NCBI RefSeq assembly: GCF_029233945.1
Contig: NZ_JARGOQ010000001.1
Span: 9,115 to 73,114 of the forward strand
Reading direction: 5' to 3'
Origin: Sneathiella sp.
Lineage (GTDB): Bacteria > Pseudomonadota > Alphaproteobacteria > Sneathiellales > Sneathiellaceae
DNA: 64,000 nt
A program made the position numbers and the translations under genes. Positions 1 through 64,000 of the stretch are shown one piece after another. Position 1 is the stretch's first letter; each line of letters opens with the position of its first letter. A model generated the notes under the pieces. That model was not told the DNA's origin. It saw nothing but the letters and a program-made list of their open reading frames with translations, and did not search any database.

Positions 1-13
1 CCCACCCACATGA

Positions 14-154
14 TTATTTATCTTTCGCGGCGTCTTTCTTGCCGTGGTTCACACCGGCATCGGTGCTTTCTTTCTGCTGGGAAGACATGCCGTTCGTGTT
101 GACAGTCCGGCCTTGTAATCCAGCTTGGTAACCATTTTTGTAGTCGTTACTCAT
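14..154 (-). CDS. Small hydrophilic protein of unknown function (46 aa)
   Basis: A 46-codon frame starts at an ATG preceded by a clear AGGAG six bases upstream and stops at 14-16. The protein is polar and lysine-rich, begins MSNDYKNGYQAGLQGR and ends KKDAAKDK, with no cysteine and no membrane segment. The YxxGYxAGLxGR opening resembles short uncharacterised proteins carried on mobile elements. No function can be given. It is transcribed away from the 171-1100 frame, so a promoter should lie in the space just right of 154. Confidence 0.55.
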   Translation of the reverse strand: MSNDYKNGYQAGLQGRTVNTNGMSSQQKESTDAGVNHGKKDAAKDK

Positions 155-257
155 AGTCTTCTCCTCGATTTTGTATTGCGCTTCTGGTGCGTCTCACCCC
201 TTTCTGAGCAGTGAAAGATTGTCTTTTGGGCTCAGCTGGGCGATAGATCGGAAATTA

Positions 258-1100
258 ATGGAGAAAAGCTCCGCCGTAATGGACAGAGGCTGGACAGTTA
301 TGGACTTCATCAGGAATTTTGAGGATCACCATATAGAGCGGATCAGGCGGGCTATCATTGCCTTCCGCAACGATCACAAGATTGGAGACGTGAAGCTGGC
401 GGATCGTTTGAGCATCTATTATCCGGAGGACCGCGATACGAGCGGAACTATCAAGAACCTTCAAAGGCTAAGACAAGGCAAGAATATTCGCGGCACCTTC
501 TTCTTGAATGCCTGCGTCAAACTTCTGGAAGTTGAAATGAAAACGCCTCCCGAAGAAGAGCTGGGCCTGGCCATGATGCGTTTCATCGGTCAGTTTCATG
601 GTTATAAGGAGATGTGGGAACAGTTCGCAGGAGAATATTCTCTGAAGGTCTATCCTTTACAATCAACCGGCATTGCTCCGCAGGGAGGCCTGGCACAGAC
701 ATTTGTAGCTGTTGGCAGGGGCATTCCCGTCAGCGGCAGCAAGGAAAAAAGCACGCCTGTCAGGCTTTCAATTGGTCCAGGTGAAGGAAACAGATATGGC
801 GTTGCTAAAGAGACATATCCCTTTCATGGAAATGGCAAGGCGGATGGCGGTCCCGTTACATTGCATAAATCAGGCGTATGCCTGCCTATCGGCAAGAACG
901 ACTTTCTGGTGCTTATGCGGGATTTTCTCTTCAGCCATATGTATGTATTGCGAAGGCAAAAGAACGGATTTATAGGGACATTTATCATGCCGTCAGTTTT
1001 TGAATATCTCGCGGTGGACATACCGACGGGCCTTCAGCAACCCCAGTATGGGGTTGTACTACAGAAACTTGAAGCATCGATAGGAGCAGGTAGTACGTAA
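258..1100 (+). CDS. Hypothetical protein (about 280 aa)
   Basis: A long frame ends with TAA at 1098-1100. It is open from a TTG at 171, but that start would leave almost no room for promoters next to the divergent gene at 14-154. The ATGs at 258, 279 or 300 are more likely; I chose 258 without a strong ribosome site. The N-terminal half is charged and helix-like (FEDHHIERIRRAIIAFRND). The C-terminal half is glycine- and proline-rich with no motif I recognise. It sits at the left of the accessory region beside mobile-element genes. Function unknown. Confidence 0.45.
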   Translation: MEKSSAVMDRGWTVMDFIRNFEDHHIERIRRAIIAFRNDHKIGDVKLADRLSIYYPEDRDTSGTIKNLQRLRQGKNIRGTFFLNACVKLLEVEMKTPPEEELGLAMMRFIGQFHGYKEMWEQFAGEYSLKVYPLQSTGIAPQGGLAQTFVAVGRGIPVSGSKEKSTPVRLSIGPGEGNRYGVAKETYPFHGNGKADGGPVTLHKSGVCLPIGKNDFLVLMRDFLFSHMYVLRRQKNGFIGTFIMPSVFEYLAVDIPTGLQQPQYGVVLQKLEASIGAGST

Positions 1101-1128
1101 GCGGCTACGTAGTACAAGCGAGTAGTAT
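1056..1128 (+). repeat. Cluster of GTAGTAC repeats, left group
   Basis: GTAGTAC occurs at 1090-1096 and 1109-1115, with a one-base variant at 1122-1128 and an inverted copy at 1056-1062. The first two direct copies start 19 bases apart. A second cluster with the same 19-base step lies at 2132-2196, so the two groups flank the membrane-protein gene. They could be repressor operators or integrase arm sites; neither is shown. Confidence 0.4.
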
Positions 1129-1441
1129 GGTAAAAATATATGGAAAAATGCAGGCCACACCGAAAAATTCAAAGAGGGCATAATTCTGAATGACCTATAT
1201 TGAATTTGTCATGGTTTGTTTTTCGCCTGTCCGCTTAGCAATAGGCCAGTATAAATCCCATTTAATACTGCTGTTGCTGCTAATGCTGACGTAGCTATGG
1301 CAGCTCCGTTAAAAGCTGTCAAAGATGTTAATCCTAAAAGCCCAATATTCGATAATGAGCAATACCATGCGTTTCTCATTTTCATAGTGATAAGCTACCA
1401 TATTAGAAATATTTATGCAAATTTTTAAGTAAAAATTTAAT
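1129..1441. other. AT-rich intergenic stretch
   Basis: About 310 bases with no convincing gene, downstream of both the 258-1100 gene and the minus-strand membrane-protein gene. I see no clear terminator hairpin or RNA gene. Confidence 0.5.
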
Positions 1442-2038
1442 TTATTCGTCGAGATTATCAAAAGAATCGCTCGTAAAAAAATCAAATGCAAAAAAAACCA
1501 TCATTACACAAAGAGGTAATACAGATTCTGCATTTACGACAGGTGCTAAATAGCCAAGAAAAACAAGGAGGCAGGAGATATACACAATGTTTATCAAGAC
1601 CCATTTCTGGCGTAGGTGCTTTACTATCGCCTCAGTACTAGGGCGACCTTTATCTACCCAAATCTCAAAGAGATGTACAAAAATCCACAATGTAGAAACC
1701 AGAATTGAGTATATCAGCCATTCTGCTGATCTTATCGGTTGACCAATGGACCATCCAGCTTGAGCCATTAGCAACCATGAAAAAATCGCAAGAATAAATC
1801 CAATATATCGGAAGAAGGTCTTGTGCTGATAGGCATCACCAAAATGCTTGTGATCGTCAAAGGCAGTCTTAATTTTGAATAGTAGGATAAAGATCATCAA
1901 TAGCAATATGCTGGGGGAATCTTTTAGATAATGGAAAATTGATATATCAATGTTTTTGGTTGCTCCAGTAATCCCAAAGCCTACCGCACCTACAACCAAG
2001 AATGTCGCGCCACCATTAGCTGCCTGAAATATATTCAT
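1442..2038 (-). CDS. Multi-pass membrane protein of unknown function (198 aa)
   Basis: The protein has about six hydrophobic segments, near residues 8-25, 43-57, 78-95, 107-124, 146-166 and 172-187, so it is expected in the inner membrane. Short charged loops separate them, including a loop with DDHKHFGDAYQHKT near residue 62-75. The C-terminus is acidic (DSFDNLDE). No family motif is recognisable. It is AT-rich compared with the later part of the window and lies alone between two GTAGTAC repeat clusters, which may control it. Function unknown. Confidence 0.6.
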   Translation of the reverse strand: MNIFQAANGGATFLVVGAVGFGITGATKNIDISIFHYLKDSPSILLLMIFILLFKIKTAFDDHKHFGDAYQHKTFFRYIGFILAIFSWLLMAQAGWSIGQPIRSAEWLIYSILVSTLWIFVHLFEIWVDKGRPSTEAIVKHLRQKWVLINIVYISCLLVFLGYLAPVVNAESVLPLCVMMVFFAFDFFTSDSFDNLDE

Positions 2039-2131
2039 AGTTTTTCCCTTAGCATTTAATCAATATAAATCTCCTATAAATAGCATGAAATTACCATAAT
2101 TTTAACCGCTATCTGCATACGATATTTCCTT

Positions 2132-2200
2132 GTAGTACGACTAAACTGGCGTAGTAAGAACAAACGTAAATGCGCGCAAGATGTGTTTTGTAGTACAAAA
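2132..2200 (+). repeat. Cluster of GTAGTAC repeats, right group
   Basis: GTAGTAC is at 2132-2138 and 2190-2196, with GTAGTAA at 2151-2157 (again a 19-base step). The last copy sits in a perfect odd palindrome, TTTTGTA-G-TACAAAA, at 2186-2200. The cluster lies in the upstream region of the minus-strand membrane-protein gene, 94 bases or more before its start, where an operator would fit. Confidence 0.4.
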
Positions 2201-2248
2201 CCGATCTTGCCAAAGAGGTGCTGCGCCCTCCCGTGGACCCTCCCGCCT

Positions 2249-2540
2249 TGGCTCAGACAGGGTATCGAACCCCTCTGAGCCATCTAATCGTATCGCCGAT
2301 TAATCACGACCAGCCTATCGTTCTGGACCACTCGCAGGAGACTTCGCTCTCCCTGCACCCATCGATCAAAGGGCGTTCCTGCCCTTGTGAAATCCTGACC
2401 ATGTCATGGAGACGACTTCATCGAGACCATGGAAGGGAGCTTTCGCGCTACCCTTACCCTAGAACCCATCCCATCGAGCAGGAGTGTGTCACATCCCTTG
2501 CGTCCCCGACCAACTACTTGGATTGGATACCGCCATCTTC
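2249..2540 (-). ncRNA. Candidate structured RNA (hairpin-rich non-coding region)
   Basis: This stretch has no believable gene but a run of stem-loops. They are a 9-bp perfect stem at 2249-2257/2274-2282, then 2334-2341/2348-2356, 2369-2374/2381-2386, 2405-2409/2427-2431 and 2433-2440/2447-2455. On the minus strand two of the loops read GCGAAG and GCGAAA, which are GNRA-like. The first hairpin, read on the minus strand, encloses a GGG/CCC inner helix with loop TTCGATA and ends in CCA, like a tRNA acceptor/T-arm minihelix. I could not match it to tmRNA, RNase P, SRP or a group I or II intron. Strand and ends are guesses. Confidence 0.25.
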
Positions 2541-2793
2541 CCGAAGCTGGATCACGATTAGCGAGTATATCGCCGCCGCCATGAACCAAATACAATATCT
2601 GGCTTGAATACTGGCAACCCAAACTTCAATGCAACGTTGAGCGCGACGCATAGAACCGAACCGCTCTACAGGATCGGGGTTGGGATGTGCTGACAGTATG
2701 GGAATGTGAAACGGTTGCAGAGTGGAGAGATGCACTGAATGAAAAGTTACAATCTTTTTTGAGTGGTAATATTCACAACAAAGGTCGATAAAT
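2541..2793. other. Intergenic stretch beyond the AAA ATPase gene
   Basis: About 250 bases downstream of the minus-strand ATPase gene. Short frames exist on both strands but none has a ribosome site or family features. I see nothing I can name. Confidence 0.4.
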
Positions 2794-5103
2794 TTATTTG
2801 GCTGCTGCTACACCGTCTGTTTGCTCAACGGATTCATGTTCAGCCATCTGGGGGACGGGCACAGCTATTTCTTGAGCGGCTTCATTTACAGTCGAAGCTA
2901 TGGCAACATACGCGTCGCCCATCATCATTTTGTAGTGTCCCCCATGCTCTGACTCTTCAAAGATGCGTTGAAACACAGTCAAATATCGATCCACTTGGCC
3001 AGGATTACAGGACATGAAGAGATCGTCATTCGCGAAGTGAGAGCCGTCGTTGACCCATGAGAGAAGCGAGCCACAGATTAATTTGTCTTGGCCCTCAAAC
3101 CTCTCGATGACCTTTTCGAGCGTGATGCCACCAAAGAATTTGAAATAATGCTCCAAAATGCGCCGCATGACATTTTGAATTGCGGTATCGGATGGAGGTT
3201 TTTGCCGAACTTCCCGCCATAAAAGCTCATAGCTGGATTTGATTGGGTTTTCGGCTGATGCCGCTAATTCGGAACGCTCCGTCGATTTCCGAATTATCCA
3301 GAAAGTCTCATCATGAAGTGCGTCGGCTCCACTGCGCTTTCTGTTAAATGTTATTTCTTTGTGGAAATATATGTTGTGCGTAAGGACAAAGACTTGCTTG
3401 ATAGAGCCGCTTCCCTCACGCATTTCGGCAATAATTCCCTTGATGAGATTGCAGACAATAAAAAGGATATCAGCATCAAGACTCGATACAGGATCGTCAA
3501 AGACAACAATACGATCCGTCGTAGCCCCGCTGGACGAGAACGAGCCTCTGATAAAGTGGTAAAAGTACAGAAACGTAATAAAGGATTTCTCACCCTCGCT
3601 CAATGTGCCTTTTGCGTCGGAGCCATCAGGGCGTTCAACTGCATAGAAACCTCCGCCGCCACTTTCAACTAAGTGGAAATTTGTAAATCCAAACGACTTC
3701 AACAGTTTGTTGATAGCGTCAATCGTCGGCTTGATACTCGTGATTTTACTTTCGTTTTCTTCTAGCTCGACCTGCTTGGCATCAAACTCCTCCTGAAATT
3801 TCGCGATTCGTTCGGATAGACCCGTTATCGCTTTGCCGAGCGATCCGCTTTCAGTTTTGAATTTCCCAAAGATTGCCTTGGTATCTTCAATCAAACGCTT
3901 CCAAACTTGTGATGATAGATTTTTTTTCGCTGCTTCAATGTTGTGAATTGTATCGTTGTTCGCCTTTACTTTAGCGTTTGCGGTTTCAACGTGGGTATTC
4001 AAGGTCGCAATGAGCGGCTTCGTATCTTTCAGCGTGACCGGCGCACTCGGTTCTTTTTTCTTTCCTTTAATGATTTCGATATTAGCTTCTAGTGCGAGCC
4101 GTAACGTTGCAAAGTCTTTTTTAAAGTTCTCGCTGTCTAGAAACGGCGACTCGTTTGTGGCCAAAGCATTATACGCCGCAACAGATTTTTGTGCGCAAGA
4201 CTCATACGCACCTAATAATTTATCAATGGTTGAAATGTCCTCGATATAGCTTTCGTCAAAATATTCTTCAAGGCTTTTGCGAAACGCTACATCGGTCTTT
4301 TGCTGGCAGAATGGACATTGGTCGTCGAGCTTTTCGAAGTACTGTCTGCCCAGCTGAACCCAGTCGCTATTGCCTAGCTTTTCGATTAATGCAGCAATGT
4401 CTACATCCGTCTTGCCAATAATCTTCTTGCCTAAAATTGTCGCAGTTTCACTTTCTTGCAGTTCGGTTGTGTCTGGTGTTGGCAGGGCAGCCGCTTCACT
4501 CAAAGTATCCGAAAAAACAGTTACGGCGTCATTCCGTAGAACCCCAATGTCGCGCAACTCAGCTGAATTATTTTCGGCTTCTGTCTTGTATCTGGCGCAG
4601 AATTTTTTCTTATTGTTATTCAACCCCGTAAACGCGTCGTCGAGATCATCAAGGTTCCGTTTAGCGTTCCATATATCTTCAACAAGTTGCGCATTTAGGT
4701 CCTCTTGTTCTTTTTGCTTGCCGCTTGTTCCGTCCTCACCATGCAAGGCCGTTTTCAAACCAGCAATTTTACCAGAAAGCTCACTAGCTTCTGACTTGAG
4801 CACTTTGATCTTTGCGGCGACCTCGACATTTTCACCGAATGTGTAAATACCTTTGATATTACTATCGGCATCGAAATGCTTCTCCACAAAATCACGATTG
4901 TAGACACGAGTTTCCAGCGGACTCGCAGCGGTCCAGGTCACGTTGCAGTCAGGATAGGCCGCAGCATTTTCAATTACGCGGGAAATTGTGGTCTTTCCGG
5001 AACCATTCGCCCCGAATATGAAGTTAAGAACTTTCAGGCCGTCAAGTGTCGTTCCGGCAGCATCATAAGAGCCCTCACTCGCCAAATGTATCTTTTCAAT
5101 CAT
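2794..5103 (-). CDS. AAA family ATPase with zinc hook (RloC/AAA_13-like), probable defence protein
   Basis: An SMC/Rad50-like ATPase of about 769 residues (start ATG 5103; a GTG at 5112 is an alternative giving 772). In the 772-residue numbering, Walker A GANGSGKT is at 34-41, a CPFC zinc-hook-like motif at 266-269 inside the long coiled-coil region, the ABC signature LSEGE at 504-508, Walker B VVFDDPVSSLD at 536-546 and the H-loop TH at 578-579. This order fits the AAA_13 family, which includes PrrC and RloC anticodon nucleases that respond to phage or DNA damage. I cannot place the Arg-Glu-His nuclease triad of RloC with confidence, so the effector is open. It lies alone in the mobile island next to ardA. 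Confidence 0.85.
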   Translation of the reverse strand: MIEKIHLASEGSYDAAGTTLDGLKVLNFIFGANGSGKTTISRVIENAAAYPDCNVTWTAASPLETRVYNRDFVEKHFDADSNIKGIYTFGENVEVAAKIKVLKSEASELSGKIAGLKTALHGEDGTSGKQKEQEDLNAQLVEDIWNAKRNLDDLDDAFTGLNNNKKKFCARYKTEAENNSAELRDIGVLRNDAVTVFSDTLSEAAALPTPDTTELQESETATILGKKIIGKTDVDIAALIEKLGNSDWVQLGRQYFEKLDDQCPFCQQKTDVAFRKSLEEYFDESYIEDISTIDKLLGAYESCAQKSVAAYNALATNESPFLDSENFKKDFATLRLALEANIEIIKGKKKEPSAPVTLKDTKPLIATLNTHVETANAKVKANNDTIHNIEAAKKNLSSQVWKRLIEDTKAIFGKFKTESGSLGKAITGLSERIAKFQEEFDAKQVELEENESKITSIKPTIDAINKLLKSFGFTNFHLVESGGGGFYAVERPDGSDAKGTLSEGEKSFITFLYFYHFIRGSFSSSGATTDRIVVFDDPVSSLDADILFIVCNLIKGIIAEMREGSGSIKQVFVLTHNIYFHKEITFNRKRSGADALHDETFWIIRKSTERSELAASAENPIKSSYELLWREVRQKPPSDTAIQNVMRRILEHYFKFFGGITLEKVIERFEGQDKLICGSLLSWVNDGSHFANDDLFMSCNPGQVDRYLTVFQRIFEESEHGGHYKMMMGDAYVAIASTVNEAAQEIAVPVPQMAEHESVEQTDGVAAAK

Positions 5104-5345
5104 TAGGTGCACATGGTTTATATTTGTCTAAGCAGGATAAGGCTGCCATTTAATCCAATGCATTGACAAGTTTTTCTTGATTTTTATATGTGTGTCTCTT
5201 TCGGATCAAATATCCCTAAGCCAATTCTGAAACAGCAACGATTTTGTTGTATAGCCCAACCTCTGCTTGATAAGTCTACGTGTTTTTATAACATTTTTCT
5301 AATGCGGCAAACCTTCCGGTTCACCGCATCGGATGGCAAAGCCTG

Positions 5346-5525
5346 TCACGGGCCAGATGGCCGCATACTCAATTCACGCTGGATGTTCTGGAGCGAGGCG
5401 AGGGCGTTGATTCGCTCCATGCTGCCTTGCGGGTAGGTGGCGACCCTGCCGGATACCATTCTGAACAGTGTTTGCAGTTCTGGTTTGCTCATGCGCGCCA
5501 GTTCGAAGTGTGTGATGAGTTTCAT
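5346..5525 (-). CDS. Small conserved mobile-element protein (59 aa)
   Basis: The frame starts at ATG 5525 with a GGAGG six bases upstream; a longer in-frame extension is unlikely. The protein starts MKLITHFELARMSKPELQ and contains a segment rich in arginine and asparagine (GSMERINALASLQNIQREL). Proteins with this pattern are common, without known function, on alphaproteobacterial plasmids and integrative elements, usually near ardA. That matches its place here, 376 bases upstream of ardA on the opposite strand. Confidence 0.55.
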   Translation of the reverse strand: MKLITHFELARMSKPELQTLFRMVSGRVATYPQGSMERINALASLQNIQRELSMRPSGP

Positions 5526-5901
5526 GTCATCCTCCCTTGTTATGGGAGGCACCGACCACCGGAGCCTTTCGGCCACTCGCATCCATCATCATTGGCCATA
5601 GAAGGCTTCGCTGCGTCGGCAGGACACACAGCGACAAGGGATAGGAAGAAACAGGAAATGAAGAACGCGCCAAATGGCGCTGCTTGAGCCAGCGCAAGCA
5701 CTGACATCTATCAGAAAAGGGTCAGGGGGCAGCCGCCCCCTCGCAGGCAAAGGGTGGGGCCTCGCCATGCTCGCTTCACGGTGTTGCAGCTCCGCGTGGC
5801 TCCGGTCCCGCTTGCGCGCCACTTGCCTTTGCTCCCCCGCTCCTCGGCGGAGGGCCGTTCCGGTTGCATGTGCAACCAGACAGCCTCAAGGAGGAAAATA
5901 A
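5526..5901 (+). promoter_or_regulatory. GC-rich leader upstream of ardA
   Basis: No gene is supported here. The stretch is markedly GC-rich against its neighbours and holds strong hairpins, notably GGGGGC at 5725-5730 against GCCCCC at 5735-5740 with a 4-base loop, and a distant GCAAAGG/CCTTTGC pair. Ribosome site AAGGAGG lies just before the ardA start. In conjugative plasmids ardA genes are often driven by hairpin promoters active on single-stranded DNA; this leader may be similar, which is inference. Confidence 0.35.
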
Positions 5902-6411
5902 ATGAAAACAGTCCTTTACGCCCAGCCATACGACATTTGCGCTAAGGGTTTTTATTTCAGCGACAGAGAAGAATTCCAGCAGAAACTACACAACGCGCGA
6001 AGCGAATACGGCGAGCCGGTCGAGGAATTTGAACTCCAGTTTATAGACGGCGAAGAAATAGACTGCGCGCTTGCTAAAGCCTGGGAGCTAAACCAGTGTA
6101 ATGCTAAGCGCTTCCTTGATGTCATAGATGAATGGGACGAGCAGCAGAAGCGGTGTTTTATTGTCGGAGTTGGTGAATGCGGATGTATGTTCGATCAGGA
6201 ACAGGACGATCCTGATGCGCTTGATATCGACCTGTTCGAAGTGGACAGCCTGCGCGAACTTGCCGAGCAGTTTATAGACGAAGGTTTGTTCGGCGACATC
6301 CCCGAGAATATTGCTCATTATCTGGACTATGACGCCATCGCCCGCGATTTGGGATTCGATTACAGCATGACCGAAATTGCAGGAAAGCGTTTGGCCTATC
6401 GGTGCGATTAA
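5902..6411 (+). CDS. ardA: ArdA-like antirestriction protein
   Basis: A 169-residue, strongly acidic protein of the usual ArdA length. It starts MKTVLYAQPYDICAKGFYF and carries dense Asp/Glu stretches such as DQEQDDPDALDIDLFEVD. ArdA proteins mimic DNA and block type I restriction enzymes when a mobile element enters a new cell. The start is supported by an AAGGAGG about seven bases upstream. The C-terminal part (AIARDLGFDYSMTEIAGKRL) fits the family pattern of a short helix with a conserved Arg/Asp network. Together with the mobilisation genes it marks the region as a transferred element. Confidence 0.85.
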   Translation: MKTVLYAQPYDICAKGFYFSDREEFQQKLHNARSEYGEPVEEFELQFIDGEEIDCALAKAWELNQCNAKRFLDVIDEWDEQQKRCFIVGVGECGCMFDQEQDDPDALDIDLFEVDSLRELAEQFIDEGLFGDIPENIAHYLDYDAIARDLGFDYSMTEIAGKRLAYRCD

Positions 6412-6446
6412 GGGAGTCGCTTGCGGTGTAGCCGAGGGACAGTTGC

Positions 6447-7979
6447 TCAAACCTCGAATAGTTCCTGATAAATGGCTTCGAACTTCGCCGTTTCTTCGTC
6501 GGAAAGAGGCGAAAACTCTTTTTCCCGCGCACGCTTGGACAAGCGGCCATTGTTTTGTTTCAGGAAGTTGAACAACAGATCAACGGTTGAAGCAGGCATT
6601 TCAACCAGAGTTTCTACACGGCTTTTGAACTGATCGTATCGCTGCAAGAAGGCGGCCTCTTCCGGCAGGTCGTTTTCGATGGTTTTCTGCACGCATTCGA
6701 ATAGAAACTCCGCGTGTGGTGTGGCGTCAAAATACCTGTAGAAATCGTCGGTGTCATTGAGAACGCGTACGTTCATCCTCTCCGTCGGTTCCCATTCGAT
6801 GACTGGTAAGAGCCGTTGCGAGTAGCTTTCAAGGACGCGGCGATAGTCGTCTATTCGCTCCAGAATAGCCGAAGAAACCGGAAATACGATGCCAGCCGGA
6901 TTGAATCCGCGAGCTGTCAGAACATGGTGGATCAGATAGCGATGAATCCGTCCGTTGCCGTCTTCAAACGGGTGGATGTAGACAAAGCCAAAGGCAAGCG
7001 CAGAAGCCGCAATCACAGGATCAATACCATTGGCATAGCTGCGGTCAAAATCGATCATACCTTGAACAAGGGCTGGCAATGCCTCGTGACGTGCACTTAT
7101 ATGATCGGGGAGCGGAATGCGCGTGTCTTGTTCATGTTCACCGACAAAGCCGCCTTCGTTACGAAATCCAAGGCGGATAAATCGTTCTTTTCCGATCACG
7201 ATGCGTTGCAAGCGCAAAAATTCATCTTTGTCGAGCGGTTGTTTGCCCGCTTCGCCAATGGCCTTGCCCCAACGCTGGATACGGTCGTGCGGGGGTGCTT
7301 CGCCCTCGATCGCATAGCTGGACTTGGAATCTTTCAGAAGCAGAAAGGCAGCCGTGCGCGCCAGAATCCCCGCTGAAATTTTACCTATTACGGCGCGGGC
7401 CTGTTCATCAAGCCTCGCGTCTACAAATCTTTCCAGTTTTTCGGTGCGTCGGACAAGCGGGCAGAAGTTTGGCGTGCCTGGCAGGTTATTTCGCACGCGG
7501 TGGCGAGTCGATGTTTCTCCCTTAACGGCCCATTGCTGTTTCGGATCGACAATATCGGCATAGGTGCCGGTTTTGGCGTCAGGAATGTCAAGGGGGCGAT
7601 CAAGCAGCCATTCGTAAAGAAACCAGAGGCGGCGCATATAGGAACTTGTGGGCTTGGCGGTTATAATTGCTGCGAGCTCGTCGGCATCCATAGCGAGAAA
7701 CAGGCGCTTGAGGATTGCGAGATCGAGCCCTTCATATTTCAGGGCAAAAACCAAATGGCCTTCAAGCGTAGATGGCGGTTCATGACGAGGCGTGTATATT
7801 CGCCAGCCGCCTTCTTCATATATTTTGTGACGTTTGCCAATTGCACTCAATGTGAGTGGTAGCGGAATTTGAAGATTGTAGGCATCAATCAGGGCGGCAT
7901 AGCCAACCGGCAAAGCACGCTCTGGAAGCCTGCTTTCCTGAAAAACACTTACTGGCTCTGAAAATCTCTTACTTTCCAT
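6447..7979 (-). CDS. Fic family protein (class II, self-inhibited AMP transferase)
   Basis: A 510-residue protein with the Fic core motif HPFEDGNGRIHR at 336-347; His336 is the catalytic base and Asp340 with Gly/Asn the nucleotide-anion site. The inhibitory motif (S/T)xxxE(G/N) is present as SYAIEG at 221-226, so the enzyme is expected to be restrained by its own N-terminal helix. Fic enzymes transfer AMP, or other nucleotides, to protein hydroxyls. The C-terminal 100 residues look like a helical DNA- or partner-binding extension. It is convergent with ardA (35-base gap). Five related 16-base repeats overlap its start and promoter, two of them inside the first coding bases, so the true start could be a little downstream. 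Confidence 0.9.
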   Translation of the reverse strand: MESKRFSEPVSVFQESRLPERALPVGYAALIDAYNLQIPLPLTLSAIGKRHKIYEEGGWRIYTPRHEPPSTLEGHLVFALKYEGLDLAILKRLFLAMDADELAAIITAKPTSSYMRRLWFLYEWLLDRPLDIPDAKTGTYADIVDPKQQWAVKGETSTRHRVRNNLPGTPNFCPLVRRTEKLERFVDARLDEQARAVIGKISAGILARTAAFLLLKDSKSSYAIEGEAPPHDRIQRWGKAIGEAGKQPLDKDEFLRLQRIVIGKERFIRLGFRNEGGFVGEHEQDTRIPLPDHISARHEALPALVQGMIDFDRSYANGIDPVIAASALAFGFVYIHPFEDGNGRIHRYLIHHVLTARGFNPAGIVFPVSSAILERIDDYRRVLESYSQRLLPVIEWEPTERMNVRVLNDTDDFYRYFDATPHAEFLFECVQKTIENDLPEEAAFLQRYDQFKSRVETLVEMPASTVDLLFNFLKQNNGRLSKRAREKEFSPLSDEETAKFEAIYQELFEV

Positions 7980-8102
7980 GCTTTTTCTGATATCCGATTA
8001 TTCTTGTTGAAATTTACTACACAAAAAACAGCATCTCATGAAAATTGATTATTTTCAATGAAAAATAATGAAAATATTATATGGTTCCTGAAAAACGATT
8101 AC
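7937..8102 (-). promoter_or_regulatory. Array of five phased 16-base repeats over the Fic gene start
   Basis: On the plus strand the copies start at 7937 (CCTGAAAAACACTTAC), 7957 (TCTGAAAATCTCTTAC), 7986 (TCTGATATCCGATTAT), 8037 (CATGAAAATTGATTAT) and 8087 (CCTGAAAAACGATTAC). The steps are 20, 29, 51 and 50 bases, close to whole helical turns. All have the same orientation. An operator array for a repressor of the Fic gene is the simplest reading. Confidence 0.4.
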
Positions 8103-8300
8103 ATTCGGGCATAAGGCGCCTCAAAATCATGCCTTAATCCCGCTCCTCGGCATCGGCCTTTAGTCGCCCTTGCATCGTTCTAGAAGAATATTCTAGTGGG
8201 TGAATGCTGGCGCAACCGGAAGAGGGGCAGAAATGAAGCCCTTGTCCGTCAAGAGGGTGTCTGTTAGCCTATAAAAATCTACAATCATTAGTAGCGTGCT

Positions 8301-8807
8301 ATGTATATATCGAACCAATACCGCATCTATGAAACTGAACATTGGCTCATAAACCATAGGATCAATTCTGCTTTGCCGGGGTATTTGATGCTGGGCACCA
8401 AAACGGATGCAGTTGATTTTTCTGGAATTCCTATGGATGCGCTGACATCGCTAGGCCCACTAATCAATATGACGCAGCATGCTATGCAATCAGCTTTGAA
8501 CCCAGCACGAATATATATTGGTCGATATGGACACACTGATGGAATACCGTTTCATCTTCATTTGATTCCAATTTTCAATTGGGTTGAGGAATTATTCTGG
8601 AAAGATGAACGCTATCGAGTTCTTGGCAATTTTTCCTCTCCGCCGGGGGCTAATGGGACTGATGGGGTCGAACTTACATTCTTTGTTTGGCGAGAATTTT
8701 GCGAAAGACCCGATCCGCCATTCAATCAAGGGCCTTCTGTGGAGCAAAGCATCGTGCTTCTAAGAGAAGAAATGATCAAAAAAAGCAAGCTTGATGACGC
8801 CTCATAG
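8301..8807 (+). CDS. HIT-like protein
   Basis: A 168-residue protein with a HIT-type core: the strand LPGYLMLGTKTD near residues 25-36, and PFHLHLIP at 83-90. In HIT hydrolases the motif is HxHxHx(I)P; here the second and third His are His85 and His87, while Pro83 replaces the first. The nucleophile-equivalent His85 is kept. HIT proteins hydrolyse nucleoside phosphoramidates or dinucleotides such as Ap4A. The tail, residues 125-168, is charged and has no motif. It stands alone in the island. Substrate unknown; a loss of activity through the Pro83 change is possible. Confidence 0.6.
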   Translation: MYISNQYRIYETEHWLINHRINSALPGYLMLGTKTDAVDFSGIPMDALTSLGPLINMTQHAMQSALNPARIYIGRYGHTDGIPFHLHLIPIFNWVEELFWKDERYRVLGNFSSPPGANGTDGVELTFFVWREFCERPDPPFNQGPSVEQSIVLLREEMIKKSKLDDAS

Positions 8808-9289
8808 TAGACACAGGTGAAAACGTTCGAGCTTAGCGCAGGCTTGCTCTGTTACTGATTGAGCCGGTCATGGTGGTTTATTCACATTCCTATACCTTCG
8901 CTTGCAATTGGAGCATAGCTACGTGGGTGCGGGTTATTATTTCTTTCGCCATCCATTGACGCATGATCCGCTTTGCATTGCGGGATGGGGTGGGATCGTC
9001 CGCGCTAATACCGCTGATTTATTGCCAGAGATGGAGCGCGTCAGGCATCGGACGACTCTCCATGATTGCTACGAATTGTGCCAAATGCACATGGTGTCAA
9101 ACATAATGACATTCGAGATATGAAGACTGTTCTTGTTTCTGAGCTTCGGTTTGAGGAGTCGGTAGGTGCAACAATCACAATAACGAAGCAACCGATGATT
9201 TGACTTTGGACATTCAGGGCGAGACCCAAGCTAGGTTGGTCAATACAGCGTTTTTAAAATGCAAATTAGATTAATTGACCCCTGAAATA
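8808..9289. other. Gene-poor stretch of the island
   Basis: About 480 bases with no supported gene. A plus-strand frame at 8902-9123 (73 codons, TTG start) lacks a ribosome site and known motifs and may be decayed coding sequence. No repeats or RNA features were recognised. Confidence 0.4.
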
Positions 9290-9604
9290 TCAAAATTTCC
9301 CGCATTTTTTGCGTGCTAGGACGTAGATCGTCGCTTGCGGAGCTTTGTCGGGCAGATCATGAATCCGGTTAACAATTTCAGTCATGCCATCACCCTCACC
9401 GAAAAACCAGTTTGTCAGACAAGTTGCCGCTTCCTGCCTTTTATTAACCTTGGCTACAAAAGCCAACGCTTCAATTGTGCCGGTGATGTAACCGAACCTT
9501 TCATCGTCAGAAAAATTCTCAAGCAATTCCTTGTTCGTCATCGCCTGGGATGGTGAAGAACAGGCGGAAAGCAAAAGAGCTATGATCAAAACCAGTTTCT
9601 TCAT
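9290..9604 (-). CDS. Small lipoprotein, possibly Rap1a/Tai-like
   Basis: A 104-residue protein with a lipoprotein signal: MKKLVLIIALLLSAC, with lipobox LSAC and modified Cys at residue 15. The mature part is about 90 residues with two further cysteines (TCLTNW, KKCGKF) that could form a disulfide, and a GYITGTIEALAF segment. This size, signal and Gly-Tyr-x-x-Gly pattern recall Rap1a/Tai immunity-type proteins of the cell envelope, but the match is weak. It is the last gene before the recombinase on the same strand, 202 bases away. Confidence 0.55.
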   Translation of the reverse strand: MKKLVLIIALLLSACSSPSQAMTNKELLENFSDDERFGYITGTIEALAFVAKVNKRQEAATCLTNWFFGEGDGMTEIVNRIHDLPDKAPQATIYVLARKKCGKF

Positions 9605-9806
9605 GATGAAGTCCTTTTCATAAAATGATTATGAAAATAGTAGCGAAAAGGGTCCCTTTCTTCTGATGCGAATGCTCTTGAAGATGACCTGTTAGGCAAG
9701 ACAGGATTTGGAAAGGCTCCTGCGGTCAATAATGCCTTTTGCTGCGCAGCAGAAGGTTCTTTTGCCGCCGATACACCTGCTCTTGACCCTTCGGAGGTAA
9801 AGCCGT

Positions 9807-10364
9807 TCAGTCCAGTCGTCGCAAAGCCTTAGACAGCGTCTTGGGGGATACTCCCAATTTTTCTGCGAGGGCCCTGATTGTAGTGCCGCCTGTCTCTATC
9901 CTTTTACGGGCATGTCTTAGCTGAATGTCGGTAAGTTTTCTCGGGCGGCCCAGTTTTTTGCCTCTGGCCTTGGCCGAGGCCATGCCCGCCTTTGTTCTTT
10001 CACTGATCAGGGAGCGCTCAAATTCCGCAAGCGCGCCCATGATATGAAAGGTTAGCTTTCCGCCAGGTGTCGTTGTATCTACGACCTCGCACAATGATTG
10101 AAAGCCAATCTCACGCTCACCGAGGTCTGCGATAATGTCTATCAGATGCGCAAGCGACCTGCCCAGCCGATCAAGACGCCATGTTACAAGTACATCACCG
10201 GCTTGAAGAGTTGACAGCGCTTCACCCAGCGCCTTCCGGTTTCTGACTATTCCGGATATGCCGCCATCCTGAAATATCTTTTCGCAACCGGCTTTCTTCA
10301 AGGCGTCAATCTGCAAGGATAAATCCTGATCGTCGGTTGAGACTCGGGCATAGCCAATTTTCAT
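9807..10364 (-). CDS. Serine recombinase (resolvase/invertase family)
   Basis: A 185-residue protein of normal resolvase length. The N-terminal catalytic domain opens MKIGYARVSTDDQ with nucleophile Ser9, followed by the RLDRLGRS arginine motif and the EFERSLISERT helix. The C-terminal domain has a Hin-like helix-turn-helix (TIRALAEKLGVSPKTLSKAL). It cuts and rejoins DNA through a phosphoserine link and would resolve multimers or invert a segment of the element. Its start overlaps the stop of the preceding coiled-coil gene by four bases (ATGA), so the two are translated together. Confidence 0.92.
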   Translation of the reverse strand: MKIGYARVSTDDQDLSLQIDALKKAGCEKIFQDGGISGIVRNRKALGEALSTLQAGDVLVTWRLDRLGRSLAHLIDIIADLGEREIGFQSLCEVVDTTTPGGKLTFHIMGALAEFERSLISERTKAGMASAKARGKKLGRPRKLTDIQLRHARKRIETGGTTIRALAEKLGVSPKTLSKALRRLD

Positions 10365-11056
10365 TCAAACTCTTTGGGGTCATTTTTTGAAAATACAGGT
10401 GCAACAACGAAACTAGACAAAAAGGACCCTTTTATTTCCTCCCCATTTTCAGATAGTTGCGGCGGCGCAGGCGTATCTGCAACGTCAGCTTCCAAAGCGC
10501 TTATTTCACGTTCCAATGCGTCGAGGTCATCAACGCTTTCAATCTTGTCCGAACGGTCTCTGATGGCTTCGTATCGAGCGCGATTATGTTGGGCGTTATC
10601 AAATCGTGATCGCGCGTCCCTGATCATTTGATATGAAGGCGCATCTGCATCCAAAGCATGATAATCAACGTCTTGCGGCTCCGCTATCTGGCCATCTTCA
10701 TAGCGCATGCTTCCATCGTCTTCATCCTGATAGATATGCTGCCCTTTTTTATTCTGATTGGCTTGTTCCCGAAGTTCCTGTAAATGCTGTTCGGCCTGCA
10801 CCAGTTCAAATTGTGTCTGGCTATCCAGCTCTTTCAGTCGTTCGTTGATAGCTTGAATACGCTCTTCATACTCCAGTGTCATTTGATAAGCGGCAAAATC
10901 TGTGGCTATATCGCTATCATCAACTTCAGCGAATTCGGATTTTTTACGAGCGGAAATGACAGGGCTGTTTTCCCCATCCGACAGGGCAGCCAATTTGAGC
11001 AGAAGCTCTTGTGACGGTATGGCAAGTCTTTGAAATTCTTTGTCTAATATACTCAA
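10361..11056 (-). CDS. Coiled-coil protein of unknown function in the mobilisation operon
   Basis: A 231-residue acidic protein dominated by heptad-like helices (about residues 58-100 and 140-195), for example EERIQAINERLKELDSQ. No catalytic motif or signal peptide is visible. It lies between the relaxase gene and the recombinase gene, overlaps the recombinase start by four bases and follows the relaxase by 111 bases. That position suggests an accessory role in mobilisation or partition of the element, which is inference from context only. Confidence 0.55.
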   Translation of the reverse strand: MSILDKEFQRLAIPSQELLLKLAALSDGENSPVISARKKSEFAEVDDSDIATDFAAYQMTLEYEERIQAINERLKELDSQTQFELVQAEQHLQELREQANQNKKGQHIYQDEDDGSMRYEDGQIAEPQDVDYHALDADAPSYQMIRDARSRFDNAQHNRARYEAIRDRSDKIESVDDLDALEREISALEADVADTPAPPQLSENGEEIKGSFLSSFVVAPVFSKNDPKEFE

Positions 11057-11167
11057 AATCCCTCAATACGATATAAAATAATATGATATAATACTATAAC
11101 GAGTAAATTATGAAAATTGGGTTAAGGTTCCTCTGACAACTAATTCTCGTTTTGACTAAAGATATAC

Positions 11168-12475
11168 TTAGTCAGGCTGCGGCCCGTGAGATCGTCTCTG
11201 ACGCTGATGGACAGCTTTGTTGGCTTGGCGTTTTCGGTCTTGTGCCAAGGGTTCACGGCCCTGCAATCGCATATCGTCGTAATGGCTGATATCCTTGCGC
11301 AGTCGCAGCAGGTCCATTGAAAGTCTGTTGTTCTGGGATCGAATTTGTTGCTGCAACTGTCGCCGTTCTTCAGCTTGATGGAGAACCAGCGTATCACGCT
11401 CCGCTGAATCGCGTTTGAGCGCCTGCCATGCTTCCAGTTCATTGCGTTCTTTCACCTTGCCGTATTGTCCGGTCAGACGATGCCAGATGCCTGAAATGCC
11501 TGAGGGCAACCGCCTTGTCCTGGCATTCTCCTCGGCCTGCCAGCGCCTTTCCTGTTTCTGCCTGAGCAAGGCGCGGGATTGACGGTGGCGACCGACCATC
11601 TCGCCACGCTTGAATTCCAGTACCTTTCTGCCCCGTTCAGCTTCGCGCTCGGCCTCACGGACAAACTCTTGCAGTTTGTTCGTCATTCGGGCGGCAATCT
11701 GCGACTTTTTCTCCTGAGCAGGGAGCAGGTCTCCATGACTGCCAAGCTTGCTTGCAACCTCTTTTGTGCGGACGCCAGCATAGCGCGTGATGGAATAGAC
11801 TTCGCCCCGATAATCAATCGCGACATAACCTCTCCTGTCACCTCTTGCCAGCGTGAAACCGTTTTCTTCGAGGGCATGCATGAAAGCCGCTTTGGAATCC
11901 GAACGTTTCCAGCAGTCCTGAAAGATTTGTTTTATATGTCGAGGATCAAGCTTGACCCGTTTCGCCTGTTGCCATTCCGCATGGCTGAAATTCAGTGGAT
12001 CACGCTCGCGCGTCTTTACAAGTCCGCGCGGCATGGTCCAGCCATGCTCCAGGAACAGCTCACGGGATACGTCTTTCAGTTTTCGTTTATAGTGCGGCAA
12101 ATTGATCGCCCGCATCCTCTCGCTGTCTATCCTGGACCAGACTACATGGGCATGCCGCCGACCATCCTTGTCATGAAAAACGATGGCACGGGGTTGCCCT
12201 TCAAGGCCAAGTTTTCTTTCAATCGCGTCTGCGGTTTTTTCAAACATGGCCTCATTGGTGACGGCGTCACCTGGTGGATTGAGACTCATGGAAAAGAGAT
12301 ATTTCTGGCACCGTGTCCCTTTTGAAATGGCATCGACTTCCCTGAATGCGTCCAGAAGGGTATCGCTGGCAAAGCCGCGCAACTCATGCAGAGAAACATG
12401 TTCATTTTCGTTCATGGTCAGCAAATACCGAGCAAGCTGCGCCCCGCCGCCGCGTTCCTTGGCTTTCAGGATCAT
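11168..12475 (-). CDS. mobA: MobA/VirD2-like relaxase
   Basis: A 435-residue relaxase of the MOB-P type. The N-terminus GGGAQLARYLLT holds a candidate catalytic Tyr17. The metal-binding HUH-type motif III is HDKDGRRHAHVVWSR, with His101, His108 and His110. A long, highly charged helical C-terminus (after about residue 250) is typical of mobilisation proteins that bind the coupling protein. It nicks DNA at the transfer origin and leads the strand to the recipient. The start overlaps the mobC stop by four bases. No type IV secretion genes are in view, so the element probably needs a helper. Confidence 0.88.
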   Translation of the reverse strand: MILKAKERGGGAQLARYLLTMNENEHVSLHELRGFASDTLLDAFREVDAISKGTRCQKYLFSMSLNPPGDAVTNEAMFEKTADAIERKLGLEGQPRAIVFHDKDGRRHAHVVWSRIDSERMRAINLPHYKRKLKDVSRELFLEHGWTMPRGLVKTRERDPLNFSHAEWQQAKRVKLDPRHIKQIFQDCWKRSDSKAAFMHALEENGFTLARGDRRGYVAIDYRGEVYSITRYAGVRTKEVASKLGSHGDLLPAQEKKSQIAARMTNKLQEFVREAEREAERGRKVLEFKRGEMVGRHRQSRALLRQKQERRWQAEENARTRRLPSGISGIWHRLTGQYGKVKERNELEAWQALKRDSAERDTLVLHQAEERRQLQQQIRSQNNRLSMDLLRLRKDISHYDDMRLQGREPLAQDRKRQANKAVHQRQRRSHGPQPD

Positions 12476-12885
12476 GGCTTGGGCTCCGGCCTGTTTCCGA
12501 GCGCTCTCATCAGGTCAATCCGGATTGCCTCGATAGCCTTGCAGGCTTCCTGAAGGTCTTTTTCCGTATCCGGTGTGACTGGCAGGGAACCTGAATTCAC
12601 GGCTTTTGCAAGCTGGTTGAGGTTGCTTGACAGGCGCGAACCGCCAAGAGCGCCAAGAACACGGCCCAGGGCCTCATGATCCTTGATCGGATTGCGGCCC
12701 TTTACACGGCGTCGGGAAACGGTATCGCCGAACAGTTTTTCGCGGATATAGGCACTCAACGTCCGGCCAGCGGCATCGCATTCCAGTCTGGCGCGTTCCT
12801 CATAAGTGAGCCTGAGCGAAAATGGCGGCGGGTATTTGGCTGTCTTACCCGCCGCTATCCTATTGAATTCACGGCTTGAAGTCAT
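12472..12885 (-). CDS. mobC: MobC-like relaxosome accessory protein
   Basis: A basic protein of about 137 residues from the ATG at 12885 (GGGA just upstream); an in-frame ATG at 12954 would add 23 residues. The ribbon-helix-helix-like start (FSLRLTYEERARLECDAAG, then RTLSAYIREKLF) and the C-terminal LNQLAKAVNSGSLP segment fit the MobC family. MobC binds near the transfer origin and helps the relaxase open the strands. It is the first gene of the mobilisation operon and overlaps mobA by ATGA. Confidence 0.8.
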   Translation of the reverse strand: MTSSREFNRIAAGKTAKYPPPFSLRLTYEERARLECDAAGRTLSAYIREKLFGDTVSRRRVKGRNPIKDHEALGRVLGALGGSRLSSNLNQLAKAVNSGSLPVTPDTEKDLQEACKAIEAIRIDLMRALGNRPEPKP

Positions 12886-13353
12886 TTTTCCCGCACCCCG
12901 AACCTTCAAGGTCCTCATGTGCGAGATGGTTTTCCCATTCCTCCAGCGCCTCAAACAGAGTGTTCAAACTTTCTCCGTCGAGGTGCGCCAATCTTTTCAT
13001 TGAATATTAGTTAGTTAACCACTTTCAAAGCCATTTTATTTCTTATGGATTTGATCATCGCCGTCATACGGAAGGCATTAGAAGCCAATTTGAGCGATGA
13101 TGAGAAGTTCGGATTGTCACAAACGAAATACTGAAAGAACAAAACAAGCATCCGTTACATAAGCATATAGGCCTTCCTTATCGGGAAATGTGACGCAACG
13201 AGCTTCTAAAATCTGCCCTTTAATTCATGCCGTTTCATCCGTGTTAATCCGCAGCTTGAATCGTAATTGAATATAAGTACGACTTAGGATTCCCACACTA
13301 ACCTAGACATTGACTTTCATTTTTCTCATCACGATTTCGGAACGGCAGGCGTT
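12886..13353. other. Divergent intergenic region, likely place of the transfer origin
   Basis: About 470 AT-rich bases between mobC (minus) and the 13354-14706 gene (plus). Transfer origins usually lie beside mobC, so one is expected here, but I could not identify a nick site or a convincing inverted repeat. Promoters for both genes must also lie in this stretch. Confidence 0.35.
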
Positions 13354-14706
13354 ATGTGGACGATGCGCACTATTGAAGAGTCGAGAAGAAAAATCATGGA
13401 TAGAATTCTAAAGAGAATACTAGACGGCTATATTATGAGCCCTGAGCATCGTGTATGGCGCGTGGCTCCACTCGTGCAACAATATAAGCTTGGGAAAATT
13501 CGCCCTGCACCGGTTGATGTATATCTCTGGCGACCATATAAAAAAGGTAGCCTTATTAATGCGGGGCATGTTGCATACCGCTATAGTTTAAAAGATACCC
13601 TTTTCGAAAAACAGGATGGAGTGCTTTCAGAATATCCGACATTGGATGTCTACCAAAGCTATTTGCCCGATCATAATCGCCCCATTGTGCGCGAAAAGGT
13701 CAAAATGAAATTACCTATGGCTGTAAGTGAAACTGACAAGGTTATCGTCAGCAGATCGCTTGAAGGATATCAAAAGTTAGTATTAAACCAAAAAACTATT
13801 GACGGCCAAATTATCGAAAAATGGCAAGCTTTTAATACCAAAAAGACAGATAAGTTATCTCAATTTTTTACGGATGATGGCTTGAAGGATAGAAACTCTT
13901 ACGTAGAAAGGATCGCGGACCCGGCCGCGTTGGCCGTCACAAAGAAAGAATATAAGCGGGAATATCCTTCGGGTTTTCAAAGACCCCTTGGCCTGACGGA
14001 GTATGACTACGTCACACCGTATCTTCGGGATTGCCTGCAATTCGGTAGTAAGGCCCAAAAGATAATCACAATCCCGTTCGGGATTGATCTCGAACAACTG
14101 TTCATTGCCCCGCTGCAAACGTCTGGGCGGTTTATTTTGTCAAACGAAGACGGTTCTGGTGCGGAGTTGGTCCCGTCATATTTTTCCTTTGCCGGATTCC
14201 ACACCCCTCGTGGAGGATATTGGGTGGATAAAATGCATTGTACAAGCTCTGCATGTCAAAACATAACTTATGGTCTTTCCCCGTACTTTCCTGTGCCACT
14301 CTTCGAAGAAATACGTAATATCTGGGATGTTCATAGTTTCGAGACTGTTTTCCAGCATTTTGTGGATGATCTCAATCAGGTTGACTGCAATTGGAAGAAG
14401 TATCAGGGCGTGATTAGACAGGGAGTTTCTGCCTATCTCGATATCATGCCGAAAGTCAAAGAATTTAATGCAGCCTATTTCACAAAAGTCAGGCTTCAGG
14501 AAGCTTTAGATTCCAACAGTGTGCGGATTGAGGAATATACGCAGGACGGCGTGTATTTGGGAGATAATAAATTGAAAACCCGTCCGTTTGCTACGGGCGA
14601 AAAGAAAGACTACGAAAGGAAGCTTATCCAGATCAATGAACTACTTGAGCTTCTATTGCCGCGCCTCAAAAGGCTTGAAGATGAATTTCCCATTGTCAAT
14701 GACTAG
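13354..14706 (+). CDS. Unknown 450-residue protein of the mobile island
   Basis: A long, well-formed protein with no motif I recognise, no signal peptide and no membrane segment. It is rich in Tyr, Lys and Asp, has a CTSSAC pair near residue 298-303, and ends in a leucine-rich helix (KLIQINELLELLLPRLKRLEDE). An alternative start is the ATG at 13396. It is the last gene of the accessory region, divergent from mobC. Cargo genes in this position are often defence or metabolic functions, but nothing in the sequence names one. Confidence 0.6.
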   Translation: MWTMRTIEESRRKIMDRILKRILDGYIMSPEHRVWRVAPLVQQYKLGKIRPAPVDVYLWRPYKKGSLINAGHVAYRYSLKDTLFEKQDGVLSEYPTLDVYQSYLPDHNRPIVREKVKMKLPMAVSETDKVIVSRSLEGYQKLVLNQKTIDGQIIEKWQAFNTKKTDKLSQFFTDDGLKDRNSYVERIADPAALAVTKKEYKREYPSGFQRPLGLTEYDYVTPYLRDCLQFGSKAQKIITIPFGIDLEQLFIAPLQTSGRFILSNEDGSGAELVPSYFSFAGFHTPRGGYWVDKMHCTSSACQNITYGLSPYFPVPLFEEIRNIWDVHSFETVFQHFVDDLNQVDCNWKKYQGVIRQGVSAYLDIMPKVKEFNAAYFTKVRLQEALDSNSVRIEEYTQDGVYLGDNKLKTRPFATGEKKDYERKLIQINELLELLLPRLKRLEDEFPIVND

Positions 14707-15010
14707 GTCACCAACTCAAGTAAACCGTGACAAAATCCTGTTTGAGGCGAGTTAAGTTGAGGCAGTGAGGGTAGGAAGGTTAAGCCATCGTTGTAGCGTA
14801 GACGAGATATCAGATGCCGGGTACCGGGTACTTTGCGTTCATCCCGTTGAGATTATATGTAGAAGGTTCGATTTGATCGGAAATCAGGTGCACATTAGTT
14901 ATGTTTGCAAGATTGACATTACCTCACTGTCGTTCTGGGATTGATCTCAATATGTATTTCCAGCCGATCGACTAGTAACCAGCAGACCAAAGAATTCGCA
15001 CAACAAGCAT
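14707..15010. other. Probable right border zone of the island
   Basis: About 300 bases with no gene. To the left lie mobilisation and unknown genes; to the right begin ordinary metabolic genes. I could not find an attachment site or direct repeat. Confidence 0.3.
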
Positions 15011-16231
15011 CTATTTCTGATTGATCATGCCACAAATGATCTGTGCGGTAAAAGCGGAGAGAGTCCAGCCAAGATGGCCATGACCCGTGTTGTAATAAAT
15101 TCCCGGCTGTTTCCCTTTACCAACTCGCGGCATCATATTCGGCATCATCGGGCGCAATCCGCTCCATGAGATTACATCGTCAGTGTCAACATTTGGAAAA
15201 TGCCGCTCGACCCAGCCGACTAGCGGATTAATACGGTCCGAGCGGACGTCCTGATTATAGCCGTTAAACTCCGCCGTTCCCGCAACACGAAACCGGTTTT
15301 CCCCAAGCCGGCTTGTAACGATCTTGGCATCATCATCAAGTAAACTGACCCATGGCGCGCTTTGCCGGCTAGCCTCAGAATTTAAATTTACTGTGATCGA
15401 GTATCCCTTCACCGGATAAATATTTATCTTCTCTCCTACTTTGGCGGCCATCTGTTTACTGCCGGTTCCAGCGCAAACCACTGCCTTGTCAAACAAAGTA
15501 GGGGCCGCCTTATCTGCACCCTTTGAGCGAATGCAAAGCTCTACTTTTTCGCCCATGGTCGTCACTGACTCTACATCCGACTGAAACAGGAATGTAGCTC
15601 CCTTGCGCTCGCAAGCTTCCGCAAGCCCACGCGTAAATTTATGAATATCTCCCGTAAAGTCAGAAGGCGTATAGTAACCACCATAAAACTCCCCACATAG
15701 GGCTGGCTCAAGGCAGCGTATCTCTTCATTAGTTACTGCAGTTCGCTCCAAACCGGCCTCATTTAGCATCTTTGTCACATCCGCCGCATGTTCAAAAGAT
15801 TTCCGATCGGAGTAAATATGCAGAATTCCTTTTTCCACTAGATCAAATTCTATTTCTTCTGCTTCAGCCATGGAAAGTAAATGCTTTCTCGCGGCCAGCG
15901 CCATTTTCGCTGTTTCTATGGTATTCTGTTGATAGGAAGAAGTGTTTTTCAGAAACTCTACAAACCAAGAATATTTATGCCAACTGGGCCATGGGTTGAC
16001 GAGCAACGGCGCATCCGCACGGAACATCCAGGAAAGCCCTTTGACGATAGTACCCAGATGCGTCCAGACCTCGGCATTTGATGCCGATAGCTGCCCGCCG
16101 TTGGCAAATGACGTGCCCATGGCCGCATATCTTTCCCGATCGATAACTGTTACATCGTAGCCGTGTTCAAGAAGGGCATAGGCCGTCGTCACGCCCGTTA
16201 CTCCAGCACCTATTACCGCGACAGATGTCAT
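15011..16231 (-). CDS. D-amino-acid dehydrogenase-like FAD oxidoreductase
   Basis: About 406 residues from the ATG at 16231; an upstream in-frame ATG at 16321 would only add a non-conserved leader. The FAD-binding motif VIGAGVTGVTTAYALLEHG starts at residue 5, and the C-terminal GHGHLGWTLS matches the DadA signature. DadA enzymes oxidise D-amino acids to 2-oxo acids and pass electrons to the respiratory chain. It is the last gene of the liv operon, behind an M20 hydrolase, so it may oxidise the imported, deacylated substrate. The substrate could also be an opine or glycine-like compound. Confidence 0.85.
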   Translation of the reverse strand: MTSVAVIGAGVTGVTTAYALLEHGYDVTVIDRERYAAMGTSFANGGQLSASNAEVWTHLGTIVKGLSWMFRADAPLLVNPWPSWHKYSWFVEFLKNTSSYQQNTIETAKMALAARKHLLSMAEAEEIEFDLVEKGILHIYSDRKSFEHAADVTKMLNEAGLERTAVTNEEIRCLEPALCGEFYGGYYTPSDFTGDIHKFTRGLAEACERKGATFLFQSDVESVTTMGEKVELCIRSKGADKAAPTLFDKAVVCAGTGSKQMAAKVGEKINIYPVKGYSITVNLNSEASRQSAPWVSLLDDDAKIVTSRLGENRFRVAGTAEFNGYNQDVRSDRINPLVGWVERHFPNVDTDDVISWSGLRPMMPNMMPRVGKGKQPGIYYNTGHGHLGWTLSAFTAQIICGMINQK

Positions 16232-16423
16232 ATATCCTAAACCTCTAAAAAAAGGCCAATGCCGTAGCCGGTATGAGCGACTATGAGCATTGGCAAGAAA
16301 GGGATTGGCCACAACTTTCAAGCCGCACCCCAGGGAGGAGAAGCTGAACCGGAAAGGTACAAATTCAGCCTCTGGAACTCCGAAAAAAAATGAATGCCCG
16401 GCCTGCCGACTGGCTATTTCTCT

Positions 16424-17560
16424 TTACTCAGGCGATTTCCCAGTCCAACTTGATATAATGGCGCGGTATATTTCCACTGCCTGTTCAATTTGCCGTATCT
16501 CGCAATATTCATCCGTCTTATGCGCCACCGAAATTTCGCCGGGGCCCAATATAACGGTGGGAACCCCCCCAAAAAACGGAGTTAGGACTGACGCGTCAGT
16601 GAAATAGGGGGCGCTTGCAGATTCAAAATGCAGCCCTTGAACCTCACCCGCAATCCGTTCAACAGACTTGAGCCAAAAATTATCCGGTTCTGTCCAGACA
16701 CTCGGCAAGTCAGAAACTATCTCAATATCAATTCCCTCACCTACCTGCGTTATCAACTGTTGCTTGATCTGTTGATGCCTCTGCCCCGGCAACGATCGAA
16801 TATCGATGCTGATGGCCGCCCTGTCCGGAACAGAGTTAGGGTTCTGCCCTCCCTCCACAGTCCCCACATTCAGCGATGGTACGCCGAAGATTTCGTCTTT
16901 GAGATTCCCGAAGTTGAACTCTTCGAGCCGAGTTACTTTACGGGCAATCTTATAAACAGCATTTTCACCAAGATGCGGCGCCGACCCATGCGCGGTCCGC
17001 CCATGACAAACGCCCCGAAGCCAAAGAGCCCCCTTATGGCCACCGAAGGGTTTGAGTCCCGTTGGCTCCGCCACGACCAAGGCGCCAACAGGCCCAACGG
17101 ATGCAAGATCACGGACCAAATGATGTGCACCTTCACAACCTGTTTCTTCACCGCCTGTAAAGATCAAAACCACACCTGGACCGCTGTCCAGTTGGTCCCC
17201 TACCTCAATTGCGGCAGATGTAACAGCGGCAATGCCGCTTTTCATATCGCAGGCACCACGACCATAGAGCCGGCCATGGGAAATTTCGCCCGCGAATGGA
17301 TCATGTCGCCACTCCATCGCACCCAAAGGAACCGTGTCCATATGGCCGGTAAAGCAAATAGGCAGTTTCCCGGAGCGTCCCCCTTTTCGAGCTACCAGAT
17401 TATAACGATCATTGCCAAACGGCAGGAGGCGAACAGAAAATCCGCGCGCCTCAAGATATCCGCCAAGAAACTCTGAAATTTGTTTTTCATTTCCTACCGG
17501 GTTGATTGTATCAAATCCGATCAATTGTCTGGCCAGATCAGTTGCGTTAAGCGTCAACAT
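16424..17560 (-). CDS. M20 family metallohydrolase (ArgE/DapE-like)
   Basis: A 378-residue enzyme. The metal ligands are visible: TGHMDT (His73, Asp75), GRGACDMKSG (Asp105), and GGEETG (Glu138/Glu139, catalytic base and ligand). A dimerisation domain occupies about residues 180-290. ArgE/DapE-type enzymes remove acyl groups from amino acids. It follows livF by 20 bases and precedes the DadA-like gene, pointing to deacylation of an imported N-acyl amino acid or cleavage of a small peptide. The exact substrate is not shown. Confidence 0.88.
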   Translation of the reverse strand: MLTLNATDLARQLIGFDTINPVGNEKQISEFLGGYLEARGFSVRLLPFGNDRYNLVARKGGRSGKLPICFTGHMDTVPLGAMEWRHDPFAGEISHGRLYGRGACDMKSGIAAVTSAAIEVGDQLDSGPGVVLIFTGGEETGCEGAHHLVRDLASVGPVGALVVAEPTGLKPFGGHKGALWLRGVCHGRTAHGSAPHLGENAVYKIARKVTRLEEFNFGNLKDEIFGVPSLNVGTVEGGQNPNSVPDRAAISIDIRSLPGQRHQQIKQQLITQVGEGIDIEIVSDLPSVWTEPDNFWLKSVERIAGEVQGLHFESASAPYFTDASVLTPFFGGVPTVILGPGEISVAHKTDEYCEIRQIEQAVEIYRAIISSWTGKSPE

Positions 17561-17580
17561 TGCTCAAACTCTCTATTCTA

Positions 17581-18297
17581 TTAGCCGAAATATGCCGCGT
17601 GCATGGTTTCATCCTTCAACAGTTCCTGAGCAGTGCCTGCCGCAACCACTTTCCCCTGCGTGAGCACATAACCGTAATGAGCAATGGCCAGGGTTTGACG
17701 AACATTTTGTTCAATAAGCAGGATAGATATTCCGCGCTCGTTGATCTCCTTGATGATTTTGAAATTCTCTTTCACCAACAATGGTGAAAGCCCCAGGGAC
17801 GGTTCATCAATGATCAACAGCGACGGTTCGCTCATTAAACCGCGACCGATAGAGACCATTGCCTGTTCCCCGCCAGACATTGTGCCTGCCAACTGTTGTT
17901 TACGTTCTGCAAGCCGTGGGAAAAGGTCATAAACTGTCTTCATGCGCTTGGTAAGAAGCGCGTCATCTTTTTCGCCATATCCGCCAAGCAGCAGATTTTC
18001 CTCAACTGTACATTTGGAGAAGACCATACGGCCTTCTGGGATGCAGGCGATTCCTTCCGAGATCACCTTATGGGTTTGCATTCGGGTGATATCGCGTCCA
18101 TTAAACGACACTCGACCGAGCCGCGCGGGCGTAAGGCCTAGAATAAGCCGTACCAACGTACTTTTACCCGCTCCGTTTGATCCCAGCAGACAGGTTATCT
18201 TGCCCGGCTCCGCATTTAGGGAAACACCATAAAGAACGTCTGCACTGTCATATCCCGTTGTTGCATTCTCAACGATTAATCCAGTTCTGTTGGTCAT
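17581..18297 (-). CDS. livF: Branched-chain amino acid ABC transporter ATPase LivF
   Basis: A 238-residue ABC ATPase of LivF length. Walker A GSNGAGKS is at 39-46, the signature is MSGGEQAMVSIGRGL and Walker B LLIIDEPSLGLSP follows. With LivG it drives the LivHM permease in the inner membrane. Its start overlaps the livG stop by four bases. Substrates of this family include Leu/Ile/Val but also amides, urea and other amino acids, so specificity is open. Confidence 0.93.
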   Translation of the reverse strand: MTNRTGLIVENATTGYDSADVLYGVSLNAEPGKITCLLGSNGAGKSTLVRLILGLTPARLGRVSFNGRDITRMQTHKVISEGIACIPEGRMVFSKCTVEENLLLGGYGEKDDALLTKRMKTVYDLFPRLAERKQQLAGTMSGGEQAMVSIGRGLMSEPSLLIIDEPSLGLSPLLVKENFKIIKEINERGISILLIEQNVRQTLAIAHYGYVLTQGKVVAAGTAQELLKDETMHAAYFG

Positions 18298-19121
18298 GCT
18301 TCCACTCCCAGATAAGCCTCTTGAACATTCCTGTCGCTGGCAATTTCATCGTAGGTTCCCTCGCAAATCTTGCTGCCGAAATTCAGAACGACACAGCGAT
18401 CCGTAATGCGCGAGATCAGATCCATTTCATGCTCGACAATAATAATGCTGAGTTTATGGCGCTTGGTTCGAAGGGCCACAATCTCATCTACGAGCAAACG
18501 TGTTTCCTCGTGTGTCATCCCTGCGGAAGGCTCATCAAGCAACAATAATCGCGGAGAGCTGAACAGGGCACGGCAGACTTCGATGCGACGACGATCGATC
18601 ATGGGGAAAGTTTCCACAGGCTCAAACATCTTGGCTACCAGATGCGGTGCGAACATTTCCAATAGCTCGCGAACACGTTCGACACATTCCTCATATTCAC
18701 GGCGAAAGCTTGATCGCCTGAACAAGTTGAAAACCAATCCCTGCTGGAGCCTTGGGTGGTCCCCCAAAACAATATTGTCAAACACTGAAAGTGACAAACA
18801 AACCCGCGCTCGCTGAAACGTCCGAGCAATACCCGAACGGAAGACCTGCGGGGCGGGCAAGTTGGTGATTTCTTTTTCCAGAAAAGAAATGGCACCTTCA
18901 TCAGCGGCATAGATGCCTGTAAGGACGTTGAAAAAGGTTGTCTTGCCAGATCCGTTGGGACCGATCAGCCCAAGGATTTGCCCTTCCACAACATCAAGAT
19001 CCAAATTGTTCAACGCCACAACCCCACCGAACCGGCGGACTACGTTACGAGCTTTCAGAACGATTTGAGGAGTCCCCGATGACCTGATTTTCGCCGATTG
19101 GCTTCTCGTTAGAATATCCAT
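18294..19121 (-). CDS. livG: Branched-chain amino acid ABC transporter ATPase LivG (atypical signature loop)
   Basis: A 275-residue ATPase with Walker A GPNGSGKT at 54-61 and Walker B LLLLDEPSAGMTHEE. The usual LivG signature (LSYGQQR) is replaced by FPMIDRRRIEVCRAL, so the Ser-Gly of the C-loop is missing while the following RRIEVCRAL helix is kept. LivF has a normal signature, so the pair could still work with one competent site. The stop overlaps the livF start and the start abuts livM (one base shared). Confidence 0.9.
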   Translation of the reverse strand: MDILTRSQSAKIRSSGTPQIVLKARNVVRRFGGVVALNNLDLDVVEGQILGLIGPNGSGKTTFFNVLTGIYAADEGAISFLEKEITNLPAPQVFRSGIARTFQRARVCLSLSVFDNIVLGDHPRLQQGLVFNLFRRSSFRREYEECVERVRELLEMFAPHLVAKMFEPVETFPMIDRRRIEVCRALFSSPRLLLLDEPSAGMTHEETRLLVDEIVALRTKRHKLSIIIVEHEMDLISRITDRCVVLNFGSKICEGTYDEIASDRNVQEAYLGVEA

Positions 19122-20305
19122 TATCTGGCGCCCCTCAATAGACCGGGAAAATAAGTACGGGCCGCGCGACTCAACAAGCCATTCGGCCGATATAAAAGCA
19201 CGAGAATTACGCCAAGCGAGAAAATCAGAAAGCGGTATTCCTGAATGATCTGCAGTTTTTCAGGCAGGATAATCACGATGCCCGTCGCAAGAATGATCCC
19301 CCAAATGCTACCGATCCCGCCCAGTAATATAATGGAGACCATGATCAGAGAATCACCAAAGGTGAAGTTATTGGGCGCGATGAAGCCGAGCATCATGGCG
19401 TAGAACGCCCCGATAATTCCCATAAAGAAATTACCGATGGTAAAGGCGGTCACTTTCCACCGGGCGACATTCATTCCAAAGCAGGCGGAAGCGGTTTCAT
19501 CAATCCGAATTGAATCCATATTAAGACCAATCCAGGAGCGTTCAACCCGCCGGACGATGGTAAATGTCACCGCCGTAAGGATCAAAGCAAACAGGAAATA
19601 GTTAATGTAAAATGAAACATCAAACCCTGCGATCTGATAACCTTCATTAAAGTTCCAGCCAAATATCACCATGCCCGTGACAGGGGAACCCTGGGCACCG
19701 CCAAGAACCGGGCTGACCTCCACCAAGGTGCGAAACAACAAGCTGAATGCAATTGTTACGACGGCCGCATAATGGCCCCGTGTCCGAAGGACTGGCAAGA
19801 TCAACAAAAAGCCAACGATAACAGCAACCAGCCCGCCGATTACAAGAACAACTAAATGTGGCAAGCCGGTCTGCATTGTCAGTACCGCCGCCGCATACCC
19901 CCCCGCCCCGAAGAATGCAGCACCGGCAAAGTTGACCATGCCGGCATAGCCAAACTGGATATTCAATCCGAGGCAGGCAACTACATAAATCAGAACTGTT
20001 GTCAGCATCAGCAGGATAAAATGATCACCTGCAAAAACGACTGCCGTCGCCAGAGCCCCAATCATGATTGTTCCGTTGGCAAATTTTTCCGCCGACGCAA
20101 AATCCGAGCCCAGTTTACGAATGACACCTTTTTTCTGCAGGACAATGCAGCTAACGGCCGCCAGCACAATCAGGCTCAAAACCGCAACCTGCGATTCCGC
20201 CATCATCATAGCCACAACAAACAGGGTTCCGAGTAAAACAGAGACAAATATATTGCGATAAATAGATATAGAATTCACAGCTCTCTCCCCCTCACACGCG
20301 TGCAT
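19121..20305 (-). CDS. livM: Branched-chain amino acid ABC permease LivM
   Basis: A 394-residue membrane protein with about ten hydrophobic segments and the LivM pattern GLNIQFGYAGMVNFAGAAFFGAGGY near residue 113. The N-terminal 75 residues, with two membrane segments, precede the family core. The EAA-like cytoplasmic loop DETASACFGMN contacts the ATPases. It overlaps livH by 14 bases and livG by one base, as expected in a tightly coupled operon. Confidence 0.92.
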   Translation of the reverse strand: MHACEGERAVNSISIYRNIFVSVLLGTLFVVAMMMAESQVAVLSLIVLAAVSCIVLQKKGVIRKLGSDFASAEKFANGTIMIGALATAVVFAGDHFILLMLTTVLIYVVACLGLNIQFGYAGMVNFAGAAFFGAGGYAAAVLTMQTGLPHLVVLVIGGLVAVIVGFLLILPVLRTRGHYAAVVTIAFSLLFRTLVEVSPVLGGAQGSPVTGMVIFGWNFNEGYQIAGFDVSFYINYFLFALILTAVTFTIVRRVERSWIGLNMDSIRIDETASACFGMNVARWKVTAFTIGNFFMGIIGAFYAMMLGFIAPNNFTFGDSLIMVSIILLGGIGSIWGIILATGIVIILPEKLQIIQEYRFLIFSLGVILVLLYRPNGLLSRAARTYFPGLLRGAR

Positions 20306-21218
20306 AGGCTTTTTCGGCGATCAAACCGGTTGGCCGCCAAGCCATCAGCGCAATGACAACAGCGAAGGCAAAGACATCTTTGTAGGAACTGGAAAACGGT
20401 AGAGCTGCGGCGGCCAAAGTTTGCAAGCCTGCGAATAGAAAGCCGCCCAGTATCGCCCCATACAAGTTTCCAAGGCCGCCAATAATAGCCGCGCTAAAAC
20501 CAACGGCGCCAAGGAGCAGCCCCATGGAAAAATTAATCTCGTTGTAATAAAACCCGTTCATGACACCGGCAAACGCAGCAATGGCGGATCCCAAGGCAAA
20601 GGTGAACAAAACGATAAAGCCAAAATTTATGCCCATGGTGCGGGCCGTTTCTTCGTCTTGCGCAACCGCTCGAATGGCGAGCCCCAGCCTCGTTCGATTA
20701 ATCAGTGTGTAAGTTCCGACAATAACTGCCGCGCCGGCGACAAACAGCATTACGCTGTCAAGGCGGAGAGAGAAATTACCCCATGTAAAGCTATCCGTAG
20801 GTAGAATAGCTGGAAAAGCCTTGGAGTTCGAACCATTGGGATAAAACAACCGCACTGATTCACGTAACAGGGTTCCCAACATCAAGGTTATTAGCAAAAT
20901 GTTGAGTGGCGGCGCCCCTTTAAGAGGCAGAATAAGGATTTTCGCGATGACAATACCCAATAACGCCATCAGGGCCGTTGAAAACAGTATAATCGCAATA
21001 ACCAATATGTAAGGGTTTTCTATGCCCAAGGCGTCCAACCCAAAAAAAGCGGTCAGCCCTGCGAAAACGCCGACCATCAAAACGTCACCATGAGAAAACT
21101 TAATAACATCAAGAACGCCGAAAAAGAGCGTAAATCCAACGGCGACCAGCGAATATATCATCCCCTGCATGAGACCATTTACCAGATGCTGGCCAATAAA
21201 TCCGATATCCACGAGCAT
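20292..21218 (-). CDS. livH: Branched-chain amino acid ABC permease LivH
   Basis: A 308-residue inner-membrane permease with eight or more hydrophobic segments. The family pattern LVAVGFTLFFGVLDVIKFSHG at about residue 25 and the EAA-like loop AQDEETARTMGIN near residue 190 are present. It pairs with LivM to form the channel. It follows livK by about 70 bases and overlaps livM. Confidence 0.93.
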   Translation of the reverse strand: MLVDIGFIGQHLVNGLMQGMIYSLVAVGFTLFFGVLDVIKFSHGDVLMVGVFAGLTAFFGLDALGIENPYILVIAIILFSTALMALLGIVIAKILILPLKGAPPLNILLITLMLGTLLRESVRLFYPNGSNSKAFPAILPTDSFTWGNFSLRLDSVMLFVAGAAVIVGTYTLINRTRLGLAIRAVAQDEETARTMGINFGFIVLFTFALGSAIAAFAGVMNGFYYNEINFSMGLLLGAVGFSAAIIGGLGNLYGAILGGFLFAGLQTLAAAALPFSSSYKDVFAFAVVIALMAWRPTGLIAEKAYARV

Positions 21219-21287
21219 TCCTCCCAGAATGAATTGATGGCCGACGATTCCCTAGTGTCGTCGGCCATGCGATTATGATTATGGAGC

Positions 21288-22454
21288 TTACTTACCCTTC
21301 AGTGTACGTTTGCCTGATGCGTATTCGCTCTCGTCCCAGGTAACCCAGGCGCCATCCTGAACGACAAGCGGCGTGACCAGTGAGTTGACGTTCTGGCCGT
21401 GGTCGTCAAACTCAACCATGCCAATAGAATATTCTTTTGCTGGCATCGTATTCAGAGCTTTGGTGATAGCCTGCCGATCCGGACCCGCTTCTTCCACCGC
21501 GTCCAACAAAACGTTCATGGCGGCATAGGCATACACACCATAGGCTTCAGCCGGATCCTTATAGTCGGCATCTGCATATTTCTTGATAAACTCAGGCCCA
21601 CCTGGCATTACTTCGACCGGCGCGCCCTGACGCATGGCGAGGCTGCCCTCGCTAGCGGTGGTGCCATCAATAAAGGTGTCAGAAATAATCCCAGAAACGC
21701 CTGCAAATTGCGCTTCAATGCCGAGCTTTTCCATCTGATTGCGGACACGAATACCCAAATCCGACAATCCGGCAAAATAGATAACTTCTGGATTGAGTGA
21801 TTTTGCCTTAGTCAGCTCGGCCGTGAAATCCTGCTGGTCTGCAGCAACACCATAGGCTTCAAGCAATTCTCCGTCGGTGGCCAGCAAGTCGTTAGCGAAA
21901 GCTTCAAGATGGCCCTTGCCATAGTCAGTCGTATCATAAATGACGACGTATTTTTTGTATCCAAGTCCTGTCAAAAAGTCGACAGCTACCTTATTCTGGC
22001 TGGTCAGGGTGCCGATAGTACGATGAATTTCCTTATAGTCATTGCCATAGGTCACTGACGGAGAGATGGCTCCCCAGACCACGACAGGTAAATGAAACTG
22101 GTGGTAGATCCTGACTGCACCGGTCGCAACAGCAGAGCAAAAATGTGTCACAGCTCCCGAAACATGCTTGTCCGTCGCCATCTTGGTTGCGACCTGAATA
22201 CCGATATTCGGCTTACATTCGTCATCCAGCGCCACCAACTCATACTCATATTTTGAGTTAGGGTCCTGATTACGTAAGTTGATAGCGAGATCCGCGGAAT
22301 TACGTCCGGCAATCCCATGGGCACTAACCTTACCTGTAATGGGCCCGATGTAGCCCACCGTTACCTTATCTTTAGCGTTTGCCATACCATTCGTCGCCGT
22401 GACGGCCAACGCCCCTAGTGCAAGAATAGAGGCGATCCTAAAAATCTGTTTCAT
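21288..22454 (-). CDS. livK: ABC transporter substrate-binding protein LivK
   Basis: A 388-residue periplasmic protein. The N-terminus MKQIFRIASILALGALAVTA followed by NGMANAK is a Sec signal peptide with an AxA-type cleavage site near residue 27. The mature part has the type-I periplasmic fold (VGYIGPITGKVSAHG at about 33) with ligand contacts expected around SPSVTYG and YDTTDYGKGH. It captures the substrate for LivHMGF. A ribosome site GGGAGC lies about 11 bases upstream. Genes downstream suggest an amino-acid-like ligand. Confidence 0.92.
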   Translation of the reverse strand: MKQIFRIASILALGALAVTATNGMANAKDKVTVGYIGPITGKVSAHGIAGRNSADLAINLRNQDPNSKYEYELVALDDECKPNIGIQVATKMATDKHVSGAVTHFCSAVATGAVRIYHQFHLPVVVWGAISPSVTYGNDYKEIHRTIGTLTSQNKVAVDFLTGLGYKKYVVIYDTTDYGKGHLEAFANDLLATDGELLEAYGVAADQQDFTAELTKAKSLNPEVIYFAGLSDLGIRVRNQMEKLGIEAQFAGVSGIISDTFIDGTTASEGSLAMRQGAPVEVMPGGPEFIKKYADADYKDPAEAYGVYAYAAMNVLLDAVEEAGPDRQAITKALNTMPAKEYSIGMVEFDDHGQNVNSLVTPLVVQDGAWVTWDESEYASGKRTLKGK

Positions 22455-22866
22455 TTTAATGCTCCCAATAAGCTCCCAATCGACAGATGACCATTGGGGT
22501 CGCCTGTCTTTTCTATGTCTTGCAACTAAAGTTAATTGCCAAGATGGAAACTATTTTCATGAAAATGATTAATAGTCAATATACTTGATTAAAAATATAT
22601 GAAATGTCTTTCTAGTATAGTATAATTACTCGTTGTTCCTGCGGCGTTGTCCGTAGAGATTTTCTTTTTAGTTATGGGGAGGTAGGTATAATCAAATTCC
22701 GGCGCAGTTTGGCGGATCCGAAATGATTAAAGGAAAGATGCGTCAAAGATGGCTTCGTGCTTTTTTGCCCGCCAAAATGGGCTTACATAGCCGTAATCAT
22801 CATTTAGAGCTTGATGTCGTGAATCAGGGGACGTGAAATCGTCTAAATCTAAAAAAGTTGATTAGA
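22455..22866 (-). promoter_or_regulatory. Promoter region of the liv operon
   Basis: About 410 AT-rich bases between the cupin regulator gene and livK, on the same strand. Its size suggests that livK has its own promoter. A weak AT-only inverted repeat (AATCTAA/TTAGATT) follows the regulator stop. No operator could be defined. Confidence 0.35.
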
Positions 22867-23439
22867 TTAAAAAGTCGGAGGGGTTGTTACCCATAGGATT
22901 TTGGCAACAGCAGCTTTCGTATTTCGATAACCATGAGGCCTGTCAGATGCGAAGTAAAAACTATCCCCTTGTTTTAAAAAATAGGTCTTACCGTCCACTT
23001 CAAGTTCTAGTTCACCGTCAAGAATATATCCCATTTCCTCACCATCGTGAGATATGGTCCCCATACTGCCACCGCCGGGTTTGACGAAATGAATGGATGC
23101 AGCCAAAAGGTCGGCCTGATCCTGCGGGATAAGCCATTCTAACTCTGTCCCGTCGCTATCACGACCTGGTGCCATATTGATGACAGGGCGCTCATCGTGC
23201 CGCATTACAATACGGTCTTCATCATCAACGCGATAGGTGAGATCTCCGATGGTGATTCCGAGCTCGCTGACAATCCGGTGCAGCATTTGTAAAGACGGGC
23301 TGATCTTATCGTTCTCAACTTTGGAAAGCATTGATTCCGAGCACCCAACAGCTTCCGCAAGGCCCTTGAGGCGCAGCTTTTTAACTTTTCGTGCGTGCTT
23401 AAGCTTTGCGCCAATCCGCAACTGATTTTGACTGTTCAT
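22867..23439 (-). CDS. XRE-cupin transcriptional regulator
   Basis: A 190-residue protein with an N-terminal XRE helix-turn-helix (LKGLAEAVGCSESMLSKVEND, broken here at residues 24-43) and a C-terminal cupin barrel (GEEMGYILDGELELEVDGK). PuuR/SutR-type regulators of this layout control amino-acid and polyamine use, with the cupin domain sensing the ligand. It lies upstream of the liv-M20-dadA genes in the same orientation and is the natural candidate regulator. Confidence 0.9.
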   Translation of the reverse strand: MNSQNQLRIGAKLKHARKVKKLRLKGLAEAVGCSESMLSKVENDKISPSLQMLHRIVSELGITIGDLTYRVDDEDRIVMRHDERPVINMAPGRDSDGTELEWLIPQDQADLLAASIHFVKPGGGSMGTISHDGEEMGYILDGELELEVDGKTYFLKQGDSFYFASDRPHGYRNTKAAVAKILWVTTPPTF

Positions 23440-23670
23440 TATATAAAAAACGACCGCCCTTAAGTTTCAGCTTTACATATAGTCAACTAACATGACTGTC
23501 GATATAATTCAAATGCTATCTGCGGCTTCCCAACGCCGCTCAGTTTTTATTTCATCACTTACTCCTTGATAGCAATGATGAGCAAATATCCCTTAAGAAA
23601 ATGTCTTAACCTGTATCTGTTTCATAGGTGCGGATATTAAATAGCTTTGCCAACAGATCCTAAGTTAATA

Positions 23671-23710
23671 AGTAACGACCTCCCTCATTTCTCCGGGGGT
23701 GGCCGTTACT
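23671..23710 (-). terminator. Hairpin directly after the distal stop of the pseudogene
   Basis: AGTAACG at 23671-23677 pairs with CGTTACT at 23704-23710, continued by CC/GG and CCC/GGG with two single mismatches, giving a 12-bp stem. The stem includes the stop codon at 23706-23708. The tract after it on the minus strand is only moderately T-rich. Confidence 0.5.
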
Positions 23711-24552
23711 CTATTTCTTCCTCTTTTGCTTCATCATAGACTACAGATTGTTCCTTTTTATTGGAATCACCGGTAGACTGAGATGGTGTATTTACTGCCT
23801 TAGGCTCTGGTGAATTCTTAAGCTTAGGTTATTGGCCGGTTTCAGTCGCCGTCCAAACCTCCGCCGCATCCTGTAAAGATTCAAGCATACTCCGAAAATA
23901 AGACGCAACTACCGATCCGGGCTTTTCGTCATCAATTTTTTTCTGTATTGCTTCGATAATAGCAGCTTCCTTTTCCATATTTTCTTTGAGCACTTTCTTG
24001 ACAAGCTCCATGTCTTTCCCCTGACTGTAAGGTGACTTCGGATCAACATCCGGCCCGTACCGCATTGCGAAAAGTGCGGCGGTCGGCGCTAAATAGGGCA
24101 TTCGATAAATGCGGTCTCCATGTCCAGGAGTGCTTCGTAGGAAGGCGTGAATGGCAATATCCTTTGAGCTTGTGGAATCCTTTGTCAGTTCAATGAATTT
24201 TGCAAACCATTGATCCATAAGGACAGTGTTTACGAATAGGTTTTCGAATTCGGCCACTTTTTCGGCACTGTAGATTCTGGTGCTCATGCCGTCGGAGTTC
24301 TGCATTTCAGTCATCAGCGGTTGCTGGAATACCATCCTTCGACTTTCTTCCGTCGCCAGATACTTTGTATCTCCACCGAAAATAGAAAATATCGTTTCAG
24401 TTTTGACTCCCCCCAACCGATTTATTTCGAATGGAAGCGAGTCGCAGGCAAAACCGCCACCGACTTGGGTGGGAACACGCTTAGCAATAACTCTTATTTT
24501 TGTCCGTCGTCAGAACATTTGCCAACAATGCGGAAACCATGCTTCTATTCAT
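23706..24552 (-). pseudogene. Degraded hypothetical gene with a frameshift and an in-frame stop
   Basis: Two lesions are visible. A frame starting at ATG 24552 (MNRSMVSALLANVLTTD) runs into a stop at 24481. Removing one base from the T5 run at 24497-24501 joins it to the long frame that continues as KIRVIAKRVPTQVGGGFACD and on through 24416. That frame meets a TAA at 23829-23831, yet stays open in frame for 40 more codons of Pro/Ser/Glu-rich sequence until 23706-23708, where a terminator hairpin follows. The 195-codon piece 23829-24416 would need a TTG start. I do not recognise the family. It lies 45 bases behind hipA. Confidence 0.6.
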
Positions 24553-24596
24553 TCCGGTTTCTTCTGGTTATATTGTATTTCTATAACCATTTGCCT

Positions 24597-25916
24597 TTAC
24601 GCCATGATTGTCGCACGGGCTTGAGTGAATATATCTTTCAGGGCTTTGTGCTGATCTCCCAGCCCTTCAAGACAATAAGCATTCAGGAACTGACGTCCGG
24701 CGAATAACGATTTGTCGGTTGGACTCAGTTCGGCCTCAATACAGGTGTCGGCCCATTGATCGGCGATGATTATTATTTGTTGCTCAATGATTGAAGCCCC
24801 TTCCTTTTCGCTCAGATGGTAATCAGGAGCAGCGGCAACGCAGGTCGCCAGTGTGCTGAATCTGGCCTCGTCTTTGATCAGCATGGCTTGTGTTGCTTCG
24901 TTGCCCGTTCGGCCTTGCGGGCAAATGTCATAGGCTGGCGTAAGGCTCAGCATTTTTCCATCCCAGAATCCGGCGTGATTGCGTGCATGATCATCTGTGT
25001 TGCCACACAAGATATTAAAGCAAATCCTGCCATATAGCTCTTTGAGCGTGCCCTTAGGGTCGGAAAAGCGATGGCGAATGATTTCCGCAAGATCTTCGTA
25101 TGAGGCGTAACGTGCCATCATCTCATCAAGTTCGAGCATGGTCAGTGCCGAGACCATTGCGCGGCGGGTCCATCCGTTGTCGGTTTTAGTTCGGTCGAAG
25201 CGCTCTATGAGCAGTACGTCTTTATTGGCCGCCTGTGTCAAGGAAACAGGGGCTGTATTCAGACCGCAGTGTGCCGCCAGTCGCATTGCAATGAATTCGG
25301 CCTTCACAACACTGTAAAGATCGCTGCTTGAAGAGAACTTGGCGATAAATTTCTTGTCTCCATCATTGATCAAAGCTTTGGGCCGGGCACCACCAATGGA
25401 CGTGCCGTGGTTTAAGGCAGAATCCAGTGCAGGCGTGAGTGGCAAGCCTTTTTCAACGCGCTCTGCTGCCGTCAGTAAATCGTCCAAAGATGCTTCGGCG
25501 GCCAGACGTGGTTTATAATTGGTTGCCGACACCTGAAAATCCAATGCGCCGATCCGGTCAGAACCGGATTGCAGCAAAAAGGCGAGTTCGCTGATATTCG
25601 GCGGATCGTCTGTAGGGGACCTTTTACCTGTTAACCTGTTGATTATAACACGCCGTCCCCATGCGTCCGGCGATCCATCACGAATACAGTTTGCCATCGG
25701 CAACCCATTGAGCGGCTCAATGGTCCCGGCACGGAGTGGTAGTTCCGGCTCGTAAATCGGGATTGCATTCTGACGGTTGCGATAACTAGCACCATAGGTA
25801 AAGAACAACCGGCCACCATCTTTTGTAAGGCGACCCGCAACAACGGGTTCCGTTTCATCGGGCAACCAAATCCAGACATAGGCCTCAAGCGGCCCATTGA
25901 GATTAAAACTCATCAT
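24597..25916 (-). CDS. hipA: HipA-type serine/threonine kinase toxin
   Basis: A 439-residue HipA-like protein with a complete kinase core. The Gly-rich loop GTSIGGARPK is at 171-180, the catalytic motif NTDDHARNH at 306-314 and the metal-binding Asp330 in TPAYDICP. HipA of E. coli phosphorylates glutamyl-tRNA synthetase and causes growth arrest; other HipA proteins have other targets. The start overlaps the end of the antitoxin gene by 14 bases. Confidence 0.92.
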   Translation of the reverse strand: MMSFNLNGPLEAYVWIWLPDETEPVVAGRLTKDGGRLFFTYGASYRNRQNAIPIYEPELPLRAGTIEPLNGLPMANCIRDGSPDAWGRRVIINRLTGKRSPTDDPPNISELAFLLQSGSDRIGALDFQVSATNYKPRLAAEASLDDLLTAAERVEKGLPLTPALDSALNHGTSIGGARPKALINDGDKKFIAKFSSSSDLYSVVKAEFIAMRLAAHCGLNTAPVSLTQAANKDVLLIERFDRTKTDNGWTRRAMVSALTMLELDEMMARYASYEDLAEIIRHRFSDPKGTLKELYGRICFNILCGNTDDHARNHAGFWDGKMLSLTPAYDICPQGRTGNEATQAMLIKDEARFSTLATCVAAAPDYHLSEKEGASIIEQQIIIIADQWADTCIEAELSPTDKSLFAGRQFLNAYCLEGLGDQHKALKDIFTQARATIMA

Positions 25917-26235
25917 CTACCTCCCGTCTCGCAGGCCGGACGCTTTGCGGTAGTAGTGTCAGTTTCTCATCGAGCCTGGCGTTGTGCATTTGAAGGGTCC
26001 GGTCATCGACTTGAAACAACCTCACACCGACGAGTGTGGCGACCTCAAAGACCACACCAACTTCCGGACCAGGAGCTCCTTTTTCAATATTATAGAGCGT
26101 TGTGCGACTTATCCCGGCGCGATCGGCCAACTCCTGTGCTGTCATGCCACGCTCAGTGCGCCCAACACGGATTAGCTTGCCAAGTATCGACAAGGCTTGG
26201 CGTGTTACTCGTGAATAGCTTCTTTTGCGCGCCAT
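25903..26235 (-). CDS. hipB: HipB-like antitoxin (XRE family)
   Basis: A 110-residue DNA-binding protein with an XRE helix-turn-helix (TAQELADRAGISRTTLYNIE, residues about 30-49). A basic N-terminus and a C-terminal tail of about 40 residues surround it. HipB binds and neutralises HipA and represses the operon. It is the first gene of the pair and overlaps hipA by 14 bases. Repeated ATGAAC half-sites lie just upstream. Confidence 0.88.
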   Translation of the reverse strand: MARKRSYSRVTRQALSILGKLIRVGRTERGMTAQELADRAGISRTTLYNIEKGAPGPEVGVVFEVATLVGVRLFQVDDRTLQMHNARLDEKLTLLPQSVRPARREVDDEF

Positions 26236-26263
26236 GATACAATTTCCACATTTGTTTGTTTAA

Positions 26264-26303
26264 ATGAACATATAGCCTATTACGTTCATCATAATGAACA
26301 TAT
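26264..26303 (-). promoter_or_regulatory. Candidate HipB operator
   Basis: ATGAACATAT occurs at 26264-26273 and 26294-26303, and an inverted GTTCAT at 26284-26289 forms GTTCAT-CATA-ATGAAC with the second copy. The sites lie 30-70 bases upstream of the hipB start, where autoregulation would act. Confidence 0.45.
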
Positions 26304-26616
26304 TAATCGCGCATAAGCATATTTGTCAAATAAATGTACAATATATTGAACGTTAAGCATTTCGTGACTATTTGAGTGAACATTTTGCCGTCGAATACCT
26401 TGCGTCTGGTATAGGTTCCTGGGTGAGAAGGGCGGCAGCGTCTTCGTCATCGCTCCACCCCGCAAATATTCATATTGGAGGTATTTGCAGGGTTGAAGAG
26501 GGCTGTAAGCACCTGATTCCATTACATAAGAGTTTCGAACAAATCGTTCGAATTTACTTCGCTAAGGTGCGCCATTTTTCAAAGTCGTCTATTGGCGGGT
26601 AAGGGTCATTTCCACC
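26304..26616. other. Intergenic stretch between hipB promoter and the DUF7218 gene
   Basis: About 310 bases. Two further GAAC half-sites (near 26347 and 26371) may belong to the hipB operator region. No gene, RNA or terminator is supported. Confidence 0.4.
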
Positions 26617-26880
26617 CTAGTGATTGCGCAGAGCATCAATCAAATCATCTTTGCTCATGTTCGAGCGGCCTTCAATTCCAACCTCTTTGGCTTTCTTATA
26701 AAGCTCGTCTTTCGTCCGATCTTCATATTTGGAGGCTTTCCCCCCTTTTTGGGAAGGATTCTGGTTAGGGTTGGCTTGTGCGTTGGCAATGCGAGCCGCT
26801 TTTTCCTTGCTGTAGCCTTGTTCTCTTAAATCCTCGTAGGCGCGGTCTTTTTTGATTTGGGGGCCATGATCTTTCGTCAT
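26617..26880 (-). CDS. DUF7218/Rho-N-like small protein (87 aa)
   Basis: A small charged protein. The N-terminal half (DLREQGYSKEKAARIANAQ) is the DUF7218-type motif seen in many short bacterial proteins. The C-terminal 30 residues (TKDELYKKAKEVGIEG, then SKDDLIDALRN) form a Rho N-terminal-like/SAP-like helical domain, which in other proteins binds nucleic acid. The middle is Asn/Gln/Gly-rich. It lies close to a PRC-barrel relic, as stress-related small genes often do. Function unknown. Confidence 0.7.
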   Translation of the reverse strand: MTKDHGPQIKKDRAYEDLREQGYSKEKAARIANAQANPNQNPSQKGGKASKYEDRTKDELYKKAKEVGIEGRSNMSKDDLIDALRNH

Positions 26881-27036
26881 CGATTTCTCTCCTTAAGTGG
26901 ATTTATTTCTTCCAACGAGAAAAAGCGAACTTAGTTCCGTGACTTTTGGACAATGAACATCAGAAAATTAAAATCCCAATGATTTTTTTCCTCCATCGTT
27001 AGGAACACTGCCTAATGAATGGAAAGGAAATAAGAC

Positions 27037-27180
27037 ATGGCGCTAAACAACACAATTATATCTGCGTCATTCCTCAACAGCGACACAGTGAAAAATGCGC
27101 AAGGTGAGAATCTTGGAGATATCAAGGACATCATGATTAATACCGAAAATGGTCAGGTACAATATTATGTCCTCTCTTTC
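27037..27180 (+). pseudogene. N-terminal fragment of a PRC-barrel protein
   Basis: The first 48 codons (MALNNTIISASFLNSDTVKN and on to QVQYYVLSF) are a typical PRC-barrel start, with GDIKDIMIN and YYVLSF matching the family. After 27180 the frame reads the reverse complement of the HxlR gene and has no PRC character. No remnant of the rest of the barrel is seen beyond the SDR gene. The ribosome site GGAAAGG and start are intact. Most likely a gene cut by insertion or deletion. Confidence 0.65.
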
Positions 27181-27530
27181 CGTTCAGATAGCACCTTCTC
27201 GATCATCGCCGAGTTTCTTTCGCCCCAGCCACATAGCGGGACCATAGCTTCGATCAGGCTCTCGCCGAATGGTGTCAGCGCATAGTCGACACGTGGTGGA
27301 ATCTCCTTGTAATCCGTGCGCAAGATGACGCCATGGGATTCGAGTTCCTTGAGTTGCTGGATCAGCATCTTGTGGCTGACGCCGCGCACGTCGCGCTTCA
27401 ATTCCCCGTATCGCTTTGTTCCCTGGCCGAGGAAGAAGAGAATCAACGGCTTCCACTTGCCGCCGACGATGCGTAGCGTCGCGTCGAGACCGCAGATAAA
27501 GGGAGGCGGATCGGTAGATTTTATGCTCAT
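27165..27530 (-). CDS. HxlR family transcriptional regulator
   Basis: A 121-residue winged-helix regulator with the HxlR pattern: CGLDATLRIVGGKWKPLILF with Cys13, then GELKRDVRGVSHKMLIQQLKE, the wing RTDYKEIPPRVDYALT, and LTPFGESLIEAM. Many HxlR proteins sense aldehydes or redox stress through the N-terminal Cys. It is divergent from the SDR gene with 85 bases between, so it probably controls that gene and itself. Its last five codons overlap the PRC-barrel fragment, suggesting the junction supplied the stop. Confidence 0.88.
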   Translation of the reverse strand: MSIKSTDPPPFICGLDATLRIVGGKWKPLILFFLGQGTKRYGELKRDVRGVSHKMLIQQLKELESHGVILRTDYKEIPPRVDYALTPFGESLIEAMVPLCGWGERNSAMIEKVLSERKERT

Positions 27531-27615
27531 TCCTTATACTTACCAAAAGGTGCATACTTGTCAAAAAGAAACTATTCCATATCTCCAAATCAGTTCCAAT
27601 GAAGGAGATAAAATC

Positions 27616-28365
27616 ATGGGTAGACTCGAAGGAAAAACGGCTGTCATCACCGGTGGCGCAAGTGGGATTGGTCTGGCGACAGCCAAGCGGTTTTTGGCCG
27701 AAGGCGCGTTCGTCTATATTTTCGGAAGGCGGCAGGACGCACTCGACGCCGCGTTGGTCGAGCTTGGCACAAATGTGCGCGCGATCCGTGGCGATATTAC
27801 AAATATGGAGCATCTCGATCACCTGTTCGAAGCGGTGAAAACCGAGAAGGGCAGCGTCGATGTCTTGTTCGCCAATGCCGGGGTTGGTGAGTTTTCCCCG
27901 CTCGGGGAAATCACGCCGGAACATTACGTTCAAACCTTCGATATAAATGTCAGAGGTACTCTATTCACGGTTCAAAAGGCGCTTCCGCTGCTTGCGCCGG
28001 GCGCATCGATCATCCTGACGGGGTCGACTGTAGGCGTGACGGGTACGCCCGCAATGAGCGTTTACAGCGCATCAAAAGCGGCAGTTCGCAATTTTGCCCG
28101 AAGCTGGGCTCTTGATCTCAAGGGTACGGGCGTCAGGGTCAACGTTCTCTCCCCCGGAGCTACGGAAACAGACAAGCTCAAGGATATTTTTGCGACAACG
28201 GGTATGGAGGACGAAATTGTCGCCGGCTTCATTGAGAAAACACCCTTAGGCCGGATCGGTGATCCTTCCGAAACGGCGGCCGTTGCGGCGTTCCTCGCCT
28301 CCAGCGATAGCAGCTTCATGACCGGTAGCGAGGTGTTCGTCGACGGCGGGTACGCCCAGATCTGA
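27616..28365 (+). CDS. Short-chain dehydrogenase/reductase
   Basis: A classical SDR of 249 residues from the ATG at 27616, which has GAAGGAGA seven bases upstream; the open frame further left overlaps hxlR and is not used. The cofactor motif TGGASGIG is at about residues 12-19, NAG at about 88, catalytic Ser near 139 and YSASK at about 153-157. Reduction or oxidation of a small carbonyl or alcohol with NAD(P) is expected. HxlR-SDR pairs often deal with quinones or aldehydes. It reads away from hxlR. Confidence 0.88.
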   Translation: MGRLEGKTAVITGGASGIGLATAKRFLAEGAFVYIFGRRQDALDAALVELGTNVRAIRGDITNMEHLDHLFEAVKTEKGSVDVLFANAGVGEFSPLGEITPEHYVQTFDINVRGTLFTVQKALPLLAPGASIILTGSTVGVTGTPAMSVYSASKAAVRNFARSWALDLKGTGVRVNVLSPGATETDKLKDIFATTGMEDEIVAGFIEKTPLGRIGDPSETAAVAAFLASSDSSFMTGSEVFVDGGYAQI

Positions 28366-28404
28366 TGTTTCGAAAGCAGAGTTCAAAGGCGAACAATCTT
28401 TTAT

Positions 28405-28441
28405 TCTCTGCCGCCAATACTTATTTTCTTGGCGGCAGAGA
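28405..28441. terminator. Perfect 13-bp hairpin between convergent genes
   Basis: TCTCTGCCGCCAA at 28405-28417 pairs exactly with TTGGCGGCAGAGA at 28429-28441 around an 11-base loop. It separates the SDR gene from the minus-strand yaiI-like gene and could stop transcription from both sides, though the T-tracts are poor. Confidence 0.55.
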
Positions 28442-28469
28442 AGACCTTGGGGATGAGTGGGGCGTAACC

Positions 28470-28919
28470 CTATCCCTTCCGAAGTTTCTGCAGCGTGTTC
28501 TCCAGCACATTCAGGAACTGGCTGCGGTCTTTTTTGCTGAACGGGGCGTTGCCGCCGGAGATATCGCCGGTCTCCCGCAAATGCGCGTTGAGGTCACGCA
28601 TGGCAAGCGATAGGCCGATGGACTGTTCGGTAAAGGCTTTGCCTGAGGGACCGAGGACTATCGCGAGTTTCTTGAGTGCCCTGTCGGCAAGCGGTATATC
28701 TGATGTAATTACCACATCGCCTGATGTTGCATTCTCCGCGATCCAGTTATCCGCCGCATCGAAGCCGTCATCGACGACCACCTGCTCAATAAGCAAGCTT
28801 TGCGGAATGCGCATCCAGCTATTGCTGACCACATAAGTCATCAGCCGGTGCCGCCCGGCGACGCGATAAATCTCGTCCTTTACCGGGCAGGCATCGGCAT
28901 CAATGAAAATTCTGGTCAA
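28470..28919 (-). CDS. YaiI/YqxD family protein (UPF0178)
   Basis: A 149-residue protein opening MTRIFIDADACPVKDEIYR, the conserved Asp-rich start of UPF0178. VITSDIPLADRAL and the GNAPFSKKDRSQFLNVLE tail also match. The conserved aspartates suggest a PIN-like nuclease or metal-dependent fold, but no activity is established. It is 12 bases downstream of the molybdenum hydroxylase gene and probably co-transcribed. Confidence 0.9.
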   Translation of the reverse strand: MTRIFIDADACPVKDEIYRVAGRHRLMTYVVSNSWMRIPQSLLIEQVVVDDGFDAADNWIAENATSGDVVITSDIPLADRALKKLAIVLGPSGKAFTEQSIGLSLAMRDLNAHLRETGDISGGNAPFSKKDRSQFLNVLENTLQKLRKG

Positions 28920-28931
28920 GCGGCGACCTGC

Positions 28932-31262
28932 CTAACTAGCCTGCTGAATGATGTCCCAGACCCGCTGCGGCGTTGCGGGCATGTCAACATGACGGACACC
29001 GAGATCCTCAAGGCTGTCGATAATCGCATTGATAACGGCGGGCGGGGCACCAATACATCCAGCCTCCCCGCAGCCTTTAACGCCCATAGGATTCATGGTG
29101 CAGGGTACCTCGATCGTCTCATAGAGAAGATCGACCGGGATATTATCCGCGCGCGGCATGCCGTAATCCATAAAGGACCCGGTGAGAAGCTGCCCATCGT
29201 CGCTATAGACCGTATGTTCAGTGAGTGCCTGGCCAATTCCCTGCCCGACACCGCCGATCACTTGATTACGGACGAGAGCCGGATTAACGATCGTGCCGAA
29301 GTCATCGACGATGACATAGCGGACAACATCGGTTGCGCCGGTGAGTTCATCAACCTCGACCTCTGCAATATGACAACCGTTGGGGTAGGTGAAGGCTTCA
29401 ACCGTGAAGCTTGCTTCTGAATCGAGGCCCTCTGCCAGATTTTCAGGAAGCTGTCCCAAACCGCGGGCTCGATGCGCCAGTTCAAGAATGCCGATCTTGC
29501 GATCCGTTCCGGCGATTGCGAATTCTCCCTCCTCGGCGGAAAACTCGATATCAACAGCGGCGGCTTCAAGGAAATGGCCTGCCAGCTCCTTGCCCTTGTT
29601 GATCACCTCGTCACTGGCCGCGTGGATGGCCGGCCCCTGCGTTGTGAGGGAGCGGGAGCCGCCTGTACCGCCACCGGATTTTATCTTTTCCGTATCGCCC
29701 TGAACAATCTCGATATTCTCAAAAGGGACTCCCAGACGTTCCGCGATGATCTGCGCATAGGCAGTCGAATGGCCCTGTCCAGAGGATTGGGTGCCGACCG
29801 CAACGGTTACCCGGTCATCTTCTTCGAAGCGGATGGTTGCGGTCTCTGTCGGGTTTCCGGCTGTTGCCTCAATGTAGTAACACATGCCGATGCCCCGGCG
29901 TTTCCCTTTTCCGGCCGAGGTGGCCCGGCGGGCGGAAAACCCAGCCCAGTCCGATGTTTCCAGTGCCCGATCCATGATCCGTTCGAATTCGCCGCTGTCA
30001 TAAACGCAGCCGGTAGAGGTTGTGTAGGGAATGGCGGAAACGGGAATGAAGTTTTTACGGCGGATTTCCTCCTGTCCGAGACCAAGTTCCCGTGCGGCCG
30101 TATCCATCAACCGTTCGATCACATAGATGGCTTCCGGTCGGCCCGCGCCGCGATAGGCATCCACCGGTACTGTATTGGTGAAGACGCCGATGCTGCGGTA
30201 GTAGAAATTTGGAATGTCATAAACCCCGGGCAAGACCTTCACCGCCGCCATGGTCGGGATCAGCGGTCCAAATGTGGACAAATAGGCACCGAGGTTGGCG
30301 TTGGTTTCCACCATCATGCCGGTGATCTTGTAATCGGCGTCGAAGGCAAGCTTGGCGCGTGTGACATGATCGCGCCCTTGGGTATCCGACAGAAACGCGT
30401 CGCTTCTCTCCCCAATCCATTTGATAGGTCGGCCCAGCTTGCGGGACGCCCAGACCGTCACCGCGCATTCGGAATAGAAGAAAAGCTTCATGCCGAAGGC
30501 ACCGCCCACATCTGGCGTAATCACCCGGATATCTTCTTCAGGCACATGCAAAATAGCATTGGCGAGAAGGGAGCGAAGCACCCAGCCGCCCTGCGTTCCC
30601 ATGCGTATCGTCATTTTCGCGGCATCGCCGTTCCAGTCTGCGATCAGGCCACGCGGTTCCATGGAATTCACAACAACGCGGTTATTGACCAATTCAATCT
30701 CGGTGACATGGCTCGCCTTGGAAAAGACGTCCTGAATATTCTTTTCATCCCCTTGTTCCCAGTCAAAGGCAACATTATTGGGGACATTGGCATGGACCAG
30801 CGGCTTGCCAGTCGCATTTGCCGTTTTTGTATCGACGATAACGTCTTCTTCCTCAAAATCGACATAGATCAATTCCGTGGCGTCTTTGGCCTGGGCTAGG
30901 GTTTCGGCGATGACATAGGCGATATTATCGCCAACATAGCGAACCTTTTCCGTGGCGAGAACCGGATGGCCGGGGTCTGCGCGATCACTGCCATCCCGGT
31001 TTTTAAGCGGGATCATGCAGGGCAGCTGGTTCGCCTTATCCGCGGCCAGCTCTTTCCCGAGGATGATATCGATGACGCCCGGGGCCTGCTTTGCCTCGTC
31101 AATGTCGATGGAGAGGATTTTCCCATGGGCAACCGGGGATCGCAGCATATATCCGTATAGCTGGCCGTCCAGCGTGATATCATCGGTATATTCGCCTGTT
31201 CCGGTGATAAGACGAAAATCCTCTTTACGCTCCACTGACTGATTTACACCGAATTTCACCAT
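28932..31262 (-). CDS. Molybdenum hydroxylase large subunit, form II CoxL-like (orphan)
   Basis: About 776 residues from the ATG at 31262 (AAGGTGG eight bases upstream; a GTG at 31274 is the alternative). Molybdopterin-contacting motifs include GGAFGMK (257-263 in 780-residue numbering) and the loop AYRGAGR (373-379), which marks form II CoxL or related xanthine-dehydrogenase-family enzymes rather than true CO dehydrogenase (AYxCSFR). The C-terminal GxGxGGxxxTTQGPA-like region and Glu in VKGCGEAGCIG are present. Medium FAD and small FeS subunits are not next to it. It likely hydroxylates an organic substrate handled by the neighbouring CoA enzymes. Confidence 0.88.
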   Translation of the reverse strand: MVKFGVNQSVERKEDFRLITGTGEYTDDITLDGQLYGYMLRSPVAHGKILSIDIDEAKQAPGVIDIILGKELAADKANQLPCMIPLKNRDGSDRADPGHPVLATEKVRYVGDNIAYVIAETLAQAKDATELIYVDFEEEDVIVDTKTANATGKPLVHANVPNNVAFDWEQGDEKNIQDVFSKASHVTEIELVNNRVVVNSMEPRGLIADWNGDAAKMTIRMGTQGGWVLRSLLANAILHVPEEDIRVITPDVGGAFGMKLFFYSECAVTVWASRKLGRPIKWIGERSDAFLSDTQGRDHVTRAKLAFDADYKITGMMVETNANLGAYLSTFGPLIPTMAAVKVLPGVYDIPNFYYRSIGVFTNTVPVDAYRGAGRPEAIYVIERLMDTAARELGLGQEEIRRKNFIPVSAIPYTTSTGCVYDSGEFERIMDRALETSDWAGFSARRATSAGKGKRRGIGMCYYIEATAGNPTETATIRFEEDDRVTVAVGTQSSGQGHSTAYAQIIAERLGVPFENIEIVQGDTEKIKSGGGTGGSRSLTTQGPAIHAASDEVINKGKELAGHFLEAAAVDIEFSAEEGEFAIAGTDRKIGILELAHRARGLGQLPENLAEGLDSEASFTVEAFTYPNGCHIAEVEVDELTGATDVVRYVIVDDFGTIVNPALVRNQVIGGVGQGIGQALTEHTVYSDDGQLLTGSFMDYGMPRADNIPVDLLYETIEVPCTMNPMGVKGCGEAGCIGAPPAVINAIIDSLEDLGVRHVDMPATPQRVWDIIQQAS

Positions 31263-31377
31263 TTTGTTGTCCACCTTCGTTTATGTGGTGCGCCCACCGT
31301 GGGTTTCTCTTTCTATACTATCAGACGGGGGAGGGCTGACATCAACCCCCGATTTGAAAATTTAGACCGTCAGAGCA

Positions 31378-32574
31378 TCATTTTGGTTGTTCCCATAAAA
31401 CGCCGCCCTCGACAAAATTTTCGATATCGCTGTCATCGAACCCATGTTCCTTCAGAATGTCGCGCCCTTGCGCACCGAAAGCAGGCGGGATTGATTTTGC
31501 GGACCCCGGTGTCCGGCTCAGCTTGACGGCGACGCCTGTGCCTTTATAGCCATCCATTTCAACGATCATGTTCCGATGGCGGGTATGTGGATGATTGATC
31601 GCCTCGGGAACCGTCATTGCGGCGCCCGCAGGAACGCCCGCCGCCAGTAGCTGGGTTGCTACCTCCACACCGTCTTTATCCGCAAAGAGCCTATTCAGAG
31701 CTTCGTTGAGAGCATCGCGGTTTGCCACGCGAAGAGAATTTTCCGCAAATCTTGGATCGTCCGCGAGTTCAGGTTCCCCCAGTGACGCGCAGAGCTTCGT
31801 GAACTGTCCATGATTTCCGACACCCAGGAAGACAGGAGTTGTTCGCGTCGGATAAAGATCATATGGCGCGATATTCGGATGGGAATTGCCCGTCAGTTTT
31901 GGGGCGTTCCCTGACATATTATAGTTCGGGGCATGTGGATGCTGTAGCTGTATGCCCGTATCGTAAAGCGATGCTTCCACTGATTGCCCCTTGCCGGAGA
32001 CATGCCGCTCATTCACCGCCATCAGAATTCCGATAACCGCATTCATCCCGGTTCCCAGATCAACGAGCGGAATGCCAATGCGGACCTGACCAGAATCTGG
32101 AGATCCATTAATGCTGATCAAGCCAGTCCAGGCCTGAATAACCGCGTCATATCCCGGAAATCCGCCGAACGGCCCGTCGGCACCAAAGCCGGTAACGCGG
32201 CAATGGATTAATCGAGGGAATTTTTTGCAAAGGACATCCTCATAACCCAGGCCCCATTTTTCAAGGCTGCCTGTCTTGAAATTTTCGACCATGACGTCCG
32301 CGTCTTCAAGCAGTTTGAGAAGAATTTTCTTTCCCTCTTCATGGCGGATATCGAGAGCAATCGACCTCTTGTTCCGGTTGGTGCCAGAGAAATAGGCGGC
32401 AATCCCGGCATCATTGTAGGGCGGGCCCCAGCCTCTCGTCTCATCGCCTTGCGGGGGCTCGATCTTGATAACTTCAGCTCCGTGATCCCCCAGAATCTGG
32501 GTGCAGAACGGTCCCCCGAGAACGCGGGAAAGATCAATCACTTTCAAGCCCGAGAGGGCACCTTTACTAGACAT
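31378..32574 (-). CDS. CaiB/BaiF family CoA transferase (family III)
   Basis: A 398-residue enzyme with the typical start GLKVIDLSRVLGGPFCTQIL, GDETRGWGPP, and PLVDLGTG with likely catalytic Asp172; GKGQSVEASLYDT follows near 195-206. Family III enzymes move CoA between carboxylates through an aspartyl-CoA intermediate. It lies 35 bases behind the IpdB-like gene and about 115 bases before the molybdenum hydroxylase, so it probably activates a carboxylate substrate in the same pathway. Confidence 0.9.
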   Translation of the reverse strand: MSSKGALSGLKVIDLSRVLGGPFCTQILGDHGAEVIKIEPPQGDETRGWGPPYNDAGIAAYFSGTNRNKRSIALDIRHEEGKKILLKLLEDADVMVENFKTGSLEKWGLGYEDVLCKKFPRLIHCRVTGFGADGPFGGFPGYDAVIQAWTGLISINGSPDSGQVRIGIPLVDLGTGMNAVIGILMAVNERHVSGKGQSVEASLYDTGIQLQHPHAPNYNMSGNAPKLTGNSHPNIAPYDLYPTRTTPVFLGVGNHGQFTKLCASLGEPELADDPRFAENSLRVANRDALNEALNRLFADKDGVEVATQLLAAGVPAGAAMTVPEAINHPHTRHRNMIVEMDGYKGTGVAVKLSRTPGSAKSIPPAFGAQGRDILKEHGFDDSDIENFVEGGVLWEQPK

Positions 32575-32609
32575 GTCGGTCCTACTTCTTATTTCGTTTT
32601 TATGAGGGG

Positions 32610-33365
32610 TTATTTAGCGTGCGCAGCGGAGGAAGTCATCGGAAATATCGCCTCCGCAAAGTTCGGATAGACTTCGGCGACTTTCTCTCGCACCTCCTGA
32701 TTGAGCAGTTCCAGCAGGGCCGGGTCCGGAGGGGCGGTGAGGGGGGCCTCTTTCGAATAATCAAAAGAAAAGCCGGTATTATCAAGAATATCCTCAAGCG
32801 AGCTGGTCGGGTGAATGGATTCTAGGCGGAACCGCTTTTTATCCTTGTCAAAACGAAAGAACGCCTTGCTGGTCAACAAACCGAAGGGGCCGCCTTTGCG
32901 GTATGTGCTGTTATCGGAAAGGCCGGGTGCGCTGATAAAATCGACTTTCTCCACCAGCGTGCGGCGAGAATGTTCCTCCCGGAAGAGGATTACTTTCGGT
33001 ATTAGAAAATAAAGATAAGCAGACCCAAAGGTACCGGGCCATCTCGGGTTTGAAGATGGGTAATCGCCACGTCCCATGAGATTGATATTCGCCTGTCCGT
33101 CAATCTGGCCGCCGCCCAGGAAGAAGGCGTCAATCCGCCCTTGCGCGGCGCAGTCAAACAGCTCCCCGCCGCCGCCGGTGAAGAAATTATTGGCGACGGA
33201 CCCCAGGATATTGACGAACCTAGGCGTGCCCCAAGCCGCTTTCGCGAGCAAGGCCGCTGCGCCGGGGATTGGAGAGGCCGCCCCCACTGCGACATGATTG
33301 CAGTCGCGCAAGAGGTTTGCGATAAGGCAGATGAGTGCCTTCTTGTCATCCGCGATATCCGTCAT
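32610..33365 (-). CDS. Family I CoA-transferase beta subunit-like protein (IpdB/GctB type)
   Basis: A 251-residue protein of the CoA-transferase family I beta-subunit fold (GAASPIPGAAALLAK, GGGELFDCAAQGRIDAFFLGG, GGPFGLLTSKAFF). Where true transferases carry the CoA-esterified Glu after the strand, this reads NILGSVANN, without Glu. That is the situation in IpdB, whose complex hydrolyses a ring in steroid breakdown. The assignment from this loop is inference. The start overlaps the alpha-subunit stop by four bases. Confidence 0.8.
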   Translation of the reverse strand: MTDIADDKKALICLIANLLRDCNHVAVGAASPIPGAAALLAKAAWGTPRFVNILGSVANNFFTGGGGELFDCAAQGRIDAFFLGGGQIDGQANINLMGRGDYPSSNPRWPGTFGSAYLYFLIPKVILFREEHSRRTLVEKVDFISAPGLSDNSTYRKGGPFGLLTSKAFFRFDKDKKRFRLESIHPTSSLEDILDNTGFSFDYSKEAPLTAPPDPALLELLNQEVREKVAEVYPNFAEAIFPMTSSAAHAK

Positions 33366-34192
33366 GCCGGAACACTTTCTTGCATGACAAATTGATCGAG
33401 ATAGTTCTGAAAACCGGTGTCACTCTTGGCCATTTCCATATAGCGGCGCATATGGGCATCATCGACTTCGGCGCCGTTCCAGAACGGCAGCGGCCAACTC
33501 CCGTTCGGCGCAACGCAGATTTTGCCAACATAGAGAGCAGGCAGAACTCCGGCGGCCTTTTCCTCCGTCTCGAACAGGCTTGTTTCCGATATGGCGTCAA
33601 CAGTGACGAACGCGGTCTTGGCCGCATGAGACATATTCACCAATTCCCGTTTTCGCCCAATCCAGACATTGCCCTCCCGATCCGCAAGGGGCGCATGAAA
33701 AAGTGCGATATCGGGTTGTATCGCCGGAATGGCGACAATCGGATCCTTGTTATTTGCGAATGGATTTTGAATTACTTTCCAGCCTGGATGATTTTTGAGG
33801 ACATCGCTTCCCAGGATGCCACGGAGCGGCATAAAGGGGATGCCCTTTTGAGAGGCCTGCAATCCGGCATGGATGGCGGGGCAGGTGGCATCAACAAGTT
33901 GGATGGTCCCTTCGCGCACTGCTTTGGTAAAGCGGGGTGCGGGACCATACTCCCCAAGGGTAAGGGCGGAACTTTCGAACGTCTTGACGCAGCCCGCGCC
34001 GATCAGCAATTCCGCCTGCAATCCGCTGGTCGGCACCCCGACGAGATGGAGGTTTTTCACGCGACGGCGGATCAGGGCGCGGGTTGCCGCCATGGAAACA
34101 CCGGCATAATCCGCCGGGATCGCAACCTTCGCGCCATCCGGAATGGCCATCGCAAATTCATCGATGGAACCGTCTTCAAAGCCTATGGGCAT
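33362..34192 (-). CDS. Family I CoA-transferase alpha subunit-like protein (IpdA/GctA type)
   Basis: A 276-residue partner of the downstream beta subunit, with ATRALIRRRVKNLHLVG, the acidic TFESSALTLGEYG, and KGIPFMPLRGILGSD near 115-130. Family members form an alpha2-beta2 complex; IpdAB opens the last steroid ring of cholesterol intermediates, GctAB makes glutaconyl-CoA. Genes for a transporter lie just upstream. Overlaps the beta gene by ATGA. Confidence 0.82.
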   Translation of the reverse strand: MPIGFEDGSIDEFAMAIPDGAKVAIPADYAGVSMAATRALIRRRVKNLHLVGVPTSGLQAELLIGAGCVKTFESSALTLGEYGPAPRFTKAVREGTIQLVDATCPAIHAGLQASQKGIPFMPLRGILGSDVLKNHPGWKVIQNPFANNKDPIVAIPAIQPDIALFHAPLADREGNVWIGRKRELVNMSHAAKTAFVTVDAISETSLFETEEKAAGVLPALYVGKICVAPNGSWPLPFWNGAEVDDAHMRRYMEMAKSDTGFQNYLDQFVMQESVPA

Positions 34193-34219
34193 TTTATGCT
34201 CCTTCTGCTCCGTCCAATC

Positions 34220-35455
34220 TTACCATGATTGGTTACGTATTTCTTTTATAAGGATAAATGGCGCCGCGCCGATGACAAGGCAAATAATTGAATAGGTGAA
34301 TACCGCATCATAACTACCTGTCAGGTCAAAAATAAGGCCTGAAAAATAAGATCCGCTGGCCATACCAAATCCGCCCCCGACGGCAATTCCGCCATATATG
34401 GTCCCGAAATTGCGACCATGGAAAAGAAGGGACGAGATGGAGCCGATCATCGGCCCGCGCGACCCCATGGAAAGGCCGAAGCAAATGATAAAGCCGTAAA
34501 GCGGCAGTAAATGATCCGATCGGTCCAGCAACCAGATAAAGATAACCGCCGCGATTGTTATGACATAGCTGATCATGGCTGTTTTAAAGAGGCCAATTTT
34601 CAGGGCAATATATCCGGCACCCAGCATGCCGACGGGGATAAGCAGCCCCGACAATCCGTAATTCACCGATGCCTCAATTGGTGTAAATCCGACTTCAATC
34701 AGGTAGGTCACCGCCTGGATAACGACGGAGAACATTCCGTTTCCGGTAAAAAAGAAAACGGACGCCAGGCCCCAGAATGGCAATGTGCGGATCGCCTTAG
34801 ACATGGTCCAGTCAATTTCCGGCCTCTTTACATCAGTAGCTTGAGGGCGGCTGAGTTCCGTGCTGCCTGCGGCAATGCGACGCCAGGGGAGGAATACCAC
34901 AACCAAGAGACTAAGGACGCAAAATCCGAGAAGAAGTTCCGCCTGTCGCCAGCCATAATTCTCAATAAATATCTGCGAAAGAGACAGACCGAGGAGCGTT
35001 CCGGCGCCCATCGAAGAGTAGATGATGGCGAGGGCGAGCGGGATCTGGGCCCTGAACCAGCGGCTGGCCATGGCGGCGTTGGGCACGTTGCCGCAGCAGG
35101 AGGCGGAAAACCCGACGAGCAGGCTGATCGTCAGGTAGAATTGCCAGATATTTGTGGCAAAGCTTGCGAAAATAAGTCCAGCCCCGGCCGATAAAATACC
35201 AATCCCGTAAACACTGCGTGGGCCAAGGCGGTCAAACAGGACCCCGACAAGGGGCCCGGTCAATCCGGTGATAACCGCGCCAAAGGAGTAAATGGAGGCA
35301 ACTGTACCGCGCGGCCATTGGAATTCGTCGCCGAGCGGCGAGACCAGGTTCGGAAAATTTTCAAATGCAAATCGTCCGGCCAAGCCCATCAGAAAACACA
35401 ACAGGAGAACGCCAATTGCGACCGGAACAAATTCTGTTTTTTTGGGTTGGCTCAA
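34220..35455 (-). CDS. Major facilitator superfamily transporter
   Basis: A 411-residue protein with twelve hydrophobic segments in two halves of six. The first MFS loop motif appears as GVLFDRLGPRSVYGIG (about 80-95) and the second-half copy as GYIALKIGLFKTAM. A central hydrophilic loop lies near residues 190-222. It resembles oxalate/formate-antiporter and monocarboxylate-type members. As first gene of the CoA-enzyme cluster, 27 bases before the IpdA-like gene, it probably imports the carboxylate substrate. Confidence 0.88.
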   Translation of the reverse strand: MSQPKKTEFVPVAIGVLLLCFLMGLAGRFAFENFPNLVSPLGDEFQWPRGTVASIYSFGAVITGLTGPLVGVLFDRLGPRSVYGIGILSAGAGLIFASFATNIWQFYLTISLLVGFSASCCGNVPNAAMASRWFRAQIPLALAIIYSSMGAGTLLGLSLSQIFIENYGWRQAELLLGFCVLSLLVVVFLPWRRIAAGSTELSRPQATDVKRPEIDWTMSKAIRTLPFWGLASVFFFTGNGMFSVVIQAVTYLIEVGFTPIEASVNYGLSGLLIPVGMLGAGYIALKIGLFKTAMISYVITIAAVIFIWLLDRSDHLLPLYGFIICFGLSMGSRGPMIGSISSLLFHGRNFGTIYGGIAVGGGFGMASGSYFSGLIFDLTGSYDAVFTYSIICLVIGAAPFILIKEIRNQSW

Positions 35456-35499
35456 AGGCCCCGCTCCATTCTTTTTATTTTTCCGGGAAATGGGGAAGA

Positions 35500-35528
35500 T
35501 CGATTAAATTAAGATTCATTCTAATCGA
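35500..35528 (-). promoter_or_regulatory. Inverted repeat upstream of the MFS operon
   Basis: TCGATTA at 35500-35506 pairs with TAATCGA at 35522-35528 across 15 bases. It sits about 45 bases before the MFS gene start and after the preceding gene's stop, where an operator of the catabolic operon would be expected. No regulator gene lies next to it. Confidence 0.35.
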
Positions 35529-35567
35529 CCTGCCCCTAAAATAGAATGCCCTTTCTTTATAAAGACA

Positions 35568-36347
35568 TTAATCCTTGCGGGAGATGGCAGAGGCGAGCCA
35601 GCCTGCGAACAGCGCAACAATGATTGCGGCAATGCCGTAAAGTGCAGGGTAAGCATAGGCGAAATCATAAATTTGTCGTCCCAGCCCCGATTTCTTGATA
35701 AACAGCGGCGATGACTGGGCTCCCAAGAGTTCCCCATCCTTGAACAGATAGAATTCCGCAATATAGTCGCCGACCGGCACATTCGCGGGGATAGCGATCG
35801 TCGTCCGGAAAAGAGTATCGCCGAGAAAATAGACCGCAGTTTCCTGATCCGAATAGAGGTTTGCGCGGGATTTCTGTCGGACGATGGCTTCCTCGAATGG
35901 AAGGCTTGTCTGCTCAGGTTCGACCGGGCGAAAGTGCAGGCGCGAAGGCCCGATACGGAGGCGGTTAAGAACATCCGGTGGTGCGATCTCTTCCACGGGC
36001 CGATTGCTCGCCAAAGCGTAAAAGCTTGGCACGCGTGCAAATTCCACCGCTTCTGTATTGATCCAAATTCCGGCAACCCGGTCTTTACGGCGGACGATGA
36101 CATCTTTTTCCGGACCTCGGACAACGACCAGCACGTCACCGCGGTTTAGCCCTTCATCCTTATCATCAATATTAATAGCGCCAAAGAGAAGCAACTCCGT
36201 TCCTGTGAAATCGGACGTTACCGAGACCAAATGTGAGGAAATATCGGTGACCAGTGAAGACTGAGCCTGACTGTGGGGTGCCCATGCCAAAACAAGCGCA
36301 CAAAGGGTGGCAAAGGTTGTTAATAGCGGACGCATGGAAAAGAACAT
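35568..36347 (-). CDS. TIGR02186 family envelope protein
   Basis: A 259-residue protein with a signal peptide (MRPLLTTFATLCALVLAW, cleavage near AQA), a beta-rich periplasmic region and a C-terminal membrane anchor (about 234-253, ALYGIAAIIVALFAGWLAS) with a basic tail. This matches TIGR02186, a family found mainly in alphaproteobacteria and nearly always next to a TauE/SafE exporter, as here (TSUP gene ends 4 bases upstream). A role with the exporter is likely; the molecular function is not known. Confidence 0.85.
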   Translation of the reverse strand: MFFSMRPLLTTFATLCALVLAWAPHSQAQSSLVTDISSHLVSVTSDFTGTELLLFGAINIDDKDEGLNRGDVLVVVRGPEKDVIVRRKDRVAGIWINTEAVEFARVPSFYALASNRPVEEIAPPDVLNRLRIGPSRLHFRPVEPEQTSLPFEEAIVRQKSRANLYSDQETAVYFLGDTLFRTTIAIPANVPVGDYIAEFYLFKDGELLGAQSSPLFIKKSGLGRQIYDFAYAYPALYGIAAIIVALFAGWLASAISRKD

Positions 36348-36351
36348 TCGA

Positions 36352-37269
36352 TCAATGCCCTCCTGCGCCGAGCGAATATAGATCGTCCGGCGTAATTACG
36401 AGGTCGAATGCCAGTTTCAGGCAAACAATGATGACCAGCAGGGCAAGGAGGCTGCGAAGTTGTTCCCCGCGCAGTTTGGTGCCAAATCGAGTGCCAATCT
36501 GGGCCCCGACAACGGAACTGCTCATCAGGAGCAGGGCCAGCATGACATCTACCGTCTGCGTATTGATGGCATGTAGCAACGTAACGTTTGCCGTCACGAA
36601 GATAATCTGGAAGAGGGACGTGCCGATCACGACGCTGGTCGGCATACCAAGGAGATAGATCATCGCCGGAACCATAACGAAACCACCGCCGACACCCATG
36701 ATAGCCGAAAGGATGCCCACCAGGGCGCCAATGCCAAGCGGCATCAGGGCGCTGATATAAAGCTTCGATTTTCGGAACCGCATTTTGAAGGGGAGGCCAT
36801 GAATCCAGTAATGTTGATGAAGTTTCTTGCGCTTTACCGTGCCGCGCCGCGTGTTGATCAGCGCATTAACGCTTTCAAACAACATCAAGAAACCGATTGT
36901 TCCCAGAAAAATAACATAAGACAGCGAAATCATCAGGTCGACCTGGCCGACCGAATTAAGGATTGTGAATATCCAGGCACCTGCTACAGACCCGACGATA
37001 CCGCCGATCAGGAGCACCATGCCCATTTTGAAATCAACATTTCCGCGTCGCCAATGAGCGAGAACACCGGACACGCTCGCGGCCGTAATCTGGTTGGAAA
37101 CTGTGGCAACGGACACCGCCGGAGGGATGCCGACAAATATCAGCAGCGGTGTCATGAGAAAGCCGCCGCCAACGCCAAACATTCCCGAGAGAAGACCGAT
37201 TGCACCACCCATGCCCAAGATCAGAAACAGATTGACTGAAATTTCGGCAATGGGCAGATAAACAGTCAT
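36352..37269 (-). CDS. TSUP (TauE/SafE) family sulfur-anion or sulfonate transporter
   Basis: A 305-residue membrane protein with about eight hydrophobic segments and the duplicated TSUP motif: GLLSGMFGVGGGFLMTPLL near 24-42 and GILSAIMGVGGGFVMVPA near 184-201. A basic loop of about 25 residues (RRGTVKRKKLHQHY) divides the halves. TSUP proteins export sulfite, sulfoacetate or related anions. It forms a two-gene unit with the TIGR02186 protein. Substrate not shown. Confidence 0.9.
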   Translation of the reverse strand: MTVYLPIAEISVNLFLILGMGGAIGLLSGMFGVGGGFLMTPLLIFVGIPPAVSVATVSNQITAASVSGVLAHWRRGNVDFKMGMVLLIGGIVGSVAGAWIFTILNSVGQVDLMISLSYVIFLGTIGFLMLFESVNALINTRRGTVKRKKLHQHYWIHGLPFKMRFRKSKLYISALMPLGIGALVGILSAIMGVGGGFVMVPAMIYLLGMPTSVVIGTSLFQIIFVTANVTLLHAINTQTVDVMLALLLMSSSVVGAQIGTRFGTKLRGEQLRSLLALLVIIVCLKLAFDLVITPDDLYSLGAGGH

Positions 37270-37529
37270 TCGGCAGCTTTGGCCTTCTTTTTTGAGTGGT
37301 TCGGGCGGGAGTGACGCCGATTCTGTTGGCTATACATTAAAAGGCCGGGGAAGGGAAGGGGAGCTAAGGAAATCTTCTTGTTCAGCGCCAAGTTTCCTTT
37401 TAAAAACCTTATGTCGCTTATTCTGGCTGTTCCTGATATGTGCGGGTGGGAGAAATCACTTGTGAAAGTAGCGATTGCCACGGTATCAAATCCTCAAACT
37501 ATCTGTGGCGAAGAAGTTCAGGAGAGAAC

Positions 37530-38558
37530 ATGCGGGTCCTTTATGTCGGTAACTTTAATGAAAAGCATGATGGCGGTGCTTTCTATGACTCTAATCGCAA
37601 GCTTGCCAACGGGTTTATCCGGAACGGTCATCAAGTGTATCAATTCAGTGATCGTGATATCGCGCGTGCCTCAACCTGGTTCAGGTCTCGCAAGTTTGGC
37701 GTTGTGCCCGCAAATATGCGCCTCATTAAGACAGCTAAAACCTACTGGCCGGATTTGCTCTTTATTGGGCATGCCGATCCAATATATGCACAAACGCTGA
37801 AGGAAATCAGAAAAGCCGTGCCGCATATCAAGATTGCGGTTTATGACTTTGACCCACTCTGGCAGGAGCAGACGGTTGAGCGGACTGCCAAGCATGCGGC
37901 GTTGGCTGATGCGACTTTTATTACTACAGCTGGAGATGAACTTAGGAGATTTGCGAATAAGCGCAATGTAGTCAGCTTTTTTCCTAATTTGGTTGACTCC
38001 AGCATTGATACTGTAAGGTCATTTGATAATCCCGATCCGGCAACCAGGCTATTTTATGGGATGGGAAATGCGAAAGAAGGGAGTGAACGACGTCAGGTCG
38101 CCGAAATGATCATCGAACGTTTTGGTAAGGAGACTATGGAAATTCTCGGGATGCCCGGAAATCCTCCGATAAGCGGAATAGGCTATCAGCGACGTATTGG
38201 GGGTGCTCGGATGGGCCTTAATCTCAGCCGTGGCGAGGTTTTTCCTCTCTATAGTTCGGACCGGATGGCGCAGTATACCGGGAACGGGCTGATGACCCTA
38301 ATCCACCGTCGGACGGGGTATGACCAGATCTACAAAGAGGATGAACTGGCCTTTTACGACGATTTTGATCAACTGCTTGAAAGAATTGCCTATTTCAACG
38401 AGCATGATGATGAGGCGCGAACGATTGCCAAAAATGGTTGGCAGCGTACTCACGAGATATTCAATGAGCGGCTTGTCGCCCAATATATCACCGAAGTAAC
38501 CTTCCGTCAGGAACTGAGTGAGGACTATCAGTGGCCGACAGAGTTGCACCGGGTTTGA
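37530..38558 (+). CDS. Glycosyltransferase-like protein (CgeB/group 1 type)
   Basis: About 342 residues from the ATG at 37530, which has GGAGAG six bases upstream; the frame is open further left without a good site. The fold looks like GT-B: an N-terminal Rossmann half opening MRVLYVGNFNEKHDGGAFYD, and a C-terminal half ending NGLMTLIHRRTGYDQIYKED, then EHDDEARTIAKNGWQRTHE and a helix. This tail matches glycosyl-transferase group 1/CgeB proteins. Donor and acceptor sugars are unknown. No other surface polysaccharide genes are nearby. Confidence 0.75.
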   Translation: MRVLYVGNFNEKHDGGAFYDSNRKLANGFIRNGHQVYQFSDRDIARASTWFRSRKFGVVPANMRLIKTAKTYWPDLLFIGHADPIYAQTLKEIRKAVPHIKIAVYDFDPLWQEQTVERTAKHAALADATFITTAGDELRRFANKRNVVSFFPNLVDSSIDTVRSFDNPDPATRLFYGMGNAKEGSERRQVAEMIIERFGKETMEILGMPGNPPISGIGYQRRIGGARMGLNLSRGEVFPLYSSDRMAQYTGNGLMTLIHRRTGYDQIYKEDELAFYDDFDQLLERIAYFNEHDDEARTIAKNGWQRTHEIFNERLVAQYITEVTFRQELSEDYQWPTELHRV

Positions 38559-38562
38559 TCGG

Positions 38563-38889
38563 TCAGATCCCTGCTTTCTTCAGTTCTTCGGGCAACTTGC
38601 CGCCCAGCCAGTAGAAATACATGCGGAAATCGCTATAGAGCGACCAGAACGGATAGGTGAAGGTAGCCGGGCGGTTCTTTTGAACAAAGAAATGCGCGAT
38701 CCAGGCCGGGCCATATCCGGCGACAAGCGCGAGAAGGACCAACCATGGCATCATGAAAATAAAGGCGGCGATCAGGCATAACAGAGCGAGCGTGGAGCCG
38801 ATATAATGCAAGCGGCGGCAATTCGCATTTGAATGCTCGCGCAGATAATAAGGCCAGAATTCAGCATATTGAGTGATTTTGGCCGTCAT
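38563..38889 (-). CDS. DUF962/Mpo1-like membrane protein
   Basis: A 108-residue protein with two or three hydrophobic segments. The family pattern is YLREHSNANCRRLHYIGSTL at about 15-34 and HFFVQKNRPATF at about 65-76. In yeast the Mpo1 relative is an Fe-dependent dioxygenase that oxidises 2-hydroxy fatty acids; the conserved histidines (His19, His28, His65) are present here. Convergent with the glycosyltransferase-like gene (4-base gap). A role in fatty acid alpha-oxidation is possible but unproven in bacteria. Confidence 0.88.
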   Translation of the reverse strand: MTAKITQYAEFWPYYLREHSNANCRRLHYIGSTLALLCLIAAFIFMMPWLVLLALVAGYGPAWIAHFFVQKNRPATFTYPFWSLYSDFRMYFYWLGGKLPEELKKAGI

Positions 38890-38974
38890 TTCTTGCCTCT
38901 TTCCTTATATTCGATATACATTATAGCAGATATTTACCCGCTCAATCCAGTATCTGCGAAGCGTCGGCTATAGA

Positions 38975-38996
38975 TTGACGTTTACGTAAACGTAAA
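38975..38996 (+). promoter_or_regulatory. LiuR-like operator upstream of the MerR regulator gene
   Basis: The palindrome ACGTTTACGTAAACGT spans 38978-38993 and extends to TTTACGTAAACGTAAA (38981-38996). It is about 45 bases before the merR-type gene, fitting autoregulation. A second copy, TTGACGTTTACGTTAACGTC, begins at 53113. The motif resembles those reported for LiuR, the MerR regulator of acyl-CoA breakdown genes in proteobacteria. Confidence 0.6.
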
Positions 38997-39040
38997 GTAT
39001 ATTACGTGCTGCAAAGTAGGATTGGGACTCAGTACATATA

Positions 39041-39475
39041 ATGAATGCCAGAGCAGAAATTGACAAAGAAGGCCGGATCAGCTTCTCCATCACGGAGCTT
39101 GCTGAGGAATTCGGCGTTACCTCCCGCACTATCCGTTTCTATGAGGACAAGGGGCTTGTAAATCCCGCGCGGGAAGGAACGACACGTATTTATTCCCGTA
39201 AGGACCGCGGACGGTTAAAGATTATCCTGCGGGGGCGTCGCCTCGGCTTCAGTCTGCAGGACATCAAAAAGATGCTGGATATGTACTCGCCGGAGAGCGG
39301 CGGTACGGATCAACTCACCTTCACCTTGCAAAAATGCGAAGAGCAGCTGGAAAAGCTGATCACGCAACGTGCCGATATCAACGAAGCCATTGCGGAATTG
39401 GAAGACGGTATCTCCCAGTTGAAGGGACATTTGGCATCTGGTGGCGCGGATGGTTGCAAGAAAACCATCGCCTAA
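39041..39475 (+). CDS. liuR: MerR family regulator, LiuR-like
   Basis: A 144-residue regulator with an N-terminal winged helix (SITELAEEFGVTSRTIRFYED) at about residues 17-37, the second wing NPAREGTTRIYSRKDRGRL, and a dimerisation coiled coil at about 95-130. The short C-terminus has one cysteine and no metal-binding pattern. LiuR proteins control branched-chain amino acid and fatty acid degradation in proteobacteria and may sense acyl-CoA. It lies 125 bases upstream of the thiolase gene, and its operator-like site recurs at 53113. Confidence 0.8.
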   Translation: MNARAEIDKEGRISFSITELAEEFGVTSRTIRFYEDKGLVNPAREGTTRIYSRKDRGRLKIILRGRRLGFSLQDIKKMLDMYSPESGGTDQLTFTLQKCEEQLEKLITQRADINEAIAELEDGISQLKGHLASGGADGCKKTIA

Positions 39476-39600
39476 ATCCTGCAAAAAGGATCGGGCACAG
39501 TAAATTTCGTAAAATTCAGGCTCTATATACAGGGGCAGGACTACAAAAAACGACCGGGAGTAGCCGGTTCATCAATATGATCTGAAAGGATGTCGAGACA

Positions 39601-40737
39601 ATGAAAAATGTCGTAATCGCGGGATATGCACGCTCTCCCTTCACTCTTGCGAACAAAGGGGAGATGATCAAAATCCGCCCCGATGAAATGACAGGTCAGG
39701 TGGTAAAGGGCCTGATTGCCACGACTGGCGTCAATGTCGAGGATATTGAGGATGTGATTATTGGCTGCGCCTTCCCGGAGGCGGAGCAGGGCCTGAACGT
39801 GGCGCGGATCATCAGCTTCCTTGCCGGTATTCCGAAAGCAACCGCGGCGACGACTGTCAATCGTTTCTGCGGTTCTTCCATGCAGGCGATCCATATGGCG
39901 GCGGGGGCGATCCAGATGGGCGCGGGCGAGGTTTTCGTCTGCGGCGGGATCGAGAGCATGACGCGCGTTCCCATGGGGGGCTTTAATCCCGCACCACACC
40001 CCGGTCTATACAAGTCTTACCCGGAAGCTTACGTCTCCATGGGCATTACGGCGGAAAACCTTGCCAAGCAATATAATATTTCCCGTAAAGAACAGGAGGA
40101 AATGGCTGTTGAAAGCCATGCTCGCGCCTCCGCCGCTCGTGATTCCGGCAAGTTTAATGACGAGATTATTCCGATTGTCGATGGCAATACGCGCGTCGAG
40201 CAGGATGGTTGTATCCGCCCCGAAACAACGATGGAAACCCTTGCGGGTCTGAAACCGGCCTTTGATGAGAGCGGTACCGTAACAGCAGCCACCTCCTCAC
40301 CACTCACCGACGGTGCTTCTGCTACGCTCGTTTGTTCCGAGGAATATGCCGATGCGAACGGACTTAAAAAGCTTGCCCGGATCAAGTCGATTGCCGTCGC
40401 AGGCTGTGCGCCGGAATTGATGGGCATCGGCCCGGTTCCGGCCACCAAGAAGGCGCTGGAACGTGCGGGCGTCACCCTCGCAGATATTGATATCATTGAA
40501 CTGAATGAGGCGTTCGCGGCGCAAGCCTTGGCAGTCCTGAAGGAATCCGGCATGGATTTCGCCAAGACCAACCTTGATGGCGGCGCCATCGCGCTTGGTC
40601 ACCCGATGGGCGCGACAGGTGCCCGCATTACCGGCAAGGTCGCCAGCCTGTTGCAGCGGGAAGGCAAGGCGCTTGGTTTGGCTACCCAGTGCATCGGCGG
40701 CGGTCAGGGCATCGCCACGGTTCTGGAGGCCTGCTAA
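39601..40737 (+). CDS. fadA: Acetyl-CoA acyltransferase (thiolase)
   Basis: A 378-residue thiolase. The acyl-accepting Cys90 is in NRFCGSSMQAIHMAAG. The C-terminal catalytic pair is GGAIALGHPMGATGAR (His) and QCIGGGQG (Cys). It splits 3-ketoacyl-CoA to acetyl-CoA and a shortened acyl-CoA, the last step of beta-oxidation. It is the first gene of a block with the bifunctional enzyme (2 bases apart) and an acyl-CoA dehydrogenase. Confidence 0.93.
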   Translation: MKNVVIAGYARSPFTLANKGEMIKIRPDEMTGQVVKGLIATTGVNVEDIEDVIIGCAFPEAEQGLNVARIISFLAGIPKATAATTVNRFCGSSMQAIHMAAGAIQMGAGEVFVCGGIESMTRVPMGGFNPAPHPGLYKSYPEAYVSMGITAENLAKQYNISRKEQEEMAVESHARASAARDSGKFNDEIIPIVDGNTRVEQDGCIRPETTMETLAGLKPAFDESGTVTAATSSPLTDGASATLVCSEEYADANGLKKLARIKSIAVAGCAPELMGIGPVPATKKALERAGVTLADIDIIELNEAFAAQALAVLKESGMDFAKTNLDGGAIALGHPMGATGARITGKVASLLQREGKALGLATQCIGGGQGIATVLEAC

Positions 40738-40739
40738 TC

Positions 40740-43073
40740 ATGGCTATTGAAAAAGTTGCCGTTATCGGCGCGGGCGTCATGGGTGCGGCGATTGCCGCCC
40801 ATGTCGCCAATGCGGGCGTTCCGGTCGTGCTGCTGGATATCGTTCCGAAGGACGCGAAAAACCGGAATATGCTGGCCGAAGGCGCGGTCGCGGCCATGCT
40901 GAAAACCAAGCCTGCGCCCTTTATGCACAAAAAGAATGCGCGGCTTGTCACGACCGGAAACCTTGAAGACAACCTCGACCTCGTCGCCGATTGCGACTGG
41001 ATCTGCGAAGCGATTATCGAAAATACCGGCCTCAAGCAGGATCTCTACAAACGTCTCGACGGTGTGCGCAAAGAGGGCTCTATCGTCACGTCAAATACCT
41101 CCACCATTCCGCTTAAAACTTTGATGGAGGGGTTGCCGGAAAGCCTGCAGAAGGATTTTGCCATCACCCATTTCTTCAACCCGCCGCGCTATATGCGGCT
41201 GTTTGAATTGGTCGGGGGTACACATACCCGCAAAGAGGCGCTGGAGGATTTGCGGCAGTTCGCGGATATTGCGCTCGGCAAGGAAGTCGTTGACTGTTAC
41301 GACACGCCGGGTTTTGTCGGTAACCGGATCGGTATATACTGGTCTTCCGTCGCCACGAGTTCAGCTTATGACCTCGGCCTTACGGTTGAGGAAGCTGATG
41401 CGGTCTGCGGTAAGCCGATGGGCATTCCCTCCACCGGGATATTCGGTCTCGGCGACCTGACCGGGATTGATCTCGGCCCCAAAGTCATTGCCTCTATGCT
41501 ATCCGAACTCCCTGCAAGCGATGCCTTCTCGAAAGAGTATGACCCCAACCATCCTTTGGTCGCCATGACCGCCAAGATGATTGAGGAAGGTTATACAGGC
41601 CGTAAAGGCAAGGGTGGCTTCTACCGCATGAATAAGGAGGGCGGTAAGCTCGTCAAGGAAGCTCGTAACCTCAGGACCGGGGAATATGCCATGGCCGAAA
41701 AGCCGCAGCTCGGATCCGTCAAGGCGGCGAAGAAAGGCCTGCGTGCTCTCGTTGAGTTTGAGGATAAGGGCGCAGAGTATGCTTGGGCGATCCTCTCAAA
41801 GACGATTTCCTACGCGGCATCACTTGTGGGTGAGATTGCCGACGATATCATCGCCATCGATACGGCCATGAAAACCGGCTATGCCTGGAAATATGGTCCG
41901 TTCGAACAACTTGATCAGCTCGGCAACCAGTATTTCATCGACCGGTTGGAAGCCGAAGGTCTGCCGGTGCCGGAGTTCCTCAAAAAAGTCGGTGATCGCC
42001 CGCTTTACAAGGAAGAGGGCAAGGATGCCTACTTCATGACGGTGGATGGCGACTATGCCGTTGTGCCAATTGCCGAAGGCGCCTGGATGCTTGCCGATAT
42101 CAAGCGGGGCAGCGAGCCTGTCATGTCCAACAAGGGCGCCAGCATCTGGGACCTTGGGGATGGTGTTGCCTGCCTTGAACTCCACACCAAGATGAATTCC
42201 ATCGATCAGGACGTGGTCACCATGCTGGTGGAAGCCGGCAAGATCGACAAGAAAGGCTTCAAGGCGCTGGTTATCGGCAACGACTCGGACAACTTCTCCG
42301 TTGGTGCGAATGTCGGCCTTGCGCTTTTCGCCGCCAACGCGGCGATGTGGCCAGTGATCGAAAACTCGATCTCTGAAGGCCAAAATGCGCTGATGAAGTT
42401 GAAATACGCGCCCTTCCCGGTGGTTGCCGCGCCGGCTGGCATGGCCCTTGGCGGCGGTTGCGAGATTGTTCTCGCCGCAGCGGCTGTTCAGGCGCATGCA
42501 GAAAGCTACATGGGCCTTGTCGAGGTCGGTGTCGGGGTGATCCCCGGCTTTGGCGGCTGCAAGGAACTGGTCATGCGCGCGATGCTGAACAAGAAACGTC
42601 CGGGTGGTGCGATGCCTGCGATTTCTGGCGTGTTCGAAGCCATCTCCACCGCCAAGGTCGCCACCAGCGCCGCGGAAGCGCGGGATATGATGATCTTGCG
42701 CGACGGTGACCGGGTGACCATGAACCGCAAGCGGGTCCTCGCCGATGCGAAGGCGCGTGCTCTGGGTATGGTGGAAGGCTATACGGCACCGGAACCGGTG
42801 GACGTCAACCTTCCCGGCGCGACGGCGGCGGCGGCTTTCGATATGGCGGTCTCCGGCTTCGTAACCATGGGTAAGGCAACCGCCTATGACGGTGTGGTCA
42901 GTGAGCAAGTCGCCCGGGTCCTCACAGGTGGGGATACGGACATCACCCAGCCGGTGACCGAGAAGAAGCTGCTACAGCTGGAGCGCGAAGGCTTCATGAC
43001 CCTGATCCATAATCATAAGACGCTTGACCGGATTGAGCATATGCTCACCACCGGCAAGCCGCTCAGAAACTAG
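40740..43073 (+). CDS. fadN: 3-hydroxyacyl-CoA dehydrogenase/enoyl-CoA hydratase, FadN-type
   Basis: A 777-residue bifunctional enzyme starting at ATG 40740, directly after the thiolase stop. The dehydrogenase half comes first (NAD motif IGAGVMGAAIAAHVANAG at about residues 8-25, then FNPPRYMRLFELVGG and a C-terminal domain), with the crotonase-like half after about residue 480 (oxyanion patterns FSVGANVG and MALGGGCEIV). That order is the reverse of E. coli FadB and like Bacillus FadN. It hydrates enoyl-CoA and oxidises the 3-hydroxyacyl-CoA. Confidence 0.92.
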   Translation: MAIEKVAVIGAGVMGAAIAAHVANAGVPVVLLDIVPKDAKNRNMLAEGAVAAMLKTKPAPFMHKKNARLVTTGNLEDNLDLVADCDWICEAIIENTGLKQDLYKRLDGVRKEGSIVTSNTSTIPLKTLMEGLPESLQKDFAITHFFNPPRYMRLFELVGGTHTRKEALEDLRQFADIALGKEVVDCYDTPGFVGNRIGIYWSSVATSSAYDLGLTVEEADAVCGKPMGIPSTGIFGLGDLTGIDLGPKVIASMLSELPASDAFSKEYDPNHPLVAMTAKMIEEGYTGRKGKGGFYRMNKEGGKLVKEARNLRTGEYAMAEKPQLGSVKAAKKGLRALVEFEDKGAEYAWAILSKTISYAASLVGEIADDIIAIDTAMKTGYAWKYGPFEQLDQLGNQYFIDRLEAEGLPVPEFLKKVGDRPLYKEEGKDAYFMTVDGDYAVVPIAEGAWMLADIKRGSEPVMSNKGASIWDLGDGVACLELHTKMNSIDQDVVTMLVEAGKIDKKGFKALVIGNDSDNFSVGANVGLALFAANAAMWPVIENSISEGQNALMKLKYAPFPVVAAPAGMALGGGCEIVLAAAAVQAHAESYMGLVEVGVGVIPGFGGCKELVMRAMLNKKRPGGAMPAISGVFEAISTAKVATSAAEARDMMILRDGDRVTMNRKRVLADAKARALGMVEGYTAPEPVDVNLPGATAAAAFDMAVSGFVTMGKATAYDGVVSEQVARVLTGGDTDITQPVTEKKLLQLEREGFMTLIHNHKTLDRIEHMLTTGKPLRN

Positions 43074-43087
43074 AAGGGAGTATCGAG

Positions 43088-44878
43088 ATGCCTGTTTATA
43101 ACGCACCGGTAAAAGACTTCAAATTTGTCCTCAACGACCTTCTGGGTCTCGACAAGATGACCAACATGCCGGGGTTCGAAGATGCGACGCCCGATATGAT
43201 TGACGCCATCCTCGAAGAGGGCGGTAAATTGATGAGCGAGGTTATCCAGCCGCTCAATCTGGTTGGCGACAAGGAAGGCTGCACCTGGAAGGACGGCGAG
43301 GTGACAACCCCGACCGGTTTCAAGGACGCCTATGACGAATACCGTGCCGCGGGTTGGATGGGCCTTGATGCCGATCCGGAATATGGCGGGCAGGGCTTGC
43401 CCCATGTTATCGGGATTGCCTTTGCCGAGATGATGAGTGCGGCGAACATGGCGTTCGGCATGTATCCGGGCCTGACCCACGGTGCCTATGCGGCGATCCA
43501 TAAGCATGGCACGGATGAGCAGAAGCAGACCTGGCTTCCGAAAATGGTCACCGGGGACTGGACCGGGACCATGAACCTGACCGAGCCGCATTGCGGAACG
43601 GACCTCGGCCTTATGCGGACCAAGGCAGTGCCACAGGACGATGGCAGCTACAAGGTAACGGGCACGAAAATCTTTATCTCCGCCGGTGAGCATGACATGG
43701 CGGACAATATCGTTCATCTCGTGCTGGCGAAAATTCCCGGCGGACCGGAGGGAATCAAGGGCGTCTCCCTCTTTATCGTGCCGAAATTCCTGCTGGATGC
43801 CGATGGGAATCCTTCAGAACGTAATGGTGTCGCTTGCGGGTCCATCGAGCACAAGATGGGCATTCACGGCAACTCCTCTTGCGTCATGAACTATGAGGAC
43901 GCGACGGGCTGGCTCTTGGGCGAGAAACATAAGGGCATGCGTGCCATGTTCACCATGATGAATGCCGCGCGTCTCGGTGTGGGTATCCAGGGGCTTTCTC
44001 AGGCCGAGGTTGCTTATCAGAATGCGGTCATCTATGCAAAAGACCGGCTGCAGGGCCGCTCGATATCGGGCGTTAAGGCACCGGAAAAAGCGGCTGATCC
44101 GATTATCGTGCATCCGGATATCCGCCGGAACTTGCTGATGATCCGCGCCTTTACCGAAGGCGCACGGGCGCTCGGCCTTTGGGCGGGACTGCAGGTCGAT
44201 ATGGTGGAAAAACACCCCGAAGAAGAGGGGCGCCGCGCCGCCGATGAGGCGCTTGGTCTGCTTACGCCAGTGATCAAGGCTTATTTCACCGATATGGGGT
44301 TCGAACTCGCCGCGACTGCGATGCAATGCTACGGCGGCCATGGCTATATCCACGAATGGGGAATGGAGCAGTTCGTCCGCGATGCCCGCATTACCCAGAT
44401 TTATGAAGGGGCGAACGGTATTCAGGCTCTCGACCTTGTCGGGCGTAAGCTACCGCAGAATCTGGGCCGCAATCTCCGTCAGTTCTTCCATCCGGTGGAC
44501 GCCTTCATTCAGGAGAATATGATGGACCCGGAACAGAAGGAATTTGTCATGCCGCTCGCCAAAGCCTTTGCGAAGCTCCAACAGGGCACCGCATTGCTCG
44601 GCGAGAAAGGCATGAAAAATCCGGACGAAGCAGGTGCCGGCTCTAGCGAGTATCTTCGGATGTTCGGCCTCGTCGCGCTCGGCTTTATGTGGGCGCAGAT
44701 GGCGAAGATTGCGAAAGCGAAACTGGCCGAGGGAACCGACGATCCCGAGTTCTACAAGACCAAACTGGTCACAGCGCGTTTCTTCTTTGAACGCATGATT
44801 CCGGACGTCTCTTCTCTCCTTGTGAAAATGAGTGCGGGGTCAAAAACCATGATGGAACTGGATGCGGAAGCCTTTTAG
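43088..44878 (+). CDS. Acyl-CoA dehydrogenase with C-terminal extension
   Basis: A 596-residue FAD enzyme, longer than classical short-chain dehydrogenases by an N-terminal and a C-terminal domain of about 100 residues each. The core has MNLTEPHCGTDLGLMRTKA for flavin binding and ITQIYEGANGIQALDL with the catalytic Glu. It makes trans-2-enoyl-CoA from acyl-CoA and passes electrons to ETF. It lies 14 bases after the fadN-type gene in the same direction, completing a beta-oxidation set. A terminator follows at 44899. Chain-length preference is not visible. Confidence 0.92.
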   Translation: MPVYNAPVKDFKFVLNDLLGLDKMTNMPGFEDATPDMIDAILEEGGKLMSEVIQPLNLVGDKEGCTWKDGEVTTPTGFKDAYDEYRAAGWMGLDADPEYGGQGLPHVIGIAFAEMMSAANMAFGMYPGLTHGAYAAIHKHGTDEQKQTWLPKMVTGDWTGTMNLTEPHCGTDLGLMRTKAVPQDDGSYKVTGTKIFISAGEHDMADNIVHLVLAKIPGGPEGIKGVSLFIVPKFLLDADGNPSERNGVACGSIEHKMGIHGNSSCVMNYEDATGWLLGEKHKGMRAMFTMMNAARLGVGIQGLSQAEVAYQNAVIYAKDRLQGRSISGVKAPEKAADPIIVHPDIRRNLLMIRAFTEGARALGLWAGLQVDMVEKHPEEEGRRAADEALGLLTPVIKAYFTDMGFELAATAMQCYGGHGYIHEWGMEQFVRDARITQIYEGANGIQALDLVGRKLPQNLGRNLRQFFHPVDAFIQENMMDPEQKEFVMPLAKAFAKLQQGTALLGEKGMKNPDEAGAGSSEYLRMFGLVALGFMWAQMAKIAKAKLAEGTDDPEFYKTKLVTARFFFERMIPDVSSLLVKMSAGSKTMMELDAEAF

Positions 44879-44898
44879 GGCCGACGATCTATAATATG

Positions 44899-44927
44899 AA
44901 GGCGGGACGTTGTTCCCGCCTTTATTT
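44899..44927 (+). terminator. Rho-independent terminator after the beta-oxidation operon
   Basis: AAGGCGGGA (44899-44907) pairs with TCCCGCCTT (44914-44922) around a 6-base loop, followed by TATTT. It lies 20 bases after the acyl-CoA dehydrogenase stop. Confidence 0.75.
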
Positions 44928-45005
44928 CGTGAAGTGTGAAACGCGGTGGGCTATCTACTTTTTAGTGGTATCTGACAGGGCAGTTCGCTAAACTTCATGG
45001 AGAAA

Positions 45006-45020
45006 TTGACAAATTGTCAA
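45006..45020 (+). promoter_or_regulatory. Perfect inverted repeat in the promoter of the second acyl-CoA dehydrogenase gene
   Basis: TTGACAA-A-TTGTCAA spans 45006-45020, about 45 bases before the start at 45066. A regulator such as a TetR or GntR protein could bind it. The site differs from the LiuR-like operators. Confidence 0.4.
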
Positions 45021-45065
45021 TTGCAGGGAAAAAGTCGCACGAAAACTAAAAACAAAGGTGGCGAG

Positions 45066-46202
45066 ATGATCGAAAGAAGCATTTTCAGCGAAGAACATAA
45101 TATATTCCGGGAATCGGTTCGCCGGTTTTATGAGGAGCATATCACTCCGCATCACGCCCAATGGGAGAAGGACGGCCAGGTGAGCCGCGATGCCTGGCGT
45201 GAGGCGGGCAAGCAGGGGCTTCTCTGTATGCCGATCCCCGAGGAATATGGTGGGGCCGGGGCCGATAAACTCTACAGCATCATCATGATGGAGGAGCAGT
45301 CGCGCGCGGGCACGACGGGCCCGGGGTTTGGCCTACATTCTGAAATCGTTGCCCCGTATATTTTCAACTACGGCACCGAAGAGCAGAAGAAAAAGTACCT
45401 CCCAAAACTGGCAACCGGTGAGATGATTGGCGCGATTGCCATGACGGAACCGGGCGCAGGGTCCGACCTGCAGGGCGTGAAAACCCGTGCCGTGAAGGAC
45501 GGGGATGATTATATCATCAATGGCTCCAAAACCTTTATCACAAATGGCTATATGTGCGATCTCGTGATCGTCGTGACCAAAACGGATCCGACGGCGGGCG
45601 CGAAGGGAACGTCCTTGTTTCTGGTGGAAGCGGATACGCCTGGATTTGAGAAGGGTCGCAATCTAGATAAGCTGGGCCTCAAGGCGCAGGACACGGCGGA
45701 GCTTTTCTTTGATGATGTGCGCGTCCCGGCGAGCAACATGCTGGGCGGGGAAGGCAAAGGCTTCTTCTGCCTGATGCAGGAACTTGCCTGGGAGCGGTTG
45801 CAGATCGCTATCGGCGCCACGGCGACGATGGAAGCTGTCCTCGACGAGACGATTGAATATACGAAAGACCGCAGTGCCTTCGGCAAGAATATCATCGAGT
45901 TTCAGAACTCCCGCTTCAAGCTGGCTGAGCAAAAGACCCAGGTGCAGATTGCCCGCGTCTTTGTCGATAAATGTATCGAGGAGCTGCTGAAGGGCGAGCT
46001 TAAGGTCGATACGGCGGCCATGGCGAAATACTGGTGCTCCGAGATTGAAAACAAAGTCATTGATGAATGCCTGCAGCTTCATGGCGGCTATGGCTTTATG
46101 TGGGAATTCCGCGTTGCGCGCTCTTATGCCGATGCCCGGGTGCAGCGCATCTATGGCGGCACCAATGAAATCATGAAAGAGCTTATCGCCCGAGGATTAT
46201 AA
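45066..46202 (+). CDS. Acyl-CoA dehydrogenase (long-chain/isovaleryl-like)
   Basis: A 378-residue enzyme with start ATG 45066 supported by AAAGGTGG; the open frame further left covers the promoter repeat. Typical motifs are MTEPGAGSDLQGVKTRA and ITNG. At the usual C-terminal catalytic-Glu site it reads RIYGGTNEIM, with Gly in place of Glu. As in long-chain and isovaleryl-CoA dehydrogenases the base is probably a Glu in an earlier helix (ELAWERLQIA region). It stands alone with its own promoter repeat. Confidence 0.9.
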   Translation: MIERSIFSEEHNIFRESVRRFYEEHITPHHAQWEKDGQVSRDAWREAGKQGLLCMPIPEEYGGAGADKLYSIIMMEEQSRAGTTGPGFGLHSEIVAPYIFNYGTEEQKKKYLPKLATGEMIGAIAMTEPGAGSDLQGVKTRAVKDGDDYIINGSKTFITNGYMCDLVIVVTKTDPTAGAKGTSLFLVEADTPGFEKGRNLDKLGLKAQDTAELFFDDVRVPASNMLGGEGKGFFCLMQELAWERLQIAIGATATMEAVLDETIEYTKDRSAFGKNIIEFQNSRFKLAEQKTQVQIARVFVDKCIEELLKGELKVDTAAMAKYWCSEIENKVIDECLQLHGGYGFMWEFRVARSYADARVQRIYGGTNEIMKELIARGL

Positions 46203-46300
46203 GGGCCATAAGGATGGTCAACAGCTGATGGCGCGCCCTGGCATGGGCCGGGTCGGTTGGTGATATCGGCCTCTGGACCCCTCTTTCTGACACTTTATGC

Positions 46301-46330
46301 GGGTGTTTTATTGTTTCATGTGAAACACCC
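46301..46330. terminator. Hairpin after the acyl-CoA dehydrogenase gene
   Basis: GGGTGTTT at 46301-46308 pairs perfectly with AAACACCC at 46323-46330. It lies 100 bases beyond the stop, between convergent genes. Confidence 0.45.
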
Positions 46331-46381
46331 GGTTCTGCCCAGTCATACCTGAAATACATCGCTCTGTGCCTTGCCAGTTAA

Positions 46382-46409
46382 CCGGGAGCCTGTAAGAAAA
46401 GGCTCCCGG
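46382..46409 (-). terminator. Strong hairpin after the homocysteine methyltransferase gene
   Basis: CCGGGAGCC at 46382-46390 pairs perfectly with GGCTCCCGG at 46401-46409 around a 10-base loop. It follows the minus-strand gene stop by 15 bases; there is no long T-tract, so efficiency is uncertain. Confidence 0.6.
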
Positions 46410-46423
46410 CTTGACATTCTTCA

Positions 46424-47368
46424 TCAGTGGAAATGCTGATGAACGGCGGCGATATGCCGATGATCGGAACCACAGCATCCGCCGATTACGGCGAGGTTCG
46501 GCAGATACTGCGCAAGATCCACATGCTGTGCGGCGAATTCCGAAGGGTTGCCGTCGTCCAGCTCCTCCGCTTCATCCAGCTCCGCATGGCTCAGGGCCGA
46601 TGCATTGGCTCTCAGCCCGCCAATCCGACTCCGCCAGTCGCCGCCCGATTTCAGGACATCCACAAAATGCGTCGGATGGGCGCAGTTGATCATGTAATAG
46701 GCAGGGCTATTACTGCTTGCATCATCCGTTCTGCGGACAGCTTCTTCCAGGGTTTCTCCCGTTGGTAGTCTGCCGTCGGTCTCGACGGTAAAGGAAATGA
46801 CCGTCGGGATGCCGATATCGGCACCGATCCGCGCGATGCCGATCGCTTCATTGAGATAGTTCATGGTAACAGCCGTGATCATATCTGCACCGGCCTCCGC
46901 GAAGGAGGTAACTTGCGCCCGGTGATAATCGGTCGCCTCTTCCACGGACATAAGGAACTCCGGGTTATAGCCGTCACCGCGTGGCCCGATGGCGCCATTA
47001 AGGACGCAGGCCGTTGTCTCCGTCTCATGGGCGTCGCGAATGCCATGCAGCATTTCAACAGACTCTCTGTTGATCACATCCAGGGCTTCAGGACTATAAC
47101 CGAGAAGATCGCCCCAATCCTGGCTGGCGCGCCATGTCGGTGTATCGAGAATAATTCCCGTGCCATTGTCTTTGGCGATGCTGACATATTTCAGCAGGTA
47201 ATTTTCAATCGCCTGTTTGCCTTTAGTATCGCGCAAAAGATCAAAGGCGGCGAAGTGTGGCAGGTCAAAGCCTTCCAAAAACAGCAGCGTGGTTTCCAGC
47301 CCGCCATCGGTCAGATATATCTTGTCTTTCGACTGCGGCAGGTGATGCCGGTATTTTGCCTGTCTCAT
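46424..47368 (-). CDS. Homocysteine S-methyltransferase family protein
   Basis: About 314 residues from the ATG at 47368, which has GGAG six bases upstream; upstream ATGs at 47401, 47383 and 47380 are less well placed. The zinc-binding end GGCCGSDHRH is clear, with a further Cys in MINCAHPTH, giving the three zinc cysteines of the family. The start IYLTDGGLETTLLFLEG fits. The enzyme moves a methyl group to homocysteine or a related thiol. It is divergent from a TetR gene with a repeat between, so it may be under its control. Confidence 0.88.
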   Translation of the reverse strand: MRQAKYRHHLPQSKDKIYLTDGGLETTLLFLEGFDLPHFAAFDLLRDTKGKQAIENYLLKYVSIAKDNGTGIILDTPTWRASQDWGDLLGYSPEALDVINRESVEMLHGIRDAHETETTACVLNGAIGPRGDGYNPEFLMSVEEATDYHRAQVTSFAEAGADMITAVTMNYLNEAIGIARIGADIGIPTVISFTVETDGRLPTGETLEEAVRRTDDASSNSPAYYMINCAHPTHFVDVLKSGGDWRSRIGGLRANASALSHAELDEAEELDDGNPSEFAAQHVDLAQYLPNLAVIGGCCGSDHRHIAAVHQHFH

Positions 47369-47536
47369 AAGTTTCTCCATCATGTTAGATGGCAGGAACA
47401 TATGAATATCGCGCTCTTTGAAATAGTAGGACTATGGTACAGTTGGGCGGAAAAGTTGAAATGCCGTTTATTTCAAGATGTTAAGCTATTTCCAACTAAT
47501 ACAAACTATGATAGAATGGCACTCCACATAGACAAA

Positions 47537-47555
47537 ACTGTACTGGCGGTACAGT
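47537..47555 (+). promoter_or_regulatory. Inverted repeat before the TetR gene
   Basis: ACTGTAC at 47537-47543 and GTACAGT at 47549-47555 form a 7-bp inverted repeat around TGGCG, 29 bases before the TetR start. A further GTACAGT half-site lies at 47437-47443, nearer the divergent methyltransferase gene. Both suit a TetR-type operator. Confidence 0.5.
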
Positions 47556-47583
47556 ACTCGCAGTATGGAATTTCGAGGGGACA

Positions 47584-48201
47584 ATGAGAAAAGGCGCTGA
47601 AACACGAGAGCGACTGCTTTCCATTGCCGAGACGGCAGTTCTCGCAAAGGGTTTTGGCGCGACTTCTATCGAGGAATTGATTGTTGAAGCCGAAATCACC
47701 AAAAGTGGCTTCTTCTATCATTTCAAGGATAAGACGGAGCTCGCCCGGGCCCTCATAGTCCGATACCTCGAAGCTGATGAAGTTCTGCTTGATGATCTTT
47801 TTAAGCGGGCCAGAGAATTAAACGACGATCCCCTCCATTCACTCCTGATTGGCCTGAAACTTCTGGCGGAAATGATGGCGGACCTGCCGGAGGGACATCC
47901 GGGCTGCCTCGTTGCAACGATTTGTTATCAGGAGCGGCTGTTCGACAAGGATATCCATGAACTGACCCGGGGCGGGGCCCTTGCCTGGCGCGCGAGATTT
48001 GTCAGGGTGCTGGAGGAGATTAGCGAGATTTATCCGCCGAATGACGATGTTGACCTGGTGGAAGTTGCCGACCTGATCTCTACCATTGTCGAAGGCGGCA
48101 TAATTATGTCAAAGGCCCTGCGGGAGCCTGAAAAACTTGCCGCTCAAGTTATTCTGCTCCGCTCCTATATCAAGCTGCTTTTCAGTCCCCGCCCGTCGTG
48201 A
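47584..48201 (+). CDS. TetR family transcriptional regulator
   Basis: A 205-residue repressor with the N-terminal helix-turn-helix TSIEELIVEAEITKSGFFYH (about 28-47) and the following FKDKTELARAL. The remaining helices form the ligand pocket (a single Cys pair near CLVATICYQE). It is divergent from the homocysteine methyltransferase gene, with an ACTGTAC inverted repeat between them. It converges on the thioesterase gene (1-base gap). Confidence 0.9.
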   Translation: MRKGAETRERLLSIAETAVLAKGFGATSIEELIVEAEITKSGFFYHFKDKTELARALIVRYLEADEVLLDDLFKRARELNDDPLHSLLIGLKLLAEMMADLPEGHPGCLVATICYQERLFDKDIHELTRGGALAWRARFVRVLEEISEIYPPNDDVDLVEVADLISTIVEGGIIMSKALREPEKLAAQVILLRSYIKLLFSPRPS

Positions 48202-48202
48202 T

Positions 48203-49105
48203 TCACATCTGTGCTTTGAGAAGTTTTTCTGCGGGGTAATCCGTAAATTCCTTGGGCAAGGGAACGGATTTCCGCGTTGTCATATCGAAATAAACACCGA
48301 TAACGGTGGTCGTGACCGCCAGTTCGCCAGTGTCCATATTGATCAGGTTATGGCCGAAACGAAAAATCTTCTTCTCCGCGCCGATAAGACCGCTTTTCAG
48401 CAAAATCGCGGTGGATTTCCGGATTGGCGCATGAAATTCGGAATAGTAATCGAGCGCCGCCGATCCTAAATTGCGGCTGCGGATAATTTCCCGCGTCAGG
48501 CCGACCGCATTAATAATATGCGTCGCCGCATCGGAGAAATAGCCAACCACGTGCCGCATTTCGATGTGATCGAACTGATCGCATTCCCAGACATCGACGG
48601 ACCCGCGTGTGCTTTCGAACATGTGATCGAGTGGGCGGTTCGGCATCAACGTTCCGGCAAAGGGCTCGGGGTGGAAAACATCCGGATGCGGGTCGGTCAA
48701 TTCCTCGGCGGCGGCTCTTATATCCCCTGGCAGGGGGAGTGACGCATCCGTATCATAATCCGCATAGTCGGCGGTAAATTCATAAACAGCCGATAACCTG
48801 CCATGAATGGCATCAAAGATATGAATAAAGCCCGTGAGGATATCGCCGGATACTTCCCGAATGCCGCCCATGCCATAAAGAGCGGTACCTGCATGGACTT
48901 CCGACTTATATTGTGTGCGGATGGTCTTGAAGCGGAGGCCCTTGCGGGTTGCGCGGATAGTCGATGGTGACAGGCCGAGCGCGTTCTGCAGGTGGGCAAA
49001 GGCGTCTGAGCCTTTCGACATATAGAACTGCACGTTCATATGGCGCATCTGATCGCATTCCCATGCCTCGACCCCGCCGCGATAGAGAGGAAGGAGCTTG
49101 TTCAT
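48203..49105 (-). CDS. Tandem hotdog-domain acyl-CoA thioesterase-like protein
   Basis: A 300-residue protein built from two related halves, each starting with a hotdog-type sequence: YRGGVEAWECDQMRHMNVQF at about 8-27 and RGSVDVWECDQFDHIEMRHV near 168-187. Both keep the W-E-C-D-Q start of 4HBT-like domains. Such enzymes release free acids from acyl-CoA. It overlaps the preceding single-domain gene by four bases and is likely in one operon with the TetR gene upstream. Confidence 0.8.
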   Translation of the reverse strand: MNKLLPLYRGGVEAWECDQMRHMNVQFYMSKGSDAFAHLQNALGLSPSTIRATRKGLRFKTIRTQYKSEVHAGTALYGMGGIREVSGDILTGFIHIFDAIHGRLSAVYEFTADYADYDTDASLPLPGDIRAAAEELTDPHPDVFHPEPFAGTLMPNRPLDHMFESTRGSVDVWECDQFDHIEMRHVVGYFSDAATHIINAVGLTREIIRSRNLGSAALDYYSEFHAPIRKSTAILLKSGLIGAEKKIFRFGHNLINMDTGELAVTTTVIGVYFDMTTRKSVPLPKEFTDYPAEKLLKAQM

Positions 49106-49560
49106 GCTACGTCCTCCCCATCGGTTATTAAATCAACCAGCTTTAGTCGAATGGCGTCGCTCAACGGAATGGCTTTGCGGCTTTCAAGGTCCATATAAGC
49201 TGCGGTCATCCTGCTGGCAAAGACAAGCCCATCGTCCACACTGTTATAGAGGCGGTGATCGACGGTCACTGTTTTCTTTGAGCTGCCGACAACCGCGCTT
49301 TCCATATGGATAATGTCGCCTGCGTGAAGCTCCGCGACATAACGGGAGTCCTGCTGGACAACGGCAAGGCCTCGCTTGCCGTTCTTCAAGTCATCCGGGT
49401 CCATGCCGATGATGTGAAACATGTTGCACATCGCCAGGCTGATACGGGAGCCATAATACTGTATATTCATATGTCCCAGAAGGTCGCATTCTCGCATCAG
49501 CACCTGACCGCGATAGCTCTCCATATAACCGCTCATGTACGGGGAACTCCTGTTTTGCAA
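49102..49560 (-). CDS. Acyl-CoA thioesterase, single hotdog domain
   Basis: A 152-residue 4HBT-like protein: YRGQVLMRECDLLGHMNIQY (about 13-32) is the family start with a candidate catalytic Asp24. Its sequence is related to each half of the downstream two-domain protein, suggesting gene duplication. It starts one base after the TetR stop and overlaps the next gene by ATGA, so all three are co-transcribed. Substrate unknown. Confidence 0.85.
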   Translation of the reverse strand: MQNRSSPYMSGYMESYRGQVLMRECDLLGHMNIQYYGSRISLAMCNMFHIIGMDPDDLKNGKRGLAVVQQDSRYVAELHAGDIIHMESAVVGSSKKTVTVDHRLYNSVDDGLVFASRMTAAYMDLESRKAIPLSDAIRLKLVDLITDGEDVA

Positions 49561-50208
49561 TTATTGTTGATCTTCTTGTTGCGCCACCCTTAATAACATT
49601 CGTTTGCTGTGGCGGTCGACCATTTCTTGACTGTCCTGATTGAGCAATTGAAGGCGGCCGCCGCTTTCCAGCAGCATCATCCCGAGGAGAGAGGCGGTGA
49701 AGTCCGTCGTTTCTTCCTGCGCTTCGGCGGCGGAGGCCGGGGTTCGTTGATGCAGCTCATTCGCCAGCAGGCCCATCAGGTTAAGCAGACGGCTATCCAG
49801 TTCTTTCCGTGCGGGCGCAGGGACGTCGCCTGATGTTTCACCGAGATCGGCAAGAGATAAGAGGAGGAGCCGCCTTTCTTCCGGATGGTCCCGGAAATGG
49901 GACGCAAATATTGAAAAGGCTCGCGCGCCTTGATTGTCCGTCGCAACGTCCTGCTGGAGAGCCACCCTGATATGACGCGTTAAGTCACCGAGGATGCCCG
50001 CCAGCAATTCGATCTCGATCTCTTCTTTCGTGCGGAAATAGTTGTACGCCGCCCCCAGTGAGTAACCGGCTTCCTCGGCGATGGCTCGCATATTGAGACC
50101 GTCCGTCCCGTCAGCATCGAAAATCCGGCGCGCTGCGGCAAGAATATGCTGCCGCTTGAACTTTGCGAGACTTTCTGTGCGGCCTTGCTTTCTATGCCCG
50201 TCATTCAT
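49561..50208 (-). CDS. TetR family regulator of the thioesterase operon
   Basis: A 215-residue TetR-type protein. The DNA-binding start is LNMRAIAEEAGYSLGAAYNY (about 39-58), followed by FRTKEEIEIELLAG. The C-terminal helices are acidic and leucine-rich. The two thioesterase genes follow it without a gap, so it probably represses its own operon through the palindrome at 50246-50258. Confidence 0.9.
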   Translation of the reverse strand: MNDGHRKQGRTESLAKFKRQHILAAARRIFDADGTDGLNMRAIAEEAGYSLGAAYNYFRTKEEIEIELLAGILGDLTRHIRVALQQDVATDNQGARAFSIFASHFRDHPEERRLLLLSLADLGETSGDVPAPARKELDSRLLNLMGLLANELHQRTPASAAEAQEETTDFTASLLGMMLLESGGRLQLLNQDSQEMVDRHSKRMLLRVAQQEDQQ

Positions 50209-50245
50209 AAGTATGTCTCCGGATAATAAACATTATCTGTATAAA

Positions 50246-50258
50246 TGAACAATGTTCA
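50246..50258 (-). promoter_or_regulatory. Candidate TetR operator
   Basis: TGAACA-A-TGTTCA is a perfect 13-base palindrome, 38 bases before the TetR start. Confidence 0.45.
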
Positions 50259-50365
50259 ATATATTTCTGCCATCAGCTTGTAAAAATAATTTTGTTTTTT
50301 GCGACGGAAATAATTTCCCCGGTTCGTTGAATGGATAAGTCAAACCAGTGAAGGAGACTTGAGGA

Positions 50366-50890
50366 ATGAAACGGAAGATTATTATTGGGTCGGTGATTGC
50401 CGCCCTGGCGATTCCCGCCCTTGCCTATGCCGCAACGGACGGTGCACCGAAAGGTCCGCATAAAGGCGGGATATTTGAACGGTTGGATACCAACAAGGAT
50501 GGCGAAATTACCTTGGAGGAGATGACCGCGAAATCCACAGAGCGCTTTTCCAAGCTTGATAAGGACGGTAACGGTACGATCAGTATCGAGGAAATGACCG
50601 TTCGCAAGCAGGAATTCTTCGATAAGCTCGATACGGATGGCAGCGGCTCCATCAGCAAGGAAGAAGCCAGTGCCTTTCACGAAATGAAGCGTGAGAAGCG
50701 TAAAGAGCGCCACGCTACGCGGATGCTGGAAATTCTGGATACGGACAAAGATGGCACGGTGACCAAGGAAGAGTTCGCCGCCGCGTCAGACAAGCGCTTC
50801 GACGCGGCTGACGGCAACAACGACGGCGTTCTATCTGCCGATGAACTTCAGCAAATGGGCCCGAAAAAGCACGGTGAGAAAAAAGGCTGA
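50366..50890 (+). CDS. Secreted EF-hand protein
   Basis: A 174-residue protein with a signal peptide (IIIGSVIAALAIPALAYA, cleavage near residue 22) and five canonical calcium-binding loops: residues 41-52 (DTNKDGEITLEE), 65-76 (DKDGNGTISIEE), 89-100 (DTDGSGSISKEE), 125-136 (DTDKDGTVTKEE) and 149-160 (DGNNDGVLSADE). A basic linker at 107-118 divides three loops from two. It probably acts as a calcium buffer or sensor in the periplasm. No partner gene is visible. Confidence 0.9.
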   Translation: MKRKIIIGSVIAALAIPALAYAATDGAPKGPHKGGIFERLDTNKDGEITLEEMTAKSTERFSKLDKDGNGTISIEEMTVRKQEFFDKLDTDGSGSISKEEASAFHEMKREKRKERHATRMLEILDTDKDGTVTKEEFAAASDKRFDAADGNNDGVLSADELQQMGPKKHGEKKG

Positions 50891-50898
50891 TTTTTGAG

Positions 50899-50973
50899 AC
50901 GCGATACCTTGTCATCGCGTAACCGGGGCCCGCTTTTCTTTACTCCATTGGAAGAGCGGGCCTTTCGTTTTAT
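50899..50973. terminator. Two hairpins between convergent genes
   Basis: ACGCGAT (50899-50905) pairs with ATCGCGT (50914-50920), and GGCCCGCT (50927-50934) with AGCGGGCC (50955-50962), followed by TTTCGTTTT. The second is a good terminator for the EF-hand gene and may also serve the minus-strand acyl-CoA dehydrogenase gene. Confidence 0.65.
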
Positions 50974-50984
50974 ATGTTCCCGCG

Positions 50985-52145
50985 TTAACCCCGCCGCTGC
51001 TTGGGCAGGGTATCCATATATTTGCAGATAATGCCGAGCATAACCTCGTCCGCGCCGCCGCCGATCGACGAAAGCCGTCCGTCGCGATAGAGCCGCGTGA
51101 TCGGCGTTTCGTTCATGAAGCCCATGCCGCCATAATATTGCAGGCAGGCATCGGCAATCTCCCGTGTCAGGCGTCCGACTTTGAGCTTTGCCATGGAGGC
51201 GAGCATCGTCACATCCTCCCCGCGGACATAGTCATACACTGCGCGGTAGGCGAGGGACCGAAGCTGCTCCACCTCAGTCAGCAACTCGGCCAGCCGAAAA
51301 TGAATATACTGGTTGTCGATCAGCGGCTTGCCGAATGCCTCGCGCGTCCGGGTATAGTCGATGACATCATTGATCGCTTTTTCTAGTGGCTTCAGGCCTG
51401 CGCCCGCCGCCCAGAGACGCTCCTCCTGGAACTGCTGCATTTGATAGGCGAAGCCCTTGCCCTCTTCGCCGATCAGGTTGCGTTGCGGCACGCGGACATC
51501 CTCAAAAAAGAGCTGCGCCGTATCAGAAGACCGCATGCCCATCTTGTCGAGCTTGCGCGCGAGTGTGATGCCGGGGCTGTCCATCGGAACAACGACTAGC
51601 GACTTGCTCTCATGCATGGCGCCATCGCTGGTGTTGACCAGCATGCACATGAAGTCGGCCTGCGCGCCATTGGTGATCCACATTTTCTGCCCATTGATGA
51701 TGTAGTCATCGCCGTCTTTGCGGGCGTGGCTTTTAATCGCGGCAACGTCGGATCCCGCACCGGGTTCCGAAACGCCAATACAGGCCACATAATCGCCAGC
51801 GATCGCGGGTTTGAGGTATGTCTCCCGCACATAGTCTGAGCCGAAGCGTGCAAGTGCGGGCGTTGCCATATCGGTTTGCACGCCGATCGCCATGGGGACG
51901 CCGCCGCAAGTGATTTGGCCGAGAGTTTCCGAAATTGCAAGGCTGTAGGAGTAATCAAGACCGAGCCCGCCATATTCCTCCGGCTTGCAGACACCCAGGA
52001 ATCCCTGATCGCCCAGCTTTTTGAATAGTTCATGTGCGGGAAAGGCGCCGTCTTTCTCCCACTCGTCGACATGCGGGTTGATCTCCTGATCAATGAATTT
52101 GCTGAGGGAGCGGATCAGCTCCCGATGTTCGGCTCCATAAATCAT
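50985..52145 (-). CDS. Acyl-CoA dehydrogenase (LCAD-like)
   Basis: A 386-residue enzyme with CIGVSEPGAGSDVAAIKSHA and MWITNGAQADFMCM for FAD/acyl binding. The late catalytic site reads SIGGGADEVML, with Gly instead of Glu, so the base is expected in the helix QFQEERLWAAG, as in long-chain and isovaleryl-CoA dehydrogenases. It overlaps the enoyl reductase-like SDR gene by four bases. The operon faces the SCP2 gene across a LiuR-like operator. Confidence 0.9.
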   Translation of the reverse strand: MIYGAEHRELIRSLSKFIDQEINPHVDEWEKDGAFPAHELFKKLGDQGFLGVCKPEEYGGLGLDYSYSLAISETLGQITCGGVPMAIGVQTDMATPALARFGSDYVRETYLKPAIAGDYVACIGVSEPGAGSDVAAIKSHARKDGDDYIINGQKMWITNGAQADFMCMLVNTSDGAMHESKSLVVVPMDSPGITLARKLDKMGMRSSDTAQLFFEDVRVPQRNLIGEEGKGFAYQMQQFQEERLWAAGAGLKPLEKAINDVIDYTRTREAFGKPLIDNQYIHFRLAELLTEVEQLRSLAYRAVYDYVRGEDVTMLASMAKLKVGRLTREIADACLQYYGGMGFMNETPITRLYRDGRLSSIGGGADEVMLGIICKYMDTLPKQRRG

Positions 52146-53017
52146 TCCCCGTCCTCCCGTAAAAATGCAGGTACTTCTGTCAGGTGAAATCCGTTAAAGG
52201 CTTTGTTATTTTTGTGATCTGGCATATCCCAGTTCATGCGGATATTCGGGGCGCCGCCGTCGATACGCAGGCAGCTTCCGGTTATGAAGGTGGCCGCTTC
52301 CGAGAGCAGGAAGACAATACCCGCGGAAACTTCCGATTCGGTTCCCATTCGTTTCACGGGGTGAGAGGCGATGCGGGCCGTCACTCGTTCCTTCCACCAA
52401 TCCGGATAGGTGTCCATGCCCGACGAGACAATCATGCCGGGGGCGATGGCGTTGACCCGGACACCCGCCGCCGCCCATTCAAGTGCCGCCGTTTCGGTAA
52501 AGCTCACCATGCCTTTGCGGGCGGCACCGGAATGTCCCATGCCCGGCATGGAATTCCACATGTCCGCAATCATATTCACGATCGGGCCACCGCCATTTTC
52601 CTTCATCCACTGGACATAGCATTCCCGGGCAAACAGAAATCCACCGGTGAGGTTCGTTTTGATCACTGCTTCCCAGCCTTTGAGCGTGATTTCCTCAAGC
52701 AGCGCCGGAAACTGACCGCCCGCGTTATTGATCAGGCCGTGAATGGCGCCCTGTTGCGTGATAATCTCGGCCACCGTTGCCTTTACGGCGTCTTCATCGC
52801 GGATGTCGCAGGTATGGATGGTGGCCTTGCCGCCAGCCTCGGACAATTCGGCCTGCACCGTCTCCAGCTTTTCCAGTGAGCGGCCGACGAGGGCGACCTT
52901 CGCGCCGAGTGAGACAAGCTCATGCGCCGTGCAGCGGCCAATCCCGCTGCCGCCGCCGGTAATGACTATGGATTGTCCGTCAAACAGTCCCGGTCGATAA
53001 ATGGATCGATAGCTCAT
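52142..53017 (-). CDS. SDR resembling peroxisomal trans-2-enoyl-CoA reductase or 2,4-dienoyl-CoA reductase
   Basis: A 291-residue SDR with cofactor motif TGGGSGIGRCTA (about 21-32) and NNAGG near 95. The usual YxxxK is replaced by GHSGAARKGMVSF, a change also seen in PECR/DECR enzymes, where a Lys remains and the Tyr is absent. The tail is that of CoA-substrate SDRs. It probably reduces an enoyl-CoA with NADPH. It is the first gene of the unit with the acyl-CoA dehydrogenase and has a LiuR-like operator about 100 bases upstream. Confidence 0.82.
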   Translation of the reverse strand: MSYRSIYRPGLFDGQSIVITGGGSGIGRCTAHELVSLGAKVALVGRSLEKLETVQAELSEAGGKATIHTCDIRDEDAVKATVAEIITQQGAIHGLINNAGGQFPALLEEITLKGWEAVIKTNLTGGFLFARECYVQWMKENGGGPIVNMIADMWNSMPGMGHSGAARKGMVSFTETAALEWAAAGVRVNAIAPGMIVSSGMDTYPDWWKERVTARIASHPVKRMGTESEVSAGIVFLLSEAATFITGSCLRIDGGAPNIRMNWDMPDHKNNKAFNGFHLTEVPAFLREDGE

Positions 53018-53112
53018 TCATGTCTCCCACGTTTCTTTTTCTTCTTATTGCGGTCCCGCTCAGCTCCTGACAATTCAACGTTGCGCAGGATCAGTATTTG
53101 ACAGACCTTTGC

Positions 53113-53134
53113 TTGACGTTTACGTTAACGTCAA
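53113..53134. promoter_or_regulatory. LiuR-like operator between SDR and SCP2 genes
   Basis: A 22-base near-palindrome: TTGACGTT at 53113-53120 mirrors AACGTCAA at 53127-53134, around TACGTT. It shares TTGACGTTTACGT and AACGT with the site at 38975-38996. It lies between the two divergent genes and could control both. Confidence 0.6.
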
Positions 53135-53213
53135 TTTAGTTGCTGAGGGCTTCGATAGGCCTTCCACCCTAATTTATAGACAGTTTTGGTCTAATGCTGA
53201 AAGGAAAAGAGAG

Positions 53214-53516
53214 ATGGCGACGCTTGAAGAGATTACCGAAGGGATGCGGGAGCGCGTTGGGGAAGATAGTGGTCTTGATGCGACGCTGAAATTTGATTTT
53301 GGGGATGACGGGATTGTTTTTCTCGATGCCGCGTCCGTGCCGAACACTGTCTCTAACGAAGACGAAGAGGCCGATTGCACCATTACCATCACAAAAGAGA
53401 ATTTCGAAGCCCTTGCGAACGGCGAGCTGGACCCGACGACCGCCTTTATGATGGGTAAGTTGAAAATCGCCGGTAACATGGGGATCGCCATGAAGCTGCA
53501 GAGCGTTTTTTCCTGA
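53214..53516 (+). CDS. SCP2 sterol-carrier-like protein
   Basis: A 100-residue protein with the SCP2 fold (LKFDFGDDGIVFLDAA, then ADCTITITKENFEALANGEL and AFMMGKLKIAGNMGIAMKL). The start ATG 53214 has AAGGAAAAGAGAG upstream; a longer frame to the left runs through the operator and is not used. SCP2 proteins bind lipids or acyl-CoA and support beta-oxidation. It faces the SDR/acyl-CoA dehydrogenase pair across a shared LiuR-like operator. Confidence 0.88.
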   Translation: MATLEEITEGMRERVGEDSGLDATLKFDFGDDGIVFLDAASVPNTVSNEDEEADCTITITKENFEALANGELDPTTAFMMGKLKIAGNMGIAMKLQSVFS

Positions 53517-53624
53517 TTATTCGGCTTTTTGCGTCGGAAGGTGAAATTTTTTCTGTACCTTTTGACCATGAGCTATTATGTAAGGCGCTTCGAATTTTAG
53601 TTGGAAGCGAGTGGAGCTAGTCAC

Positions 53625-53831
53625 ATGACAGCGAGATCAGCACGGAATGGCCGCAATCAGGGCGGCAAGAGCCGTAAAAAAGGCGGCGGCGGAAGCGGGA
53701 GCGGCCTGACGAAGAACAGCCGGTCCAATATGCAGCGCGCTGCCCGTAAAATGAATCTGAAAGCCCATGGTCGTCACGCGGCCCGGCGTCAGTTGAAGAA
53801 AGTCCAGGCAGCGACACGCGCCGCGGCCTGA
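53625..53831 (+). CDS. Small, very basic protein (68 aa)
   Basis: The ATG at 53625 follows GGAG nine bases upstream. The protein is rich in Arg, Lys and Gly (SRKKGGGGSGSGLTKNSRS) with about 20 positive charges and no acidic stretch, like a nucleic-acid-binding or ribosome-associated protein. I do not recognise the family. A strong terminator follows at 53853. Confidence 0.5.
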   Translation: MTARSARNGRNQGGKSRKKGGGGSGSGLTKNSRSNMQRAARKMNLKAHGRHAARRQLKKVQAATRAAA

Positions 53832-53852
53832 GTATTATGCAGTAAAAAGATC

Positions 53853-53890
53853 AGGGCGGTTCCGGTGTTACCGGGGCCGCCCTTCTTTTT
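53853..53890. terminator. Bidirectional rho-independent terminator
   Basis: AGGGCGG (53853-53859) pairs with CCGCCCT (53877-53883), with a CCGG/CCGG inner stem, then TCTTTTT to 53890. Read on the minus strand, a CTTTTTAC tract also follows within a few bases, so it could end a minus-strand transcript from 54060. Confidence 0.75.
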
Positions 53891-53931
53891 GTGCCTTGGC
53901 AAAATATAAAATATGCGGATCTCCAAACCCC

Positions 53932-54051
53932 TCATATGAGTGTTTGCAGGGCTGTCCGCTGGTGGCACGTTGCTCTTCTGCGGTCTTTATGAGAAGAGAG
54001 GCCATCGCAGCAGGGGAGAGGCATCTGATTCGGATCATTGGGCATTTCCAT
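53932..54051 (-). CDS. Possible 39-residue Fur-controlled small protein or RNA
   Basis: A short frame (MEMPNDPNQMPLPCCDGL, then SSHKDRRRATCHQRTALQTLI) begins only about 13 bases after the predicted transcription start of a Fur-overlapped promoter. There is no clear ribosome site, so the transcript may be a non-coding RNA instead. It holds three cysteines. No family is recognised. Confidence 0.2.
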   Translation of the reverse strand: MEMPNDPNQMPLPCCDGLSSHKDRRRATCHQRTALQTLI

Positions 54052-54053
54052 AT

Positions 54054-54099
54054 TGCAAATGATTTGCATTATTAAATAACAGCCAGACGATCACGTCAA
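54054..54099 (-). promoter_or_regulatory. Minus-strand promoter overlapped by a Fur/Mur-like box
   Basis: On the minus strand, TTGACG (54099-54094) and TTTAAT (54076-54071) stand 17 bases apart, a near-ideal sigma-70 promoter. Just after it, TGCAAAT-G-ATTTGCA (54054-54068) is a perfect 7-1-7 palindrome of the kind bound by Fur-family regulators, covering the expected start site. No annotated gene follows in that direction except the small frame at 53932. Confidence 0.5.
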
Positions 54100-54136
54100 T
54101 AGATATTAAGAATCATTCGCAATATATTTTGGCAAT

Positions 54137-54688
54137 TTAGAGCTGATCAATGGCGATATAGCGCTCGCCTACATTGTCGTATCCGGCCTCATATGACCAG
54201 CCGTCCCGCTCAGCAGCGAGAATGATATTCGCGCAGGCCCGGCTGTCGGACAGGGCGTCATGGTGATTAAGATCCAATCCTAAGAAATGAGCGACATTGG
54301 GAAGCTTTGTCGGGCGCACTTCCCACATCCCTCGGGCGAGCTTGACCGTGCAGGTGAATTCCGGCTCCGGCATGCCGAGGCCATAGCGGGAGCAGCAGCT
54401 TTTGAGGACACGGGAATCAAAACCCGAATTATGCGCGGCAAGAAAATCCACGTCCTCAAAAAGGGGTTCGATATCGGGCCAGAGCAACCCGAAGTCCGGC
54501 GCATCCATTACATGTTCCCATGTCAGGCCATGGATATGAGTGAAAAAGAACTCCGGGCTCGGCGGGCGGATCAGAAAAGCCTCCTCATGAACAATCTTTC
54601 CGTTTTCCCCCCGGACGAGCCCGATGGCGCAGGCGCTATCGGGTGCGTTATTCGCCGTCTCAAAGTCAATCGCAAGAAATTTACTCAT
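54137..54688 (-). CDS. 3'-5' exonuclease of the DnaQ-like DEDDh family
   Basis: A 183-residue nuclease with all five DEDDh residues: Asp8 and Glu10 in AIDFETA, Asp91 in HNSGFD, His143 and Asp148 in HHDALSDS. The length suits a stand-alone proofreading or RNase T/ExoX-type enzyme rather than a polymerase subunit. It trims DNA or RNA from the 3' end. It follows the acyl-CoA ligase gene on the same strand by 29 bases. Confidence 0.9.
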   Translation of the reverse strand: MSKFLAIDFETANNAPDSACAIGLVRGENGKIVHEEAFLIRPPSPEFFFTHIHGLTWEHVMDAPDFGLLWPDIEPLFEDVDFLAAHNSGFDSRVLKSCCSRYGLGMPEPEFTCTVKLARGMWEVRPTKLPNVAHFLGLDLNHHDALSDSRACANIILAAERDGWSYEAGYDNVGERYIAIDQL

Positions 54689-54717
54689 ACACGCCTCTTG
54701 CGCTCCTTCTCTCTTAC

Positions 54718-56436
54718 TCAGGTAGAGGCTTCCGCCTTTTTACGCGCCTCATACTTCAGCTTTTCTTCTTCCACAAGCTCCTTCTTGGAAAGCTTACCGA
54801 CGAGGGTTTTCGGCAGCTCGGGCCGGAATTCCACCGCCGTTGGCAGCTCATGCTTGCCAAGCTTGTCCTTCAGATACTCGCGCAACTCTTCCAAGGTGAA
54901 TTCTTCGCCGTTCGGCGTCAGTTTGATAAAGGCCTTGGCCGCCTCTCCCCGATAGTCATCAGGAATGCCGACAACTGTCACTTCCGCCACATAGGGATGC
55001 TCGAATATCGCTTCCTCAATGATGCGCGGATAAACGTTAAAGCCGCCGGACGTAATCATGTCCTTGGTCCGGTCGACGATATGCATATAGCCATCTTCAT
55101 CGATAAAGCCGGTATCGCCGGTCAGGAAGAAGTCGCCGATAAAGCTCGCCTCCGTGGCCTCGGGTTTGTTCCAGTAGCCCTTCATGATATTCGGACCCTT
55201 GATCGTGATTTCCCCGATTTCTCCTGTGGGCATGACCTTGCTTTTGTCATCCACATCAAGGATGCGGATTTCAACGCCGGGAACCGGCACGCCCGCTGCG
55301 CCCGGAATTCGTTTGTCCGTCATCGGTGTAGACGTACCGGACGGCGAGGTTTCCGTCATGCCCCAGCCTTCGAGCAGACGGCATCCCGTCACCTTCTGGA
55401 AGAGATCTTGCACCTCGACCGGCAAGGGCGCACCGCCGGAAGCGCAGAATTTCAGAGATGACAGATCATATTTGGCAATTTCCGGATGATTCGCGATTGC
55501 CATATACATGGTGGGCACACCCGGAAACATCGTCGGCTTTTTCTTGTTGATGTCCTTCATCACGTCATCAAGTTCGAACTTCGGATGAAGGATAATCTCC
55601 GCGCCGCCCGCGATCCCGAAATTCATGATGACTGTCAGGGCATAGATATGAAAGAGTGGCAGGACAGCGAGAACCTTCTCGGTACCGTCGACGAGAACCG
55701 CATCCTCCCCCTGCTGCATTGCACGGAGTTGCTGACAGGCCGCAATCAGGTTCTTGTGGGTCAGCATGGCGCCCTTGGGAAGGCCTGTGGTGCCGCCGGT
55801 ATATTGCAGAACAGCAACTCGTTCCGCTGGATCATTTACAGGGCTCGCCTCGCCGCTGCCGTCATTCGCCAGAAGCTGCTTGAAGGTAAGATGCTGGTCA
55901 TCATTCGGGATTTTCGAAATCTCCTTCGATTTGACCAGCGGATAGAGCAGGTTTTTCGGAAACGGAAGGACTTCTTTGATACAGCCGACAATGATCTTTT
56001 TAAGTCGCGTCTCCTGCAGCATCGCCGCGATATTCGGATATAGAACCTCCAAATCCAGCGTGACAATGAAATCCGTATTGCTGTCTTCAATCTTGTGGAG
56101 CAATTCGCGCTTTGCATCGAGCGGCGAATAATTGACCACCGTGCCGCCAGCCTTCAAGATACCGAAGAAGCAGACAATGTAATGGGGTGTATTCGGCAGG
56201 TACAGGCCGACATGGACCCCCTTCTTCACGCCGAGTTCCCGAAACCCCTTTGCGGCCCGATCGACCATATCATCAAGTTCCGCATAGGTGATGCGCTTGT
56301 CCATGAAATCAATGGCGTATTGATTGGGCCATTTCTTAACCGCTTCATCGAGAAGGCTGTAGACCGGCTTCTCCTCGATTTCGATTTCCCACTTTACCCC
56401 TTTTGGGTAGGACTTCTCCCATACAAATTCAGACAT
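54718..56436 (-). CDS. fadD: Long-chain fatty acid-CoA ligase
   Basis: A 572-residue acyl-CoA synthetase. The AMP-binding P-loop is YTGGTTGLPKG at 212-222; GWGMTETSPSG and the hinge GDTGFIDEDGYMHIVDRTKD follow, with the C-terminal Lys in GKLSKKEL. It activates a fatty acid to acyl-CoA with ATP, feeding the dehydrogenases elsewhere in the window. Next comes the exonuclease gene, not a lipid gene, so control may be its own. Confidence 0.93.
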   Translation of the reverse strand: MSEFVWEKSYPKGVKWEIEIEEKPVYSLLDEAVKKWPNQYAIDFMDKRITYAELDDMVDRAAKGFRELGVKKGVHVGLYLPNTPHYIVCFFGILKAGGTVVNYSPLDAKRELLHKIEDSNTDFIVTLDLEVLYPNIAAMLQETRLKKIIVGCIKEVLPFPKNLLYPLVKSKEISKIPNDDQHLTFKQLLANDGSGEASPVNDPAERVAVLQYTGGTTGLPKGAMLTHKNLIAACQQLRAMQQGEDAVLVDGTEKVLAVLPLFHIYALTVIMNFGIAGGAEIILHPKFELDDVMKDINKKKPTMFPGVPTMYMAIANHPEIAKYDLSSLKFCASGGAPLPVEVQDLFQKVTGCRLLEGWGMTETSPSGTSTPMTDKRIPGAAGVPVPGVEIRILDVDDKSKVMPTGEIGEITIKGPNIMKGYWNKPEATEASFIGDFFLTGDTGFIDEDGYMHIVDRTKDMITSGGFNVYPRIIEEAIFEHPYVAEVTVVGIPDDYRGEAAKAFIKLTPNGEEFTLEELREYLKDKLGKHELPTAVEFRPELPKTLVGKLSKKELVEEEKLKYEARKKAEAST

Positions 56437-56525
56437 GCATCTCCCCAGAACATATTATTTTCCCTGTTTAAGCTCAGGTTACGTCGCGAGGGGAGGGGGG
56501 TCAATCGAAACCGTGCACTGGAGAT

Positions 56526-57470
56526 TCACTTTCCGGAATGGTCAAACCCGTCCGGTCCGGTGCCGCATATTATGACACCGATTTTCGCAGAAGGGTCGGT
56601 GCTGAACCGTTCGGACTGCAGCGCCGCAACGGCTGCGGCGGCGGAAAGTTCAAGCCCGAGACCGACGTTCTGCCAGAGCCATTCCGCAGCTTTCTTCATC
56701 TCCCCATCCGAAACGAGGACGATGTCGTCAACGAGACGGGAGATAGTCCGGTAGTTGATCTCTTCCGACCGGCGCGGAGCAAGGGTGCCGGCCTGGGTCT
56801 CGATTTTTTCCAATGTGGTTAGTTCGCCCGCGTCGAGGCTTGTTTTCAAGGTCGGGGCACCAATAGCCTCGACACCGATCACTCTGATGCCGGGTTTGAT
56901 GGCCTTGACCGCCGATGCCACGCCGGAAATAAGGCCCCCGCCGCCAATGGCGACCAGCAGGATATCGAGATCGGGTGCATCCTCTAGTATTTCAAGACCG
57001 GTGGTTCCCTGCCCGGCGATGACACTGGCATTCGCGAAGGGGTGAACATAGTGTTTTCCCTCTTTGGCGGCGGCAAGAGCAAGCGCGTTCGCATCATCCC
57101 AAACGGCTCCCTTGACGATAACCTCTGTCGCTATTCTCCGGAGTTTTTCGATTTTCGAAAGGGGAGTACTCTCGGGCAGATAAATAGTTGTCTTTGTCCC
57201 GGTCATCGCGCCCGCAGTTGCCACACCCATCCCATGATTGCCGCCGGAGGCCGTGACCAGCCCGCGTTTCAGCTCTTCTTTCGAGAGACCTAGAACGGTA
57301 TTGAGTGCACCACGTATTTTAAAGGAACCGGAAATCTGCAGATTCTCAAGCTTGGCTGAGACTTCCTGTCCATTATCCAGAGTGAACGTCATCTGCGGCG
57401 TCCGCCGAATGCGTCGGGCTATCCTGTCGCGGGCAGTTTCAATCATTTCAAGAGTGATATCTGTGGTCAT
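56526..57470 (-). CDS. Threonine-dehydratase-like PLP enzyme
   Basis: About 314 residues from ATG 57470; the longer frame to 57560 overlaps the thioesterase gene. The PLP lysine is Lys51 in SGSFKIRGA; SGGNHG (75-80) and the phosphate loop GGGG (176-179) are present. The ACT regulatory domain of IlvA is missing, so it is of the catabolic serine/threonine dehydratase or racemase type. It would make 2-oxobutanoate from threonine. It starts seven bases after the thioesterase stop. Confidence 0.88.
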   Translation of the reverse strand: MTTDITLEMIETARDRIARRIRRTPQMTFTLDNGQEVSAKLENLQISGSFKIRGALNTVLGLSKEELKRGLVTASGGNHGMGVATAGAMTGTKTTIYLPESTPLSKIEKLRRIATEVIVKGAVWDDANALALAAAKEGKHYVHPFANASVIAGQGTTGLEILEDAPDLDILLVAIGGGGLISGVASAVKAIKPGIRVIGVEAIGAPTLKTSLDAGELTTLEKIETQAGTLAPRRSEEINYRTISRLVDDIVLVSDGEMKKAAEWLWQNVGLGLELSAAAAVAALQSERFSTDPSAKIGVIICGTGPDGFDHSGK

Positions 57471-57477
57471 GCTGCCA

Positions 57478-57888
57478 TCATTTCCCGATAATTTTCCAAA
57501 TGCCATCGGCAGATAAGATCCGCTCTCCCTTGACCAGCAATTCGCCGCGCATAAAGACAACGGCCATGCCCTTGCGGCTGATTTCCGATCGTGCCTCGAC
57601 CCAGTCGCCGGGCTTGGCGGACGCGACGAAGTCGCAGTTCATGGAAATTGTCGCGCAGCGCTTTTGATTGAGCGATCGCCAGACGATATGTCCCAGAATA
57701 TCGTCAAGAAAACTGAACAGCATGCCGCCATGGACGACACCGTTGCTGTTGGTATGACCTTCCTCCGCCAGAAAACCATAAATAAAGTCGTCGCCATCCT
57801 CTTTGTAATAGAGAGGGCCAATCTTTGAGGTGAAGGGGCTTCGCGCGCCATAAACGCGGAAGCCTTCCGGAATTGGAGGACTTGTCAT
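57478..57888 (-). CDS. PaaI-type hotdog thioesterase
   Basis: A 136-residue enzyme with the PaaI motif NSNGVVHGGMLFSFLDDILG (about 43-62), in which the Asn/His-Gly-Gly and Asp form the active site, and a TISMNCDFVASAKPGDWVEA strand pair. It hydrolyses acyl-CoA, often aromatic or short chain. It precedes the PLP-enzyme gene by seven bases on the same strand, and is divergent from the CDF transporter. Confidence 0.9.
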   Translation of the reverse strand: MTSPPIPEGFRVYGARSPFTSKIGPLYYKEDGDDFIYGFLAEEGHTNSNGVVHGGMLFSFLDDILGHIVWRSLNQKRCATISMNCDFVASAKPGDWVEARSEISRKGMAVVFMRGELLVKGERILSADGIWKIIGK

Positions 57889-58041
57889 ACAGGGAACTCT
57901 TTATCATTTTTCTTTTTAAGTATCGCAAATATTGGTCATTGCGCAAGAGAGTTGCCGCATTAGCTATTATAAGGATGGCTCTTGACGTATGAGGGATAGG
58001 GGATGCTACCCTGTCACGAGAATAAAAGGATATTTGAGAAT

Positions 58042-58698
58042 ATGAGTGCGAATTGCTGCGGGGGATATGGTTTCGACAAGAAGGCTGAGCTTCAAAGCGG
58101 TCGATACCGGTTGATTCTGTGGCTCGCCCTGATTGTGAATGGCGGGATGTTCCTGGTCGAGATTTTCGCCGGCCTGACAGCGGGCTCTGCCTCACTTCAG
58201 GCTGACGCGCTTGATTTCCTGGGCGATGCCGGAAATTATGCAATCAGTCTCTTCGTCCTCGGCATGGCTCTCCGCGTCCGGGCCAAGGCGGCATTGTTCA
58301 AGGGCTTGGTTATGGCAGTGTTCGGGGTCTGGGTGATCGGGACCGCTATTATGCATGCCATTTCCGGAACATTGCCGGGCGCGATGACGATGGGCGTAGT
58401 CGGCACGGCAGCCCTGGTGGCCAATGCCGCAGTTTTTATCCTGCTATGGTCCTATCGGGCAGGGGACAGCAACATGCGGTCCGTCTGGCTTTGCACCCGG
58501 AACGATGTGCTTGGCAATATTGCCGTTTTGATTGCTGCCGCTGGTGTTTTCGGCACAGGAACAGGCTGGCCGGACTTTATCGTCGCCGCGATCATGGCGC
58601 TTCTCGCGCTGCAGGGAGCCTGGGTGGTGATAAGTCAGGCGTTGGAAGAAATACGGGAGGAGGACAGCCGTCGTCCGTTGCCCTCCTCTTCGAGCTAG
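58042..58698 (+). CDS. Cation diffusion facilitator-like metal transporter
   Basis: About 218 residues from ATG 58042; an ATG at 58003 with GAGGG upstream is an alternative. Five or six membrane segments are seen. The metal site SLQADALDFLGDAGNYAIS fits the CDF D-x-x-x-D pattern on helix 2, with TRNDVLGNIAVL (Asp) on helix 5. The N-terminus has a CCGG pair. The cytoplasmic dimer domain of large CDFs is missing. It probably exports Zn or Co, and faces the thioesterase gene. Confidence 0.82.
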   Translation: MSANCCGGYGFDKKAELQSGRYRLILWLALIVNGGMFLVEIFAGLTAGSASLQADALDFLGDAGNYAISLFVLGMALRVRAKAALFKGLVMAVFGVWVIGTAIMHAISGTLPGAMTMGVVGTAALVANAAVFILLWSYRAGDSNMRSVWLCTRNDVLGNIAVLIAAAGVFGTGTGWPDFIVAAIMALLALQGAWVVISQALEEIREEDSRRPLPSSSS

Positions 58699-58704
58699 GC
58701 AAGT

Positions 58705-58893
58705 TTACTCCGGCGTTTTGACATAACCGTTTCGTTCGGCATTCTCCATGCATTCTTCCTTTTCCGCATACCCTTGCGTAGAGGCGCCGACAATGCGCCC
58801 ATTGGTCGCCGTGCGCCGCCAACGCCATTTATGATGCTTTGCGTTATGGTCCTGGTAAAATTCCCACTTATCTCTGTCGTCTTTATCTGTCAT
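58705..58893 (-). CDS. YegP/DUF1508-like small protein
   Basis: About 62 residues from ATG 58893, which has GGAG seven bases upstream. It matches the DUF1508 repeat: WEFYQDHNAKHHKWRWRRTA followed by NGRIVGASTQGYAEKEECMENAERNGY. The family is of unknown biochemical function. Convergent with the CDF gene (6 bases apart). Confidence 0.85.
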   Translation of the reverse strand: MTDKDDRDKWEFYQDHNAKHHKWRWRRTATNGRIVGASTQGYAEKEECMENAERNGYVKTPE

Positions 58894-58993
58894 TCTGATC
58901 TCCATTGGCTAAATATAGATTTAGACGCATGAGCCACTGATTTGTGAGATCGTGAGATAGACGCTACCGTATCTTTTTTAAACTGGAACCACG

Positions 58994-59239
58994 ATGAAGA
59001 CCGTCATTATCGAGACCGACAAGATTTATGTGACGAGCAAGGCCCGTAAGCTCCTCGACATGGCACGCGTCGATGCGCTGGCGGAAGACATATTGGAAAA
59101 TGGCCAGAAATCACCGATACAGGTCCGTCTCGGTCAGGATCGCTATGTCTTGATTGAAGGGTTGCACCGGCTTGAGGCGATCAAGGCGCTCGGGGAGGAA
59201 AGCATCGATGCTGTAATCGTTCAGGCCCGGCGGCATTGA
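58994..59239 (+). CDS. ParB/sulfiredoxin-like small protein
   Basis: An 81-residue protein with the ParB N-terminal fold: ARVDALAEDILENGQKSPIQVR at about 24-45 (broken here), then GQDRYVLIEGLHRLEAIKALG. The phosphate loop reads GLHRLEA, between ParB GxRRxxA and sulfiredoxin GCHR; the catalytic Cys of sulfiredoxin is absent. No DNA-binding domain follows. It may be a stand-alone nucleotide-binding protein. Role unknown. Confidence 0.75.
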   Translation: MKTVIIETDKIYVTSKARKLLDMARVDALAEDILENGQKSPIQVRLGQDRYVLIEGLHRLEAIKALGEESIDAVIVQARRH

Positions 59240-59256
59240 TTTTGCTCAGCCGCCGG
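59227..59256. terminator. Hairpin spanning the convergent stops
   Basis: CCGGCGGC at 59227-59234 pairs perfectly with GCCGCCGG at 59249-59256. The arms lie inside the last codons of the ParB-like and M20 genes, so one hairpin probably ends both. Confidence 0.5.
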
Positions 59257-60706
59257 TATTCTCCATAAGTCGGCGGTAGAACTGGATGATCTCGACATAG
59301 TTTTCGATAAAAATTCGCTCATTGGTGCCATGGACACGTGCGATATCCTCCGGACCAAAGCGCATGGGAAGGAAGCGATAGCTGTTCTCCGCGATCGCTT
59401 CATAATGCTTGCTGTCTGAACCAGCGAGCATCAGGCCCGGCGAGACAAGCACATCGGGCAGAGTTTCCTGAATGGTTTTCTCTATGAGCCGATATCCCTC
59501 TGCGTCCTTGTTCGAGACGCGGGACGCCTCGTTTCCCTGTTTGACGGTGATGTCGATATCTGGATCGTCAATTACATCCGTAACATGCGCGACAACATCC
59601 TCAATGCTTGTACCCGGTAGCAGGCGGAAATTGATCGTTGCCGTGGCGGTTGACGGAAGAACGTTATCCTTTGTGCCGCCTTCGGTAATGGTGACAGCAG
59701 TGGTCGTGCGAACCATGGCGTTTGTCGCGCCGCCCTTGCCCAGTTCGCTGACCAGCAGAGGATCAAGCAGCCATCGGTTTGATATGATGGCCTTCAACGG
59801 CAATCCCATATGCGGTACAAGTGCATCGAACATATCCGAGGCCGGGCTTTTGAGGGCGGCAGGAAATCGGTTTTCTTCAAGCCGGGAGACGGCTCGCGCG
59901 ATCTTTCCGATGGCGGTTGTTCTCGGTGGAATAGAGGAGTGCCCGCCTTCCGTCGTGGCTGTCAGCTTCAGCGTCAGATATCCCTTTTCTGCAAGCGCGA
60001 TAAAGGCAATTGGCTCTTCCACTCCGGGCATGATTCCTTGAACGATGACCATGCCCTCATCCAGCGTAAAGGCAAGTCTGATGCCGCGTTCTTCAAGCAA
60101 GGCAGCTATTTTCCTCGCGCCATTCTCCCCGCCTATTTCCTCGTCATGGCCGAAGGCAAAATAGAGCGTGCGTTTTGGTGCAAAACCTGCCGTTAGCTGG
60201 AGTTCTGCGGCCTCCAATATCGCGAAGACAGATAGCTTGTCGTCCAGCGTGCCGCGCCCCCAGATGGCGCCATCCTTGATCGCGCCGGAGAAGGCATCTT
60301 CTTCCCAGCCCCCTTCCGTACCGGGCTCGACGGGGACGACATCCATATGTCCCATCAGCAGGGCAGGCGGGAGGCTCGGATCGCTCCCTTCCCAAGTGTA
60401 GAGGAGACTATGCCCGCCGATGACTTCTCTCTTCAGATTCTCATGTACGAGCGGGAAGGAACTGGTAATCAAAAGATGCAGCCGGTCGAACTCCGCGCTG
60501 GCGGGAGGATCGTCCACGCCGGTGGAGATGGTCTTAATGCGAACTGCTTCCGAGAGGCGCATCGTGACAGCATCGATGTCAATTGCGGGCATCTCAACCA
60601 CCTCGACAACCAGGGTGTCCGGCGTGTTTGTGAAGGTGTTAAAAGCCATCACCCCGATCAGGAGAATGATCACAATGACGATGAAAAGACCAATTTTCTT
60701 GAACAT
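59246..60706 (-). CDS. Membrane-anchored M20 family carboxypeptidase-like hydrolase
   Basis: About 486 residues from ATG 60706 (GGAG nine bases upstream). An N-terminal anchor (IGLFIVIVIILLIGVMAF) places the enzyme in the periplasm. Metal ligands are in LLMGHMDVVPV (His, Asp), WGRGTLDDK (Asp) and FGHDEEIGG (Glu-Glu). The length and layout are those of carboxypeptidase S/PM20D1-like enzymes, which cleave C-terminal amino acids or make and break N-acyl amino acids. It is divergent from the cupin gene. Confidence 0.88.
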   Translation of the reverse strand: MFKKIGLFIVIVIILLIGVMAFNTFTNTPDTLVVEVVEMPAIDIDAVTMRLSEAVRIKTISTGVDDPPASAEFDRLHLLITSSFPLVHENLKREVIGGHSLLYTWEGSDPSLPPALLMGHMDVVPVEPGTEGGWEEDAFSGAIKDGAIWGRGTLDDKLSVFAILEAAELQLTAGFAPKRTLYFAFGHDEEIGGENGARKIAALLEERGIRLAFTLDEGMVIVQGIMPGVEEPIAFIALAEKGYLTLKLTATTEGGHSSIPPRTTAIGKIARAVSRLEENRFPAALKSPASDMFDALVPHMGLPLKAIISNRWLLDPLLVSELGKGGATNAMVRTTTAVTITEGGTKDNVLPSTATATINFRLLPGTSIEDVVAHVTDVIDDPDIDITVKQGNEASRVSNKDAEGYRLIEKTIQETLPDVLVSPGLMLAGSDSKHYEAIAENSYRFLPMRFGPEDIARVHGTNERIFIENYVEIIQFYRRLMENTGG

Positions 60707-60803
60707 CCCTGCACCACTCCGGTTCGAATTTTTAGCGGTAATCCTTTTCCTGAAGGGTGCAGGATGGTAAATATAAAGGCAAATAAAAAATGGGAGCGAG
60801 ACA

Positions 60804-61382
60804 ATGGCGCAGGAAGAACGCAAAGAGGCGGTAAAAGAAACTGTCGATAGGATACGGCAGGCCGCGAAAAATCAGGAAATAACGAAAACGGTGCTGGGCG
60901 ATATCAGGTCGGAATTGATCGGACTTGCCAGTCGCAAGGAGCTTTTCTCAATCAAGGACTTTCCGCCGCCAGGCGCGGATTCAAAACGCCGTAGTTGCCT
61001 CTATCGGCTGTCTGAGGACGATGATCATGGCTTTGCGCTTTATCTCAACGTCGCCAATGGATCGGTGAACGCTCCGCCGCATGATCATACGACATGGGCT
61101 GTTATTGTCGGGATTGAGGGACAGGAAGAAAACCGCTTCTATAAAAAACTGCCGGACGGCGTTGAGCAAATAGCCAGTCATGTAGTGGAGCAGGGAACAG
61201 GCGTGGCCATGCTTCCCGGTGAAATTCATACCATCCATATCGATGCCGACAAACCGGTGTTGAATTTTCATATGTATGGCCTTGGACTTGAGCAATTGGA
61301 TGGGCGGAGATTCTGGAATAACAACACGCATGAATGGAAGGTCTTTCCCGCCCATACAGATATCCGCGAGGCGCGCAATTGA
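60804..61382 (+). CDS. Cysteine-dioxygenase-like cupin
   Basis: A 192-residue cupin with iron ligands in PPHDHTTWAVIVGIEGQEEN (HxH) and LPGEIHTIHID (His). That is the cysteine-dioxygenase-type pattern. Cysteine dioxygenase makes cysteine sulfinate from cysteine and oxygen. The start has GGGAG six bases upstream. It overlaps the rhodanese start by four bases, consistent with a shared sulfur pathway. Other thiol substrates are possible. Confidence 0.82.
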   Translation: MAQEERKEAVKETVDRIRQAAKNQEITKTVLGDIRSELIGLASRKELFSIKDFPPPGADSKRRSCLYRLSEDDDHGFALYLNVANGSVNAPPHDHTTWAVIVGIEGQEENRFYKKLPDGVEQIASHVVEQGTGVAMLPGEIHTIHIDADKPVLNFHMYGLGLEQLDGRRFWNNNTHEWKVFPAHTDIREARN

Positions 61383-62977
61383 GCTTTAAAACTGTTAGTC
61401 CGGCGACCCTTCGTGCGATTATGGAGGAAAACTCGGAGGAATATGCCCTCATCGATGTACGCGAACATGGCGTCCATTCGGAGGGGCACCCCTTTTTTGC
61501 CGTCCCCTTGCCGCTCAGCAAGTTGGAACTGAAAGCCGGGGCGCTGCTCCCGCGAAAGTCAGCACCCGTCTATATCCTGGATCAGGGACCGGAGGTGCCA
61601 TTGGGGGAGCAGGCCGCGGAGAAGCTCCGTACTCTCGGTTACGATAATCTATATCTCGTCGAAGGCGGCGTTGTCGGATGGCATGAGGCGGGCTACGAGC
61701 TTTTTTCCGGGGTCAACGTGCCCAGCAAGGCTTTCGGCGAATTTGTTGAGGAAACTTACGGCACACCGCATATTTCTGCCGCCGATTTGGCGGCTCGGCG
61801 TGAGGCCGGAGAGAAAATTTTTGTTCTCGACAGCCGCCCATTTCCGGAATTTCACCGTATGTCGATCCCCGGCGGCGTGGATATGCCGGGGGCAGAGCTG
61901 GTTCATCGCGTGTACGAGACGGTCGGGGATGAGGACACGCAGATTGTCGTTAATTGCGCGGGCCGTACCCGGAGCATTATCGGCGCGCAATCCCTGATCA
62001 ATGCCGGGGTGAAGAACCCGGTTGCGGCATTGAAGGATGGGACAATGGGATGGCACCTGGCCGGCTTGGATCTGGCGCACCGGGAAGATACGATTGCCCC
62101 TCCGCCGGGTGAACAGGCTCTCGCACGCAGTCAGCAGTCGGCAGAAGAGGTTGCCGCCCGCTTCGGTGTCAAAAGAATAGATCAAACCGCGTTGCAGTCT
62201 TTGCTGGCCGACACGGAAGAGCGCAGCCTTTACCTACTGGATGTGCGAAGTGAGGAAGAGTTTCTTGTCGGCCATGCTCCGGGCGCGCGTCATGCGCCGG
62301 GCGGTCAGCTTGTTCAGGCAACGGATGAATATGTCGGGGTGCGTAACAGCCGGATTGTCCTCATCGATGATGACGCTGTGCGCGGGGTTATGACGGCATC
62401 CTGGCTGGTTCAGATGAGCTGGCCGGAAGTGTATGTATATACTGCGACAGATGCTGAGATGATGGAAAGCGGCCCCGCACCGATGCCGGAAATTGCGAAG
62501 GCGGCAGTTCTGTCCGCGCTGGAGCTGGATGCGGTGCTGGCGTCCGGAGAGGCGGTTGCCGTGATTGATTTGGCGAGTTCCCTCGAATACCGGAGCGGTC
62601 ATGTTCCTGGCGCTTACTGGGCGATCCGCGCGCGACTGGCGGAGGATCATATTTTTATCCCGGCAGTGGGGCTTGTCATCCTGACGTCCCCCGATGGGGA
62701 TATTGCCCATCTTGCGGCCCCGGAAGTTGAGAGGTTGCGCCCACAGACAATCATCCGCGTTCTTGACGGGGGTACCGATGCCTGGGCGGATGCGTCCCTC
62801 GCCCTGGAAAGTGGTGAAACGAACTTGTTAAGTCGTACGGATGATGTCTGGTACAAACCCTATGATACGAATGATCCGGAGTCGGCCCGGCGGCGGATGC
62901 AGGAGTATCTGGACTGGGAAGTTGGTCTGGTGCAGCAGATCGAGCGGGACGGACTTGCCCGATTCCGGAAATTTTGA
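61379..62977 (+). CDS. Four-domain rhodanese protein
   Basis: A 532-residue protein of four rhodanese domains. The start is a TTG at 61379 that overlaps the cupin stop (TTGA); a later ATG at 61421 would cut into domain 1. Approximate domains are 5-110, 130-235, 265-365 and 375-475. Only the second keeps the sulfur-carrying Cys193 (NCAGRTRS). Domain 1 reads LDQGPE, domain 3 IDDDAVRG and domain 4 TSPDGD at that place. The protein likely transfers sulfane sulfur for the neighbouring cysteine-dioxygenase-like enzyme. Confidence 0.88.
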   Translation: MSFKTVSPATLRAIMEENSEEYALIDVREHGVHSEGHPFFAVPLPLSKLELKAGALLPRKSAPVYILDQGPEVPLGEQAAEKLRTLGYDNLYLVEGGVVGWHEAGYELFSGVNVPSKAFGEFVEETYGTPHISAADLAARREAGEKIFVLDSRPFPEFHRMSIPGGVDMPGAELVHRVYETVGDEDTQIVVNCAGRTRSIIGAQSLINAGVKNPVAALKDGTMGWHLAGLDLAHREDTIAPPPGEQALARSQQSAEEVAARFGVKRIDQTALQSLLADTEERSLYLLDVRSEEEFLVGHAPGARHAPGGQLVQATDEYVGVRNSRIVLIDDDAVRGVMTASWLVQMSWPEVYVYTATDAEMMESGPAPMPEIAKAAVLSALELDAVLASGEAVAVIDLASSLEYRSGHVPGAYWAIRARLAEDHIFIPAVGLVILTSPDGDIAHLAAPEVERLRPQTIIRVLDGGTDAWADASLALESGETNLLSRTDDVWYKPYDTNDPESARRRMQEYLDWEVGLVQQIERDGLARFRKF

Positions 62978-63010
62978 CTATGGATCGGTTAATTATAGAG
63001 TGATTCTATT

Positions 63011-63026
63011 CCCGTTAACGTAAGGG
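63011..63026 (+). promoter_or_regulatory. Weak LiuR-like site before the last acyl-CoA dehydrogenase gene
   Basis: TTCCCGTTAACGTAAG matches 12 of 16 bases of the site TTTACGTTAACGTCAA at 53119-53134. It is about 125 bases before the start at 63149 and lies inside an ATTCCC/GGGAAT inverted repeat (63009-63030). A possible third operator of the same regulator. Confidence 0.3.
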
Positions 63027-63148
63027 AATGCTTGCCTTGCAGATAGCTGGAGGACATATTGAAAGCCGCACTTGCAATGGAGAAAAACCCGTCCTAGCAT
63101 GGGACATAAATGGGCCCATAGAATCCCATGACAAGAATGGAGAACCCG

Positions 63149-64000
63149 ATGGATTTATCATTTAGTAAAGAAGACTTGGCGTTTCGCGATGAGGTCAGGG
63201 AATTTCTCGCGGCTAACTTGCCAGCGGACGTGAAGGATCGCAGTGACCGTGGCCTGCACCCGACCAAGGAAGGACAAGTCAGATGGCAGAAAATTCTTAA
63301 CGGAAAAGGATGGATGGCACCGAACTGGCCCGTGGAATATGGTGGTACCGGCTGGACCATCACACAGAAATACATCGCTTCGCAAGAATTCGGGCATGCA
63401 TCGGCTCCAATTGCGACGCCGTTCGGGGTTAGCATGGTTGGCCCGGTTATTTACACCTTCGGCAATCAGGAGCAGAAAGATAAATATCTGCCGCGCATCC
63501 TTAACTCTGATGACTGGTGGTGCCAGGGTTATTCAGAGCCGGGCTCGGGATCGGACCTTGCTTCTCTCCAGACGAAGGCGGTTCGTGACGGGGACGATTA
63601 TATTGTCAACGGGCAGAAAATCTGGACCTCCTACGCGCAATATGCGGACATGATTTTTTGCCTTGTCCGTACCGACAGCTCGGCCAAGCAGCAGGAAGGG
63701 ATTTCCTTCCTCCTCATCGATATGAAGACCCCGGGTATCACGGTTAAGCCAATTACCGTGATTGATAAGGAACACAGCCTGAATGAAGTCTTCTTCGAAG
63801 ATGTGCGGGTACCGGTTGCCAATCGTATCGGTGAGGAAAATAAGGGTTGGACCTATGCCAAATTCCTGCTCGGGAATGAGCGGACCGGTATCGCCCGTGT
63901 CGCCCGTTCCAAGCGGCAGGTTGAACGGTTGCGGGAGATTGCAAAAGCGGAACGTTGCGGCGGAGTTACGCTTGCCGAAGATACGGATTTCATTAACAAG
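63149..64000 (+). CDS. Acyl-CoA dehydrogenase (truncated by the window)
   Basis: The first 284 codons of an acyl-CoA dehydrogenase, starting ATG 63149 (MDLSFSKEDLAFRDEVREFL) and still open at 64000. WKxPGSGSD-type flavin motif appears as GYSEPGSGSDLASLQ, and IWTSYAQYADMIFCLV follows, as in family members acting on large or polycyclic acyl-CoAs (FadE-like of steroid or CoA-ester pathways). The catalytic end is out of view. A weak LiuR-like site lies upstream. Confidence 0.9.
   Translation, partial: MDLSFSKEDLAFRDEVREFLAANLPADVKDRSDRGLHPTKEGQVRWQKILNGKGWMAPNWPVEYGGTGWTITQKYIASQEFGHASAPIATPFGVSMVGPVIYTFGNQEQKDKYLPRILNSDDWWCQGYSEPGSGSDLASLQTKAVRDGDDYIVNGQKIWTSYAQYADMIFCLVRTDSSAKQQEGISFLLIDMKTPGITVKPITVIDKEHSLNEVFFEDVRVPVANRIGEENKGWTYAKFLLGNERTGIARVARSKRQVERLREIAKAERCGGVTLAEDTDFINK

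Follow-up and report, generated by a model that had tools for sequence, protein, structure and literature searches.

A predicted Fur-controlled gene for a small basic protein downstream of an exonuclease gene in Sneathiella

In a 64,000-nucleotide stretch of a Sneathiella genome (3.63 Mb in 114 contigs; the stretch is hereafter called the window), the gap between two convergent genes holds a minus-strand promoter overlaid by a Fur-like box, with no annotated gene behind it, which raises the question of what this promoter drives. An earlier reading, made from the sequence alone (here, the sequence-only reading), had offered an iron- or manganese-regulated small RNA or, alternatively, a 39-residue peptide. 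We consider it likely that the locus is instead a Fur-controlled gene for a small basic protein, predicted to be transcribed as a single-gene mRNA of about 220 bases. As a prediction, an iron-controlled transcription unit of this length and of the Fur type is well supported; the coding frame, the boxes, and the terminator are each supported by comparison of related genomes, as is the pairing of box and open reading frame (ORF), which are present or missing together, and we infer from sequence that Fur binds, that iron is the signal, and that the small ORF is translated.

Table 1. Positions, in window numbering, of the features recognized in the intergenic gap
Feature	Position	Strand	Remark or basis
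Upstream Fur-like box TGCGAATGATTCTTA	54107..54121	-	Immediately before -35; sequence
-35 element TTGACG	54094..54099	-	Sequence
-10 element TTTAAT	54071..54076	-	17 bases from -35; sequence
Fur-like box TGCAAATCATTTGCA	54054..54068	-	Over predicted transcription start; exact match
Shine-Dalgarno-like GGAA	54046..54049	-	6 bases 5' of ATG
Conserved small ORF, 56 aa, MIRIRCLSPAAMASLLIKTAEEQRATSGQPCKHSYEGFGDPHILYFAKAQKEGRPR	53868..54038, stop included	-	Comparison and coding tests
Bidirectional terminator	53845..53890	.	Stem 53853-53883

The gap lies between a plus-strand gene for a basic protein (ATG at 53625) and a minus-strand exonuclease gene (54137 to 54688), which converge as had been described. 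Along the minus strand, the elements follow one another in the order upstream box, TTGACG, 17 bases, TTTAAT, box, GGAA, ATG at 54038, 56-codon frame, and terminator stem (Table 1). The promoter that the sequence-only reading had pointed out was read directly at its place, and the perfect palindrome that it had put at the predicted start was recovered as an exact match, TGCAAATGATTTGCA, covering the start of the TTGACG-17-TTTAAT promoter. A sigma-70 scan passed this promoter over because it accepts only A as the second base of the -10 element. The bidirectional terminator was likewise confirmed; on the minus strand, its stem and the end of the ORF overlap, and the stop codon falls inside the loop. 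The second, partial box that had been suspected farther upstream is best placed just before the -35 element and was seen by eye in all 11 main-clade orthologs, being absent or weak in several outer orthologs. Conservation of the palindrome and terminator in relatives had been proposed as a check, and boxes, promoter, and terminator are indeed conserved: TTGAC is found in 14 of the 15 orthologs compared (the exception is L042) and additionally in L033, and GGAA or GGAG occupies the Shine-Dalgarno-like position in the 11 main-clade orthologs, the site being weaker in the outer ones.

Of the 24 genomes of the genus, 22 have the exonuclease gene (the copy in G017 is partial), and in 16 of these 22 (16 of 24 for the genus) the promoter, the box, and the small ORF lie downstream of it. 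Six genomes (G005, G007, G009, G015, G019, and G023) have both flanking genes and the terminator and lack both the ORF and the box. A profile of the ORF, run against the 24 genomes, matched the same 16 at E values below 1e-13; it recovered no other convincing copies among the 24 genomes and no second copy in the genome holding the window. The two genomes without an exonuclease match (G010 and G020) are also without the small ORF, and one further copy lies on a Sneathiellales contig (L126). The exonuclease tree is poorly resolved, and the presence of the ORF changes at least four times on it. Since the gene is absent from 6 of the 22 genomes of the genus that have the locus, it is dispensable, and its natural absence in six relatives provides ready comparison strains.

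Codon comparisons indicate that the small ORF evolves as protein-coding sequence. Over the first 25 codons of the 16 orthologs, 36% of the codon differences are synonymous; the two remaining same-strand frames give 7.7% and 4.2%, and column shuffles give 13.6% (standard deviation, 2.9; maximum, 21%). One antisense frame reaches 23%, but stops break it in most orthologs. Over its full length, the ORF has a dN/dS of 0.15 to 0.50 (10 pairs among the five closest orthologs), compared with 0.03 to 0.09 for the exonuclease, so the small protein is the faster changing of the two. These figures bear directly on the 39-residue peptide (53932 to 54051) suggested earlier, a frame free of stops in both the window and its closest relatives. 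It proved to be the wrong one: the other same-strand frames show 4 to 8% synonymous differences against the 36% of the conserved 56-residue frame, and no such ORF was seen in L030, L031, L032, L034, or L035, so that we give this peptide next to no chance of being the product.

The coding signal also weighs on the possibility that the transcript is a Fur-repressed regulatory small RNA of the RyhB, PrrF, or NrrF kind, in which the ORF would be incidental. A short transcript, an intrinsic terminator, and a Fur-type box would all suit such an RNA, and the full RNA with its terminator folds better than shuffled sequences (z = -2.84). Without the terminator, however, the fold is no better than that of shuffles (z = -0.29), of the 23 pairs in a nine-species consensus, 2 differ at both positions, for a covariation term of +0.18, and no Rfam family was matched on the minus strand. 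Folding against shuffles and the nine-species consensus support the terminator as the only conserved RNA structure, and a conserved coding frame with a strong coding signal nearly fills the transcript; a small RNA, as the sequence-only reading had it, is very improbable.

A transcript of dual function, encoding the protein and also acting as a base-pairing RNA, deserves separate consideration. Between the orthologs L025 and L027, third codon positions are unusually conserved (52 of 56, versus 121 of 183 in the exonuclease; P = 3.2e-5), as they are between L025 and L026 (P = 0.0087); the dS of the ORF is low in the closest trio, and RyhB has been reported to encode a peptide (PMC5331693). The other eight pairs show no such excess, with L027/L029 leaning the opposite way (P = 0.03), and the conservation may be regional, because the gene next to the ORF is also 96 to 97% identical in the close pairs L025/L027 and L025/L026. 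Moreover, as the stop codon sits in the terminator loop, little RNA lies outside the frame. The third-position conservation in close pairs would leave some slight room for a role of the RNA itself, and we regard dual function as unlikely, with the protein-coding mRNA as the preferred reading.

The exact box sequence TGCAAATNATTTGCA occurs once in the window and at one place genome-wide, plus one place at one mismatch. Perfect 7-1-7 palindromes of any sequence number 10 in the window, against 3.9 expected for random bases; by itself, such a palindrome is not rare, and it is the conservation across species that exceeds chance. Resemblance to a Fur site was scored with the Escherichia coli Fur consensus, to which random sequence and other parts of the window also give matches at 14 or more of 19 positions. 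Against this E. coli consensus, the best scores in the 16 orthologous promoters are 12 to 15 of 19 (mean, 13.9, versus 10.7 in shuffled promoters) and reach at least 13 in 15 of them. The L040 promoter (score 12) does no better than its own shuffles; apart from it, 10 of 200 shuffles reached the score of L032 and 7 that of L034, against 0 to 2 for each of the remaining promoters. In 15 of the 16 orthologs, a Fur-type 7-1-7 inverted repeat overlapping the promoter is kept in both position and type.

A pattern modeled on the box gave, at up to three mismatches, 134 strand-wise matches, versus 18 for the reversed control. With at most one mismatch, it was found at 24 places in the 24 genomes of the genus, 8 of which are the promoter described here. 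We inspected the other 16 together with two weaker sites in the genome holding the window (18 sites), naming the neighbors from one scanned example of each site group or from reading translations. Six of the 16 stand ahead of one and the same unknown protein of about 180 aa, three are flanked by a porin-like protein and an ABC exporter, and solute-binding proteins and HemP-like small proteins (a label given by eye) follow two sites each. The remaining three belong to a heme-type TonB receptor, an imelysin, and an Rrf2/glyoxalase-like pair, one site each. Of the two weaker sites, one is at the porin/ABC pair and the other at an ECF sigma factor. Because 9 of the 16 adjoin unknown or porin/ABC-type proteins, fewer than half of the sites speak for iron. 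The genome encodes three Fur-family genes (PF01475, over the cutoff), and for the best of their products the highest-ranking NCBIfam model is the ferric iron uptake regulator, with a score below the cutoff of that model.

The half sites of Mur boxes in alphaproteobacteria are of a similar TGCAAAT type, and with three Fur-family genes in the genome, the box could in principle be an operator for manganese-responsive Mur or another member of the family rather than for iron-Fur. The heme-type TonB receptor and the imelysin at other sites argue against this, and no manganese importer was recognized near the 18 inspected sites, all of them close to this box in sequence; we therefore hold such an operator to be quite improbable. 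Of the two metals named by the sequence-only reading, iron is favored by the boxes at iron-type genes and the encoded Fur, and manganese drew no comparable support from the inspected sites.

Several of these sites are of interest in their own right. The protein of about 180 aa (MHTPEVIPDSLSDLKYPEQLTLWSVRYWSDGLRQ...) stands directly behind the box at L259, L264, L270, L271, L273, and L276, in six genomes of the genus including the one holding the window; the member scanned has no Pfam or NCBIfam match, and we predict that this protein is a second unnamed Fur target. The box between the porin-like outer membrane protein, of which the one example scanned matched neither Pfam nor NCBIfam, and the divergent ABC exporter recurs at L260, L265, L268, and L272, in four genomes. 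A HemP-like small protein is present twice in G004 (L266 and L267; no Pfam or NCBIfam match for L266), both copies lying behind the same promoter-box arrangement. They share this layout, and the genus, with the small ORF of the gap, but no sequence resemblance to its product was seen.

The predicted product is 49 to 68 aa long in the 16 orthologs, with a net charge of +1 to +8 that is positive in every one. M1, R5, L7, L15, and E22 are invariant in the 16-row alignment, in which a conserved N terminus (M-[IV]-x-[IVL]-R-x-L) is followed by a helix ending near E22 and by a variable, basic tail. AlphaFold modeled the helix (residues 9 to 25) at a pLDDT of around 80 and the tail mostly at 50 to 60, with a whole-model pTM of 0.36; the helix is not strongly amphipathic (moments, 0.16 to 0.42). 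Pfam and NCBIfam contain no family matching the protein: Pfam searches with 14 members gave a single match (E = 0.1, in one member), and a PDB profile search gave two that we judged to be due to chance, the better one with an E value of 0.004 over 16 helix residues. No description of the gene was found in open-license PMC papers.

In a class-level sample of 385 genomes, 83 gave matches at E values of up to 1, nearly all evidently by chance, and 16 matches, a few of them from the same genus, were inspected for a start codon and a box. The sole inspected match outside the genus with both features is in G388, a free-standing 51-aa ORF (MIIIRYIEPEELAMALVDMAERYAARR...) with the right Met start and, just upstream, a Fur-type box scoring 14/15; boxes with this score occur in 3 of 335 tiles from loci L066 to L092, the G388 locus itself included. 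Its E value of 0.007 per genome means that about 2.7 such matches are expected over 385 genomes, and the ORF is absent from the other eight genomes of its family, which in the collection makes up the whole order. As the match is not significant over the 385 genomes and is absent from those eight, the G388 ORF is a tentative relative. The ORF at L067 (G171) starts with MLILRNLDPRDLGKLLIEAAE, an N terminus like that of the small protein, and has no Fur-type box upstream. Among the matches listed for a phylum sample of 398 genomes, none was judged convincing; plasmids gave one half-length match (E = 0.2) and phages none.

We propose that iron-loaded Fur, sitting on the box over the transcription start, would repress the promoter and that in the main clade it would also occupy the second box just upstream of the -35 element, shutting out RNA polymerase. 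As iron falls, the promoter would open, and a leader of about 26 bases with the Shine-Dalgarno-like site would allow translation into the 49- to 68-aa protein, transcription stopping at the stem that overlaps the stop codon. As to its role, our tentative first guess is that the protein is a small adaptor in the iron-starvation response, with a helix that might dock on a protein partner; a more doubtful second guess is action on RNA, as suggested for the Fbp proteins of Bacillus subtilis.

FbpA, FbpB, and FbpC of B. subtilis are presented in PMC7430163 as small basic proteins that are under Fur regulation and belong to the iron-sparing response. Going by that description, the Sneathiella protein would resemble them in being small (FbpB has 48 aa), basic, and apparently under Fur-type control, but B. 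subtilis belongs to a different phylum, and no partner small RNA is known for the Sneathiella gene. Closer at hand, CC0681 and CC0682 of Caulobacter crescentus are, by the account in PMC3751524, small, unannotated, and upregulated both when iron is low and when fur is mutated; it is proposed there that they act like Fbp proteins. They are comparable, again by description, as small hypothetical genes of an alphaproteobacterium under Fur repression, which for Sneathiella is predicted; unlike the single Sneathiella gene, they form, according to that account, a two-gene unit with candidate small RNAs. PMC11005374 lists RyhB, PrrF, NrrF, and FsrA as Fur-regulated small RNAs and states that the Fur regulon of Caulobacter has yielded no identified small RNA. 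With these RNAs, the Sneathiella transcript would share its shortness, predicted Fur control, and intrinsic terminator; it differs in that a conserved coding frame nearly fills it and that the terminator is its one conserved RNA structure.

With this gene, the probable iron response of the marine bacterial genus Sneathiella gains a small protein not recorded before. If the protein acts in iron sparing, alphaproteobacteria would have in it a protein-based equivalent of the Fur-regulated RNAs found in other groups.

The plus-strand neighbor (53625 to 53831) encodes a 68-residue basic protein rich in G, K, and R (MTARSARNGRNQGGKSRKKGG...), which has no Pfam or NCBIfam family match and is present in 22 of the 24 genomes of the genus; its 5' leader (about 53537 to 53624) appears, by eye, to be conserved in relatives.
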